DNA from: Granulosicoccus sp.
GTDB lineage: Bacteria > Pseudomonadota > Gammaproteobacteria > Granulosicoccales > Granulosicoccaceae
DNA: 54,086 nucleotides
NCBI GenBank assembly: GCA_023301795.1
Contig: JALZVU010000303.1
Span: 1 to 54,086 of the forward strand
Direction: 5' to 3'
Shown: one piece after another, positions 1-54,086 of the stretch
How positions within the stretch are numbered: position 1 is the stretch's first letter
Layout of the letters: every line of letters begins with the position of its first letter
Translations under genes and position numbers: made by a program
Notes under the pieces: model-generated
The model's input: only the letters and a program-made list of their open reading frames with translations
Database searches by the model: none
Told to the model about the DNA's origin: nothing

Positions 1-5
1 TTGAG

Positions 6-2390
6 TCACTCCCAGAACGTCTCCAACCCAGTAACCAGTTCTTCTTGAGTATGTGGATAGGTTACTTTCCAGTCATGAGGAAACAAACGTTGATAGCTGG
101 CCTGTTTAAATCGGGCATCGACTAACAATACAAACCCTTTGTCTGTTTCATTACGAATCACTCTTCCTGCAGTTTGCAGCACACGGGTAAAGCCTGGGAA
201 ACGGTACGCAAAATCGTAACCGTCATGGCCTGCCTCACGATACCGTTCAGCTATCAGTTCGCTCTGTTCATCCATCGCGGGAAGACCTGTCCCTATTATC
301 AGTGTGCCAATAAGCCGATTCCCGGTATAGTCGATGCCTTCGCCGAAAACGCCACCCTGAATGGCAAATCCTATACGGTGACCTTTTGTATCAAGTTCAT
401 CTAACAAAATTTGTTGTTGATGCTTGGATTGTCCTCGAGACTGCACCCATGTGTGCTGCTCTGGAAACATGTCGATGAACAAGGCGTGTGCCTGCTCTAG
501 GTAGGCATAAGAGGGAAAGAACACGAGATAATTTCCCGAACAAGGTGCCGTTGTTGCTCTAATAAGGCTTACAAGAGCCTGCATCGATGCCTGACGTTGG
601 CGATAACGTGTGTCCACCCAGCCAACAACTGCTCGCAAACAACGCTTTGTGTCAAACGGGTTAGGCAGTTGCAGATACCCTGTTTGCTGCTCCAGCCCCA
701 GAGCATCACGATAAAAGTGGCCCGGGCGTAATGTCGCTGAAAACAGGATGGGGGCCTTGAACATGCGATAGGTTTTAGCCAAGCCAACAGATGCATCGAC
801 ACAGTAAAGGGTCACCTCAACTTGACGCCTGTTGCCGACACGCGAGTAACGTGTCAGACACCGATGATGTTCTGAAAAAAGATCACTTATTACAGCGTAT
901 CGACTGACCGATCGCCATAGATCAGAAGTGCTTACACCTAAAGTGCCTTTTTCGGCCACAGCTGCTATCAAGTGATCGAGAACCTGCGCCACGACACGTT
1001 CAAGTTTGGCAGGAGGCTCTAGTGAAACTACACACAGCTTCGAGTCAGCAGGAATGTTCGAGGACAGTGCTAGTAGTTGTCGCGACAGTCTCTCTAGCGC
1101 TTTAGCCAATAGAGGATAAGGGGATCTGCATTCATGTGCAGCTTGCGTACACTGTTCTCTGCTGAGATTCGCTGAATACATGGAGCGAGCGCGATCAACC
1201 AGATTATGAGCTTCATCTATCAGCAATACCGTATTGCTATTATGCTGTGCAAAATGTGACAACCTTGCCAAGGGGTCGAACACATAGTTGTAATCGGCGA
1301 TAACAATCTGTACCCATGGCAATAGTTGCAACGCTAATTCAGATGGACATAGCTGGTGATCCCAGGCCACTGAGCTGAGCAAGGCACTATTGATCATACC
1401 GTGCGCCAAGAGCTCGTCTCGGGCATCAGGTAGGCGATCGTAGAATCCCAACGTCATCGGGCATCGTCCATTGGTGTCGCGCTCGCATTTGCCGATTGAA
1501 CAAAAACACACAGACTCCTTCGCGCTGATTTGAATCGTTGTGGCTGCAAGACCACTCGACCCAAGTTTTTGCAACGCTTGCTCGGCACTCAGCCGCCCTG
1601 CAACCTTAGCTGTCAGATACACCAGTTGGTCGAGATGTCCCTCCCCCATGGCTTTGATCGATGGATAGAGGCTGCTGACAGTCTTACCAATACCGGTAGG
1701 AGCCTCACACAGTAAAGCGTTAGAATCACGACTGGCACGATAGATGGCCGCCGCCATATCGCGCTGACCTTGACGAAATCGCTCAAAGGGGAAAGGCAAG
1801 ACGCTGGCAGTTGAGATCATTCGCTCATGCCAGTCCTGTATTTTCAAATGCCAGTGCAAATAGCATTTTAATGCATCGTGGGCGTAGTCGGCCAACTCTA
1901 CAGAGCCAACGATGCGGGTATCGGAGCTGACGGTATTACTGCGAATATTGACATGAACAAGCTCCAGTTCAATACACTTGGCAAGGTGTGGTTTATGGCG
2001 CAGATACAGGTATCCATAAAGATAAAGTTGAGCCCACTGCAGTGATTGCTGTGATTGAGGAACCTGCTCAGCGGGTACCAACGTTGTTTTGATTTCTGAC
2101 AATACCGGACGACGCGTGTCCACCAGATCTATGCGCCCATTCAAATACACACGCCCCTGATCCATATCGCACATGTCGCTGACACGTACCTCAGAACGTA
2201 GCCAGTCGGCTTGCCCGGCAGATTGCTTTCGTTGATCTTGTAGACGCTTGTGAGCTCTGATACCTTCCTGCGCGGACGGACCTGCAACAGCGTCAGGCAT
2301 TAGATCGCCCTGCCGGCAAGCAAAGCTTGCCAGCTGGGTCACTGACAATCTCAGATCGGCAGAGCAACCACTGGTTTCAGATTTACTCAA
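6..2390 (-). CDS. PD-(D/E)XK nuclease-Rad3/XPD-type helicase fusion
   Basis: A 794-residue superfamily-2 DNA helicase of the Rad3/XPD/DinG type with an N-terminal nuclease-like domain. Residues ~15-150 look like a PD-(D/E)XK fold, with D88 in GRID and the E99-I-K101 motif. Walker A (APTGIGKT) lies near 230-237 and the DEAH box at 392-395. Between them are Cys 295, 297, 302, 310 and 348, of which four probably hold a 4Fe-4S cluster as in XPD and DinG. The C-terminal motif VI is QTAGRVIRN. The start is TTG, and its last two bases form the TGA stop of the upstream nuclease gene (TTGA overlap). A later Met would cut into the nuclease domain, so TTG is preferred. The role is inferred to be 5'-3' unwinding in DNA repair together with the coupled FAN1-like nuclease. 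Family assignment is firm; the substrate is unknown. Confidence 0.9.
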   Translation of the reverse strand: MSKSETSGCSADLRLSVTQLASFACRQGDLMPDAVAGPSAQEGIRAHKRLQDQRKQSAGQADWLRSEVRVSDMCDMDQGRVYLNGRIDLVDTRRPVLSEIKTTLVPAEQVPQSQQSLQWAQLYLYGYLYLRHKPHLAKCIELELVHVNIRSNTVSSDTRIVGSVELADYAHDALKCYLHWHLKIQDWHERMISTASVLPFPFERFRQGQRDMAAAIYRASRDSNALLCEAPTGIGKTVSSLYPSIKAMGEGHLDQLVYLTAKVAGRLSAEQALQKLGSSGLAATTIQISAKESVCFCSIGKCERDTNGRCPMTLGFYDRLPDARDELLAHGMINSALLSSVAWDHQLCPSELALQLLPWVQIVIADYNYVFDPLARLSHFAQHNSNTVLLIDEAHNLVDRARSMYSANLSREQCTQAAHECRSPYPLLAKALERLSRQLLALSSNIPADSKLCVVSLEPPAKLERVVAQVLDHLIAAVAEKGTLGVSTSDLWRSVSRYAVISDLFSEHHRCLTRYSRVGNRRQVEVTLYCVDASVGLAKTYRMFKAPILFSATLRPGHFYRDALGLEQQTGYLQLPNPFDTKRCLRAVVGWVDTRYRQRQASMQALVSLIRATTAPCSGNYLVFFPSYAYLEQAHALFIDMFPEQHTWVQSRGQSKHQQQILLDELDTKGHRIGFAIQGGVFGEGIDYTGNRLIGTLIIGTGLPAMDEQSELIAERYREAGHDGYDFAYRFPGFTRVLQTAGRVIRNETDKGFVLLVDARFKQASYQRLFPHDWKVTYPHTQEELVTGLETFWE

Positions 2391-4057
2391 ACACTCGTCT
2401 CGATGGAATCCAGCGAATAGCGAACATGTACCACCCGACAGGCGATTGCGTGCTCGCTGAAATAGTGCATCCAGCGGCGCTGATTAGCTTGCAACGTATC
2501 TCCGGGGCCTTTGATTTCTATAAATTCGTAGCCACCGCTGTTGGGGAACAAGACAAGATCGGGCAGGCCCGTCGAATTCTCGCGAGAATCGTCCAATACC
2601 CGATTGAAAAGAGCACGCCAATGCGCGCTGGGGATGCGCTCAAGCGCAAGTTCGAGCATTGTTGGCGACACTCTTTGCCAGCGCACCAACGGATTTTGCT
2701 TGCCGTGATGGGCCTGATAGCTGGATTGCACCCGAGCTAGCAGTGCTTGCGGATCATCCAGCTCTTCGAAACGCGCATCCAGTAAAGTCGCACGACGATG
2801 CCGGAATTCAGGTTCGTTGAAATCGCAAGGCCCTGTCTGAAAGGGATTAAAGAACACACCGGGAAGTGGTTGAAAAATGATATCCCAGATGAGTAATCCC
2901 AAAACAGCGGTAACCAAAGTGTTCTCAGTATGAAAGCACTCACCGTTGAGCGAATAGAAACGTCGTGCCATTTCCTCAACACGCTGCCCGGTATTGCGTA
3001 AAACCAGTTTGCTACTGACGGGCTTGAAAGCTCGATGTTTCTGATAAGGCAGGCCTTGAGATTTGCTGCATTGCTCAACAAGTCGCTGTGCAACGAGTCT
3101 TTCGGATTCGTTCAGAGGCACATCGAGCATTTGCTGCGCGAGCAATAGTGCTTGCTGCCAATTTGGCCGCGCCATCAGAATGCGCACTCTTCGCTCTCTG
3201 GCCGGAGGACGAACAGAGGCCTCATAGAGACCCTGAGCTTGTTCGACAAGAGATAATCTTTCAAGCTGTCTGGCAATTTTATTACGCAATCTGTCTACGC
3301 GACGAATCAGATTATGATCCTGGCTGTGTGTTTGGGGCAATGAGCTGGCAAGGTTCAATAAGTCATCGCCGCTTCGTAAATTGATCACATCGAACAGCGC
3401 TTCACACTCAAAATATCGCCAATGCGCCTCAATCTGACTCCGCGACGTAAAGGCACGTGCGCTGGGATCAAGTACATAGCTTTCGTAGGTCAACGTCCCT
3501 AGCTGCTGCATGACGAATTGGCTACTGTCTTGATAAAGATTGCCAAAAAAGCACAGCTGCATCAGCATCCAGTGAGCGTGTCCGTGCAAGTTAACCCAGC
3601 CGTCAGATGCCTGAAGACATTCGCGGTAGTGACGTTGTTCCTCGTCACTTGCATTGGTAATCTGATCACATAATGCAGATCGGGACAGATTGCGATGCAC
3701 CTGCAGGCTTAGCGTATCCAGCAATTCAGGTTTGGTAAAACACCCTAGCAACTGGTTCATATCCTCTGGGGGGCTGCGCGTAGCGAGCTCAGCTGTGGAC
3801 AGCAGTGATGCGGCCTGTTCGGCATCACCCACTTCCGGGTAAGTCAGGCGGCTTACCCGGAAAGTTGATCCTCTGCGCGTCAGCAAACGAATATATAAAC
3901 GTTGGGCCGGTAACTGGACACAACGAATGGCACCACACCACTGCAACTCCTGTTCAGTAAGCAGGTCTTTGTAGGTGCTCTCCACAAACGAGGTGAGCGT
4001 GTGGAAGTTATCAACGTAATAGTCCCCGTGCAGTTCGGGAAGGGGTTCTTTTTCCAT
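2387..4057 (-). CDS. VRR-NUC domain nuclease, bacterial FAN1 homologue
   Basis: A 556-residue protein of the bacterial FAN1 family, which are structure-specific 5'-flap nucleases and exonucleases linked to interstrand crosslink repair. The C-terminal VRR-NUC domain (~440-545) shows the PD...EIK...Q pattern: P499-D500, E514-I515-K516 and a downstream Gln. The N-terminal two thirds is helical and fits the FAN1 DNA-binding and TPR-like regions (for example ARPNWQQALLLAQQML). It starts with ATG and has no clear Shine-Dalgarno. It is divergent from the peroxidase gene, 35 bp away. It overlaps the downstream helicase by 4 nt, so the two products are probably made together. The family is known; crosslink repair in this organism is inferred. 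Confidence 0.92.
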   Translation of the reverse strand: MEKEPLPELHGDYYVDNFHTLTSFVESTYKDLLTEQELQWCGAIRCVQLPAQRLYIRLLTRRGSTFRVSRLTYPEVGDAEQAASLLSTAELATRSPPEDMNQLLGCFTKPELLDTLSLQVHRNLSRSALCDQITNASDEEQRHYRECLQASDGWVNLHGHAHWMLMQLCFFGNLYQDSSQFVMQQLGTLTYESYVLDPSARAFTSRSQIEAHWRYFECEALFDVINLRSGDDLLNLASSLPQTHSQDHNLIRRVDRLRNKIARQLERLSLVEQAQGLYEASVRPPARERRVRILMARPNWQQALLLAQQMLDVPLNESERLVAQRLVEQCSKSQGLPYQKHRAFKPVSSKLVLRNTGQRVEEMARRFYSLNGECFHTENTLVTAVLGLLIWDIIFQPLPGVFFNPFQTGPCDFNEPEFRHRRATLLDARFEELDDPQALLARVQSSYQAHHGKQNPLVRWQRVSPTMLELALERIPSAHWRALFNRVLDDSRENSTGLPDLVLFPNSGGYEFIEIKGPGDTLQANQRRWMHYFSEHAIACRVVHVRYSLDSIETSV

Positions 4058-4092
4058 GAAATCTGATTTTCATTAGCTGAAGGTAGCAACCC

Positions 4093-4701
4093 ATGAACAA
4101 TTCACGTCGTCGAATGATGCAAGTGGCCATGCTCGGAACCTCATCAGCTCTTGCAGCCAGCATGACGGGCGCATTTTCAACGCAGGTTATTGGCGCCGAT
4201 ACGTCTAACTCCACGCGTAATGATGCCTGTAATGCGTTGTTGAGTCACGAGTTACGACCATTGATGGGGCCTGAAAGGCGCCCTCTGTGTGAAAAGTACG
4301 GCAACAAGGTACTTCTGATCGTCAACACAGCCAGTAAGTGTGGCTTTACGCACCAATTTGAGGATCTCGAGAAGCTTCACCAGCGCTATCTTTCCGAGGG
4401 ATTTCTAGTTTTGGGGTTCCCTTCCGGGGATTTTCGGCAGGAGCTGGAAAATGAGGCCGATGTGGCAGAGTTTTGCGAACTCAACTACGGCGTGACCTTC
4501 CCAATGTTTGAAAAAATCAGCGTTACAGGCAAAAGTGCTCACCCACTCTACCAGCAGCTTGCACAGGCCACTGGCAAACCACCCCGATGGAATTTCAACA
4601 AGTACCTGGTGAACCGAAACGGCGATGTTTTGGGGTACTACCCCTCAAGTGCGATACCCATGGGCCCGGAAATCGTGGCAGATATTGAGGCGCTGCTGTA
4701 A
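4093..4701 (+). CDS. Glutathione-peroxidase-family protein with Tat-like signal
   Basis: A 202-residue thiol peroxidase-like protein. Residues 1-35 form a twin-arginine-like export signal: RRR at 5-7, a hydrophobic Ala-rich stretch, then a likely cleavage near AFSTQVIGA. The GPx fold follows, with peroxidatic Cys83 (NTASKCGFT), then W166-N167 (PRWNFNKYLV), and a possible resolving Cys128 (EFCELNYGVTFPMF). The usual active-site Gln of the NQF motif is Asp113 here (GFPSGDF), so the tetrad is Cys-Asp-Trp-Asn. Lack of selenocysteine and dimerisation loops suggests a thioredoxin-dependent enzyme that reduces peroxides in the periplasm. An upstream GAAGG may act as RBS. It diverges from the FAN1 operon. 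Confidence 0.88.
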   Translation: MNNSRRRMMQVAMLGTSSALAASMTGAFSTQVIGADTSNSTRNDACNALLSHELRPLMGPERRPLCEKYGNKVLLIVNTASKCGFTHQFEDLEKLHQRYLSEGFLVLGFPSGDFRQELENEADVAEFCELNYGVTFPMFEKISVTGKSAHPLYQQLAQATGKPPRWNFNKYLVNRNGDVLGYYPSSAIPMGPEIVADIEALL

Positions 4702-4716
4702 AGCCGCTCTAAAAAG

Positions 4717-4778
4717 TCCTGACACTGGCAGTACGCCATCTTACCCACTCCTAAAGTAGGAGATAACCAGCGTCAGGA
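4717..4778. repeat. Nested inverted repeat between peroxidase and DUF3429 genes
   Basis: The outer arms 4717-4728 (TCCTGACACTGG) and 4767-4778 (CCAGCGTCAGGA) pair over 12 positions with one A-C mismatch. Inside them is a perfect 6-bp hairpin, CTCCTA-AAG-TAGGAG, at 4748-4762. There is no T-run on either side, so it is not a standard intrinsic terminator. It could be an mRNA processing or attenuating structure, or a dispersed repeat element of the genome. Confidence 0.55.
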
Positions 4779-4824
4779 TTGCCCTACAATTGGCGGCTTC
4801 CAAATCATCGAGTCGTCTGACAGT

Positions 4825-5313
4825 ATGGCCGCTGTACAGCAATCTATTCCGACACCTGCGCTGGTTCTTGGGCTAGGTGGGTTAATCCCCTTTGTAGCCA
4901 CAGCTGTCCTCGTTTGGTGGTCCTTACCGATCGGTGAGTGGCTCCCTGGGTGGATTGTACTGGAACGCAGCACCAGCCAGTTAGCGACTCTGGCGCTCGG
5001 GGTTTATGGGGCGGTGATTCTGAGTTTTCTGGGAGGTGTTCGATGGGGGAACATACTGTTCGACCATGCCAGACTGCACCAGTGGCTGCCATTGATCCTG
5101 AGTGTCGTACCCAGTCTGATTGCGTGGCCTGCCCTGCTACTGACTCCTACCCCGATGTTTGCTCTGCTGGCAGCAGGTTTCACCCTACAATACGCTTTGG
5201 ACGTTGCAGCCGGTAAACGGGGCGAATTGCCGGTTTGGTTCGTGCGATTGCGGCTGATACTCACCTCAGGCGCAATTACCAGCCTGATGATCGGCTTGCT
5301 GGGAACCGTTTAA
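4825..5313 (+). CDS. DUF3429 integral membrane protein
   Basis: A 162-residue very hydrophobic protein with about five membrane helices. It matches the DUF3429 family (related to mitochondrial TMEM69) through YGAVILSFLGGVRWG near 59-73 and the conserved Trp and Arg of GGVRWG. Function of the family is unknown. It is 123 bp downstream of the peroxidase gene on the same strand, with a nested hairpin between them. The upstream sequence shows no strong Shine-Dalgarno. Confidence 0.8.
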   Translation: MAAVQQSIPTPALVLGLGGLIPFVATAVLVWWSLPIGEWLPGWIVLERSTSQLATLALGVYGAVILSFLGGVRWGNILFDHARLHQWLPLILSVVPSLIAWPALLLTPTPMFALLAAGFTLQYALDVAAGKRGELPVWFVRLRLILTSGAITSLMIGLLGTV

Positions 5314-5421
5314 CGATCAGAGAATGCCGATCCAAAGAGCTGAACGACAGCATTGGGAATGTACCCCGTACTAGCCAGCACGGCTCTTCCAAGCGCTCTC
5401 TATGGCTCCTCTAAGCATCCC

Positions 5422-6036
5422 TTATGGCTTCGGATAAGCCAAACGCCCCAGTGTTGCGGCAGTATGGTATTCGTCAAGCCCGGTGATGGCCACAGCCTGT
5501 GCAGCATTCATGTCCAGTTGGCCATCTTCGCTTATCAGGCCATCGTCGACCCGAATTTCTATGATTTCGGCAATGACCAATACCGTGTCATTGACCGCTA
5601 ATGTTTGCGTTTCGACAAGGCGCAAGCCTGTTTTAATCGGGCTCTGTGCCACATAGGGTGCTTTGAGCACGGGTGAGTATTCAATCTCAAGCCCCGTTGC
5701 GATGAATTCGGATTGTTCTTGTGGGTAACGGGCTGTGGTCTGATGCGCCTGTGCGTGCATATCTTGGGTCACGACGTTCAGCGTAAAAACACCCGTCTCC
5801 AGTATGTTCTCCAGCGAGTGTCTCGGCACACTGTGCGGCCTGAACAAAAGACCCAGTATCGGCGGATTGGCCCCAATATGAAACACCGAACTCATCAAAG
5901 CCAGATTCGTTTGATCCTGACTATTAATAGAACCCAGCAGGTTGGCGCTTTTATACCCGGACAAGCTATTGAGCAAGTTGACTCGATGGCGTTTTTCCAG
6001 ATTATCAAGCCCGGTACGACTGAATACGGTACTCAC
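5422..6036 (-). CDS. Flavin-reductase-like (split-barrel FMN-binding) protein
   Basis: About 204 residues, with a flavin-reductase-type split barrel that binds FMN non-covalently. Recognisable parts are NLLNSLSGYKSANLLGS near the start and the central block SSVFHIGANPPILGLLF. A longer reading frame runs to 6099, but the GTG at 6036 makes a GTGA overlap with the stop of the saccharopine dehydrogenase gene and follows an AGAGAG stretch, so I choose it. It is the last gene of the argG-selU-selD run. The electron donor and substrate cannot be told. Homologues include NAD(P)H:flavin reductases and FMN-binding proteins of unknown role. Confidence 0.8.
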   Translation of the reverse strand: MSTVFSRTGLDNLEKRHRVNLLNSLSGYKSANLLGSINSQDQTNLALMSSVFHIGANPPILGLLFRPHSVPRHSLENILETGVFTLNVVTQDMHAQAHQTTARYPQEQSEFIATGLEIEYSPVLKAPYVAQSPIKTGLRLVETQTLAVNDTVLVIAEIIEIRVDDGLISEDGQLDMNAAQAVAITGLDEYHTAATLGRLAYPKP

Positions 6037-7160
6037 GTTACACTCTCTATTGGCAGGCGGGCCATGTGGTGATCGAAGACGCTTTTGGCCCGTTGCCACG
6101 CACCTGACTCCAGTTCACGGATGTTGCGTAATACGGGCAAAAGCTGTGTTGAAAAATCATCGCTACTTTCTCTTGGCAGTAACGATGGCAGGTGGTCAAT
6201 GGCGATAAGTTGCAGTGATGTTTCATCGCAGGATGGATCCAAGATTGTGGCCACTGGGCAGTCCATACCTGTACATTGCTTGTAGACAGGCAACGGGTTG
6301 TATTCACCGAGAGGGTCGCAGCTAACATCACTGATCACTTGAAGCTTGCGTCCCGGGCGTTGCAGATGCTCCAGGCTGGTGAATGGTGGCAACGCCTGAT
6401 TGATAAAAACACAGTTGATAAATAAGTGATGATTGCGTACCGCCTCAAAAGGCCCACCGATGGCGGTCTCCACCTGATCCCATGCGGTGGTGCTCAGGCC
6501 ACAACTTTCTAGTAGTTCCACCGCACCGCTACCGCATCGTCCAAGAGCCCCGATAACCAGAGCGGATGGTTGTGGTGAAACGCCATCCAGCTCGGCGCGC
6601 ACCTGGTCTGTCAGAGCCTGTTTATCAGACCATGCATCCAGCGCACCTAAAGTGTCACCCTTGCATTTTTTACAATATGCCAGAACAGCTACCGCAGCTC
6701 CCACAAACCCCGCCCAATAACCGAATGCTGCCACCCGTTTGCCAGTGCTCTCAGTCAGATACTCCAGATCATAGAGAACGCCACCATCTTGCTTAAACTG
6801 CATTAGCGTGTGCTGCCAGCCGCTTTGCTCTTTGAACACATGGGCAAAATGCACGTGGCGTCGACTGAATGGACCGTCTTCAGGTTCCAACTCCTTCAAA
6901 CCCAGAATGATGGCATGTTGAGGTGCCTGGTGCCAGGCATGCATTTCCACCAGCTCGCATCCAGCGTTCTCGTACTCCAGGTCATCAAAGATTCGTAGGG
7001 GGGACTTTTCGACAACGATGGAATAACCCTCACCAATAAGCTGTGCAGCGATATCGGGGGTGAGTAGTGTTCTTCGCTCGAAAGGTTTGGTTTCAGCACG
7101 TAGCCAGAGTAGGCAATTTGAGCCATCAGGCGATGAAAGGTTGCTGTCGGATGTGCTCAT
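6033..7160 (-). CDS. Saccharopine dehydrogenase (LYS1-type, lysine-forming family)
   Basis: A 375-residue enzyme of the alanine dehydrogenase/saccharopine dehydrogenase superfamily, close in layout to yeast Lys1, which interconverts saccharopine with lysine and 2-oxoglutarate using NAD. The two catalytic residues are visible: K89 in GLKEL and H107 in HFAHVFK. The nucleotide-binding region is ALVIGALGRCGSGAVELL. Length matches Lys1 (about 370), with no fused lysine-ketoglutarate reductase. It overlaps the SelD-fusion stop (ATGA) and the flavin reductase start (GTGA). Direction in vivo (lysine synthesis, degradation or another amino acid) cannot be decided, as no partner lysine gene is in view. 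Confidence 0.9.
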   Translation of the reverse strand: MSTSDSNLSSPDGSNCLLWLRAETKPFERRTLLTPDIAAQLIGEGYSIVVEKSPLRIFDDLEYENAGCELVEMHAWHQAPQHAIILGLKELEPEDGPFSRRHVHFAHVFKEQSGWQHTLMQFKQDGGVLYDLEYLTESTGKRVAAFGYWAGFVGAAVAVLAYCKKCKGDTLGALDAWSDKQALTDQVRAELDGVSPQPSALVIGALGRCGSGAVELLESCGLSTTAWDQVETAIGGPFEAVRNHHLFINCVFINQALPPFTSLEHLQRPGRKLQVISDVSCDPLGEYNPLPVYKQCTGMDCPVATILDPSCDETSLQLIAIDHLPSLLPRESSDDFSTQLLPVLRNIRELESGAWQRAKSVFDHHMARLPIESVT

Positions 7161-9436
7161 GTGTTGATCTCTGAAACAAGCTTCGACGTGCGTTTTGTCT
7201 CACCCTGTGAATCGGTGATGTGTATTGTTCCTGAGACATCTATGTGACCAATGGAGCAGGCGCGACCATAACCTGCAACACCCAGCGCTTGCACACACTC
7301 TGCGACCCTCTCAGTCGGAACTGCTGCCAGAAGACCACCACTGGTTTGCGGGTCGGACAACAGCGCTAAAACTGCAGGATCACAGGCGTCATCAATGATT
7401 GAATTCACCAGTGCTTTTTTATTCTGCCCCCATAAGGAGCTTTGGTAGCCCGCCTGACTAAGAGATCGGGCTCCGGCAAGCAACGGGATTTTTTCAAGGG
7501 ACAAGGCAGCCCCACAGGGCAATTCATTACCACTCATACCTTGAAGCAATCGCTTGAGATGTCCTATCAAACCAAAGCCTGTAACATCGGTCATGGCAGT
7601 GCAACCATGTTCACGCAGGATCTTTGCCGCTTGGGTGTTACTGAGCAGCATGGACTCTATCGCTTGTGTGACATCGCTACCACGCGCCGCAGCTTGCTCA
7701 AGTGCTGCAAACAAAATTCCAACACCCAGTGCTTTGGTAAGAACGAGAGTGTGGCCCGAGTTTAACGGTATGTCAGTGGACAACGATGGCTGCGGCGCAT
7801 CCATCGTTGCATTAACGACAAGACCTACCGACAACTGAGAACCTTGGGTCGTGTGACCACCAATCAGCGCACATGATTCTGCACTCAGTGCCTCGACAAC
7901 ACCGCTCATGAGCAAACGCAAGTCTCGTTCTATCACGTTGTCAAACGCTTCAGGGAGCGTGATGATAACTTGCGCAGAATGCACGGTGGCGTTCAGTGTT
8001 ATGACATCACTAATAGCGTGAAGCGCCGCGATCCGCCCCAGCAAATACGGATCATCAACGATGGCATTGATATGGTCCACTGATTGTACTAACCGCGTTG
8101 CCGGTAGATCAACCACAGCCGTGTCCTCGGCCGGCGACAACTGAAGACTGCAGGCATTAATGGATCGCGTGTCAGATTCTGATCCAGACAGCGTTTCCAG
8201 CACACCTTGCAGTATTGCATCGCCCACCTTGGCACCGCAGCCACGACACAACATGGCACTCGGCGTCGATGATTCTGGTATCTGCTCAAGCAACGCATCA
8301 GGTAGTTTTACAAGTGATGCATTCATTACACGCTTGGGCAATCGTCGGAATTTTTCCATGAAGCTCTGATCAATATGATCTTTCCAACGCCACACCCAGT
8401 CTCCTTGAATCACAACAGGTCCACGACAGGCAATGGCGTGCTTAGCTCCGGTAGCCATCAATGTCAGAAAATCTGTCTGGGGCCTGTAGACTTTCAGCGG
8501 CCCACCCAAAAGATAACGGCGTATGTTTTCAAACAGCACCGGTGCCTGACGAACAGCGAACACACCGGCTTTTGTACTGGGTGTGGGCACTTGTGTACCG
8601 ATATCACCGGTAGCGAAAACAAACGGATGCGTGGTGCTTTGCAAGTAGGCATTAGTGGCCACAAAGCCGCGATGATCAGTCGCCAGACCCGCTTTGGCCG
8701 GCCAATCAGGGCCGCTGGCGGCCGTGCACCAGATGATTTCATCGAGCTCAAACACCCTGCCATCAGTAGCGTTAAGCTTTCCTGAGTCAACGGAGGCAAC
8801 ATCAAACCCTTTGACCACATCGATACCGGCAGCGGTCGCAGCCTCTATTGCCAGCTGACTAACCCGAGCCGGACGACCACTGATTGAGTCTTCACCGCGT
8901 AAAAACCATTGGCAGCTAGCAGTGGTGTCACGCAACTTGTGTTGTATGGCAGTTACCAGTTCGAATCCACCAGCACCGGAACCAACCACGCCAATGCGAG
9001 CGTCGTGGTTGACCGCGCTCCAGCGTGCGTAGAAACCACTAACAGGCTTTACCGGTGTGACATGCTCTTTTGAACCCGGCACGGATAGATCAGGGGTGGA
9101 ACCGGTGTCCAGTGAGAGCACATCGAAACTGATGCCCGGACGCTGCTGAAATTTCACTTGCCGAGCGTTCAGATCAATAGCCGTAATAGTGTCTTCTATA
9201 AAACGCACATCGGCCCAGCGGCACAAGCGCAACAGATCGATATGGATGTCATCGACACTGTAATGCCCAGCGATAAGCCCTGGCAACATACCGGAGTACG
9301 GCGTTCTGACATCACTGGAGACTAGCGTGAGGCGTATGCCAGGCATAGGCTGCATAGCCCAGCGACGCAAAAACAAGGCGTGACTATGGCCGCCACCGAC
9401 CAGACAGACATCTTTGACAATCGGAACGCTGTTCAT
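7157..9436 (-). CDS. selD: FAD-dependent oxidoreductase-selenide water dikinase (SelD) fusion
   Basis: A 759-residue two-domain protein. Residues ~5-370 are an NDH-2-like pyridine nucleotide-disulfide oxidoreductase: FAD motif VGGGHSHA near 13-20, NAD motif GVVGSGAGGFELV near 149-161, and the second FAD motif FVFATGDIG near 272-280. Residues ~390-750 are selenide, water dikinase, which makes selenophosphate from selenide and ATP. The glycine-rich loop CRGCGAKVGD holds Cys397 and Cys400; the catalytic position is cysteine, not selenocysteine. This fusion is a known architecture; the N-terminal part may deliver reduced selenium. It overlaps selU (ATGA) upstream and the saccharopine dehydrogenase (ATGA) downstream. 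Confidence 0.95.
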   Translation of the reverse strand: MNSVPIVKDVCLVGGGHSHALFLRRWAMQPMPGIRLTLVSSDVRTPYSGMLPGLIAGHYSVDDIHIDLLRLCRWADVRFIEDTITAIDLNARQVKFQQRPGISFDVLSLDTGSTPDLSVPGSKEHVTPVKPVSGFYARWSAVNHDARIGVVGSGAGGFELVTAIQHKLRDTTASCQWFLRGEDSISGRPARVSQLAIEAATAAGIDVVKGFDVASVDSGKLNATDGRVFELDEIIWCTAASGPDWPAKAGLATDHRGFVATNAYLQSTTHPFVFATGDIGTQVPTPSTKAGVFAVRQAPVLFENIRRYLLGGPLKVYRPQTDFLTLMATGAKHAIACRGPVVIQGDWVWRWKDHIDQSFMEKFRRLPKRVMNASLVKLPDALLEQIPESSTPSAMLCRGCGAKVGDAILQGVLETLSGSESDTRSINACSLQLSPAEDTAVVDLPATRLVQSVDHINAIVDDPYLLGRIAALHAISDVITLNATVHSAQVIITLPEAFDNVIERDLRLLMSGVVEALSAESCALIGGHTTQGSQLSVGLVVNATMDAPQPSLSTDIPLNSGHTLVLTKALGVGILFAALEQAAARGSDVTQAIESMLLSNTQAAKILREHGCTAMTDVTGFGLIGHLKRLLQGMSGNELPCGAALSLEKIPLLAGARSLSQAGYQSSLWGQNKKALVNSIIDDACDPAVLALLSDPQTSGGLLAAVPTERVAECVQALGVAGYGRACSIGHIDVSGTIHITDSQGETKRTSKLVSEINT

Positions 9437-10578
9437 TCAGATAAAGCGTTAGAGCCGAGCATTGCAGCTATGTGAGATTCGGCATTGTCGACAATTTGCT
9501 GAGCAGTGCCTTTGAACGCTATACGCTCAGCTTTTTGTTCAAGCTGATAGTCGTACATTGGATCGTAATAATCGCGCAGCAGCATTTCGATAAATGGAGT
9601 GTAGGACGAGGTATCGTTATGCCGGGCATGTCGCGCAAGAGCTGCATTCAGTAAATCCAATGCCTTCTGGTAGTTCTCACCGCCAAAACGTTTCTGAATA
9701 CGGGCAAGGCTGGTCTTGTGATGTTCGGAATAAGCATCAAAACCTGCCGGCTCACCAAGTTGAGCTACATAACGCGATAACAAATCGGTTACGTAGTCAT
9801 CGAAACAGTTTTTGATTCGTTGAGGCATCTCGCATTCCAGAATAACGATGGGTGCGCTATGGGTTGCTTCACGCAGCACTTCAGGGATACAGATTCTGCC
9901 AATAAGGCGTGCTTCATCCTCCAGAAATATCATAGAGCGGCCTGCATGCTCATGCTGCATCAGGGCGATGCTGAGTGCATTTTCAAAATCTATCGGGGTA
10001 GGCTGAGCGTCAGGCATGTTGCCAAAACTTGAGCCACGATGATTTGCCAGACCTTCAAGGTCGACGGTGGCACCAAGCTGATGAAGCAGCAATGTTTTAC
10101 CGTTACCGGTGCGTCCGCCAATCAAGGTGAAAGACAAGGCTGTCGACAGTCGCGCCAGCTCATCGATGAGAAAGGTGCGCAGAGCTTTGTAACCGCCTTC
10201 GATCAGTGGGATATCAACACCTGCTTCCATAAGCCATTGCTGCGTGATGCGTGAACGCAGACCGCCACGAAAGCAATACAACAGTGCATCGGGATGCGCA
10301 TGGGCGAATGATGTCCATTGCTCCACGCGCTGTGCCTGTATCTCGGGGGTGACCAGTTCAGCACCTAATGCAATGGCACTATCCTGACCAGCCTCTTTGT
10401 AGCGCACACCCACAAGATGGCGCTCTTCATCAGTCATTAACGGCAGATTTATAGATCCCGGAAACGCGCCTTTTTTAAATTCCACAGGCGCACGCACATC
10501 GAGCAAGGCGCACCCTGAGAGCAACAGGGTGCGATAGTCACTGACGGTTTTGCCCGGCTTTTGTGGGACTTCACGCAT
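9433..10578 (-). CDS. selU: tRNA 2-selenouridine synthase SelU/MnmH
   Basis: A 381-residue enzyme that replaces sulfur by selenium in the wobble 2-thiouridine of tRNA, using selenophosphate from SelD. The N-terminal rhodanese domain (~15-135) has LLDVRAPVEF and the active-site Cys102 in YCFRGGLRS. A P-loop GGRTGNGKT at ~154-162 begins the NTPase-like part. Length is close to the E. coli protein (364). The start ATG is only 3 nt after the argG stop and the stop overlaps selD (ATGA). No selA or selB lies in the window, so selenium may serve tRNA modification here; a selenoprotein system elsewhere is not excluded. Confidence 0.95.
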   Translation of the reverse strand: MREVPQKPGKTVSDYRTLLLSGCALLDVRAPVEFKKGAFPGSINLPLMTDEERHLVGVRYKEAGQDSAIALGAELVTPEIQAQRVEQWTSFAHAHPDALLYCFRGGLRSRITQQWLMEAGVDIPLIEGGYKALRTFLIDELARLSTALSFTLIGGRTGNGKTLLLHQLGATVDLEGLANHRGSSFGNMPDAQPTPIDFENALSIALMQHEHAGRSMIFLEDEARLIGRICIPEVLREATHSAPIVILECEMPQRIKNCFDDYVTDLLSRYVAQLGEPAGFDAYSEHHKTSLARIQKRFGGENYQKALDLLNAALARHARHNDTSSYTPFIEMLLRDYYDPMYDYQLEQKAERIAFKGTAQQIVDNAESHIAAMLGSNALSE

Positions 10579-10581
10579 CAG

Positions 10582-11922
<1,341 letters not shown>

Positions 11923-12083
11923 TCAACGAGACCACGGGGTGCACAGTCTAGCTTGGATCATGGACTAAATCACTGAGCGGTTTTTCACAAAAGGTGTGCC
12001 GTCACCCTCAGGCAGGCAGTGGCGCCTCTAAATCCTGCCCCTCAGGCACCCAATACAGGGCGCTGAGCCATTTGCCGGGTCGT

Positions 12084-12380
12084 TCAGCTCGCAGCCTCAG
12101 CCTCAAGCAGCAGTTTGGCAAGCTGTACAAAGCTGTCCTTGTAGTAGTACGGCGATGTCTGATCAGGACTCTGGGCGTTCTCCTCATTAACCCCGAAATC
12201 AAGGCCCTTTTCACTAAGCACCTTGTATTTCTTGATAACACCCGGGCGTGTGGAGCTTTCGCGCGTGGCCTCTTCAAGCAAACCGATAGAGAGCATCAGT
12301 TTATTCGCCTTGACGGCGGACAAGGCCACTTCATGCTCTTTCAATAATTTTGTGAGCGACTCTACATCGTTTCCTTTCAT
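12084..12380 (-). CDS. Small conserved-looking protein of unknown function
   Basis: A 98-residue soluble protein I do not recognise. It begins MKGNDVESLTKLLKEHEVAL, is mostly helical, charged, and ends in a KLLLEAEAAS helix; the middle holds TRPGVIKKYKVLSEKGLDFG and a YYYKDSF patch. An AGAGGT sequence sits 5 nt before the ATG, which is a good ribosome binding site and the main reason to call it. It follows the antiporter gene by 62 bp and precedes argG by 173 bp on the same strand. No export signal or membrane segment is seen. Confidence 0.6.
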   Translation of the reverse strand: MKGNDVESLTKLLKEHEVALSAVKANKLMLSIGLLEEATRESSTRPGVIKKYKVLSEKGLDFGVNEENAQSPDQTSPYYYKDSFVQLAKLLLEAEAAS

Positions 12381-12442
12381 GGTGTACCTCTAACCCTACC
12401 TGCAAACCTATGTTCAGGCGCCAGTCTACCTTCGCCAAGCTA

Positions 12443-14164
12443 TCAAGGCCACACCGACTTTGAGCCTTGCACCTGCTGAACCCGTTGTTCTTGTTGCTCC
12501 AACGCCTTGTCCCGATAAAGCTCCGCCACGGCCTGAGCGTCCAGCGGGCTCATCCCCACAAGCTCCAGAACATCTTCACCCATCAACAAAGCGGTTTCAA
12601 ACGTTTCACCGTAGACACTGTCAGCGCCACTGCGCAGCAGTCGAAACTCCCCTTCCGCGTCGACAGCACGGGATAACAGTTTGAGCTGAGGGTATTCACG
12701 GTGCACCAGCCGCACCAGATCAACAGCCGCGTCAGGATCGTCAATTGCAATAATCAAGGCACTGGCTTTGGCAGCACCGGCAGCTTTTAGCAGATCAGGA
12801 CGCAACGCATTGCCGTAAAACCCTAAAAAACCTTCGCTGCGCAGCTGCGTGAACCGATCCGGGTTGTGATCTATGACAACCGCGCGAAACCCATTGTCTT
12901 TGAGTAGCCGCGACACCACTCGTCCCACTCGACCAAAGCCTGCCACGATGACCTGCGAGTCAGCCAACTCATCAGCATCCAGTCCTGTGTCACTTTGCTG
13001 CCTGGCCGGCAGACTGTCACGGCGTGCAGCATAAAACAGCAGCAAGGGCGTCGTCAGCATGGACAAAGCGATGACCAATACCAATTGGGCTGCAAGCTTG
13101 TCCGGTATCGCTTGATACGTCACTGCCAACGCTATGACCACAAAGGCGAGTTCGCCGCTTTGCGCCAGCACCGTCGCCAGCCAGATTCGCTGTTGCCGCG
13201 GTACGCTGGAATAGCGCAATATATTCCGGATAATCCAGGCCTTGGCAAACACCAGCAACGCCACTAGTGCAAAGGTTTCCAGCGGTTTACGAATGAAGGT
13301 GGCAAAGTCAATTTGCATACCAGTTGATATGAAAAACATACCCACCAATAATCCGGCAAACGGATAGGCAGCGATTCTGATGGCAGAACCATACTCAGAT
13401 CGAATCAATAACAGACCACTGAGCAACGCGCCAAGCTCCAGCGGCAATTGCAGCGCATCGACCACCAGAAGCATGCCGATGACCAGTAGCACAGCAAATG
13501 CAGCAAAGACCTCATCCAGACCAATACTGACCACATAGCGAAATGCTCGACCCAGGACAAGATGCGCCACCACACCAAAGACCGCCATGACCAACAGGCC
13601 TTTGATAACTCTGGGCCATTGACTACCCTCGACTGAGCTCATCTCAAACCCCAGCAGCGGTAAGAGAACGATAACGGGGACAAGCAGCATGGACTGTGTC
13701 AGCAGTAACTGATAACCGGTTTCCGTTACTGGCGAACCGGTCGGATAGCGCTCATCGAACGCGTGCCTGGCAACTGCTTCCGATGAAATTGACAAGGCAA
13801 GTCCTGCAACCAACGCGTGATGCCAGGAGTGGCCTATTAGCATGGCTACGAGTGTCACTACTACGGTTGTCAGCAAAAATTGTAGCAACCCCAGTGACAG
13901 TAATTCGCCCAGCAAGCGCCGAAGCCGATCAGGCGTTGCCTGAAGGCCCACCAGAAACAATAGCAACACCGTGGCAACACGCGAAAACAACTCGATGGTA
14001 TAAACATCGCGAATAAGCGCAAGACCCCAGGGGCCAATCAGAATGCCAGCAAACAAATAACCGAAAACAGGCCCCAGGCCGAGCCTCTTCGCGCTGGGCA
14101 CTGCCAACAATCCTGCCAGCAGATAGATAAATATATTGAGTAGCAGGCTATTGGAATCAGCCAT
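12443..14164 (-). CDS. CPA2 monovalent cation:proton antiporter with TrkA-N domain
   Basis: A 573-residue inner-membrane exchanger of the CPA2 family (KefB/KefC-like). About 12-13 hydrophobic helices fill residues 5-385, with the family segments GPVFGYLFAGILIGPWGL near 28-45 and FFISTGMQIDF near 277-287. The cytoplasmic part carries an RCK/TrkA-N domain from ~405, with the Rossmann motif GFGRVGRVVSRLL. In Kef systems this part gates K+ efflux in response to glutathione or nucleotides. No separate KefF/KefG oxidoreductase is adjacent. It follows the amidotransferase gene by 33 bp. Whether K+ or Na+ is moved cannot be told. Confidence 0.9.
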   Translation of the reverse strand: MADSNSLLLNIFIYLLAGLLAVPSAKRLGLGPVFGYLFAGILIGPWGLALIRDVYTIELFSRVATVLLLFLVGLQATPDRLRRLLGELLSLGLLQFLLTTVVVTLVAMLIGHSWHHALVAGLALSISSEAVARHAFDERYPTGSPVTETGYQLLLTQSMLLVPVIVLLPLLGFEMSSVEGSQWPRVIKGLLVMAVFGVVAHLVLGRAFRYVVSIGLDEVFAAFAVLLVIGMLLVVDALQLPLELGALLSGLLLIRSEYGSAIRIAAYPFAGLLVGMFFISTGMQIDFATFIRKPLETFALVALLVFAKAWIIRNILRYSSVPRQQRIWLATVLAQSGELAFVVIALAVTYQAIPDKLAAQLVLVIALSMLTTPLLLFYAARRDSLPARQQSDTGLDADELADSQVIVAGFGRVGRVVSRLLKDNGFRAVVIDHNPDRFTQLRSEGFLGFYGNALRPDLLKAAGAAKASALIIAIDDPDAAVDLVRLVHREYPQLKLLSRAVDAEGEFRLLRSGADSVYGETFETALLMGEDVLELVGMSPLDAQAVAELYRDKALEQQEQRVQQVQGSKSVWP

Positions 14165-14197
14165 GACAGCGCCAAAAACGAAGCAATACGAAAATAT

Positions 14198-14917
14198 TCA
14201 GCTGCGGCTTTGTTCGCACAGCCCAGTCCAGCGATTCATAAAACCGTCCAGCCATTGCGAGATCGATTCTTCGTGCTGGTGAGCATCAGCCATCATCGCG
14301 GTGCGTTCAGCATCGGTTAGCACGCCAGCGCTACGGGTTTTATTACGCTCGTGCCAGATAGCCAGAACTTCCGCGTTCACCTCAGGATGAAACTGCACAC
14401 CCAGTACGCGCTCATTGAGCATATAGCCCTGATTGGGGAACGCGTCACCTGTCGCTATTCTTCGCGTGCCAGCAGGCAATTCAAAGCCTTCCGAATGCCA
14501 CTGCATGACAGTCAGTGGTGACGAAAGAAAGGGTTCAGTGTCGCTCACAGGATCCACTTTGCAAAAACCGATTTCCTTGAGCTCCTGTTTGTGGGGTGAG
14601 ACGCTCGCGCCCAACACTCGAGCCATTATCTGTGCGCCCAGGCAGATACCGAAAAAGGCAGTATCCTTTGCCAGACATTCCTCAACAAAATGCAGTTCGC
14701 GACGTACCCAGTCATGTTCGCCGCAGTCGTTTGCGCTGTTTGCGCCACCAAAAACAACGATGCCTGCGTAGGCATCAGGGTCTGGAAAAGGGTCCTCGTC
14801 TACCGGATAGCACCAATCCACTGTCTTGCCGTGAGCATGCATCCAGCGGGTACAACGATCCACATTCCAGTTGGGCGAATGCTTGATAAACAAATACCGA
14901 TGATCTTTGGAACTCAT
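14198..14917 (-). CDS. Class-I glutamine amidotransferase (GMP-synthase-like)
   Basis: A 239-residue stand-alone class-I glutamine amidotransferase. The nucleophile lies in FFGICLGAQIMA and the catalytic His in GVQFHPEVNAE, which complete the triad with a nearby Glu. Proteins of this type are often annotated as GMP-synthase glutaminase-like, or act on gamma-glutamyl compounds; no synthetase domain is fused or adjacent. The ATG overlaps the stop of the upstream lipoprotein gene (ATGA), so the two are translated together. The acceptor substrate is unknown. Confidence 0.87.
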   Translation of the reverse strand: MSSKDHRYLFIKHSPNWNVDRCTRWMHAHGKTVDWCYPVDEDPFPDPDAYAGIVVFGGANSANDCGEHDWVRRELHFVEECLAKDTAFFGICLGAQIMARVLGASVSPHKQELKEIGFCKVDPVSDTEPFLSSPLTVMQWHSEGFELPAGTRRIATGDAFPNQGYMLNERVLGVQFHPEVNAEVLAIWHERNKTRSAGVLTDAERTAMMADAHQHEESISQWLDGFMNRWTGLCEQSRS

Positions 14918-16347
14918 CGGCTACTCAGTACATTAAGAGTAAACGGTGTGGATAATCCCGTTGCGTTCGAAGAATCTATTGCCAAGATCTGCAGCCCACT
15001 GTAAGCACCCGTCACCTGTGGTGTGCCCGAGAGCGTACCGGTGGCGGCATTCAGAGAGACCCCGAAAGGCAATATGCCACTGCCTGCTATTCGGTATCTC
15101 AAAAAATCGCCATCAGCATCGGTAAAAATTGCTTCCACTGGTTGAATGCTGGTGCCAATTCTCACGGTTTGACTAAAAACGGTACCTGTGACGAACACGG
15201 GTGCGCTATTGAGCAAAACCACAGGAGCAGCAGCGATTTCCAGCACGATTTCCGTTGAAATCTGGCGCCCACCGTCACTGACAATCATCGTAAGTGAATA
15301 ACTGCCCACGTCAGCTGCCGTGGGCGTGCCCGACAGGACACCAGCAGAACTGAGTTCTAGACCGCTTCCCAGTGCCAACGGGGTGTTCGTCGCCAGCGCA
15401 AAATCAAGGGTTCCGCCTTCTGGATCCAGGAAAAGCTCTGATAAATCCTCAGTTAACGCTAGGTTTTCGGTAGCCTCGATAACCGGAATGGCTGATAACT
15501 GCTGTGGCTCCTGATTGGTAGCTACAACACGAATGGTTGCCGTGCCAGTAGAGGCGAAGACCCCGTCGCTCAGTTCATATTGAAATGTGTCTGTTCTGTC
15601 TTCGCTCAGATTGGCCAGATTGGACCGGTAGGTGAAGCTGCCATCATTGCTCAGCTCAAAAAACGAGGCAAATTCAGGCTCAACGACGGCTTCGGGCGAG
15701 ATAACAAATTCAGTATTACTGACATCCACGTCATCGACGTCGTTACTCAACAAGTTAATAGTTTGCGGGGTAACGTTAAGCACGGCACCTTCAGTCACAA
15801 CGAATGTGTCATCGTTTGCCACTGGCGCTTCATTTATCGCAATGAGACAAAAACTATACTCTGTGACGTTGGATATACCATCTGCGTCCTCCACACTAAG
15901 CTCATAGAGTAGGCCAACGGATGCCTGCAGCATGGGCACATCCAATGTGAATTGCTGAATATTTGAACCAGCCTCTTCAACAGATCGGTCAAAGTCCAAC
16001 TGGCAATCGGCAGCCACGGTACAGGCTTCTAGCAAGGTGCTGGCAGCAAATTCAGGGTTGAAGCCGTCTTGCTCGGCACAAACCTCCAGATTGCCTTGCT
16101 CCAACGGCTCGTCTGACCATAAAAACACCTGCTCACGCCCCGGACTACTCTCACGCGTGGTGGTAATACGCGCGCTGGTGCTCTCATCAATGATGATGGC
16201 ATCACCCACCGGCGTATCGCCCAGGAAAACGTCAGTGGCGCTAACCGGGACACTTTGGCTACCCGTGGAATCGACCCAGTCGCAGCCGCTCAGAGTGACC
16301 CCTGACACAGCGATGAGACCCATTACTGAAAGAAATCTTGTGTTCAC
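14914..16347 (-). CDS. Ig/cadherin-like repeat lipoprotein
   Basis: A predicted outer-envelope lipoprotein of 477 residues, starting at the GTG at 16347. A longer frame runs into the nucleoside hydrolase gene to 16635, but from the GTG the protein begins with a clean signal peptide and the lipobox LSGC near residue 20, and AGGACG lies upstream. After the anchor comes a Thr/Ser-rich domain, then a cadherin-like/VCBS-type domain (NDDTFVVTEG to FQYELSDGVFASTGTATI) and two putative Ig (He_PIG) domains marked by LSGTPTAADVGSYSL and TLSGTPQVTGAYSG. Such folds serve in adhesion or matrix binding. The ligand is unknown. ATGA coupling to a cytoplasmic amidotransferase is odd. Confidence 0.8.
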   Translation of the reverse strand: MNTRFLSVMGLIAVSGVTLSGCDWVDSTGSQSVPVSATDVFLGDTPVGDAIIIDESTSARITTTRESSPGREQVFLWSDEPLEQGNLEVCAEQDGFNPEFAASTLLEACTVAADCQLDFDRSVEEAGSNIQQFTLDVPMLQASVGLLYELSVEDADGISNVTEYSFCLIAINEAPVANDDTFVVTEGAVLNVTPQTINLLSNDVDDVDVSNTEFVISPEAVVEPEFASFFELSNDGSFTYRSNLANLSEDRTDTFQYELSDGVFASTGTATIRVVATNQEPQQLSAIPVIEATENLALTEDLSELFLDPEGGTLDFALATNTPLALGSGLELSSAGVLSGTPTAADVGSYSLTMIVSDGGRQISTEIVLEIAAAPVVLLNSAPVFVTGTVFSQTVRIGTSIQPVEAIFTDADGDFLRYRIAGSGILPFGVSLNAATGTLSGTPQVTGAYSGLQILAIDSSNATGLSTPFTLNVLSSR

Positions 16348-16387
16348 GCCCGTCCTGTTGTTATTTCGTTTGAGCTGGTAATCCGAA

Positions 16388-17407
16388 TTAGCGAATGTGA
16401 TGCTCAATAATCGTCTGAAGAAAATGTTCGCGCACGCGTTCTGAATCGACTGCCATGCATGCATGCGTGGCTGGTCGATCTTGCCAGTGCAGTGTGCCGT
16501 AATCATACCCCTTACGATCAATTGCAAGCTGGCCTGATGCCATACCATCAGGAATAACTCGCGCCGGACCACTTTGCACCTCAAAAGCATCAGGAATAAG
16601 CACATAGGCAATTGCCGCTGCATCGTGCATGGCACATTGACGTTCTGGCGGATTGTCCACCACGCTTTTGGTCATGTAAAAATCAACGTAGAACCGGCTG
16701 GACTCCCAGAGCAATGATCCCGTCTGGCCAGCATTGTTGTCCATTCTTTTCAGCGCACTGTCACCCAGCATTATCTTGTGAGTTACGTCCAGACCAATCA
16801 ATGTCATTGGCCAGTCCCCAGCCATCAGGCTATCTGCTGCATGCGGATCATTGAAAAAATTGGCCTCGGCCAGCGGTGTGACATTACCTGGCTCGTCAAC
16901 TGTGCCGCCCATGATGACAAGACCTGCCACCAGGGTCGGTAACTGGGGCTCGCGCCTGTAGGCCTCGGCAATATTTGTCAGTGGACCTACAGCCACCAGC
17001 GTAATTTCACCAGGGTTTGCCCGTGCGGAAGCGATAATGAAGTCTGCTGCATCGAGCTCTTCCACAACCGCGTGTCGAGCATCAGGGTTTAGATTGATCG
17101 TGACCTCAGCAGGCTTGTCGGGTGTACTACCCGGATAAACGTTGCCGATGCCGTCGGCACCATGGACAAAATCTGCAGGCGGCAAGGGTGTCTGAACACT
17201 CGGCACGGCCGCTCCTTTGGCAACAGCAACCTTAGTTGCGCCTAGTGTCTCGAGAATAAACTGCGCGTTACGGGTCGAGTAACCGACGTTAATGTTTCCA
17301 AAGACGGTAGTAAGTGCCAGCAGCTCGATCTGAGGATGACAAAATGCATAGGCGATAGCCATCGCATCGTCACAGCCAGGGTCAGTGTCCAGAATGATCT
17401 TGCGCAT
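16388..17407 (-). CDS. Inosine/uridine-preferring nucleoside hydrolase
   Basis: A 339-residue cytoplasmic nucleoside hydrolase (IunH/Rih family), which splits ribonucleosides into base and ribose. The N-terminal Ca-binding signature DTDPGCDDAMAI at ~7-18 is complete, and the C-terminal CAMHDAAAIAYVL supplies the further His-Asp pair. Base specificity cannot be read from sequence. A ribokinase gene lies 96 bp upstream on the same strand, so released ribose can be phosphorylated at once. The following lipoprotein gene starts 40 bp downstream. Confidence 0.93.
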   Translation of the reverse strand: MRKIILDTDPGCDDAMAIAYAFCHPQIELLALTTVFGNINVGYSTRNAQFILETLGATKVAVAKGAAVPSVQTPLPPADFVHGADGIGNVYPGSTPDKPAEVTINLNPDARHAVVEELDAADFIIASARANPGEITLVAVGPLTNIAEAYRREPQLPTLVAGLVIMGGTVDEPGNVTPLAEANFFNDPHAADSLMAGDWPMTLIGLDVTHKIMLGDSALKRMDNNAGQTGSLLWESSRFYVDFYMTKSVVDNPPERQCAMHDAAAIAYVLIPDAFEVQSGPARVIPDGMASGQLAIDRKGYDYGTLHWQDRPATHACMAVDSERVREHFLQTIIEHHIR

Positions 17408-17503
17408 AAAGTATAAATCGGTGCCTTAAGTCGTCAGTGTAGAGGCAAAATAGCTGTGCGAGGAGCCCGCTCGGTAGAAATAATCGGACGAGAGTGATTA
17501 TTT

Positions 17504-18409
17504 TTACCGCACAGGCTTCTGACCCGTTTTAAAAAACGCCGCAACCTCTGCGGCAGCCGGGATACTGGGGGTGGCGCCTTGCTTTGTCACAGACAATGCC
17601 GCAGCTGCACACGCTTGCCCAAGGGATTTTTCGTCATCATGGCCCTGCATGAGCGCCGCCAGATAATAGCCCACAAATGTATCTCCAGCACCGGTTGTAT
17701 CAACAGCTGTAACGCTGAAAGCTTCTGCTTTTACCTGCCGCCCGTCTTTGTACATGAGAGCACCCTTTGAGCCCAGCGTCAGCACCAGGCGAGTGTCAGG
17801 GTAACGTTTTCCGAGTACGACAAGCGCCGCATTCAGATCGTCTACGCCTGCCAGACTGGCAGCCTCTGTTTCATTGACAATGATCACTTCACAACGTTCC
17901 AATGGCAGATTCATCATGTCTTTTGTCATTGGCGCTGGATTAAAGACTATGCGCAGCTGATGGCTTTGCGCCAGTGAAAAGGCCTCGTTCAACCCGTTAC
18001 ATTCATTTTGCATCAACAACCAATCACCTACTGACGCCTGAGCCAGCTCTTTCGCAAGCTCATCTCCCGTGAATGTCTGATTGGCGCCGCCGTGTAAGAT
18101 AATCGAGTTTTCGCCGGCATCATCGACCTGAATAATGGCATGGCCGCTGGCGTCATCGATCAGGGTGACCGCCGACACATCCACACCCGCTTGTGCGAGC
18201 TGCTCACGCGCCCAACTATCCTTGCGGCTTAATTTGCCTACGTGTCTGACATTGCAGCCCGCTCTGGCCAACGCCACTGACTGATTGGCGCCTTTACCGC
18301 CGAGCACCGTGTTCATAGAGGTACTGGACAAGGTTTCGCCCGCAGCCACAAGGTGTGGCACGCGATAAACGATGTCGATGTTTACCGAACCAAAATTGAA
18401 AACCTGCAT
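17504..18409 (-). CDS. rbsK: Ribokinase (PfkB family)
   Basis: A 301-residue PfkB-family sugar kinase, most like ribokinase, which converts ribose to ribose 5-phosphate. The N-terminal signature GGKGANQSVALARAG and the C-terminal DTTGAGDTFVGYYL with the catalytic Asp are both intact. The frame extends to 18472, but the ATG at 18409 begins MQVFNFGSVNIDIVYRV, the usual start of the fold, so I use it. Context with the nucleoside hydrolase supports ribose salvage. Related kinases of other sugars are possible but less likely. Confidence 0.87.
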   Translation of the reverse strand: MQVFNFGSVNIDIVYRVPHLVAAGETLSSTSMNTVLGGKGANQSVALARAGCNVRHVGKLSRKDSWAREQLAQAGVDVSAVTLIDDASGHAIIQVDDAGENSIILHGGANQTFTGDELAKELAQASVGDWLLMQNECNGLNEAFSLAQSHQLRIVFNPAPMTKDMMNLPLERCEVIIVNETEAASLAGVDDLNAALVVLGKRYPDTRLVLTLGSKGALMYKDGRQVKAEAFSVTAVDTTGAGDTFVGYYLAALMQGHDDEKSLGQACAAAALSVTKQGATPSIPAAAEVAAFFKTGQKPVR

Positions 18410-18537
18410 AATTGCGCCAGTAGCTAAGCCTTGCCCCAGTGTAGCAGCGACAAGGGATTCTGGAGACTGCAAGCCCCTTGCAAACTCGGACTATACTGGC
18501 GGCAGATCCATATCCTCCCACCTTCGTACACTGCCGC

Positions 18538-18789
18538 ATGAAACTTGACATCGCATCGCCCTGCCGCGGTATTTGTAAAATCGACGAATCCTCACAACTG
18601 TGCGGGGGCTGCCTGCGCTCGATTGACGAGATCACGCGGTGGAGCAGGCTGGATGATGATCAGAAATTGTCCGTGCTTTCTGCCTGCCTCGATCGGCAGT
18701 CCATTCTTGGACAGGCCCCTAGCGATAGTCCGGCGGAGGTATCGAGTACGTCGCTGTCGCGTGAGCAACCGGCTGGGAAAGCCCAGTAG
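18538..18789 (+). CDS. DUF1289 small cysteine-rich protein
   Basis: An 83-residue protein of the DUF1289 family, with the C-x3-C...C-x2-C pattern (SPCRGICKID, then LCGGCLRS) that probably binds a metal, followed by the conserved EITRW motif. The start at 18538 (ATG AAA CTT) is chosen over an upstream in-frame start because family members begin just before SPC. The 3' end runs 71 bp into the convergent thioesterase gene. Function of the family is unknown. Confidence 0.82.
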   Translation: MKLDIASPCRGICKIDESSQLCGGCLRSIDEITRWSRLDDDQKLSVLSACLDRQSILGQAPSDSPAEVSSTSLSREQPAGKAQ

Positions 18790-19243
18790 CCTCGCTGTAG
18801 AGTACCGCCTCCCCCACCGCCAGTCGCTTGCCTAATTTGAGCATACTGGCTCGCGCTAGAACGTCACCCGGGGCGGGTTTACGCAGAAAATTAATTGAAA
18901 GCTGAGTAGTCACCGCCAACTCCACCGGGCCAATGCGGGACAGCACCAACGCGTATACGGCAGCGTCTGCCAGGCCCATCATGATCGGCCCTGCCACCGT
19001 TCCCCCGGGACGCAGGAAGCGTTCATCGTAGATCGAACGCAGCAGCACGTGATCAGGCTCGAAAGCATCCACGGCCAACCCCATAAGCTGTGCGAATGGT
19101 AGGCGTTCATCGAGTATTTGCCTGAACCCATCCGCGTCAAGCAACAACCGGGGCTGATCGCTATCAACCTCAGGCGGCGAATCAGGCTGCAAGTCTGGCG
19201 ACGAATTTGGCGGCGAATTTGGCGGCAAGGGTGTTGAATTCAT
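18719..19243 (-). CDS. PaaI-like hotdog thioesterase
   Basis: A 174-residue hotdog-fold acyl-CoA thioesterase of the PaaI/YiiD-like type. The core motif GGTVAGPIMMGLADAAVY near residue 85 carries the acidic residue in the usual catalytic position. The N-terminal 35 residues are a Pro/Ser-rich tail (PPNSPPNSSPDLQPDSPP) encoded by imperfect GGCGGCGAATTT repeats at about 19190-19230; this is not part of the fold. The ATG at 19243 is preferred to a GTG at 19285, but the start is uncertain. The substrate is unknown; neighbours suggest acyl-CoA metabolism. Confidence 0.82.
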   Translation of the reverse strand: MNSTPLPPNSPPNSSPDLQPDSPPEVDSDQPRLLLDADGFRQILDERLPFAQLMGLAVDAFEPDHVLLRSIYDERFLRPGGTVAGPIMMGLADAAVYALVLSRIGPVELAVTTQLSINFLRKPAPGDVLARASMLKLGKRLAVGEAVLYSEATGLSQPVAHATATYSIPPPDYR

Positions 19244-19376
19244 GGCGTGCAGGTTTTCAGTATTCGACGACGTAGAGGCTAACACTGCTCAAGCTGAAAC
19301 TGGCGCCAACACGGCTCAAGTGGCAACATAGGCCAATCAAAAGGCACTGTCACGGCGACAGGACCCGCAACAGACC

Positions 19377-20180
19377 ATGAACACAAAGGTTGCAACCATG
19401 ACACAACAGGCTCCAATTCTACTGAGCGAACTTAACGACGAGGGCGTGTTGACACTTACTCTCAATCGTCCTGAGCAGTTCAATGCGTTAAGCGACGCTA
19501 TGCTAGACGCACTTCGAGACGCTGTAGAGCGCATTGATGAATCAGTCAAAGTCGTGGTTATAGCCTCGAACGGCAAGGCATTCTGTGCAGGCCACGATCT
19601 CAAGGAGATGCGCTCACACATTGATGAAGCCTGGCAACGCGCTTTGTTCCAAAAATGCAGCGCCTTTATGCAATCGCTGGTAAACCTGCCCATGCCTGTG
19701 ATCGCCAAAGTGCACGGAATCGCTGCGGCCGCCGGCTGTCAGCTGGTTGCCAATTGCGACTTGGCCATTGCAGCAGAGCATTGCACTTTCGGCGTATCAG
19801 GAATCAATCTGGGGTTATTCTGCAGTACACCTTCGGTTGCGCTATCACGTAACGTATCGCGTAAACGCGCTTTCCAAATGCTGATGACCGGCGACTTCAT
19901 CGATGCGCCTACCGCTGTTGATTGGGGCCTGATAAATGAGAGCGTAGCGCCTGAGCTTCTCGATGATGCCGTGCTTGTATTGTGCGAGAAAATTTGCGCG
20001 AAATCACGTGTTGCAGTATCCACTGGGAAAACGTTGTTTTATCAGCAAATCAACATGCCATTGAACGAAGCCTACGAACTTGCAGGCACTACTATGGCGT
20101 GCAACATGTTGGCAGATGATGTGAGCGAAGGAATTGATGCTTTCTTTGACAAACGAGCGCCACAATGGACCGACCAGTAA
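19377..20180 (+). CDS. Enoyl-CoA hydratase/isomerase family protein (ECHDC3-like)
   Basis: A 267-residue crotonase-fold protein. The oxyanion-hole segments are present (AFCAGHDLKEMRS near 68-80 and HGIAAAAGCQLVANCDLA near 113-130), and GLFCSTPSVALSRNVSRK places it with the ECHDC3-like subfamily. The two Glu residues that act in enoyl-CoA hydratase (rat E144 and E164) are Gln122 and Gly142 here, with the same 20-residue spacing, so normal hydratase activity is doubtful. The start at 19377 is used; the in-frame ATG at 19398 is an alternative. It converges on the c-di-GMP gene with only 15 bp between stops. Confidence 0.88.
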   Translation: MNTKVATMTQQAPILLSELNDEGVLTLTLNRPEQFNALSDAMLDALRDAVERIDESVKVVVIASNGKAFCAGHDLKEMRSHIDEAWQRALFQKCSAFMQSLVNLPMPVIAKVHGIAAAAGCQLVANCDLAIAAEHCTFGVSGINLGLFCSTPSVALSRNVSRKRAFQMLMTGDFIDAPTAVDWGLINESVAPELLDDAVLVLCEKICAKSRVAVSTGKTLFYQQINMPLNEAYELAGTTMACNMLADDVSEGIDAFFDKRAPQWTDQ

Positions 20181-20195
20181 GCAGGTCGGAACACT

Positions 20196-22385
20196 CTAAA
20201 ATTGCGCTACTCGCTTGTATTTCATATCGTGGAAGCCTGTAAGCCACTCGATAAATTCAACGCCTTCCAACGGTGCGCTAAACAGATATCCCTGACCCTC
20301 ATTACAATCCAAGTGTTGCAGTATTTCGAACTGCTGCGCTGTTTCAACACCTTCTGCGACCACCGTCAGATTCAGGTTATGACTAAGGGTAATTATTGCA
20401 GACACAATGGCGACGTCGCCGGAGTCTGTGTACAGCTCATCAACAAAACTCTTGTCTATCTTAAGCTTGTCCACTGGCAGGCGTTTCAGATAACTGAGCG
20501 ATGAAAAACCTGTCCCGAAATCATCGATGGCAACCTGAACTCCCAATGCCTTCAGGTTACGCAATGTCGTTATGCCGACATCAACATCTTTAAGTAACAG
20601 ATGCTCAGTAATTTCAACCTCAAGATAGCTTGGGTTCAGCCCGCTGAAGCTTAACGCTTCATTGATATCTTCGATCATGTTACTGCGTGTAAACTGAACA
20701 GCAGAACAGTTTACGGCAATATTCAAAGGCTTCAGACCCTCATCTATCCAATCCTGCATCTGTTTGGCTGCCATTCTCATGACCCAGCGGCCCAACGGCA
20801 AAATCAGCCCTGTCTCTTCTGCTAATGGAATGAAATCTGCTGGGCTGATTTCGCCATTTTCCGGATGCTGCCATCTGACAAGCGCTTCCACGCCAGTAAC
20901 CTGCCCGGTGGTAAAACAGATTTTGGGCTGGTAAACAATGGTGAGGTCTTCATTTTCAATTGCAGCTTTTAATTCACCCTCCATAGAGAATCGTGCAAGT
21001 GCTTGTTCATGGATGTCGCGCGAGTAAAATTGATAGCCATTCCTGCCAGATTCTTTTGCGTGATACATGGCGATGTCTGCGCTTTTCATAAGCTCATCAC
21101 TATTTTCACCATCGGCTGGATAGACACTAATGCCAATCGTGGTAGTTACCTCTACGCTGTGCTCGCCAAGAATGTACGGCTCACTCACCGTTTGTGCAAT
21201 ACGTTCAGCAACTCTTGCAGCATCTTCTGCTCTGGCTACCTGCCCCAGCAACACCACAAATTCATCGCCGCCCAGCCTCGCTACTGTGTACTGAGAACCC
21301 GGCTCATCCAGACGCACACTCACTACATCAGACTCTCGCACTACACGTGTCAGGCGTATTGCCACCTGCTTTAGCAGATCATCTCCAGCATCATGACCCA
21401 AGGTGTCATTCACTTGTTTGAAATGATCCAGATCAAGAAACAACAGCGCAAACTTTGTTTTATTGCGCGACGCAAGTTGCAATGTGTAGTGCAATTGCTC
21501 TTGAAGCTGCGCACGATTGGGTAGTCCGGTGATCAGATCATAGTAGGCAAGATTATGTATTTGTTTTTGAGCATCGATCCGTTCAGTAATGTCCTGAATG
21601 GTGCCCAGCATTTGAGTGCATTCACCCTGTTCGTTATAGTGGGGCTCAGCTTCAAGACGGATTCTGCGCAGCGAGTTGTCCACACCTGACCGAACAGAAA
21701 ATTCACTGTTGAACGCAATGCGTTGCTCCACCGCTTCGTCAGCAAGCAATCTCACGTTATGCCGGTCACCCTCTTCGATGTGACATATCATGTCCAACCA
21801 CCGAGTTATCGGTTGATCGTCAGATAACCCTAGAATGCAAGCAAAACCACGTGAGCCGCTCATGTGATGGGTAGTGAGATTCCACTCCCAGTTTCCAAGT
21901 TTTGCAATGCGTTGTGCGTTGTCAAGTTTTGCCTGACTGAAACGCAAGGCATCATCTCTGCGCTTTGAACGCAGCATGTATTGCACCCGATTAGGCAATA
22001 TATGAAAGTTGACGGGCTTGGTGAGAAAGTCAGTGGCGCCCAGATCGTAGGCTCGGTTAATTGATTCCAGATCATCAAGACCTGTAATCATCAGAATCGG
22101 CACATATTCACCACCGGGTAAAGAACGCACCCCTTCTATTGCGTCAAAGCCATCCATCACAGGCATGACAGCGTCCATGATGATCAAGTCAGGCTCGTGC
22201 TGCTTAAAACTATCAATAGCCTCGATACCGTTCTCTGCATGAAGCACATCAAAGCCTGCATTTTGCAATGCTCTTTCGGCCACTTTCAAACTGGCAACAT
22301 CGTCATCGACATGCAATACCACGGGACGATCCCGCATGCAGCTGGGTACTAGCATGCGAGTCAATTGTGAAGATGAGTCGCTCAT
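20196..22385 (-). CDS. REC-PAS-GGDEF-EAL response regulator
   Basis: A 729-residue cytoplasmic signalling protein. The domains are a receiver (~20-140; phosphoacceptor Asp in LIIMDAVMP, acidic DDD pocket and the Lys in LTKPV), a PAS_3-like domain (~160-270), GGDEF (~275-450; intact RLGGDEFVVLL) and EAL (~460-715; intact EALVRW, DDFGTGFSS and VAEGVE). It may therefore both make and break cyclic di-GMP under phosphorelay control. No histidine kinase is adjacent. The ATG at 22385 is chosen because the longer frame overlaps the upstream membrane-protein gene and the protein begins naturally just before the receiver. Confidence 0.92.
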   Translation of the reverse strand: MSDSSSQLTRMLVPSCMRDRPVVLHVDDDVASLKVAERALQNAGFDVLHAENGIEAIDSFKQHEPDLIIMDAVMPVMDGFDAIEGVRSLPGGEYVPILMITGLDDLESINRAYDLGATDFLTKPVNFHILPNRVQYMLRSKRRDDALRFSQAKLDNAQRIAKLGNWEWNLTTHHMSGSRGFACILGLSDDQPITRWLDMICHIEEGDRHNVRLLADEAVEQRIAFNSEFSVRSGVDNSLRRIRLEAEPHYNEQGECTQMLGTIQDITERIDAQKQIHNLAYYDLITGLPNRAQLQEQLHYTLQLASRNKTKFALLFLDLDHFKQVNDTLGHDAGDDLLKQVAIRLTRVVRESDVVSVRLDEPGSQYTVARLGGDEFVVLLGQVARAEDAARVAERIAQTVSEPYILGEHSVEVTTTIGISVYPADGENSDELMKSADIAMYHAKESGRNGYQFYSRDIHEQALARFSMEGELKAAIENEDLTIVYQPKICFTTGQVTGVEALVRWQHPENGEISPADFIPLAEETGLILPLGRWVMRMAAKQMQDWIDEGLKPLNIAVNCSAVQFTRSNMIEDINEALSFSGLNPSYLEVEITEHLLLKDVDVGITTLRNLKALGVQVAIDDFGTGFSSLSYLKRLPVDKLKIDKSFVDELYTDSGDVAIVSAIITLSHNLNLTVVAEGVETAQQFEILQHLDCNEGQGYLFSAPLEGVEFIEWLTGFHDMKYKRVAQF

Positions 22386-22413
22386 CAGGCAATTTTCGCC
22401 AGGATGTACACGT

Positions 22414-22803
22414 TCATCGACTGCGCCCCGGTTTACCATCATCCGGATGCCACTTCCCCAAGCCCTTGATGTTTGAGGAAGACTGGTCTTTGCCAAACTG
22501 GGCGTACTGTTGCGTTAGTTCGGATTTCAATGCATCCAGTCGTACGATGGAGGCATCTAGCGTCGGCTCGTAAACGTCAGAGGCCGAAGGTGTATCTTGG
22601 CGCAAATGCTCTGCTGGATGAACCGCGTAGGTAAATTCTGCAGCCACACGCGCCTCGTTCACCCAGAACAAGAGGGATATGCTCATGATCAATGCCGCAT
22701 ACACGGCGTATAACTGAGGACTTTGCAGGATCATGTAACCCCACATCAGCAACAGATACAAACCTGCTGCCATCAACACCCTCATAGTGGGCGAACTTTT
22801 CAA
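22414..22803 (-). CDS. Small two-helix membrane protein, unknown
   Basis: A 129-residue protein with two close hydrophobic helices (about residues 8-26 and 30-47), then a soluble C-terminal tail rich in charged residues. I do not recognise a family. The TTG start at 22803 is supported by GAGAAG upstream; the ATG at 22785 is an alternative but lacks a clear ribosome binding site. It lies 28 bp upstream of the REC-GGDEF-EAL gene on the same strand, so they may share a transcript. Confidence 0.6.
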   Translation of the reverse strand: MKSSPTMRVLMAAGLYLLLMWGYMILQSPQLYAVYAALIMSISLLFWVNEARVAAEFTYAVHPAEHLRQDTPSASDVYEPTLDASIVRLDALKSELTQQYAQFGKDQSSSNIKGLGKWHPDDGKPGRSR

Positions 22804-22917
22804 CGTCTACTTCTCTAACCAAGGTCTCATGACTCGTATCGACGCAGGCACTAACAACTTGACCTGACAGGTACTCTAAACTGCAGGCACGCTCCCAGCA
22901 TCGAGGGGGTTATGAAC

Positions 22918-24135
22918 TCACACCAGCTTCTGCTCTTGCCACAAAGCGATCTGCGCCTCATCAGCATTCAGCCAATCGCGTAGCACCTCGACCGTGTGAG
23001 CCCCCAACTCAGGGCCTGCCCAATCGTTACGTGTGGCACTGGCAGATAATTTTGGATGCACAGCAGACACTGTTCGCATCTCACCCCCAACCTCTACTTG
23101 CTCAAAGACGCCGCGTGCCTTGAATTGCTCATCATTAACGATGTCTGCAATCGAGTTCACAGGTCCAGCAGGTACGTCAGCATCGTCGAGCACCCTCAAT
23201 GCCTCGACTGAGCATACCGATTCACTCCATGCGGCCAGTACCTCATCAATCATTGGTTCGTGCTCTACACGCCCACGATTATCAGCCAGACGGAAGTCCG
23301 ATGCCATATCCGGTTGTCCGATAGCACGCATCAATCGCTGGAATATGGAATCTCCATTTCCCCCAATCACGATGAAACGACCATCGCTACAACGGTAGGT
23401 GTTGGTGGGTACGATACCGGTTACTGTTGAACCTGACGGCTCTCTGACCACCCCACCGCCTGCAAATTCAGGTAACACTCCCTCCATCATGTTAAACACC
23501 GACTCCATGATCGAGACATCCACACTTTGGCCTGTGCCACCGGGGCGCATACGTGCCACCAGCGCTAACAATACGCCCATGGCAGCGTGCATACCCGCAA
23601 TGGAATCACCCAGACTCAGATTCATGCGAACCGGTTTCTCGCCAGGGTGGCCATTCAGGTAGCGGAGTCCCGCCACAGCTTCACAAGCAGAAGCAAAACC
23701 AGGTTTACTAGCGTATGGACCGTCCTGCCCGTAGCCTGAGACGCGTGTATAGATGAGTTGAGGGTGTGACGTTGCAAACACTTCAGGACCGAGACCCCAG
23801 GTCTCCATGCGCCCTGGGCGAAAATTCTCAAGCACCACATCGCTTTGCATGATCAGATCTCTGGCGATATCGCAGCCAGCAGGTTTAGACAGATCCAGTG
23901 TCAGCGATTTCTTGTTTCTGGCAATACTGCGCCACCAGTACGAAGTGCCTTCGGCGTCCAGCGCTCGCCAGCTACGCAACGGATCACCTCGCCCCGGAGG
24001 CTCTATCTTCACAACATCAGCGCCATAGGCCGCTAACAATTGTCCCGCAAACGGTCCAGCAATAAGTTGCCCCATCTCCAGGACTCGTATCCCGGACAGC
24101 GGCAGGTTATTATCAAGCGCATTGTGTTTGTTCAT
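22918..24135 (-). CDS. Class-III CoA-transferase (CaiB/BaiF family)
   Basis: A 405-residue family-III CoA-transferase, which moves CoA between carboxylic acids. Conserved blocks include GPFAGQLLAAYGADVVKIEPPGRGDP, NKKSLTLDLS, VLENFRPGRMETWGLG and SGYGQDGPYA; the catalytic Asp is probably that of SLGDSIAGMHAAMG. Its gene is divergent from an acyl-CoA ligase gene, 59 bp apart, which suggests shared regulation and a linked carboxylic-acid activation route. The substrate pair cannot be inferred. Confidence 0.92.
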   Translation of the reverse strand: MNKHNALDNNLPLSGIRVLEMGQLIAGPFAGQLLAAYGADVVKIEPPGRGDPLRSWRALDAEGTSYWWRSIARNKKSLTLDLSKPAGCDIARDLIMQSDVVLENFRPGRMETWGLGPEVFATSHPQLIYTRVSGYGQDGPYASKPGFASACEAVAGLRYLNGHPGEKPVRMNLSLGDSIAGMHAAMGVLLALVARMRPGGTGQSVDVSIMESVFNMMEGVLPEFAGGGVVREPSGSTVTGIVPTNTYRCSDGRFIVIGGNGDSIFQRLMRAIGQPDMASDFRLADNRGRVEHEPMIDEVLAAWSESVCSVEALRVLDDADVPAGPVNSIADIVNDEQFKARGVFEQVEVGGEMRTVSAVHPKLSASATRNDWAGPELGAHTVEVLRDWLNADEAQIALWQEQKLV

Positions 24136-24152
24136 GTCTTCACTAGGGTTAT

Positions 24153-24170
24153 CTACACTGGAAAATGTAG
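24153..24170. promoter_or_regulatory. Short inverted repeat in divergent intergenic region
   Basis: CTACA and TGTAG form 5-bp perfect arms with an 8-bp spacer, in the 59 bp between the divergent CoA-transferase and acyl-CoA ligase genes. This is a suitable position for an operator that controls both. The arms are short and may occur by chance. No regulator gene is adjacent. Confidence 0.3.
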
Positions 24171-24194
24171 TGTCAGCGACGAGGAGTTTAATCC

Positions 24195-25877
24195 ATGAGT
24201 AATTATCACCCTACAGTGCCAACATCGCACCAACCGGGAGACGGTGAGGTGGAGTTACCGGCATCGGTGGCGAATTACACACCGCTGACGCCGTTAAGTT
24301 ATCTCAAACGCGCTAACGATGTTTACCCACAACGAACGGCTGTTATTCATGGTGATCGGCAATTAAGCTGGCGCCAGGTCTATCAACGTTGTCAGGTAGC
24401 GGCTGGTCGGCTGCATGCCATGGGAGTAGAAAAAGGCGATGTGGTATCGGTGATCGCCCCCAATATCCCAGCGTTGTTTGAATTGCATTACAGCGTACCG
24501 ATGTGTGGCGCTATTCTCAACGCAATAAACACGCGCCTGGAGCCTGCCACCGTCCGCGACATCATCGAACACAGTGGTGCGCGCGTGCTGCTGGTCGATA
24601 AAGAATCAACAACAGTAGTGTGCGAAGCGCTTTTAGGGCTTGCCAATCCGCCAAAACTGATCGCCATCGATGATGATGAGGCCGACGGTGAGCTTATCGT
24701 ATCAGCCGAATACGAATCATTTGTTGATCCAGAATTCAGCAGTACCGAACTGCCTGCTATTGATGCGCAATGGCGATGGGCGATGCCTGCCGATGAGTGG
24801 CAATCCATTTCATTAAACTACACGTCTGGCACAACGGGCAAACCAAAAGGTGTGGTTTACCATCATCGCGGCGCCGCCCTAGCGGCCATGTCCAACCTTA
24901 CCGGATGGAACATGGGTGCCTACCCTGTCTATTTGTGGACGCTACCTATGTTTCACTGTAACGGCTGGTGCTATCCGTGGGCTTTAGCGATTAACGGTGG
25001 CACCAGTGTGTGCTTACGAGCCATCAACGCCAAGAGTATCTACGAAAAGATCGATCGGCACGGTGTTACCCATTTTTGCGGTGCGCCTATTATTCTGAAC
25101 TTTCTGATCAATGCCGATGAGGAGCACATCAGACCTCTAAAGCATACGGTAGAGATCATGACAGCTGCGGCACCACCTCCGCCAAAAGTGCTGTCCAGTA
25201 TAGAATCACTCGGCTTTCATATCACCCACACCTATGGTCTGACAGAAACCTACGGTCCTGCCGTGATGTGCGTGTGGCAAAGCGAATGGGATGACTTGGC
25301 TGAGGATGAACGGGCACGATTGAAGTCTCGCCAGGGAGTGCGCTATCAGATGCTGGACGAGCTTGATGTACTGGATCCAGACACCCTTGAACCTGTAGCA
25401 CGTGATGGAAAAACGATTGGTGAAGTTATGTTTCGCGGCAATATCGTGATGCGTGGATATTTTCAAAACCCCGAGGCTAATAGTGAAGCTTTTCGCGGAG
25501 GCTGGTTTCATAGCGGTGACCTGGCGATCATTGATCCAGACGGCTATTTGCGTATTCTGGACAGATCCAAGGACATCATTATTTCAGGCGGTGAGAATAT
25601 CTCATCCATCGAAATCGAAGATGCTCTCTACGCTCATCCTGCAGTGTTAGAGGCGGCAGTAGCTGCTCGACCGGATGACAAATGGGGAGAGACGCCGTGC
25701 GCCTTTGTTGCACTAAAGAAGGGGCGTAGCGCAACTGAACAAGAACTGATCAGTTGGTGTCGCGAAAAACTGGCGCATTTCAAATGCCCTAAAACTATAG
25801 TTTTTCGCGATTTACCCAAAACATCGACGGGCAAGATTCAAAAATTTATATTGCGAGAATGGGCTAATAATTTGTAA
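24195..25877 (+). CDS. Acyl-CoA synthetase (AMP-forming)
   Basis: A 560-residue ANL-superfamily acyl-CoA ligase that activates a carboxylic acid through an acyl-adenylate. Seen are the P-loop-like YTSGTTGKPKGVVYHHRG, HTYGLTETYGP, WFHSGDLAIIDPDGY, the hinge ILDRSKDIIISGGENIS, and the C-terminal catalytic Lys in TSTGKIQK. The N-terminal layout (ANYTPLTPLSYLKRANDVYP) is that of the medium/short-chain acyl-CoA ligase group that also includes DmdB-like enzymes; the exact substrate is unknown. A GAGGAG ribosome binding site precedes the ATG. Confidence 0.93.
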   Translation: MSNYHPTVPTSHQPGDGEVELPASVANYTPLTPLSYLKRANDVYPQRTAVIHGDRQLSWRQVYQRCQVAAGRLHAMGVEKGDVVSVIAPNIPALFELHYSVPMCGAILNAINTRLEPATVRDIIEHSGARVLLVDKESTTVVCEALLGLANPPKLIAIDDDEADGELIVSAEYESFVDPEFSSTELPAIDAQWRWAMPADEWQSISLNYTSGTTGKPKGVVYHHRGAALAAMSNLTGWNMGAYPVYLWTLPMFHCNGWCYPWALAINGGTSVCLRAINAKSIYEKIDRHGVTHFCGAPIILNFLINADEEHIRPLKHTVEIMTAAAPPPPKVLSSIESLGFHITHTYGLTETYGPAVMCVWQSEWDDLAEDERARLKSRQGVRYQMLDELDVLDPDTLEPVARDGKTIGEVMFRGNIVMRGYFQNPEANSEAFRGGWFHSGDLAIIDPDGYLRILDRSKDIIISGGENISSIEIEDALYAHPAVLEAAVAARPDDKWGETPCAFVALKKGRSATEQELISWCREKLAHFKCPKTIVFRDLPKTSTGKIQKFILREWANNL

Positions 25878-25886
25878 AGCGCTAAC

Positions 25887-25926
25887 CGCTAGCACTGACA
25901 GCCAACAAAGGCCATCAGCACTAGCG
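25887..25926. terminator. Imperfect hairpin between convergent genes
   Basis: Arms CGCTAG-CA-CTGA-CA-GCC (25887-25903) and GGC-CA-TCAG-CA-CTAGCG (25910-25926) pair in three blocks separated by CA/CA internal mismatches, with a 6-nt loop. It lies between the stops of the acyl-CoA ligase (+) and GH16 (-) genes, so a bidirectional transcription-end role is plausible, though no strong T-run follows on either strand. Confidence 0.45.
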
Positions 25927-25935
25927 TCTCAAGCA

Positions 25936-28530
25936 CTACTGACCGAAGGTTGCGGTGCCCTGATAAGCTTCGCGTTGGTACACTCGGATGTAGTCCACAT
26001 CCAACTCCAACGGGTAAATGTCAGGGTTTGAAAGATCCGGAGTCGGAGCCCAGGCACTACCAGCCACAAGGTAGTTCACTATATTCATCGGCTGTCTTGA
26101 CACCATCGGGCCTGTCAGGCGTTTGACCTCTTTACCGTCGATGTACCAGATAACCAGTTGCGGCTCCCAGAGCACACCAAAGGTATGGTAATCATCGCTG
26201 TATAACTCACCATCAGGGTTGGCGAAAGACATGGTGGGAGCAGATCGAGTCAGACCTGAATTCACATCGTCAAAGTGATAGGTCTGGAAAGCATCTTCAG
26301 GACCAAAGGGGTTTTCGCCCAGATATTCGACGATATCAATCTCCGGCGCATGCAAATTAACGCCTTCACCTCTGAACCGATGAAAAAGATAGAAGCTAGA
26401 CAACATGCCGGGGGTGCCGCCCACTTTCATGCGTCCTTCCACATAGCCATAAAGAAAGCCAAAGCGATCATGACTGGACAAGGCACCTGAGAGAAACAGG
26501 CAACGCTCGTTACCGGTTGGATCCTCTACATCACACACCGGCGGCAAGTTCTCTTGCAACTCAGCAGGTGTGGGTATGGCACTGATGGTCATCACATCCC
26601 CGTCGAACGAGAAGGGATCGTAGCCAAATTCAGGATCGTTCTGGGTACGAACAAAGTACTGCTGCTCGCCATTGATGATGATCGTATCCTGCCACGTGAG
26701 CTCTGTCTGCCATTTGGTGGGATCGATGGCCACACCATCGAACTCATCATTGAAAACCATATCGAATTCATCAAGGAAGAATCTGGGTTCAGACAGATCA
26801 GAGTTCTGTGCAAAACGATCCTCCGGCATCTTGAAAAAATCATCAAAGATGGGCACCGGTGCATTTTCAAGCAAATGGTAGGTAATGCTTAGGGGTGCTG
26901 ACTGTGGGGATTCCTGTCCTTGCGCATCAGTTGCAGAGACCTGATAAATGTAGGTTTCACCGGCAGTTGGTTGATTGGCTCGGCAATTGTGTACGCGCGT
27001 ATCAAAGCGTGTGAAGTTGCAATCGATAAACGATGTGGTGCTCCAGTACTTATCAATTTCTGCCTGAGAACCACCGTTAGGGTCTGTCTGATCAGGTGAG
27101 ACCGTGTACGTCACGCCATCGCTGCGATAGATCGTGTAAGCAACTACACCTTCGTCATCATTCGCAGGCGCCCAGCTAAACTCGGCCCAATCGTTTGACA
27201 CAAGATCGATACGCAGATTCTTTGGCGTTGTGGGTGCGCCGCCTTGAACGGGAATCTCGTTGTCAACTTCTAGCAAAGAGCCAAAAGGGTCATTCGGGTC
27301 GGGACTGGGGAAACGGTTTGAGGGATCTAGCTCGGGCACCATCTCACCCGGAACGGTAGGCTGGGGCGCAGGATCATCATCGACAGGGCTCTCTGGCTGT
27401 GGGCTCGGATCATCATCGACAGGGATCTCTGGCTGTGGGCCCGGATCATCATTAGGAGGAATTTCCGGTTGCGGCGCGGCGTTGTTCAACTCAACCGCGT
27501 CAGAGAGTGGGCTGAAGTTACGCGCAACATCAAATGAGGCCACGGCGTAGGTCACAGATTCACCCGAAGCAGGTTCGAGGTCCACAAGGCGGGTATCTTG
27601 CACTGTGGTCAAATACTGACCGTCTCGGTAGACATTGTAGCCATCGACGCCCACGTTGTCGGTCGCTGCATTCCAACCTATCAGAACGCGCTCTGACGAA
27701 GCTTCGAGCACCACGACACCATCCGGTACTGTCGGGGTAGAACGATCAGCAAGTGGTGGCTCTGGTTCCGGCTCTGGTTCCGGCTCTGGCTCTGGTTCCG
27801 GCTGAGGTTCCGGCTCTGGTGTTACCGGCGGCACAGTGGGTGTCGGCGGATCCGGGTTCAATGGAGACTCGCCCGCTACTGTGATAGTCAAGGAGCTCGA
27901 TGTTGGCGAATAGTTTCTGGCCTCATCAAAAGCCACCACAGAATAAATATTAACGGCGTTTGTTAGTGGGCTACTGTCGGTAAAGTTTGTGGTGAACACC
28001 GTAGCCACATAGTCTTCATGTCGGTAAACGTTGTAACCAAGAACACCCACGTTGTCAGTTGAGGGGTTCCAGCTAAAGCTCACTGAACTGCTCGATGCAC
28101 TTACTAGCGTCAGCCCGTCGGGTATTGACGGCTGAGTGGTATCAACACCAGTGGCCGGATCCGAAGGCTCAGGCGCTGTGACCCTGTCAAAAACAACCTC
28201 AGGAGATCTTGCCGAATAGGCACGATCTTGCCCTTCAGTTGGCGCATCAAACGCTGTGACGTAAAAGCTGTTTTCAGTGCTTGTGTCCAGCTCACCCGTA
28301 TAGCGTGCCTCGAAAACTGTTTTTAGATAGGCACCGTTAAGATAAACGTTATATCCGCTCACCTCGTTGTCATCGACGGAGGGTGCCCAGTCCAGAGTGA
28401 TTTGCTGGTTAGCGATAGTGCCGCTAGGCGCACCCGGGACTGAGGGTGGTGCTGCTGCGGCAGTTGTGCAATAAACGGCCAAAGCGACGCAAGTTAGCGC
28501 CGCTGGCACACGCTGGTGTTTAGAGATCAT
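25936..28530 (-). CDS. Secreted fibronectin-III/GH16 glycoside hydrolase
   Basis: An 864-residue exported protein. A signal peptide (~1-27, ending near TTAAAAP) is followed by about four fibronectin type III domains (roughly 30-115, 135-220, 262-350, 435-550), each marked by W-x-P...D/N-x-G-V-x-G-Y-N-V-Y, then a GH16 domain (~585-855). The catalytic motif EIDIVE at ~730-735 is complete, which predicts endo-hydrolysis of a beta-glucan, galactan or similar polysaccharide. Linkers are a Pro-Glu run (27758-27819) and a 12-residue DDDPxPQPExPV repeat (about 27351-27475). The substrate could be algal laminarin or agar, or self-made exopolysaccharide; context does not decide. Confidence 0.9.
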   Translation of the reverse strand: MISKHQRVPAALTCVALAVYCTTAAAAPPSVPGAPSGTIANQQITLDWAPSVDDNEVSGYNVYLNGAYLKTVFEARYTGELDTSTENSFYVTAFDAPTEGQDRAYSARSPEVVFDRVTAPEPSDPATGVDTTQPSIPDGLTLVSASSSSVSFSWNPSTDNVGVLGYNVYRHEDYVATVFTTNFTDSSPLTNAVNIYSVVAFDEARNYSPTSSSLTITVAGESPLNPDPPTPTVPPVTPEPEPQPEPEPEPEPEPEPEPPLADRSTPTVPDGVVVLEASSERVLIGWNAATDNVGVDGYNVYRDGQYLTTVQDTRLVDLEPASGESVTYAVASFDVARNFSPLSDAVELNNAAPQPEIPPNDDPGPQPEIPVDDDPSPQPESPVDDDPAPQPTVPGEMVPELDPSNRFPSPDPNDPFGSLLEVDNEIPVQGGAPTTPKNLRIDLVSNDWAEFSWAPANDDEGVVAYTIYRSDGVTYTVSPDQTDPNGGSQAEIDKYWSTTSFIDCNFTRFDTRVHNCRANQPTAGETYIYQVSATDAQGQESPQSAPLSITYHLLENAPVPIFDDFFKMPEDRFAQNSDLSEPRFFLDEFDMVFNDEFDGVAIDPTKWQTELTWQDTIIINGEQQYFVRTQNDPEFGYDPFSFDGDVMTISAIPTPAELQENLPPVCDVEDPTGNERCLFLSGALSSHDRFGFLYGYVEGRMKVGGTPGMLSSFYLFHRFRGEGVNLHAPEIDIVEYLGENPFGPEDAFQTYHFDDVNSGLTRSAPTMSFANPDGELYSDDYHTFGVLWEPQLVIWYIDGKEVKRLTGPMVSRQPMNIVNYLVAGSAWAPTPDLSNPDIYPLELDVDYIRVYQREAYQGTATFGQ
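27351..27475. repeat. 36-bp tandem repeat coding DDDPxPQPE linker
   Basis: About three imperfect copies of a 36-bp unit in the GH16 gene encode repeats of the 12-residue pattern DDDP-x-PQPE-x-PV. The copies are nearly identical at DNA level, so copy number may vary by slippage. It forms a flexible acidic linker between fibronectin domains. Confidence 0.75.
27758..27819. repeat. 6/12-bp microsatellite coding Pro-Glu linker
   Basis: A run of GGCTCTGGTTCC-type units on the + strand codes, on the minus strand, for alternating Pro-Glu in the GH16 protein. Copies are almost identical in DNA, as expected of replication slippage. The product is an extended linker between fibronectin domains 2 and 3. 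Confidence 0.8.
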
Positions 28531-28857
28531 CGTTGCATCCAGTGCTTTTGAAGAGTTGTTTCGGATAAAAAATGTGTTTGAAGCAACCCACTAGCACGGA
28601 CTCTGTCGAAGTACAAAAAGTACGACCTTTGTCAGTGTACAAACCGTTGCTCTAGCCCAAGCCATTCGGGAAATCACCTACCCAGTTGAAGGGCGTGCGC
28701 TTCCCGTGGATAGCATAGGCTGCCTGACAGTGTAACGAACCTCCTTCACGTTTGTCGAAATTGCTCGTAATTCTCGATGAAACGGGAATTTCACCACACT
28801 TTTTACCCTTTAGAATCGCCAAAATCCGATCAATCGACTATTTGCAGGGCTAGCCAA
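28531..28857. other. Intergenic region, no gene seen
   Basis: 327 bp between the sohB stop and the GH16 start. It should hold the GH16 promoter and any sohB terminator. A small GTAC-AAAAA-GTAC inverted repeat is visible near 28612-28626, followed by another GTAC. No open frame with a ribosome binding site and no strong terminator was found. Confidence 0.6.
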
Positions 28858-29961
28858 TTACCCAATCGAATATCGGCTCTTCACCAAACGATCGAGCCAC
28901 TTCATCAACACCCCGTCAATAATGCTCTGAGCACCCAGAGAAAATCGATCTTTCAGTGATTTCTTCTCTTTGTAAGTCAATATCAGCACTTCCCGCTCGT
29001 CACAGGCATCGATCAGGTATTGATCACTGGTGGATAGTGCATCAGCCAAGTGCAAGTCCAGAGTGTCCTGTCCAGACCAGATCTCGCCGGTAGCCACAGC
29101 CTCTATATCGAGTTGTGGGCGACGCTCGCTGACATAGGCCTTGAATTGTGCATGAATGCGTTCGATATCTTCTATGAATTTTTCACGCCCCTCATCGGTG
29201 TTTTCCCCGAATACGGTCAAGGTACGTTTGTACTTGCCGGCGGTGAGCATTTCGAAATCAATTTTCAGATCTTTCAGTAATCGATGGACATTGGGAATTT
29301 GTGCAACCACACCAATGGAGCCCAATACTGCGAAAGGCGCGGCGATCAGCTTGTCGGCTACACACGCCATCATGTATCCACCACTGGCGGCAACCTTGTC
29401 AACGCAAATGGTGAGTGGTATTTTCTTGTCGCGGATTCGATCTAGCTGAGAGGCTGCCAGACCGTATGAAGTAACCATGCCACCTCCACTTTCCAAACGC
29501 ACAACAATTTCATCCTCGACAGTAGCTGTGGTGAGGACGGCCGTTATTTCGCGGCGCAGCTTCTCCACCTCGCTAGCGCGGATATCACCGTCGAAGTCCA
29601 TGACATACAATCGCGGTTTGGTTTCAATCGGGACCACTGTTTCGCCGCTACCACGCTGTTTTTTCGCGATTTTTGCGGCAGCCTTTTCGGCTTTTTTGGT
29701 GGCTTTATCTTCAGCCTTCTTTTCTTTGTCAGCTTCTTTTTGTTGAGCAGGATCGAGCAGTGAGTACGACAGCGCGTCTTGCAGATCTTCCAGGCGTTCA
29801 TTGTACTTCTTGATTTCAATATGCCCTTCAGAGCTTGACCCACCAGCTCCACGTGAGCGGGAAGCCGCTGCAACAACAGCCATAAGTATCAACGCTACTG
29901 CAACCACGAAGGTCAACGTCTTGAGAAAGAACATACCGTATTCCAGAAAAAATTCAGCCAC
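28858..29961 (-). CDS. sohB: Inner-membrane serine protease SohB (S49 family)
   Basis: A 367-residue membrane-anchored S49 peptidase of the SohB type. One N-terminal helix (~12-34) is followed by a Lys/Ala-rich charged stretch (~65-105) and the protease domain. The catalytic Ser lies in VAASGGYMMACVADK, and the partner Lys is probably in TAGKYKRTLTVFGEN. SohB degrades membrane or periplasmic peptides in a way related to SppA. The start is GTG with a GAGGGA ribosome binding site about 8 nt upstream. It is 55 bp downstream of rlmKL on the same strand. Confidence 0.92.
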   Translation of the reverse strand: MAEFFLEYGMFFLKTLTFVVAVALILMAVVAAASRSRGAGGSSSEGHIEIKKYNERLEDLQDALSYSLLDPAQQKEADKEKKAEDKATKKAEKAAAKIAKKQRGSGETVVPIETKPRLYVMDFDGDIRASEVEKLRREITAVLTTATVEDEIVVRLESGGGMVTSYGLAASQLDRIRDKKIPLTICVDKVAASGGYMMACVADKLIAAPFAVLGSIGVVAQIPNVHRLLKDLKIDFEMLTAGKYKRTLTVFGENTDEGREKFIEDIERIHAQFKAYVSERRPQLDIEAVATGEIWSGQDTLDLHLADALSTSDQYLIDACDEREVLILTYKEKKSLKDRFSLGAQSIIDGVLMKWLDRLVKSRYSIG

Positions 29962-30016
29962 TACAAAATCCCTCGAAACAGACTCAAAAAGTGATAGATC
30001 AGAATTGTTTTTAACA

Positions 30017-32464
30017 TCAATCTTTAAAGATAAACCAGCACTGATGTATACGCTGGTTACGGTGATAATCCCTATCGATTGACCACCGGCTTCGGTCTTC
30101 TACGCGAATGCCTCGTTTTGTATCCGCCAACAATGCCTCATCAAGCTTGAAACGCCGGTAATTGTTGGAAAATATCAGCAAACTACCGGGTGCCATCACA
30201 GCCAGACACGCATCCACTGCAGCCACGTGATCACGCTGCACATTCCAGTCTTGTTCAATATCGGTTGAATTGGAAAACGTGGGAGGGTCCAGTAGGACAA
30301 GGTCGAATCGGTGATCATCGGTAATCCCAGGCGTCGCTCCCTCAAGCCAGGTAAATACGTCTTGACGCACCACCTCATGTACCTGTGCTGCTGCGCCATT
30401 ATTATCAAGATTGCGCTTGGCCCATTGGCTGTAGCGATTCGAAGAATCAACCGACACACTACTGGCGGCTCCACCGCACACCGCAGCAACCGTTGCAGAA
30501 GCGGTGTAGGAAAACAGATTCAGAAACCGTTTGTCTGCAGCGTTTTGCTGGATATAACGCCTGACGGGGCGATGATCAAGAAAAAGTCCTGTATCCAGAT
30601 AATCCGTCAGGTTGACTTCAAGTTGCGCACCACCCTCTTCCACATCAATCACCGTTGAGCGATTGGCCGCCATCTTTTCGTACTGTTCAGTACCTGATTT
30701 TATCTGCCGAACTTTCAGGTTGATGTTCTCTGCAGGTATTGCCAATGCCTCTGGCAACGCATCCATCACGGCCTGCAATCGTGCCTGTGCCATAGCAACG
30801 TTTACCGTTGCCGGTGCCTGATATTCCTGCACCACACAGAATAAATTGTCACTATCGTAAAGATCGATAGCTACAGCAAATTCGGGCAAATCTGAATCGT
30901 AGACACGATAGGCCTTGATCTGATTTTGCTTCAGCCAGCCTTTCAAGCCTTTGCGGTTCTTCTTTACACGATTTACAAAGGGTGTTGGATCGACCAGACC
31001 GTGATTGTCATCGACAGGCACAGTGTCAGCGGCCTGCTTCGCGCGATACAGCGATGCTTGCGGATGCTCATCGTCATCAGTGTATGCATCAATGCTTGAA
31101 TGCCCGGCGTCTTCGACATGTTCAGAATTACGTTCTATTGCCTTGGCATAAGGATCAAAGCTCTGTGTGGAAGCATCGCTGTCAGTTGCGGCATCAGCTG
31201 TTCCCGAAGCATCTGACTGCAAGTGTGGCACGCTTTGCCGCGACACCGACGAGCGCGACGATCTGGGTATCTGCCCTTGCAGCAAAACACAATCAATACC
31301 GCCGTTACGGGTTTTAAGGAGCGTGGACAGTGGCAATCGAGCACGCTGATAGGGCGCACTAACAGCCGTAAACAAAGAACAAGACCAGCCTCCGTAAAAG
31401 CGGCTCAGCTCGGCGCCCATATCCGCATAAAAGCGGGCATCAGCGGCAAGCCGCTCACCATATGGCGGGTTGGTCACAACGCAACCTGTTTGCAGCTCGC
31501 CCAGTTGTCCGGGCGGTGCACTGGCGAAGGGCTGGCAAACGACATCAATTGCCTGCTCAAGACCTGCCGAGGCAATATTCTGACGACAACTATCAATGGC
31601 TTCCGGATTCTGATCCGCCCCGCCGATAAGCACAGTGGAGGGGTGAATGCGCTCCTTTGCCTCACTCAGCAGCGTCTGCCAAGCTGCCGCATCGTGATGT
31701 TTCCACCCTTGAAACCCAAAGTAGCTTCGCAGAAGACCTGGCGCTGTGCTGGTTGCGATCATGCCCGCCTCTATTAGCAAGGTGCCCGACCCGCAAAGAG
31801 GATCGAACAGGGCTTCCCCATTTTCTAGCGCCTCCGGCCAACCACTCGCCAGCAATATAGCCGCTGCCAGATTCTCTTTGAGCGGTGCTAGTCCGCCTGA
31901 ACCCCGGTATCCACGGCGATGTAGGCTGGTACCCGACAGATCGATAGCCACTCTGGCCTGATTGCGAAACAGATAGACGTTGATGCGCACATCGGGCGTG
32001 TCCCGATCAACATCCGGGCGTCTGCCCTGATTAACTCGAAACTGATCAACCACCGCATCTTTGACTTTCAGAGCTCCGTATTGCGAATGAGTAATCTCCG
32101 AATTAGCAGTGAAAAAATCCACAGCCAACGAACCATCAACATCCATATGCTCTGACCAGTCGACCTCCTGAATCAGCTCATACAACGCTTCGGGACTCGA
32201 TGCCGGGCCGCGATGAATGGGCAGCAAAACGCGGTTGGCAAGTCGTGACCAGAGACAGGCTCTGTAACCGTCAACCAGCGTCCCCGTGAAGCGCACACCG
32301 GCGCCTGCGCTTTGCACACGAGAAAATCCTAACGTTTTGAATTCGTCAGCCAGTAGAGCATCCAGACCGGTGCCACATGTTGCGTAGAATTCAATGTCTT
32401 TATCGAATGAGCGTAGCGGAGCGCCTGAGCCGCCGCGCGCATCAGCTGCGTTTTTTGTGTTCAT
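30017..32464 (-). CDS. rlmL: Bifunctional 23S rRNA methyltransferase RlmKL
   Basis: About 815 residues from the ATG at 32464. The order is THUMP RNA-binding domain, RlmL methyltransferase (DPLCGSGTLLIEAG and the catalytic VTNPPYGERL) that makes m2G2445, and RlmK methyltransferase (LNLFSYTASATVAAV and LVLLDPPTFSNS) that makes m7G2069. Numbers are for E. coli rRNA. The frame extends to 32596, but MNTKN begins just before the family start FYATCGTGLDALL. The protein is about 110 residues longer than E. coli RlmKL (702). Most of the excess is an acidic Ser/Asp-rich insert between the two enzymes, coded at about 31000-31265. Confidence 0.94.
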   Translation of the reverse strand: MNTKNAADARGGSGAPLRSFDKDIEFYATCGTGLDALLADEFKTLGFSRVQSAGAGVRFTGTLVDGYRACLWSRLANRVLLPIHRGPASSPEALYELIQEVDWSEHMDVDGSLAVDFFTANSEITHSQYGALKVKDAVVDQFRVNQGRRPDVDRDTPDVRINVYLFRNQARVAIDLSGTSLHRRGYRGSGGLAPLKENLAAAILLASGWPEALENGEALFDPLCGSGTLLIEAGMIATSTAPGLLRSYFGFQGWKHHDAAAWQTLLSEAKERIHPSTVLIGGADQNPEAIDSCRQNIASAGLEQAIDVVCQPFASAPPGQLGELQTGCVVTNPPYGERLAADARFYADMGAELSRFYGGWSCSLFTAVSAPYQRARLPLSTLLKTRNGGIDCVLLQGQIPRSSRSSVSRQSVPHLQSDASGTADAATDSDASTQSFDPYAKAIERNSEHVEDAGHSSIDAYTDDDEHPQASLYRAKQAADTVPVDDNHGLVDPTPFVNRVKKNRKGLKGWLKQNQIKAYRVYDSDLPEFAVAIDLYDSDNLFCVVQEYQAPATVNVAMAQARLQAVMDALPEALAIPAENINLKVRQIKSGTEQYEKMAANRSTVIDVEEGGAQLEVNLTDYLDTGLFLDHRPVRRYIQQNAADKRFLNLFSYTASATVAAVCGGAASSVSVDSSNRYSQWAKRNLDNNGAAAQVHEVVRQDVFTWLEGATPGITDDHRFDLVLLDPPTFSNSTDIEQDWNVQRDHVAAVDACLAVMAPGSLLIFSNNYRRFKLDEALLADTKRGIRVEDRSRWSIDRDYHRNQRIHQCWFIFKD

Positions 32465-32646
32465 AAGAGACGCAACAAGTTGCCAACGGGCAATAAGGAG
32501 ACGCCGCTGACGAACTGGCGAGTGCAAAAATTGGGTGACTTCATGAAATATCCGGGCTGGTATCCGGCATAGTATACGGTGAACACCCCGTAACATCGCT
32601 ATTCCCGGCCAGCGTTCTGGCGTCTGATAACCTATGGATTGATTTG

Positions 32647-34059
32647 ATGAAACTCACCAGTTTTGGCGCAGCACAAGAAGTGACTGGCTCATGTCACTTG
32701 ATTGAACTTGATGGAGTCAAGGTGCTTTTTGACTGTGGCCTGATTCAGGGTCGATCCAAGGATGAACTACGCAATCACGACCCCTTCCCGTTTAACCCGG
32801 CTGAACTGGATGCAGTGGTACTCAGCCATGCTCATATTGACCACTGTGGACGTCTGCCTATCCTGCTTGATCAAGGATATACCGGCAAGATATACACGCA
32901 TGCCGCCACCTGCGATCTAGTCAACATCCTGCTAAAGGACTCTGCCTATCTAAACGCTCGTGATGTTGAGTACCGCAACAAAAAACGCCAGCGCGCTGGC
33001 AAAAAACTTCTGACGCCTCTTTATGATCAAAGAGACGTTGAAACGACTCTGGACCGGCTGCAAGCTGTGCCCTACGAGGAGTCAGTACGCGTGGCCCCTG
33101 GAGTGAGCATCAGATTGTTCGATGCCGGACACATCATAGGATCATCGATGGTGGAGATCACTCTGGTACAGGGCGATCACACGCGCGTGGTGGTCTTCAG
33201 CGGTGATTTGGGCCATCGTGGTTCGCCCATTTTACGTGATTTCAGCTACCTGAAAAAAGCCGACCTTGTGCTGATGGAAAGCACCTACGGTAACCGGCTA
33301 CATCGCGACTGGTCGGAAACGCTAACCGAAGTCCAGGACATTGCCAGCGCACTGAGCAGTGTTCGCGGCAATATCCTTATTCCGGCTTTTTCAGTAGGCC
33401 GCAGCCAGATGATTCTCTACACCATGGCACGCTATTTCAAAGAATGGGATCTGGATCGATGGCAAATTTTTCTGGACAGCCCCATGGCTATCCGCGCCAG
33501 CGAGGTCTATCTGAACCACATTGCGCTATATGACGAAGAGGCTGCGGCGTTTTATAAAAAGAACGGCCCCTTGCTGTCCATGCCTAATCTGAAATTCTCT
33601 CAAACAGCCGATGAATCCCGGGCAATCAATAAAATGGCATCGGGTGCAATCGTGATTGCAGGCAGTGGCATGTGCACAGGAGGCAGAATAATGCATCATT
33701 TGAAGCATAATTTGTGGCGTAGCGATGCGCATGTCATCATTTCTGGCTATCAATCTCCCGGAGGATTGGGACGCAAACTGGTCGATGGTAAAAGCTCGGT
33801 ACGAATCTGGGGCGATCAGATCAAGGTGCGGGCCAAAATTCATACTATTGGCGGATTGTCGGCTCACGCTGACCAGCAAGGCCTGATGGATTGGTACGAC
33901 CACTTTGAAGGACGTCCTCCTGCATTGCTGGTACACGGCGAAGAGAAGGCCATGAAAGTGCTCTCAGGCAAAATGCACGATGAGTTCGGTGCACGGGTAC
34001 GGAGCGCTGCGCCGGGCAAATCAACCGATTTGCTGGCGCTCGAAAAATTTGGCCAATAA
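32647..34059 (+). CDS. Metallo-beta-lactamase/beta-CASP RNase-like protein
   Basis: A 470-residue MBL-fold hydrolase with beta-CASP and RMMBL parts, related to CPSF-type RNA endonucleases. The zinc motif SHAHIDHCGRLP is intact, with further ligands in DAGHIIGS and VFSGDLGHRG. Beta-CASP features are LMESTYGNRLH, IPAFSVGRSQ, the SGMCTGGRIMHHL block and the final GGLSAHADQQGLMDW. Predicted to be a cytoplasmic RNase or other phosphodiesterase. The ATG at 32647 directly follows an in-frame TTG; ATG is preferred. It diverges from rlmKL, so both may act on RNA. Confidence 0.9.
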   Translation: MKLTSFGAAQEVTGSCHLIELDGVKVLFDCGLIQGRSKDELRNHDPFPFNPAELDAVVLSHAHIDHCGRLPILLDQGYTGKIYTHAATCDLVNILLKDSAYLNARDVEYRNKKRQRAGKKLLTPLYDQRDVETTLDRLQAVPYEESVRVAPGVSIRLFDAGHIIGSSMVEITLVQGDHTRVVVFSGDLGHRGSPILRDFSYLKKADLVLMESTYGNRLHRDWSETLTEVQDIASALSSVRGNILIPAFSVGRSQMILYTMARYFKEWDLDRWQIFLDSPMAIRASEVYLNHIALYDEEAAAFYKKNGPLLSMPNLKFSQTADESRAINKMASGAIVIAGSGMCTGGRIMHHLKHNLWRSDAHVIISGYQSPGGLGRKLVDGKSSVRIWGDQIKVRAKIHTIGGLSAHADQQGLMDWYDHFEGRPPALLVHGEEKAMKVLSGKMHDEFGARVRSAAPGKSTDLLALEKFGQ

Positions 34060-34212
34060 TCAGTCGCCTGAGTACAATAAGAGCTGCCTGATCGAGCGTA
34101 ACGTACAGGCATCGGCTACTGCGCCGGGCACCGCGTAAAATCTATGACTGAGGCTTTTAGAAACTGAACCGTTGCAGCTAGCACCAATTGTGAAATTACA
34201 GGACATCAAGTC

Positions 34213-35871
34213 ATGAGTAGTGAAGAAAGAGAATCGATGGAGTTCGACGTTGTCGTGGTCGGCGCTGGCCCTGCAGGCTTGTCCACGGCCTGCAGGCTCA
34301 TGCAGATTGCTCAAGAGAATGAACAGGAAATCAGCGTTGTCGTCCTCGAAAAAGGCTCAGAGGTAGGTGCGCACATCCTCTCAGGTGCTGTTATTGAGCC
34401 TCGCGCACTGGACGAACTTTTCCCTGACTGGAAAGACAAGGACGCGCCACTCAATACGGCTGTCACCCGCGACGACATTCTGTTTTTTACAAGCCCTGGA
34501 ACCTCCATCAAAATGCCTGGCTTTCTGTCGCCTAAAACCATGCACAACCACGGCAACTATGTCGCAAGCCTTGGCAATCTGACACGCTGGTTAGGCGAAC
34601 AGGCTGAAGCACTGGGAGTGGAAATTTTTCCAGGCTTTGCAGCCTCTGAGATTTTGTACCATGACGACGGCAGTATCAAAGGCGTAGCAACCGGTGACAT
34701 GGGGCTGGACGTCAATGGCGAGCCCAAAGATGGACATGAAAGGGGCATGGAGTTGCACGCCAAGTACACCGTATTTGCCGAAGGCTGCCGTGGTCATCTT
34801 GGAAAACGACTTATTAGCCAGTTCAAGCTGGATGAAGGAAAATCGCCGCAACATTACGGCATCGGGTTGAAAGAGCTATGGCAGATCGACCCTGAAAAAC
34901 ACGAGGCAGGTGTTGTCTTGCATGGAGCAGGTTGGCCTTTGTCAGAGACAAATACCACGGGCGGCGGGTTCATGTACCACCTGGAAAATAATCAGGTGGT
35001 GGTTGGCCTCATTATCGATCTTAACTACTCCAATCCGCACTTGAGCACGTTTGATGAGTTTCAGCGATTCAAAACTCACCCTGCCATAAAGAGCGTACTC
35101 GAAGGTGGCGAAAGAATCAGTTATGGCGCTCGCGCTATCGTCAAAGGCGGACTCAATTCTCTTCCCAAAATGAGCATGCCCGGTGCGTTGTTAATCGGTT
35201 GCGATGCAGGAACGCTCAATTTTGCCAAGCTCAAGGGCACTCATATGGCCATGAAATCAGGCATGGTTGCCGCCGAAACCATCGCCCAGGCGTTGGCAGC
35301 GGATCTGTCGGGCACAGAGCTCACCGAGTACGACGAGGCTTATATGAACAGTTGGGCTGGTGATGAGCTCAAGACATCCAAAAACTGGGGACCAGTACTT
35401 CACAAGTTCGGCATGTACCTAGGTGGAGCCTATAACTTTCTCGATCAAAACTTTTTTGGTGGAAAGCTTCCGTTCAACTTTCGTGATGAAAAACCAGACC
35501 ATGATTGTCTGATGCCTGCCAGCACCAGCTTCCAGCCCAAGTACCCGAGGCCTGATGGCAAAGTGAGCTTTGACAAGTCATCGTCAGTGTTTCTGTCCAG
35601 CACAAACCATGAAGACAACCAGCCAGTTCACCTGCAGCTAGCTGATCCTTCAATACCTATTCAGGTTAACTTACCGCGCTACGCTGAGCCTGCGCAGCGT
35701 TATTGCCCGGTGGGTGTTTATGAGGTAGTGATAGAGGACGAGGTACCGCGCTTCCAGATCAATTCGCAAAACTGCATCCATTGCAAAACGTGCGATATCA
35801 AAGATCCTAGCCAAAACATCACCTGGGTGGTGCCTGAAGGTGGCGGTGGTCCGAATTATCCGAACATGTAA
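34213..35871 (+). CDS. Electron transfer flavoprotein-ubiquinone oxidoreductase
   Basis: A 552-residue ETF-QO, the membrane-bound enzyme that passes electrons from reduced electron transfer flavoprotein to ubiquinone, linking acyl-CoA and other dehydrogenases to respiration. The FAD motif VVGAGPAGLSTACRL is near 16-30. The C-terminal 4Fe-4S cysteines are those of RYCPVGVYE and QNCIHCKTCDI, and the end GGGGPNYPNM is typical. AGGA lies 9 nt before the ATG. ETF alpha and beta genes are not in the window. It ends before a strong bidirectional terminator. Confidence 0.96.
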   Translation: MSSEERESMEFDVVVVGAGPAGLSTACRLMQIAQENEQEISVVVLEKGSEVGAHILSGAVIEPRALDELFPDWKDKDAPLNTAVTRDDILFFTSPGTSIKMPGFLSPKTMHNHGNYVASLGNLTRWLGEQAEALGVEIFPGFAASEILYHDDGSIKGVATGDMGLDVNGEPKDGHERGMELHAKYTVFAEGCRGHLGKRLISQFKLDEGKSPQHYGIGLKELWQIDPEKHEAGVVLHGAGWPLSETNTTGGGFMYHLENNQVVVGLIIDLNYSNPHLSTFDEFQRFKTHPAIKSVLEGGERISYGARAIVKGGLNSLPKMSMPGALLIGCDAGTLNFAKLKGTHMAMKSGMVAAETIAQALAADLSGTELTEYDEAYMNSWAGDELKTSKNWGPVLHKFGMYLGGAYNFLDQNFFGGKLPFNFRDEKPDHDCLMPASTSFQPKYPRPDGKVSFDKSSSVFLSSTNHEDNQPVHLQLADPSIPIQVNLPRYAEPAQRYCPVGVYEVVIEDEVPRFQINSQNCIHCKTCDIKDPSQNITWVVPEGGGGPNYPNM

Positions 35872-35947
35872 GGGTAGATAGTCAGGATGGCCCGCTGCAA
35901 AGTGTGGCCTCCTTTAACTTGCCCGACGAAAGACCAATCGATGTTAC

Positions 35948-35976
35948 AAAAGGGCTGGCATTTGCCAGCCCTTTTT
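35948..35976. terminator. Bidirectional rho-independent terminator
   Basis: AAAA, then GGGCTGGC, loop ATTT, GCCAGCCC and TTTTT. The 8-bp GC-rich stem is perfect, with a T-run after it on either strand. It sits between the convergent ETF-QO and Asn/Arg-rich protein genes and should stop both transcripts. Confidence 0.95.
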
Positions 35977-35982
35977 AATGGG

Positions 35983-37386
35983 TCATTCTGAATCGGCTGG
36001 TGGTTTTGCTTTAGCGACTCGAGGAGCTCGTTTGGCTTTGGGCTTGTCTGCTGCCGCAACGTCGGCTTTTGGAGCAGAATCTGTTTTCACTGCGCTCTTG
36101 GTCGCTACTTTCTTAGCCACCTTTTTTGCGACTGCTGCACGCGGCTTTTTAGCGGGAGCATCAGCAGCACCATCAGTAGAAGGCGGTGCGGCTGCAGAGG
36201 CTGGCTTGCGAGCGCGTGTCGCAGGTTTAGCTTGAGCGGGAGCTGCATCGCTTGCCGCTGCGGTTGGTGGCTCGACTCTAGGCTTGCGCGGCGCGCGTGG
36301 CTTTTTGATCGGTGCCTCACCCACGTTTGCCGCAGCTGTTTCTGTGTGACCCGTAGCCTCTGCTGCAGCGCGTGGCTTGCGTACAGCCCTTGGTCTTTGC
36401 GTAGATGTACTGGGAGTTGCAGTCGAATTTACGGGCGCTGAGGCCACAGATGAGTTCGACGTATCCGGGCTCACTGGTTGATTAGCAACGTTCGAGGCCG
36501 TGCGCTCACCGGTAGCAACAGTCGTGGAAGACTGATCGTTGTTACTGCCTTCCGAATTGGGTCTGTTGCGGTTCTGATTACGATTCTGGTTGCGGTTGTT
36601 ACGATTCTGATTTCGGTTTTGTCCGCGATTTTGGTTCCGATTGTTTCGGTTTTGCGGATTGCCTTCGCCTTGGGCCGCAGCCCCTTGGTTGCTACCTTGA
36701 GGGTTACCTTGCGATGGCTGGTTGCGATTGTTGTTATTGTTGCGCGATTGCGGATTAGCATTGCGCGGCTGCCGACCCTGAGCGTTTCGCCCCTGATTGC
36801 GACCTCCTGGTTGCGCACTTCGGTTACGCGGATTGCCACGACCTTTGCCACGGTTGCTGTTACCGCGCCCGGCGGCACCCATAACCAGGCTGCCAACCTG
36901 ATAAGGATCTTCCATACCAATCAGGTTGCTGTCTGAGGGAAAACGGTTGTTGACGTTACAGTGATCTCGATTACCAAAGCTGTCGTCTTCGTTTTCCACC
37001 ACGGCCGATACTTCGGGCAAGGCCCGGTTACCGATATTGTCCATTTCTTCGGTGATTTCGCGCGGCGGGCGAAGGGCTCTATTGCCTTTCTCAATCCGAT
37101 TACCCGCGTTGTCATCGTCGCGGGCGCGCCCGCGATTTTGCTGACGGCCTTTGCGCCTATTGTTGTTATTCTTGTTTCGGTTGTTATTGTTCGGGTTGTT
37201 GTTATTCGCATTCGGGTTGCCACCGCCTTCGGCACGCTGACCTGCGGGATTTCTGCCCCTGCCACGTCTTTGTCCATTGCGTCGCGCACCTTCGCCACCC
37301 GAGTCGCTACGGGCTTGCCCCGAACCACCAGAACCTGAATTGTTCGCAGGGTTGGGTTGTGAATCTTGAATATCGCTGTTCGTCAT
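35983..37386 (-). CDS. Asn/Arg-rich disordered protein with H1-like tail
   Basis: A 467-residue, strongly low-complexity protein I do not recognise. Residues ~1-95 are Gly/Asn/Arg-rich; ~95-170 hold one more ordinary segment (RPPREITEEMDNIGNRALP to MEDPYQVGSLVMGAAG). Residues ~170-285 are almost wholly Asn, Arg, Gln and Gly (NRNQNR-type repeats). The C-terminal ~150 residues are Ala/Lys/Pro-rich like histone H1 or AlgP tails (KKPRAAVAKKVAKKVA). It has no signal peptide, membrane helix or enzyme motif. Synonymous codons (five Arg and both Asn codons) are mixed through the repeats, so the protein sequence seems selected. Binding to RNA or DNA, or condensate formation, is inferred only. Confidence 0.78.
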   Translation of the reverse strand: MTNSDIQDSQPNPANNSGSGGSGQARSDSGGEGARRNGQRRGRGRNPAGQRAEGGGNPNANNNNPNNNNRNKNNNNRRKGRQQNRGRARDDDNAGNRIEKGNRALRPPREITEEMDNIGNRALPEVSAVVENEDDSFGNRDHCNVNNRFPSDSNLIGMEDPYQVGSLVMGAAGRGNSNRGKGRGNPRNRSAQPGGRNQGRNAQGRQPRNANPQSRNNNNNRNQPSQGNPQGSNQGAAAQGEGNPQNRNNRNQNRGQNRNQNRNNRNQNRNQNRNRPNSEGSNNDQSSTTVATGERTASNVANQPVSPDTSNSSVASAPVNSTATPSTSTQRPRAVRKPRAAAEATGHTETAAANVGEAPIKKPRAPRKPRVEPPTAAASDAAPAQAKPATRARKPASAAAPPSTDGAADAPAKKPRAAVAKKVAKKVATKSAVKTDSAPKADVAAADKPKAKRAPRVAKAKPPADSE

Positions 37387-38034
37387 ACGTCTAACGTCAC
37401 CATGAATTGCTCAACTTACGGCTCATTGCATACCTGATGACCAACATTGCCATCTACGGGCTGCTGCCATACCACCGGCTGTTACACCTCGTTCAACGCG
37501 CAAAGTGCCACGTACCCGAGAGATACACACAGTTATTGACCCCTTTCAGGGCAAAAAATAGCAGAATAATGCACGCACATTTTGGTACCGATAATCGGCA
37601 ATAGCATTGTTCCAGACTGGTCAGTAGAGGTTGATAGTTGCGGTAAAGGCTCTTTTTGGCAAACCCTGCTCAAAAGACCACAATACGGTCAGGCAACAAC
37701 AACCATGTCGTCCAGATTGTACATGTACGATACTACAACTCGATCGGGGCATAACTCTGACGATGCCACTTCTCACCCGATTCGATTACTATGCACTACG
37801 TTACTCATACGACTGGTTCGTTGCAGTAGCTGGATTCGCTCAAAGGTTTCCAGCAGCACCACCAATCTTTCGTTCTATCGTAAGGTTGAAGTATACGCCA
37901 GCTGGAGCCCTACAGCACGATTTGTCCCTGACATCCTATGTTGCACAGCATCATGATCAACGCATCGAGCCTGTAATCGGCTCGCTGTGTGCTTGCATCC
38001 CATTATCTTTTTCGCCCCACCGCAAATTATATCT
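37387..38034. other. Long intergenic region, no convincing gene
   Basis: About 650 bp between the divergent Asn/Arg-rich and SulP genes. Several frames are open (for example 37631-38038 on +), but none has a ribosome binding site, a recognisable domain or ordinary composition. A loose sigma-70-like pair, TTGACC at 37536 and TAGCAG 17 nt later, is the only promoter-like signal I could point to on the + strand. It probably carries both promoters; a small RNA cannot be excluded. Confidence 0.5.
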
Positions 38035-39531
38035 GTGAAGACTGACTCATTAGCCAATTGGCAGCTAGAATGGTTTGGCAATATTCGCGCCGACATCCTC
38101 GCTGGCCTCGTCGTGGCGCTGGCGCTTATTCCCGAAGCCATCGCTTTCTCGATTATTGCCGGCGTTGATCCGAAAGTAGGCCTTTATGCCTCCTTCTCGA
38201 TCGCGGTCATTGTGGCCATAACCGGTGGCAGACCGGGGATGATTTCTGCAGCCACTGCAGCTACCGCCGTGTTGATGGTCACATTGGTCAAAGATCACGG
38301 ACTACAGTACCTTCTGGCCGCCACTGTACTGGCCGGACTGATTCAGATTGTGGCAGGCTTGCTGAAGCTGGGATTTGTCATGAAATTCGTATCACGCTCA
38401 GTGATGACAGGCTTCGTTAATGCCCTTGCCATCCTTATATTTCTGGCGCAGCTGCCTGAGCTTATTGATATACCCAACCCGGTACTCACCTACATCATGG
38501 TTGCTGCCGGATTAGGCATCATCTATCTGTTTCCTCGGCTCACACGTGCCCTGCCTTCGCCGCTTGTCTGCATCGTAGTGCTCACGGCTCTGTCTCTGCT
38601 GTTAGGACTGGATGTTCGGACCGTGGGCGATATGGGCGAACTGCCCGATTCATTGCCGATATTCTTGTTGCCAGACATCCCACTCACACTGGAAACTCTG
38701 AAAATTATCTTGCCCTACTCTTTGGCGGTGGCGGCTGTAGGCTTACTTGAATCGCTGATGACGGCGTCCATTGTTGACGAGCTGACAGACACACGAAGTG
38801 ATAAGAACCGCGAGTGCATTGGCCAGGGAATCGCCAACACAGCTACCGGCTTTATTGGCGGTATGGCAGGTTGCGCCATGATCGGCCAATCAATCATTAA
38901 TGTTAAATCCGGTGGGCGTGGTCGACTATCCACTTTCTGTGCGGGTATATTTTTACTGATCATGATTGTGTTTCTGGGCGATTGGGTGAAACAAATACCC
39001 ATGCCAGCGCTGGTGGCCATCATGATCATGGTGTCAATCGGTACTTTCAGCTGGTCTTCACTGGTCAATCTTAAAAGCCACCCGCGCAGCTCCTCGGTGG
39101 TTATGCTAGCCACGGTTATTGTCGTATTGGCCACCCACAATCTGGCTATCGGTGTATTGGTTGGGGTGTTGTTCTCAGGCATTTTCTTTGCCTGGAAGAT
39201 TTCGCAGATATTCCGTGTCACCTCCGTGCTTTCTGATGATGAGCGCAAACGTACCTACAAGATCGAAGGACAACTGTTCTTTGCCTCTGTTGATGAATTT
39301 ACCGAATCATTCGATTTCAAAGAAGCGCTGGAAGCCGTCGTCATTGACGTCAGCAATGCCCACATCTGGGACATCTCTAGCGTCCAGGCTCTGGACATGG
39401 TGATCTTGAAATTTCGGCGTGAAGGCAGTGAAGTCGAGGTCATCGGGCTCAATAAAGCCAGCGAGACCATCGTTGACCAACTAGCTGTACATGATAAACC
39501 CGGCGCTCTTGACGATATGATGGGCCATTGA
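38035..39531 (+). CDS. SulP-family anion transporter with STAS domain
   Basis: A 498-residue SLC26/SulP inner-membrane carrier for sulfate, bicarbonate or a dicarboxylate. The N-terminal signature [36 protein letters not shown] (read in parts) lies at ~18-52. About 12-14 helices follow, then a short C-terminal STAS domain from ~410 ([20 protein letters not shown]). The frame runs to a GTG at 37987, but the GTG at 38035 matches the family start ([19 protein letters not shown]); neither has a clear Shine-Dalgarno. The universal stress gene follows after 16 bp, so they are likely co-transcribed. Confidence 0.9.
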
Positions 39532-39547
39532 ACCTGGAAGGTATTCT

Positions 39548-40402
39548 GTGTCAAAACTACTAGCAGTAATCGATGGTTCTGCCTACTCCGCCAGTGTGTG
39601 TGAGCATGCAGCATGGATCGCTAATCGTGCGGGCAGCGAGGTTGATGTTGTTCATATCCTGGGACGGCGAAATGCATCCGGCGAGTCTGCCAATCTCAGT
39701 GGCAGCATCGGATTAGGCGCTCGATCCTCCCTGCTCAGCGAGCTTGCAGAGCTTGATGCGCAGAAGGCAAAACTGGCACAACAGCGTGGCAGAGCCATTC
39801 TGGAAGATGCGGAATCACTACTCAAATCCCGTGGTGTGGCAAATACGCATTCACGCTTACGTCACGGTGAAATCGTTGAAACTGTTCTAGAACTGGAGAC
39901 AGACGCAGACTTACTGGTCCTGGGCAAACGGGGCGAAGGCGCTAATTTTGACTCTGGCCATCTAGGCTCGAACCTTGAGCGGGTGGTTCGCTCCAGCCCG
40001 AAACCTGTGTTTGTCGCGTCGCGCAGTTTCAGTCCGATTACTAGAGTGCTCATTGCCTTTGACGGCGGCAAAAGCTCACTCAAAGCTATCGAGTTTTTCT
40101 CTCAACGCAAACATTACAGTGACCTGATTTGTCATGTGATGATGGTGGGTACCGATACCGCAGAGCACCGTCGTCAAGTTGAAGGGGCTGTGGCGACGCT
40201 GAAAAACGGCGGCTTCGAAGCTACCGGCGACATTCTGGCAGGACAACCCGAAACTGTTATCACCGATCAAGTGGACAATCACGATTTTAATCTAGTGATC
40301 ATGGGTGCCTACGGCCACTCACGCATCCGCAACATGATAATCGGCTCAACAACAACTGAAATGATACGTTCTTGCAAAGTGCCTGTTTTGTTATTCAGAT
40401 AA
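39548..40402 (+). CDS. Tandem-domain universal stress protein
   Basis: A 284-residue protein with two UspA domains (~1-150 and ~155-284). The second keeps the ATP-binding pattern G-x2-G-x9-G-S/T exactly (GAYGHSRIRNMIIGST); the first has a 10-residue gap (GKRGEGANFDSGHLGS) and may bind nucleotide poorly. The GTG start has a strong GGAAGG ribosome binding site. Linkage to a SulP carrier suggests regulation of transport or a shared stress response, which is inference. Confidence 0.9.
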   Translation: MSKLLAVIDGSAYSASVCEHAAWIANRAGSEVDVVHILGRRNASGESANLSGSIGLGARSSLLSELAELDAQKAKLAQQRGRAILEDAESLLKSRGVANTHSRLRHGEIVETVLELETDADLLVLGKRGEGANFDSGHLGSNLERVVRSSPKPVFVASRSFSPITRVLIAFDGGKSSLKAIEFFSQRKHYSDLICHVMMVGTDTAEHRRQVEGAVATLKNGGFEATGDILAGQPETVITDQVDNHDFNLVIMGAYGHSRIRNMIIGSTTTEMIRSCKVPVLLFR

Positions 40403-40467
40403 TTTGAAAACGGGAGTTTCGTCACTATATAACCGTCACTAAACGACAAACTTATGACGAGAAGAGC

Positions 40468-40710
40468 GTGAACGATTTCAAACAACAATTGGCTCCAACA
40501 TGGAGCCCGGTCAATATCGGCATCGTTGTATTGCTGCTTGTATTATCAGTGTGGCCATTTGCGCTGGCCATGGTTGCTTACGTCATCTGGGGTAAGGGAC
40601 TCGGTCTGAACCTTGGGCAGCCACACACTTTAGGCGTTTTTGCAAAACGGATCAGCACAGCATGGCGAGCTGCAGTAGCAGCCTTCAAAGGCTCTTCTAC
40701 CCTACCCTAG
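40468..40710 (+). CDS. Small membrane protein, DUF2852-like
   Basis: An 80-residue protein with one or two hydrophobic helices (~18-44) and a basic amphipathic C-terminal half. The pattern W-S-P-V-N-I-G...WPFALAMVAYVIWGKGL resembles DUF2852 proteins, whose role is unknown. GTG start preceded by GAGAAGAG. It is 65 bp after the universal stress gene on the same strand. Confidence 0.6.
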   Translation: MNDFKQQLAPTWSPVNIGIVVLLLVLSVWPFALAMVAYVIWGKGLGLNLGQPHTLGVFAKRISTAWRAAVAAFKGSSTLP

Positions 40711-41005
40711 CGCTGAGGTTCCGTGAGGTCCGGTCTTCGAAGAGACCTATGTCGGGACCGGTCCAGCAGGCCCGTTCCGACAATACCCGTCACCTTGTGA
40801 GAAGTTGTGAAACCTACCAACTGTAAAATTGACGAAACACTTGCCGCTATAGCTTATTCAACGGAGCATTCCGTTTATCCAAGAGATAAGCAATGGCGGA
40901 CACAAGCCTTCACATCACAACGTATTCCGGCCTGACGTCTCCCCGACTGTATGCGCTTTTAAACGCATCTGCAGGCCATTCAGCCGGCCAAGGTCTGGCA
41001 TACCC
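40711..41005. other. Intergenic region with hairpin
   Basis: 295 bp between the small membrane protein and the CHASE-GGDEF-EAL gene. It begins with a GC-rich hairpin (see 40727-40764). TTGACG near 40829 followed by an AT-rich TATAGCTTATT could be a promoter for the downstream gene, but its spacing is not ideal. No gene was found. Confidence 0.4.
40727..40764. repeat. GC-rich inverted repeat downstream of DUF2852-like gene
   Basis: Arms GGTCCGGTC (40727-40735) and GACCGGTCC (40756-40764) pair with one mismatch around a 20-nt loop that contains TTCGAA. It could end the SulP-Usp transcript or stabilise it, but no T-run follows. Confidence 0.45.
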
Positions 41006-43801
41006 GTGGTAAATTTACAGCCACTGTTCGACACAGCAAGTAGTGCAAGACAGGCATTGCTGGGCTCACCAAAAAAGCTGTGTGCAGCCTTTATTCTGCT
41101 GTTTGCCATGCCGGCCCTTATATTCACAGTCAATGCTTTCAACATTCATTATCAGGATAATCGCGTAAGGCAGAACGCAGATCTTGTATCTCATAACGTG
41201 GGAGAGCGCATCGGTGTCATCAATACGGTACTCGCCTCGATGGCGGGGTTGCATGATGTAGAAGCCGATCTGGACAATGAAAAACTGCTGCGTTTCTCAA
41301 GCGATATTCTCAGAAACAACAGTTATATCAGAAATCTGGGGCGCTACGAGCGAATCGAAGCCGGCGGACGAGACGCCTTTGAAGCCGAAATGAGCCACAA
41401 CGGCTATTCAGGCTTCAGCATTGCTCAGATTGATGATGACGGAAGGTTCCAGGTACGTCCTGCACAAGACCTCTATTACCCTGTATCCATTGCGGGGCCG
41501 TTGTACGCCACTGTATCTGGCGTGGTCGGAACAGATCTTGGCTCTTTGGACGGGGTCAGACCTGCTCTGGAAAGCTTGAGCGATGTGAACTCATCAACAG
41601 CCATTGCACTTCCAAGCAATTGGCCCCTGAGAGGGGATCTGATTACACTCAGACCAACTTTCAGCGACACAACTTCACACAAGTACCGATCGCCACAGAG
41701 TCATTACGCTACCGGTGGATTTTGGCTGACTGTCGATAGTGAACAGCTGCTTGAAGGGCTATCTGAGGTTGTCAAAGAATTTGACGTCAGCATCGAACTT
41801 GTCAATTTTGATGAACGTAAATATGTATACGAAACGCAAAGCAATGAACAGTCGTCGCAATTTCTAACCCAGTTTTTCTCAAAACAATCAAACAAAGAAG
41901 TCTGGTTCCTGTCACCTTCGTCCCAGCTTGTCATCACACTGGAAAAAGATGTTGGCCTGAGTCTGGTGACTCTGCTCATAGCAGCCATTGCAGCAGGCTT
42001 CATTATCCTCATTTCGTGTTTGTATACCGTGCACGTTATTAATAAGCGCCGAACAGAAATCGAGCGCACAGAAGGTTTGCAAACTCTTTTTAAGGAACGC
42101 GAGAAAGCCGAAAAAACGCTTAACTCTGTTCAGGATTCCATCATCACACTCGATCCCGAACTCAATGTGGTGCATATCAACCCAGCGGCGATAATGCAGT
42201 TCAATACGCGCGCCAGCCTGGTTATTGGTAAGCCCTTAACCCAGTTTGCCCAATTCCATAGAACATCTCACATCAGTCAACTGATGGATATCGGGTTAGA
42301 GCTAGCGACGCTGACACATAACGGCAAAAAAGAAATAGATGTGGTACCAGCAGGGCAAAGCGAAGAAGACTTTGTCCTTAGAATGGCACTGTCCAGCTCT
42401 CATGATCATGAGGGTCTGGTGACCGGCCATGTGCTAGTGCTTAGAGATATCAGTCACGAATGCAGACTGTCCAAAAAGCTGGCTTATCAGGCAAACTACG
42501 ATGCGTTAACAGGCTGTACCAATCGGTATTTTTTTGAACAATCACTGGATCGACTTATTAGTGAAATGCCTGCAACAGGGCTGACACATACGCTTTGTTA
42601 CATGGATCTTGATCAATTCAAGATTGTGAACGATACCTGTGGGCATCGCGCAGGTGATCAATTGCTCATCGAATTAACCAAGAATATGCAAATGATGATC
42701 CGCGATCAAGATATTCTCTCGCGTCTTGGAGGTGATGAATTTGGTTTGATTCTGGTAGGTGTGAACCATGAAACAGCAACACAGATTGCACAACGGGTTT
42801 ACGAATTTTTTCAAAAATTCAATTTCACACATCAAGGGAATACTTTTTCAGTAACAGCAAGTATCGGCGTTGTTCACATCGATTCAACGTGCGCCAACAG
42901 CAAAGATATTATGGCCTCAGCGGATATCGCCTGTTACGCTGCAAAGGATAGCGGTCGTAATAGCATGTCTGTGTATTCAAAAAATGATGAAAACATGGCA
43001 GAGCGCTCAGAGGAGCTGAACTGGTTGCCACGTCTACAAACTGCGTTGCACAACAACGAGTTCAGACTGCACGCCCAGGCGGTTGCCTCACTGAACCCTG
43101 GACCAGACGCGCCACCCATCACCCACTTTGAGTTTCTGCTACGTCTGGCTAACAAAGACGGTACTGAGGTGACGCCTTGGCAGTTTATCCAGGCTGCCGA
43201 GCGCTACGACTTGATGCGCGACATTGATCGATGGGTTATCAGCAATGCATTAGAGCATGTTGCGCAAAATGCCACTGGGGCAGCAGGCGAATGCAGTTTC
43301 TCAATCAATCTATCAGGCCAATCAGCTGCCGATCCAACACTGAAATCTTTCATTCAGAACCAGATAGCTTTACACAAGGTGGATCCTTGCAGGATATGGT
43401 TTGAGCTAACAGAAACAGCTGCGATATCGCATTTCTCGATCGCCGTTGATTTGATCAAAAGCATTAGAAGCACAGGCGCCAAGGTGGCACTAGATGATTT
43501 CGGGTCGGGACTTAGCTCGTTCGGTTACCTTAAAAACCTGCCGGTTGATATTATCAAGATAGACGGGCAGTTTATAAAGGAAATTGTGAAAAACCCAATT
43601 GACCGGGAAATGGTGAGAGCAATACACCGTGTCGGCGAGTCAATGAACATCGAAACAGTTGCTGAATTTGTCGAAAATCAGGCTATTGTCGATGAGCTAA
43701 AACTAATCGGTGTGAACTACGCGCAGGGTTACCACATTGGCAAACCCGTGCCCGTTGCACAAGCTATCGCACTGCTGACCCAAAAACCAAAGGCGGCATA
43801 G
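41006..43801 (+). CDS. CHASE-PAS-GGDEF-EAL transmembrane c-di-GMP protein
   Basis: A 931-residue inner-membrane signalling protein. TM1 (~24-45) and TM2 (~315-345) bracket a periplasmic CHASE sensor domain (GRYERIEAGGRDAFEAEM is typical). Then come a PAS domain (~375-485), GGDEF (~500-660; intact RLGGDEFGLIL) and an EAL-type domain (~680-925) whose signature is EFLLRL. The catalytic Glu is kept, and ELTET, LDDFGSGLSSFGYL and KIDGQFI are present, so phosphodiesterase activity remains possible. The start is GTG with weak upstream signals. The ligand of the CHASE domain is unknown. Confidence 0.92.
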   Translation: MVNLQPLFDTASSARQALLGSPKKLCAAFILLFAMPALIFTVNAFNIHYQDNRVRQNADLVSHNVGERIGVINTVLASMAGLHDVEADLDNEKLLRFSSDILRNNSYIRNLGRYERIEAGGRDAFEAEMSHNGYSGFSIAQIDDDGRFQVRPAQDLYYPVSIAGPLYATVSGVVGTDLGSLDGVRPALESLSDVNSSTAIALPSNWPLRGDLITLRPTFSDTTSHKYRSPQSHYATGGFWLTVDSEQLLEGLSEVVKEFDVSIELVNFDERKYVYETQSNEQSSQFLTQFFSKQSNKEVWFLSPSSQLVITLEKDVGLSLVTLLIAAIAAGFIILISCLYTVHVINKRRTEIERTEGLQTLFKEREKAEKTLNSVQDSIITLDPELNVVHINPAAIMQFNTRASLVIGKPLTQFAQFHRTSHISQLMDIGLELATLTHNGKKEIDVVPAGQSEEDFVLRMALSSSHDHEGLVTGHVLVLRDISHECRLSKKLAYQANYDALTGCTNRYFFEQSLDRLISEMPATGLTHTLCYMDLDQFKIVNDTCGHRAGDQLLIELTKNMQMMIRDQDILSRLGGDEFGLILVGVNHETATQIAQRVYEFFQKFNFTHQGNTFSVTASIGVVHIDSTCANSKDIMASADIACYAAKDSGRNSMSVYSKNDENMAERSEELNWLPRLQTALHNNEFRLHAQAVASLNPGPDAPPITHFEFLLRLANKDGTEVTPWQFIQAAERYDLMRDIDRWVISNALEHVAQNATGAAGECSFSINLSGQSAADPTLKSFIQNQIALHKVDPCRIWFELTETAAISHFSIAVDLIKSIRSTGAKVALDDFGSGLSSFGYLKNLPVDIIKIDGQFIKEIVKNPIDREMVRAIHRVGESMNIETVAEFVENQAIVDELKLIGVNYAQGYHIGKPVPVAQAIALLTQKPKAA

Positions 43802-43871
43802 AAAGGCTTAACTAAACCCTCTCCCCACACGGCACGATGATGTAATTATGAAGGTGGTGCCGCTATCAGAG

Positions 43872-45182
43872 CTATGAGGGAGCATCACGCATAGTATCAG
43901 GCAGCCATGTGGCAAGCTCTGGCACAGCGATAAGCAGGAATGCCATGAGCACCATAATCAAAAACATGGGGATGGCGGCTCTGGCGATATATCCCATGTC
44001 ATGATTTGTCATGCCCTGAAGTACGAACAAATTGAAACCAATGGGCGGTGTAATCTGCGCCATCTCAACGGCGACTACCACGAAGATTCCGAACCAGATG
44101 ATATCGATACCCGCCTGGCGGATCATGGGCTCAACAACCGCCATAGTCAGCACCACAGACGATATGCCATCCAGGAAACAACCCAACACAATATAAAACA
44201 CAAGCAGCGCCATCAGAAGCTCAAATTTCGACAGCTGCAGTGCACCGATAAAATCAGCCAGCGCTCTGGGCAATCCAGTAAACCCCATGGACAGAGACAG
44301 GAAGGCTGCACCTGCCAATATCAAGGCAATCATGGCCGACGTGCGTGTGGCGCCCATAAGGCTCTGTGAAAACGAACTCCAATTTAGAGATCCCTGCACA
44401 GCCGCCAGGCCCAGTGCACCGATAACACCAAAAGCTGCCGCCTCAGTTGCCGTGGCAATACCAGCGTAAATGGATCCGATAACGAGCACGATGAGAAGAA
44501 TGACCGGAATCAAGAATCGGCTATTCTTCACCTTGTCCGCAAAACTCATGGCAGGCTCTGGCTCAGGGTCAAATGATTTGGAAAACTTTGACATGATGGC
44601 GATATACGCCATGAACATCAGTGCTAGCACAAGCCCTGGCAGTACCCCTGCAAGGAACAACTTGCGGATGCTTTCGTTAACGGTCACCCCGTACACAATC
44701 AGTATTAATGAGGGCGGTATCATCAACCCTAATGTGGCTGCACCTGCCAGCGTGCCGATGACCATTTTCTCCGGGTAGCGGCGCCGGCGTAGCTCCGGAA
44801 TAGACATCTTACCCACTGTTGTCAACGTGGCTGCAGAAGAGCCTGAAACGGCAGCAAAAACAGCACAACCCACAACGTTTGTGTGGACCAGCCCGCCAGG
44901 CAAACGTGCCAGCCATGGAGCAAGGCCACGGAACATATCTTCTGACAAACGTGTGCGGTAAAGAACCTCCCCCATCCAGATAAACAGCGGCAAGGCGGTC
45001 AATGTCCAGGATGATGACGATGACCAGATGGTGGTAATCATGGCATCACCAGGAGGGCGCGATGTAAACAGCGACATGCCGACGAAGGCAACACCCATTA
45101 GTGCAAGCCCAACCCAGACCCCTGAGCCCAGGAGTACAAATAGAACAAACAGAAAAATACCAATAGCAGCAAATTCTTGCAT
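43872..45182 (-). CDS. dctM: TRAP transporter large permease DctM
   Basis: A 436-residue large permease of a tripartite ATP-independent periplasmic transporter, with about 12 hydrophobic helices. Family blocks are LPLFIWMGEVLYRTRLSEDMF, GLVHTNVVGCAVFAAVSGSSAATLTTVGKM (read in parts), GLMIPPSLILIVYG and QITPPIGFNLFVLQG. It couples solute uptake to the sodium gradient. Its start lies 20 bp after the stop of the small permease gene. Confidence 0.95.
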   Translation of the reverse strand: MQEFAAIGIFLFVLFVLLGSGVWVGLALMGVAFVGMSLFTSRPPGDAMITTIWSSSSSWTLTALPLFIWMGEVLYRTRLSEDMFRGLAPWLARLPGGLVHTNVVGCAVFAAVSGSSAATLTTVGKMSIPELRRRRYPEKMVIGTLAGAATLGLMIPPSLILIVYGVTVNESIRKLFLAGVLPGLVLALMFMAYIAIMSKFSKSFDPEPEPAMSFADKVKNSRFLIPVILLIVLVIGSIYAGIATATEAAAFGVIGALGLAAVQGSLNWSSFSQSLMGATRTSAMIALILAGAAFLSLSMGFTGLPRALADFIGALQLSKFELLMALLVFYIVLGCFLDGISSVVLTMAVVEPMIRQAGIDIIWFGIFVVVAVEMAQITPPIGFNLFVLQGMTNHDMGYIARAAIPMFLIMVLMAFLLIAVPELATWLPDTMRDAPS

Positions 45183-45202
45183 TTTACTTTTTCCTGTCCC
45201 AG

Positions 45203-45724
45203 CTAGTGATTGGCCACAACGTCAGAGACGATGGCATGCTGTTTGAGCACAATGAGCCTGACAAGATTATCAACAAAACAGATGGCGAGCAGCACGGCAC
45301 CCACGCTCATCCCCAGTTGCGGAATCCACAGCGGACTCGCATCCTGCCCCTGACTGATGTCATTGAACTTGTGCGACCACATGGTCGCCTTTACCGCATA
45401 CCAGGCAAGGTAGCAGGCAGCAGCCGCACCGATTCCAAAACACCACAACTCCAGCGCATAGCGAAAACGCCCTGCTATGTTCAGTAAAAGACTAACGCGT
45501 ATGTGTGCACCTCGATTCAGCGCATGGGCAAATGCCAGAAACGATGCAGCGGCCATACAATAGCCGGCATAATCGGGTGCGCCACTAAATACCTGCCCTG
45601 TCCAGCGCGCCATCATCTGGATGACAATTAGTACCAGGATAGCTACCAGAAAAAGCGCAGCCAAAACACCTCCAGCGGTATACAGCCTATCGAGAAATCC
45701 ACACAGTCGGTGGTATGCATTCAT
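45203..45724 (-). CDS. dctQ: TRAP transporter small permease DctQ
   Basis: A 173-residue membrane protein with four helices, as usual for DctQ. The conserved MMARW segment and the FLAFAHALNRGAHIRVSLL block are visible. It forms the membrane complex with DctM. It lies between dctP (52 bp upstream) and dctM (20 bp downstream) on the same strand. Confidence 0.92.
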   Translation of the reverse strand: MNAYHRLCGFLDRLYTAGGVLAALFLVAILVLIVIQMMARWTGQVFSGAPDYAGYCMAAASFLAFAHALNRGAHIRVSLLLNIAGRFRYALELWCFGIGAAAACYLAWYAVKATMWSHKFNDISQGQDASPLWIPQLGMSVGAVLLAICFVDNLVRLIVLKQHAIVSDVVANH

Positions 45725-45776
45725 GATGGGATGTCTCCGCTGGATGTGTTCGTTTTACTTATTGTTCAATCGCCGG

Positions 45777-46766
45777 CTACTTGGATGCGCTGTACGCTTC
45801 CATGATGGCTTTGCCATCATCACCAGCAGCTTCCAGCCACTCGGCAGACATGGTTGCACCAATGACTTTCAGTTCTTCAACCAGAGCATCGCCAGCTGGC
45901 GCTACCGTCATACCACCTTCAATCAGGCCATTTACTGTGAAACCTGTGTACTCTTTAGCACGCCATGTGCCCGCATATTGTGCAATCTGCGCACACCCAG
46001 TGATCACACCTTTTTGCTCATCGCTGGTATCGTTCCAAACGTCTTTGTTGACCATCACATAGTTGTACGGAAGCCAGGCGTTAACGTCATAGAAGTGTGT
46101 CAAGCTCTCCCACACTTTGCGATCGTAGCCCGTAGCACCTGATGAGACCATAGACTCGGCCACACCAGTTGCAAATGCCTGCGAAATTTCTGCAGCTTCG
46201 ATAGTCACTGGCAACATGCCTGTCAGCTCGGCAAGGCGCGCAGTGGCGTTATTATAAGAACGAAATTTAATGCCCTTCATATCGGCAACGGCGTTAACTT
46301 CTTTCTTGAAGTACAGCCCCTGTGGAGGCCAAGGCACTGCATACAACATGACCAGATTCTGCTCATCCAGAAGCCTCTCCATCGTTGGGCGCGCTGCCTC
46401 AAATAATTTGGCACTGTCATCGAAAGAGGTTGCCAGGAACGGGATAGAATCAAAACCGAAAACGGCATTTTCGTTTTGGTGGCCCGACATGAGGCGCTCA
46501 CCAATTTGCGCTTGACCTGTCTGTATGGCGCGTTTGATATCACCACCTTTGAAAAGCGATCCGCTAGGGTGAGTAACAATTTCGATCTCACCAACGGTGC
46601 CACTGGTCACACATTGTGCAAATTGCTCACCAGTTTCCGAGTGGTAGTTAGACGCAGAATACGCCATAGGCATATCCCATTTCTCTGCCTGTGCATTTGC
46701 ACTGATGCAAACGCTGGTCATAGCCAGACTCACTAACAGGCCTGTTCTTATCGACGAATACTGCAT
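45777..46766 (-). CDS. dctP: TRAP substrate-binding protein DctP
   Basis: A 329-residue periplasmic binding protein with a signal peptide ending near NAQAEKW. Family blocks include FKGGDIKRAIQTGQAQIGE, the MKGIKFRSYNNATARLAELTGM region with the ligand-binding Arg, and EISQAFATGVAESMVSSG. The start at 46766 has GGAGG about 10 nt upstream; a longer frame to 46811 adds residues before the signal peptide. The ligand is unknown; the adjacent DadA-type dehydrogenase and racemase suggest an amino or hydroxy acid. Confidence 0.93.
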   Translation of the reverse strand: MQYSSIRTGLLVSLAMTSVCISANAQAEKWDMPMAYSASNYHSETGEQFAQCVTSGTVGEIEIVTHPSGSLFKGGDIKRAIQTGQAQIGERLMSGHQNENAVFGFDSIPFLATSFDDSAKLFEAARPTMERLLDEQNLVMLYAVPWPPQGLYFKKEVNAVADMKGIKFRSYNNATARLAELTGMLPVTIEAAEISQAFATGVAESMVSSGATGYDRKVWESLTHFYDVNAWLPYNYVMVNKDVWNDTSDEQKGVITGCAQIAQYAGTWRAKEYTGFTVNGLIEGGMTVAPAGDALVEELKVIGATMSAEWLEAAGDDGKAIMEAYSASK

Positions 46767-46892
46767 GGGGTGATTTCCTCCAATTAGGCTTAATGGGTCG
46801 CGGTAAGTCAACAGACGTCCGCGACGCTGTGTCTATCGTACCTGCGATCTACCGCCAAAGGAACTTACAACTCGATTCACAAATGTCAATTC

Positions 46893-48143
46893 TTAACTAA
46901 ACCGGTCTGGCCGGAATGCATGCAGCTCTTCATTGGGCTGCTCATTGCAAATCAGATCTGCCACCAGTCGGCCGGTTTTTGCACCACCAGTAAGCCCTAT
47001 GTGATGATGCCCAAAGGCGGTGTAGACACCGGTACTACCAATCTGGCCAATAAAAGGCAGGCTATCAGCTGGCGCGGGCCTGTGCCCTAGCCACTCCACG
47101 GTATCGGCGTATTGCAGATCAGGAAACGTGCGTTTTACCTGTCGCATCAGCAGCTCAATAGGCTCCCTGGATGGACCCGCTTCCAGACCACCAAGCTCAA
47201 CGATACCCGCACAGCGCATCCCGTCGTGCATTGGAGTGGCGACAAATTTACCCGAGGCAATCATCGTTGGCACCGACACCATCGCCGACGGGTTCTTGAA
47301 AATGACGTGATAACCTCGCTCGGTTTCAAGTGGAATCTTCAGCGCAAAGCGCTCACACAGATGCTTTGACCAGACGCCTGTTGCAATCACAGCGTTATCG
47401 CAGTCAATGGGACCCTGATCTGTATCAACAGCCGTTACGCGACCATCCACCAGTTTGAAATCCTCTGCAGTCGCCCGGGTTATCGTCCCACCAAGCCCTT
47501 CGAATACACGTCCGAGTGCCTTGACGTACAGACCAGGACTTGAAATGTGACCGTGATTGCCGACAACAGCCAGCACATCAATATCAGCGCCTAATACGGG
47601 TTCTTTTTCCCGCACCGCAGCCCCTCTGAGAATCTGCGGGCTGAATCCATGCTGTTCTCTGAGTGACCACACATAGGCATCGGCCTCATAGTCTTCCATG
47701 GTGCGATACGCAAACTGGTAATCAGAGGGCTTGAGCCAACTATCGGCCTCTGTATTACCCGCAAGATCCTGATGTTGCTCAACGCAATCGCCTACGATAA
47801 AGGCAAGTTTTTCTGATATTCGGCGAGTATCCACATCGTTGGCGAAGCTCATGTATCGCCATAGCCAAGGCGCGAGTCGAGGTAAATAAGACCATCTCAA
47901 AAACAGTGGAAAATCTTTATTCAGCAACATCCTGGGCGCCTTGCGCGCCAATCCGGGTCCTGTCACGGGCACCATAGAACAAGCAGCAAGCACACCGGCG
48001 TTACCGTGTGAGGTACCCTCACCGGGGGCCTGACGATCGACCAGCGTCACCTTCATGCCAGCACGCGCAAGCCAGATCCCTATGGATACACCAACGATAC
48101 CTGCACCGATAACAACACAGTGCGATGAAGAATCGATACTCAT
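46893..48143 (-). CDS. DadA-type FAD-dependent D-amino acid dehydrogenase
   Basis: A 416-residue FAD-dependent oxidoreductase of the DAO fold, closest in layout to DadA, which oxidises D-amino acids to 2-oxo acids and passes electrons to the respiratory chain. The FAD motif VVIGAGIVGVSIGIWLARAG is at ~10-29, followed by VDRQAPGEGTSHGNAG. The C-terminal block is GHRPAPADSLPFIGQIG, then AFGHHHIGLTGG. It is 126 bp upstream of dctP on the same strand and diverges from the racemase gene. D-hydroxyproline or another D-amino acid is possible as substrate. Confidence 0.88.
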   Translation of the reverse strand: MSIDSSSHCVVIGAGIVGVSIGIWLARAGMKVTLVDRQAPGEGTSHGNAGVLAACSMVPVTGPGLARKAPRMLLNKDFPLFLRWSYLPRLAPWLWRYMSFANDVDTRRISEKLAFIVGDCVEQHQDLAGNTEADSWLKPSDYQFAYRTMEDYEADAYVWSLREQHGFSPQILRGAAVREKEPVLGADIDVLAVVGNHGHISSPGLYVKALGRVFEGLGGTITRATAEDFKLVDGRVTAVDTDQGPIDCDNAVIATGVWSKHLCERFALKIPLETERGYHVIFKNPSAMVSVPTMIASGKFVATPMHDGMRCAGIVELGGLEAGPSREPIELLMRQVKRTFPDLQYADTVEWLGHRPAPADSLPFIGQIGSTGVYTAFGHHHIGLTGGAKTGRLVADLICNEQPNEELHAFRPDRFS

Positions 48144-48304
48144 AGTTGAATGCTCATGCTCAGATCACTTAGATGTGTACAGTGTAACCACGTTTTCTAA
48201 AATACAGCTGACCCTATGATCGATGAAAAACGCATACAAATTGCAGTACCAGAGTATGCACATTGCGCTGTGAACACGCATCACTGTAAGCGCTCAACTG
48301 CATT

Positions 48305-49042
48305 ATGAACAAGACCAGTGGCTATCCGACAAACCCGGGTACTGTCGGCGTTATTATGCTGGACACACAATTCCCAAGGTTTCGTGGTGATATCGGCAAT
48401 GGCGATACATGGCCGTTCGGTGTTATCTACAAAATGGTGCCAGGTGCTACTGCCAAAAAAACCGTGGAAGCAACCTCTGAGCAAAACCTGCAACCCTTTA
48501 TTGATGCTGCGTTAGATCTGCAAGATCAGGGAGCTGTAGGCATTACTACCAGTTGCGGATTTCTATGCCTTGCACAGGCACAGATTGCCTCACAGCTCAG
48601 TGTGCCCTTTATCGCCTCCTCTCTTGCCCAAGTGCCTTGGGTGCAGATCATGCTACCCGCAGACAAGATGGTAGGAATACTGACCATAGACGCTAAAGCC
48701 CTCACTAAAGAGCACCTGCTTAGCGTAGGCATTGATCTGTCAACACCCGTTAAAGGTTGCGAAAATGGAAGTGAATTTAACCCGGCAATTCTGAGCAACC
48801 GGGAATCGATGAGCATTGAACTGTGCGAACGCGACAATGTTACAGCTGCCATGCAATTACTGAATGAAAATCCGGCCGTTGGCGCATTCGTGCTTGAATG
48901 CACCAACATGGCCCCTTACGCTCGTGCTATTCATCAAGCTACGGGGCTTCCGGTTTATTCTATCTACACACTAATTCGCTGGTTCCAGTCCGGGTTGTCA
49001 CCGGTTGGTTTCTCCAATCCTGGCCTGGATCATTCAGGCTAG
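48305..49042 (+). CDS. Aspartate/glutamate racemase family protein
   Basis: A 245-residue protein of the Asp/Glu/hydantoin racemase superfamily. The two usual Cys positions are present, in GITTSCGFLCL (~79-89) and VLECTNMAPYA (~195-205), so cofactor-independent two-base racemisation is plausible. The N-terminus (GTVGVIMLDTQFPRFRGDIGN) is typical of a poorly studied subgroup. It diverges from the DadA gene by 161 bp. A role in changing amino acid configuration before oxidation by DadA is inferred. Confidence 0.82.
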   Translation: MNKTSGYPTNPGTVGVIMLDTQFPRFRGDIGNGDTWPFGVIYKMVPGATAKKTVEATSEQNLQPFIDAALDLQDQGAVGITTSCGFLCLAQAQIASQLSVPFIASSLAQVPWVQIMLPADKMVGILTIDAKALTKEHLLSVGIDLSTPVKGCENGSEFNPAILSNRESMSIELCERDNVTAAMQLLNENPAVGAFVLECTNMAPYARAIHQATGLPVYSIYTLIRWFQSGLSPVGFSNPGLDHSG

Positions 49043-49202
49043 CTGACAAGAATATTGCCCAATTGCCTAGGTGAATGGCCGCTTGCAGCTTTGAACAATG
49101 AGATACCGCCCCCAGTTACCAACAGATTACATCAGCTGAGCACAGGTTAACCGATAACTCTTGAAACGCTTGACGTAATAATACAACTCCGGGGCCACAA
49201 CA

Positions 49203-51104
49203 ATGAATCAACCGCTTAAGCAACCAGATAATACACCATCAGAACCACAGGCCCAAGCGCTGGTTGATACGATAAATCGTATTCAAGCCGTTATTGAATT
49301 TGATATGGATGGTGTGGTACTTGATGCCAACGATAATTTCCTTAAAGCGCTTGGTTATTCACTTAACGAGATTCAGGGCAACCATCATCGGCTATTTTGT
49401 GAAGAGTCTTTTCACAGTTCTGAGGAGTATTCGCTCTTCTGGAAGAGTATTGCAAACGGAGAAAGCCAGGCGGGAGAATTCAAACGGATACGCAAAGATG
49501 GAAGCGAAATCTGGATTCTCGCATCGTACAATCCCGTATTCAACTCCGACGGTGTTGCATACAAAACCATCAAATTTGCTACAGACATCACAGCATCCAA
49601 AATACAATCAGCTGTCACAGACGGCAAGATAGCGGCTATCAACCGCGCCCAAGCTATGATCGAATTTGAACTGGATGGTACTGTGATCAGCGCAAATGAC
49701 AACTTCCTCACAACGCTAGGTTACGAGGCCAAGGACGTAGTTGGCAAACATCATAGTATCTTTTGCGAAAACAACTACTCTTCGACACCTGAATATACTG
49801 AGTTCTGGGAACGCCTCCGCTCAGGCACATTTGACCAAGGCGAATACAAGCGCATTAAAAAAGACGGAAGTGACGTCTGGATCAACGCCTCGTACAACCC
49901 TATTCTGGATGCTTCAGGCAAACCTTATCGGGTTGTCAAATTTGCAAGTGATATTACTGATCAGAAACGCACAAGCCTTGAGCATAAGGGCCAGATCGAT
50001 GCAATCAACCGAGCACAGGCGGTCATCGAATTCACCCTTGATGGAGAAATCATTTCAGCCAACGAACCATTTCTGGCCACGACGGATTACTCACTCAGTG
50101 AAATCGTTGGGCAACATCATCGTATTTTTTGCACAAAAGATCACAGTTCTTCTGAGCAATACAAGACTTTCTGGGACAATCTTAGAAATGGCAAATTTGA
50201 GTCTGGGCGATATCAACGATTGAGCAAAACCGGGAGAACCATCTGGTTACAGGCGACTTACAACCCTATCTTTGATTTGAACGGGAATGTGATCAAGGTT
50301 GTTAAGTTTGCTACCGATATAAGCACGCAGGTAGCGGTAGAGGAGTCAGTCACCCTCATTGCAGAGACATTCGCCGTCAACACAAGACAGATTGCAGACC
50401 AAGCTACGGATGTTGCTGGCGGTGCACAATCTCTAGGGGCAACCACCGAGCAAATGAACGCCTCAGTAGAAGAACTTAGCGCATCGATCGACTCTATCGC
50501 AGAAAACAGCCGCGAAGCAGACAACGTTGCCAAGCATACTCAACATGAGGCAGATCTTGGTTCAAAGGCTATTGAGAGATCCATTGAGTCTATGGAGTTA
50601 ATCAACAAGTCATCAGAAGAAATTGCTGAGATTGTAAAGGTCATTAGTGAAATCGCCAGCCAGACAAACCTGCTTGCCTTCAACGCGGCTATAGAAGCGG
50701 CGCGAGCCGGCGAGCACGGGCTCGGCTTTTCCGTTGTAGCCGATGAGGTGCGAAAACTGGCTGAGCGTTCCTCCCAGGCAACCAAAGAGATCACCAAGCT
50801 GATCAACGAATCTGTCAAACGTGTGGTGCAAGGCGGAGAAATCTCCAAGGAAGCCGCAACAGCATTTGGGAAAATTGTGGACGGTGTATCTAAAACAACC
50901 TTCTCAATTTCTGAAATTTCAACAGCCGCACAGGAACAGCAGACTGCGGCACGTGATGTGAGTGATGCCATTCAACAAATAGCCACGGCAACCGAAACAT
51001 CCGCATTTGCTTCAGACTCTATCGCCACTGCAACCAACACCCTACTGGAAGGGGCAGAAAATCTGAAATCTGAAATAGAAAAATTTGCTGAAAAGGCCGA
51101 ATAG
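49203..51104 (+). CDS. Soluble chemoreceptor with three tandem PAS domains
   Basis: A 633-residue methyl-accepting chemotaxis protein with no transmembrane segment and no HAMP domain. Three PAS/PAC repeats begin at residues 22, 144 and 266, exactly 122 residues apart. Each has INR-x-QA-x-IEF, HH-x-[IL]-FC and a YNPIxD-like block. The signalling domain (~385-633) has the hairpin tip [22 protein letters not shown]. The layout recalls BdlA and Aer-like cytoplasmic sensors of redox, oxygen or metabolites; the His/Cys residues could suit heme but this is not shown. No NWETF-type C-terminal tether is present. cheR follows after 2 nt. Confidence 0.95.
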
Positions 51105-51106
51105 CT

Positions 51107-51961
51107 GTGATCCACAATCTACCGCCAGTGATAGATGATCAGTGCTTTACCAAACTGACTGAAATGGTTCATGGCTTAACCGGAATCACCATAAAACCAG
51201 AACGCAGAGCCATGCTGGAGGGACGTGTAGCAAGACGATTGCGCGCCCTAGAGATACCTGACTTCGCCTCTTATATCCGTTATGTAAACGCGACTACCAG
51301 CGAGCAGGAAGCTCTCGTAAACACCATAACAACTAATGAAACATATTTTTACAGAACACCACGGATTTGGGAATATATCAGCGAGAGTTTTCTATCTAAC
51401 TGGCATGCACAGAACCAAGGAAACACACTCAACATCTGGTCGGCAGCATCCTCTACAGGTGAAGAAGCGCATACGCTTGGTGTATTGATGCAAGCTTACA
51501 AAGACAAGACTGTAGGGTTTGATTATCGAATAACGGGCACTGATATAGACTCATCCGTTATAGAACGTGCAACAACAGGACTCTACACTGGCAGAGCCAT
51601 CGAACGGTTTAGAAACGAGAAGCCGGTGTTGTTTGCACGCTACATGGCAGGCAACGATGTTAATGGGTATAGGGTTGCGTCAAATATCAAGAAGAATATC
51701 CAATTCAAACATCTTAATCTGTTCAAGCCCGGTACGGTCGATATCAAATATTCGCTAGTTCTGCTCCGAAACGTTCTCATCTATTTTACAAAAGAAGATA
51801 AAGAGCGCGTTATGCAAACAGTGCATCAGCGCCTAGTCAGCTCTGGGGTTGTCATTATCGGTGAGTCTGAATCACTCAATAATCTGTCCTCTAACTTTAC
51901 TACCATCACGCCCACTATTTACCAACGCTGTGATGCAGCTAAAGGAGCGAAAGCTGCGTGA
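51107..51961 (+). CDS. cheR: Chemoreceptor methyltransferase CheR
   Basis: A 284-residue CheR that methylates glutamates of chemoreceptors with S-adenosylmethionine. The N-terminal helical domain is followed by TNETYFYRTP, the SAM motif IWSAASSTGEEAHTLG, and VLLRNVLIYF near 220. The start is GTG, 2 nt after the MCP stop, and the stop overlaps cheD (GTGA). Product and substrate are thus coded side by side. Confidence 0.95.
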   Translation: MIHNLPPVIDDQCFTKLTEMVHGLTGITIKPERRAMLEGRVARRLRALEIPDFASYIRYVNATTSEQEALVNTITTNETYFYRTPRIWEYISESFLSNWHAQNQGNTLNIWSAASSTGEEAHTLGVLMQAYKDKTVGFDYRITGTDIDSSVIERATTGLYTGRAIERFRNEKPVLFARYMAGNDVNGYRVASNIKKNIQFKHLNLFKPGTVDIKYSLVLLRNVLIYFTKEDKERVMQTVHQRLVSSGVVIIGESESLNNLSSNFTTITPTIYQRCDAAKGAKAA

Positions 51962-52437
51962 GTCTGAAACTGATAAACGTTCATATCGGAGAGGTAAAAA
52001 CTGGAAAAGGTCAACAAAAGTTGCATACCATTCTGGGGTCTTGCATTGGTATAGCCCTACTGTGGCCTAAGCATGAAATCTACGGCCTTGCTCATTGCCT
52101 ATTACCAAAAGCGCCAGACGGGCTTCTTGACGAAATGACTGAGGGCGGCCGGTATGTCGATCAAGCCATCGAGTCACTCACACAAATGATGAGGATTACT
52201 CATTACAAGGATATCCGGGCGGTGGTTGCCGGCGGTGCCAATATGACTCAGCCCGACACACCCTCACCCGAGAAACTTGTGGGACATCAAAATGCCTGCA
52301 GTGCACTCGAGGGTTTGCGTTTGAGAAAGATCATTGTTGTTCATCAAGACACTGGGGGACATGCTGGGCGCAAGATGTCCATTGCCTGCGAGTCGGGTAC
52401 CTTTGATATTAATACTATTCCACGCATCGCGGCGTAG
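51958..52437 (+). CDS. cheD: Chemoreceptor glutamine deamidase CheD
   Basis: A 159-residue CheD that deamidates receptor glutamines to methylatable glutamates. The catalytic Cys is in TILGSCIGIAL, the His in GLAHCLLP, and the Thr region is VHQDTGGHAGRKM. GTG start in a 4-nt overlap with cheR. The triple-CheW gene starts 9 nt after its stop. Confidence 0.94.
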   Translation: MSLKLINVHIGEVKTGKGQQKLHTILGSCIGIALLWPKHEIYGLAHCLLPKAPDGLLDEMTEGGRYVDQAIESLTQMMRITHYKDIRAVVAGGANMTQPDTPSPEKLVGHQNACSALEGLRLRKIIVVHQDTGGHAGRKMSIACESGTFDINTIPRIAA

Positions 52438-52446
52438 CCAGAGACA

Positions 52447-54086
52447 ATGAATATGCAACCTTCGATCAGCGCTGCACAGACGCATACATTCAGTGAAATA
52501 GAGGACGCATCCGCACAGTCACCAAAACCTGTCGCAACCAGTTCGCAGGTAATCTCCATAGAGCCCGCGGCTACCGGTGTTGCCGCTAATTGCGCCTCAG
52601 CAGGCGCGCCTACCAAACTTTCGATCTACGGTTCTTTTTCTCTGGGAGGCTCCGAATTTGCCTTACCTGTAGGCGTTGTTCAAGAAGTGGTCAATGAACC
52701 TGCTGGATACACCACAGTACCGTTATCGCCAGACTATCTTTTAGGGCTGTTTAACCTTCGTGGCAATATCATCCCGGTGGTCGATCTCAGTCGGATTTTT
52801 AACCTTGACGTCTCAACCTTGAATGAGCCGGGCGCCACTGAGGAATTTGAAACTCGCAAAGTTGCCATTCTTGAATTTGACAACCTGTGCCTTGGCTTGT
52901 TGTTCGACGCCACTGGTGAGGTTTTCAATAGCAATGATGTCGAAACCTGTTTGTTCGAGGACTCTGGTGCATCGGTACAAGATCAAGTGATAGCTGGCGT
53001 ATTTAAAATGCATGACGGGCTGCGCATTGTCCAATTGCTGGATGTTCACGGCATGCTCCAACTGGACCGCATACCGCAAAGCCCTCATAACGGAGGTGCA
53101 TCAGCCTCAGCCCGTCGACGTGGAAAACGCCGTCAGTGCATATCCTTTGAAGTCGGTGACTCGTGTTGCGCGCTGGATATCGGTGCTATCAAAGAGATCG
53201 TTAACATCGGAACCATCGAGAACACAGTACTAGCAGGATTTCTATGCCTAGGCGCTATTGATCTGCGTGGTACCACGGTGCCTGTTGTGGATTTCAGCAT
53301 GTTGTTAGGATATGCCGATATCCCTATTCACGAACTGCACGAGTCAGATTCTCACCGAGTGATCATCATGAAGGTGGGCGACCATCTATTCGGCCTGCTG
53401 GTCAGTCAGATAAACAGCATAGTGTCATATTTCGACGACGAACTAACGCCTTTTCCGATTCTAGGCAATCAGAAGACAGCCATGTTTAAAGGCTATATAG
53501 CCGGTGCAAGTTCTGATACAGGCACCATTGTTTTAGAGCAAAGCGAAATTTTCTCTAGTGATGAGATTCATACCATTACAAAGGGTCATAGCGCACTGTT
53601 CAAAGGCACAGAGGATCCATCGTTTACAGAAAAACAAGGTTCACTGGATCGTAAAACGCTCATTACCTTTTCACTGGGCAACGCTTACGGTCTAGAAATT
53701 AGTGAGGTAGCGGAGGTTATCGATTATCCGTCTGAACTGATAAAGACGCCAACGATGGGAAAGCATATTCGTGGCATGGTTAATCTGCGAGGAGAACTTA
53801 TTGCCATCATTGACACTCGTCATCTGTATGGATTCGACGAATTTGTCGACCATGAGAGCACCAAAGTTCTTGTCTTCGAGATAGATGATATCAAGTACGG
53901 ACTGATGGTGGATACCGTGAACTCCATTGTCGCATTCCGTGAATCTGACACTATCAAAATTCCTCGCACAGCATTCACTAAAGATGATGATGGTATGAAC
54001 GAGGATGTCAAACAGGCCGTGATGATTTTGTCAGGGGATGCGCAACAGACAGTTTGCGTGCTAAACCTTGAATCGGTAGTAGCACG
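52447..54086 (+). CDS. cheW: Triple-CheW-domain coupling protein (partial)
   Basis: An open frame of 546 codons running off the window, so the C-terminus is missing. After a ~55-residue Ser/Ala-rich leader come three CheW domains beginning near residues 58, 228 and 403. Each shows the signature NLRG-x3-PV-x-D-L or a variant (LFNLRGNIIPVVDL, AIDLRGTTVPVVDF, MVNLRGELIAIIDT). CheW links receptors to CheA. Three copies in one chain would be a multivalent scaffold. The ATG is 9 nt after the cheD stop with weak AGAGA upstream. Confidence 0.92.
   Translation, partial: MNMQPSISAAQTHTFSEIEDASAQSPKPVATSSQVISIEPAATGVAANCASAGAPTKLSIYGSFSLGGSEFALPVGVVQEVVNEPAGYTTVPLSPDYLLGLFNLRGNIIPVVDLSRIFNLDVSTLNEPGATEEFETRKVAILEFDNLCLGLLFDATGEVFNSNDVETCLFEDSGASVQDQVIAGVFKMHDGLRIVQLLDVHGMLQLDRIPQSPHNGGASASARRRGKRRQCISFEVGDSCCALDIGAIKEIVNIGTIENTVLAGFLCLGAIDLRGTTVPVVDFSMLLGYADIPIHELHESDSHRVIIMKVGDHLFGLLVSQINSIVSYFDDELTPFPILGNQKTAMFKGYIAGASSDTGTIVLEQSEIFSSDEIHTITKGHSALFKGTEDPSFTEKQGSLDRKTLITFSLGNAYGLEISEVAEVIDYPSELIKTPTMGKHIRGMVNLRGELIAIIDTRHLYGFDEFVDHESTKVLVFEIDDIKYGLMVDTVNSIVAFRESDTIKIPRTAFTKDDDGMNEDVKQAVMILSGDAQQTVCVLNLESVVA

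Follow-up and report, generated by a model that had tools for sequence, protein, structure and literature searches.

In bacteria, RNA-decay complexes are usually portrayed as assemblies on an enzyme's disordered tail, with that of RNase E as the foremost case. Ala/Lys/Pro-rich tails of the histone H1 type are found in other bacterial proteins (e.g., AlgP, PhaF), and eukaryotic RGG and prion-like proteins are of low complexity and rich in Asn, Gln, Gly and Arg. Raynal and Carpousis are said to have found in 1999 that E. coli poly(A) polymerase I (PcnB) binds DEAD-box helicases, and the Pfam text for PF12627, a PcnB domain, reads 'Probable RNA and SrmB- binding site of polymerase A'. According to two papers, the C-terminal scaffold of gammaproteobacterial RNase E is disordered and carries RNQ-rich AR segments together with short conserved islands or linear motifs (PMC4435900, PMC11964227); in the former paper, RhlE and the poly(A) polymerase of E. 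coli are also both listed as associated with RNase E (PMC4435900).

We report here that a spaced D-x-x-GNR/GNRALPE element of a free-standing 467-amino-acid (467-aa) protein is also present in the tails of some PcnB proteins. The gene lies in a window (i.e., the whole stretch of DNA analysed) of 54,086 nucleotides from a genome of Granulosicoccus, a marine bacterium. A literature search gave, among the matches listed, no paper on the 467-aa protein or its motif.

The gene and the composition of its product

Conservation of the reading frame in 11 close genomes argues that the gene (Table 1) is real, and a GGTGA-like ribosome site was found upstream of the start codon in several orthologues. 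The hairpin between this gene and the ETF-QO gene has A/U pairs at the end of its stem and is likely a two-way terminator; it was absent from the 3 sites found by a consensus terminator scan (shuffle mean 3.7). On its other side, the gene is flanked by divergent genes for a SulP-type transporter and a universal-stress-type protein. Two genes off, a beta-CASP/RMMBL ribonuclease gene (PF10996, PF07521; window 32644-34059), whose best NCBIfam match was a Cas14 MBL model far under its cut-off, adjoins the ETF-QO gene. The same neighbourhood was found in genome G024, while genomes G018 and G003 have an rlmKL-like gene there instead. Farther along the window (49203-52437), translations read by eye indicated a chemoreceptor with PAS repeats and, after it, CheR-like and CheD-like proteins.

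Table 1. Positions in the window of the gene, the parts of its product and neighbouring features
Feature	Position	Strand	Remarks
Gene of the 467-aa, apparently intrinsically disordered protein	35983..37386	minus	ORF, ATG at the 37386 end; orthologues in 13/27 genus genomes
N-terminal basic N/R/G-rich arm, residues 1-89	37120..37386	minus	net charge per residue about +0.12
Conserved acidic island, residues 90-168	36883..37119	minus	net charge per residue about -0.10; all three Phe/Tyr
First D-x-x-GNR copy, DNAGNR, residues 92-97	37096..37113	minus	
Second copy, DNIGNRALPE, residues 116-125	37012..37041	minus	identical in 11/11 close orthologues; common to PcnB tails
Third copy, DSFGNRD, residues 135-141	36964..36984	minus	
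NNRFPSDSNLIGMEDP, residues 146-161	36904..36951	minus	NNRFPSDSNL invariant in 13/13 orthologues
Arg/Asn/Gln-rich arm, residues 169-275	36562..36882	minus	RNQNRGQNRNQNR run within residues 250-275
Ala/Lys/Pro tail, residues 331-467	35986..36396	minus	KPRAPRK (within 36277-36306) invariant in 11/11 close orthologues
ETF-QO gene	34213-35871	plus	Pfam; convergent with the 467-aa gene
Hairpin between the ETF-QO and 467-aa genes	35948..35975	.	-22.2 kcal/mol, z -5.4, minus strand folded

Asn, Arg, Gln and Gly together make up 42.6% of the 467-aa protein, as compared to a maximum of 24.4% among the 35 other window ORFs taken as genes, and hydrophobic residues represent 8.1%, as compared to a minimum of 28.4% among the same ORFs. 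RN/NR pairs occur 36 times (shuffle mean 17.2), a count that was reached in 0 of 1000 shuffles, and the Asn/Arg runs thus go beyond what composition alone would give. RNQ/QNR/NRN triplets (22; shuffle mean 2.3) and KPR-type sites (8; shuffle mean 0.2) were also more frequent than in shuffled sequences, and RGG/GGR was not enriched (1; shuffle mean 0.9). A first-pass annotation, made by a model from the letters of this stretch, had described the protein as almost wholly Asn/Arg/Gln/Gly runs plus an Ala/Lys/Pro tail and had compared it to RGG proteins. The runs and the tail are real, "almost wholly" is too strong for a protein with 14.6% Ala, and the RGG comparison fails on the counts above; a composition of the nucleic-acid-binding kind is supported. 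Its argument that mixed synonymous codons speak against recent slippage also agrees with our data, as Asn is encoded by AAT and AAC at 0.40 and 0.60 and Arg by all six codons, a usage like that of 12 other window genes when pooled, and Tandem Repeats Finder reported few tandem repeats in the DNA (three arrays of 2.0-2.1 copies each).

Conservation and selection along the protein

A protein search among 57 relatives gave 13 matches, i.e., the window genome itself, ten genomes at 80-91% identity and two with partial matches (the divergent pair G003 and G018). A profile search of 48 genomes of the family (E 0.01) gave 15 matches, representing the 13 orthologue genomes plus G028 and G002; these last two matches fall outside the gene, both in PcnB (E 3.3e-4 and 0.0017, respectively). 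In a sample of 369 genomes of the class, the profile showed no credible match outside the genus at E 0.1, and matches in G078 (E 0.016; receptor-like frame) and G249 (E 0.054; frame broken by stops) were rejected as noise. In a sample of 398 genomes of the phylum, the window genome was the sole match of profile A2 at E 0.01, with up to 13 candidates scored in each genome. As far as these family, class and phylum samples reach, the gene is lineage-specific. Borderline A2 matches (E 0.24-0.6) occurred in G058, G033, G012:C26 and G067; among the inspected matches in G058, G012:C26 and G067, only that in G067 had a GNR copy. A 336-aa frame with one NDELGNRIVP copy was observed in G067, a genome of another genus of the family (L251, G067:C351).

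The first-pass annotation had called this the least explained gene of the window, and the 467-aa protein matched no family in Pfam or NCBIfam at E 1 or in PHROGs at E 0.1. Neither PDB chains (E 1, queried with the 13-row alignment) nor plasmid records (E 1, queried with the island) gave a match, and tblastn of 15 stretches beyond the ETF-QO gene (from <1 kb in some cases to about 10 kb) in genomes without the gene found neither SulP nor the island. The pattern D[DN]xGNRAxP matched the gene in G000 (the window genome) and G014 among the 369 class genomes, and a further match read GNS (reversed control, 3). A looser D/N-D/N-x-GNR pattern gave 2 matches in the window genome, one of them in the 467-aa gene; as its reversed control also gave 2, this pattern is too loose for use.

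The single island of normal sequence that had been placed at about residues 95-170 corresponds to residues 90-168, the conserved part of the protein, and the basic-acidic-basic charge pattern was kept in 11/11 close orthologues. In the divergent pair, the order of the parts has changed, with the Ala/Lys/Pro part first and the Arg-rich part last; NNRFPSDSNL is identical and GNRALPE is absent. We compared eight orthologue pairs for dN/dS, and both island and arms could be estimated in five (G008/G020, G006/G016, G012/G019, G019/G025 and G024/G025). For these five pairs, dN/dS was 0-0.03 in the island and 0.07-0.19 in the arms, values that are rough as several dS exceed 1. The three pairs that include the window gene were mostly saturated (island dN/dS 0.035 in one, N-arm dN/dS 0.39 in another, no value for the rest); their dN was 0.05-0.11 in the island as compared to 0.39-0.88 in the arms. 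These contrasts indicate that what is kept in the arms is their composition and, in the island, nearly every residue; the selection on the protein that had been suggested earlier is apparent in both. It is hardly credible, on the other hand, that a largely neutral low-complexity protein was kept by accident, with slippage and mutation bias setting its composition: arm lengths do vary greatly, as this would predict (21-91 gapped C-arm columns between the members of the eight pairs), but the low dN/dS in five pairs, the charge pattern conserved in all close orthologues and the scarcity of tandem repeats in the DNA are at odds with it.

AlphaFold2, with a 13-sequence alignment, gave the 467-aa protein a mean pLDDT of 44.8, with no residue of at least 70. 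The protein thus is apparently wholly disordered, as had been proposed, a shallow alignment such as this one being no proof of disorder. Among the blocks of the model, the island reached a pLDDT of 49-62 and the highest value (63) was that of the block around KPRAPRK (residues 361-370). As no confident structure was predicted for the conserved island, it looks like a set of linear docking motifs rather than a domain, i.e., three D-x-x-GNR copies (one GNRALPE) followed by NNRFPSDSNL.

It appears improbable that the protein binds DNA or the nucleoid in the style of AlgP or PhaF, with an Ala/Lys/Pro tail that would coat DNA or tether something to the nucleoid and an island that would dock. The tail itself is real, as the excess of KPR-type sites attests, and KPRAPRK is both invariant in the close orthologues and part of the ten-residue block with the top mean pLDDT. 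However, no Pfam domain was found at E 1, and the Ala/Lys/Pro part of the divergent pair is N-terminal, the whole part before the island having little net charge (+0.00 and -0.06 per residue). This shift and low charge leave the island and the Arg-rich arm as the constant features instead. Moreover, the links from motif and gene context, given below, lead to RNA enzymes.

A spaced motif common to the 467-aa protein and PcnB tails

In both G002 and G028, the profile matched a PcnB protein (TIGR01942) that has a long extension. Among PcnB tails from 38 genomes, those of G002, G009, G022 and G026 have pairs of the D-x-x-GNR type that end in GNRA[LIV]P[ED], and PcnB of G028, which belongs to another genus, has DNIGNRAP and DSFGNR at its extreme end, with GNRALPE altered. 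We scored a set of 79 tails (38 PcnB; 14 RNase E, that of G009 cut by a contig end; 27 RhlE-like) against a profile of the free-standing islands. Five PcnB tails ranked on top with 8.4-17.9 bits (next tail, 0.7), as they did without the composition correction of HMMER (16.2-21.3; next, 4.0). Shuffled tails reached the observed score in 0/1000 cases for four of the five and in 2/1000 for G026. A rule of two or more [DE][DENS]-x-GN[RVKQ], which was loosened after the sequences were seen, selected 18 of 92 sequences, i.e., 13/13 free-standing proteins and the five top-scoring PcnB tails, and none of the other 74 tails. In four PcnB tails, the motif pair is 23-25 residues apart, as compared to 24 in the window protein, and both spacings of the latter (24 and 19) fall within a range of 23-25 or 18-21 residues that was likewise set after the sequences were seen. 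At the DNA level, GNRA-x-P-D/E gave 25 matches in the 48 family genomes (reversed-pattern control, 3), with 11 in the 467-aa gene, 4 in PcnB tails and 10 in short or unrelated frames.

When GNRALPE was masked, the scores of the five PcnB tails dropped to between -1.5 and 5.8 bits, and the common signal beyond this heptamer thus appears weak. A reverse profile, made from four PcnB islands, placed eight free-standing proteins on top; the PcnB tail of G018, which has no motif, scored 9.2 as compared to 8.9 for the window protein, and the free-standing proteins of G003 and G018 scored 6.4 and 1.3, the latter within its shuffles. Three RNase E frames (G015, G019 and G006) have a single acidic-x-x-GNR copy, and single GNR triplets occur too; one copy alone therefore means little. 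Taken together, the masked scores, the reverse profile and the RNase E single copies define the common element as a spaced short motif, with a homologous domain unproven.

RNase E and RhlE tails were rejected as origins of the element, the motif pair being found in none of the 14 RNase E and none of the 27 RhlE-like tails read. By eye, the RNase E tails of Granulosicoccus (L158-L171) have RQPS[QE]LK-x-[ST]V[RK]SLA near the C terminus in 10/14 cases, likely a docking motif of their own. The PcnB proteins of G017 (L104) and G005 (L112), with 715 and 700 aa, have Gly/Asn/His/Ser-rich tails without a D-x-x-GNR pair. The window protein, having no Pfam match, does not include the nucleotidyltransferase head and RNA-binding domains of PcnB (PF01743, PF12627) and, judged from its sequence, is not a polymerase.

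The search with the island alone, which the first-pass annotation had recommended, thus led to the motif pair of PcnB tails, and the opinion that the protein resembles RNase E tails in composition only has to be revised, as the same spaced motif was reached in the tails of an RNA enzyme. The gene was rightly singled out as real and odd; its product is more than an unexplained low-complexity protein, as its putative docking island is specific to the lineage and has a motif pair that is found again on PcnB.

A tree of 41 genomes, made from PcnB, RNase E and ETF-QO (1425 columns; sets of 38, 24 and 23 sequences, respectively, many rows partial), grouped the 11 close genomes and G007, a 68% complete genome in which the gene was not found; the divergent pair joins next and four genomes with the PcnB form after it, with a support of 1.00 for the joint clade; G028, with the PcnB form and from another genus, branches outside. 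No genome with both forms was seen: the PcnB tails of 13/13 gene-bearing genomes lack the motif pair, and whole-genome searches with A2 gave one credible place in each. Neither form was found at E 1 in 10/27 genus genomes (G004, G005, G007, G010, G011, G013, G015, G017, G021 and G023), all of which, except G005 and G015, are less than 90% complete; the PcnB tail was read for seven of the ten (all but G010, G011 and G021), with the motif pair in none. The apparent mutual exclusion of the gene and the PcnB-tail motif is suggestive rather than a statistical proof, as it represents few evolutionary events and not 18 independent ones.

In G018 and G003, the gene is located 27 and 67 bases, respectively, downstream of a gene for an RhlE-type DEAD-box helicase on the same strand, and the two genes fill the slot between SulP and ETF-QO. 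For the helicase of G003, the best NCBIfam match was to RhlE, at 595.7 bits as compared to a cut-off of 743, and the G018 helicase is 85% identical to that of G003. In the window clade, RhlE-like genes are located elsewhere. The window genome has two RhlE-like helicases, L217 (G000:C120) and L228 (G000:C113), and two are also present in G008 and G020.

These data also bear on whether the protein is a general RNA chaperone or condensate scaffold unrelated to polyadenylation, with D-x-x-GNR motifs that would bind a common hub (e.g., a ribosomal or RNA-decay protein) and a PcnB motif of independent origin. Short motifs easily arise, the signal beyond GNRALPE is weak, single copies are present in three RNase E frames and ten of the 27 genus genomes have neither form. 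Nevertheless, we regard this explanation as unlikely, given that a common origin or a common partner accounts better than chance for the similar spacing of the pairs in both proteins and for the occurrence of the two forms in separate, neighbouring clades.

A possible adaptor in trans, and comparison with known systems

The explanation that we favour, tentatively and at slightly less than even odds, is that the 467-aa protein is a free-standing, disordered RNA-binding adaptor that would do in trans what the PcnB tail does in cis. From its composition we infer that the protein binds RNA, and the gene context favours RNA rather than DNA as the ligand. Many weak contacts from the basic arms, rich in Arg, Asn and Gln, and from the Lys/Arg/Pro tail would hold RNA, while the D-x-x-GNR motifs (one GNRALPE) and NNRFPSDSNL of the acidic island would dock a protein partner, as suggested by the near-zero dN/dS, the absence of a confident fold and the spacing of the motifs. 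This partner may be common to the 467-aa protein and the PcnB tail, and the adaptor could then gather enzymes of RNA 3'-end polyadenylation or decay, or an RhlE-type helicase, on RNA; a role as a condensate scaffold is possible too. As the same spaced motifs are found in PcnB tails of the sister clade, the free-standing protein probably does the job of that tail in trans.

We counted in favour of the adaptor the profile ranks, the paired motif, the GNRA-x-P-D/E matches, the separate distribution of the two forms, the helicase neighbour, the dN/dS of the island, the lack of a fold and the associations described for E. coli. Counted against it were the weak signal beyond GNRALPE, the less clean reverse profile, the absence of GNRALPE from G003 and G018, the single copies in RNase E, the small number of evolutionary events, the ten genomes with neither form and the location of RhlE-like genes elsewhere in the window clade. 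No hint of the partner came from the tails of RNase E and RhlE or from the model of PcnB. In the AlphaFold2 model of G002 PcnB, the island is likewise without confident structure; intramolecular docking of the island on PcnB was set aside, as residues 452-675 had pLDDT <50, a result with which docking is still compatible in such models.

A further proposal, somewhat speculative and in our view rather doubtful, is that a docking module (paired D-x-x-GNR plus GNRALPE) was passed between the PcnB tail and a free-standing RNA-binding protein, so that part of the genus would scaffold its RNA 3'-end and decay assembly in trans. If this is true, it would suggest that tails of this type can be cut loose and act in trans, which would be an unusual build for an RNA-handling complex. 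DNIGNRALPE, identical in 11/11 close orthologues, represents a small, exact target for the partner and makes the role of a low-complexity protein testable.

Among known systems, the PcnB tails of four neighbouring Granulosicoccus genomes are like the 467-aa protein in their basic N/R/G-rich arms around an acidic stretch, in their paired D-x-x-GNR-type motifs with GNRA[LIV]P[ED] and in their low AlphaFold2 pLDDT. Unlike PcnB, the 467-aa protein has no polymerase and adds a third GNR copy, NNRFPSDSNL and the Ala/Lys/Pro tail. With the RNase E scaffold, as portrayed in the papers cited above, it has in common the disorder, the Arg/Asn/Gln-rich segments of the RNA-binding kind and the short conserved island; however, the RNase E/G catalytic domain (Pfam, NCBIfam) and NDPR, the Pseudomonas form of the PNPase-binding motif, are absent from it, and RNase E of the same genomes has kept its own long tails, without paired islands. 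RALRPPRE was considered as a relative of NDPR and set aside as post hoc, being a mere resemblance to TGRALNDPRE as given in one of these papers (PMC11964227).

The Ala/Lys/Pro-rich tail is, by composition, like those of AlgP and PhaF; unlike in those proteins, it is one part of the 467-aa protein, its position changes in divergent orthologues and, as no Pfam match was found at E 1, it is not accompanied by a phasin domain. As in eukaryotic RGG and prion-like proteins, the sequence is of low complexity and rich in Asn, Gln, Gly and Arg; unlike these, it has one RGG/GGR and three aromatic residues, all inside the island (residues 90-168). Overall, we rate the 467-aa protein as akin to the disordered tails of RNA enzymes with short motifs, here in free-standing form.
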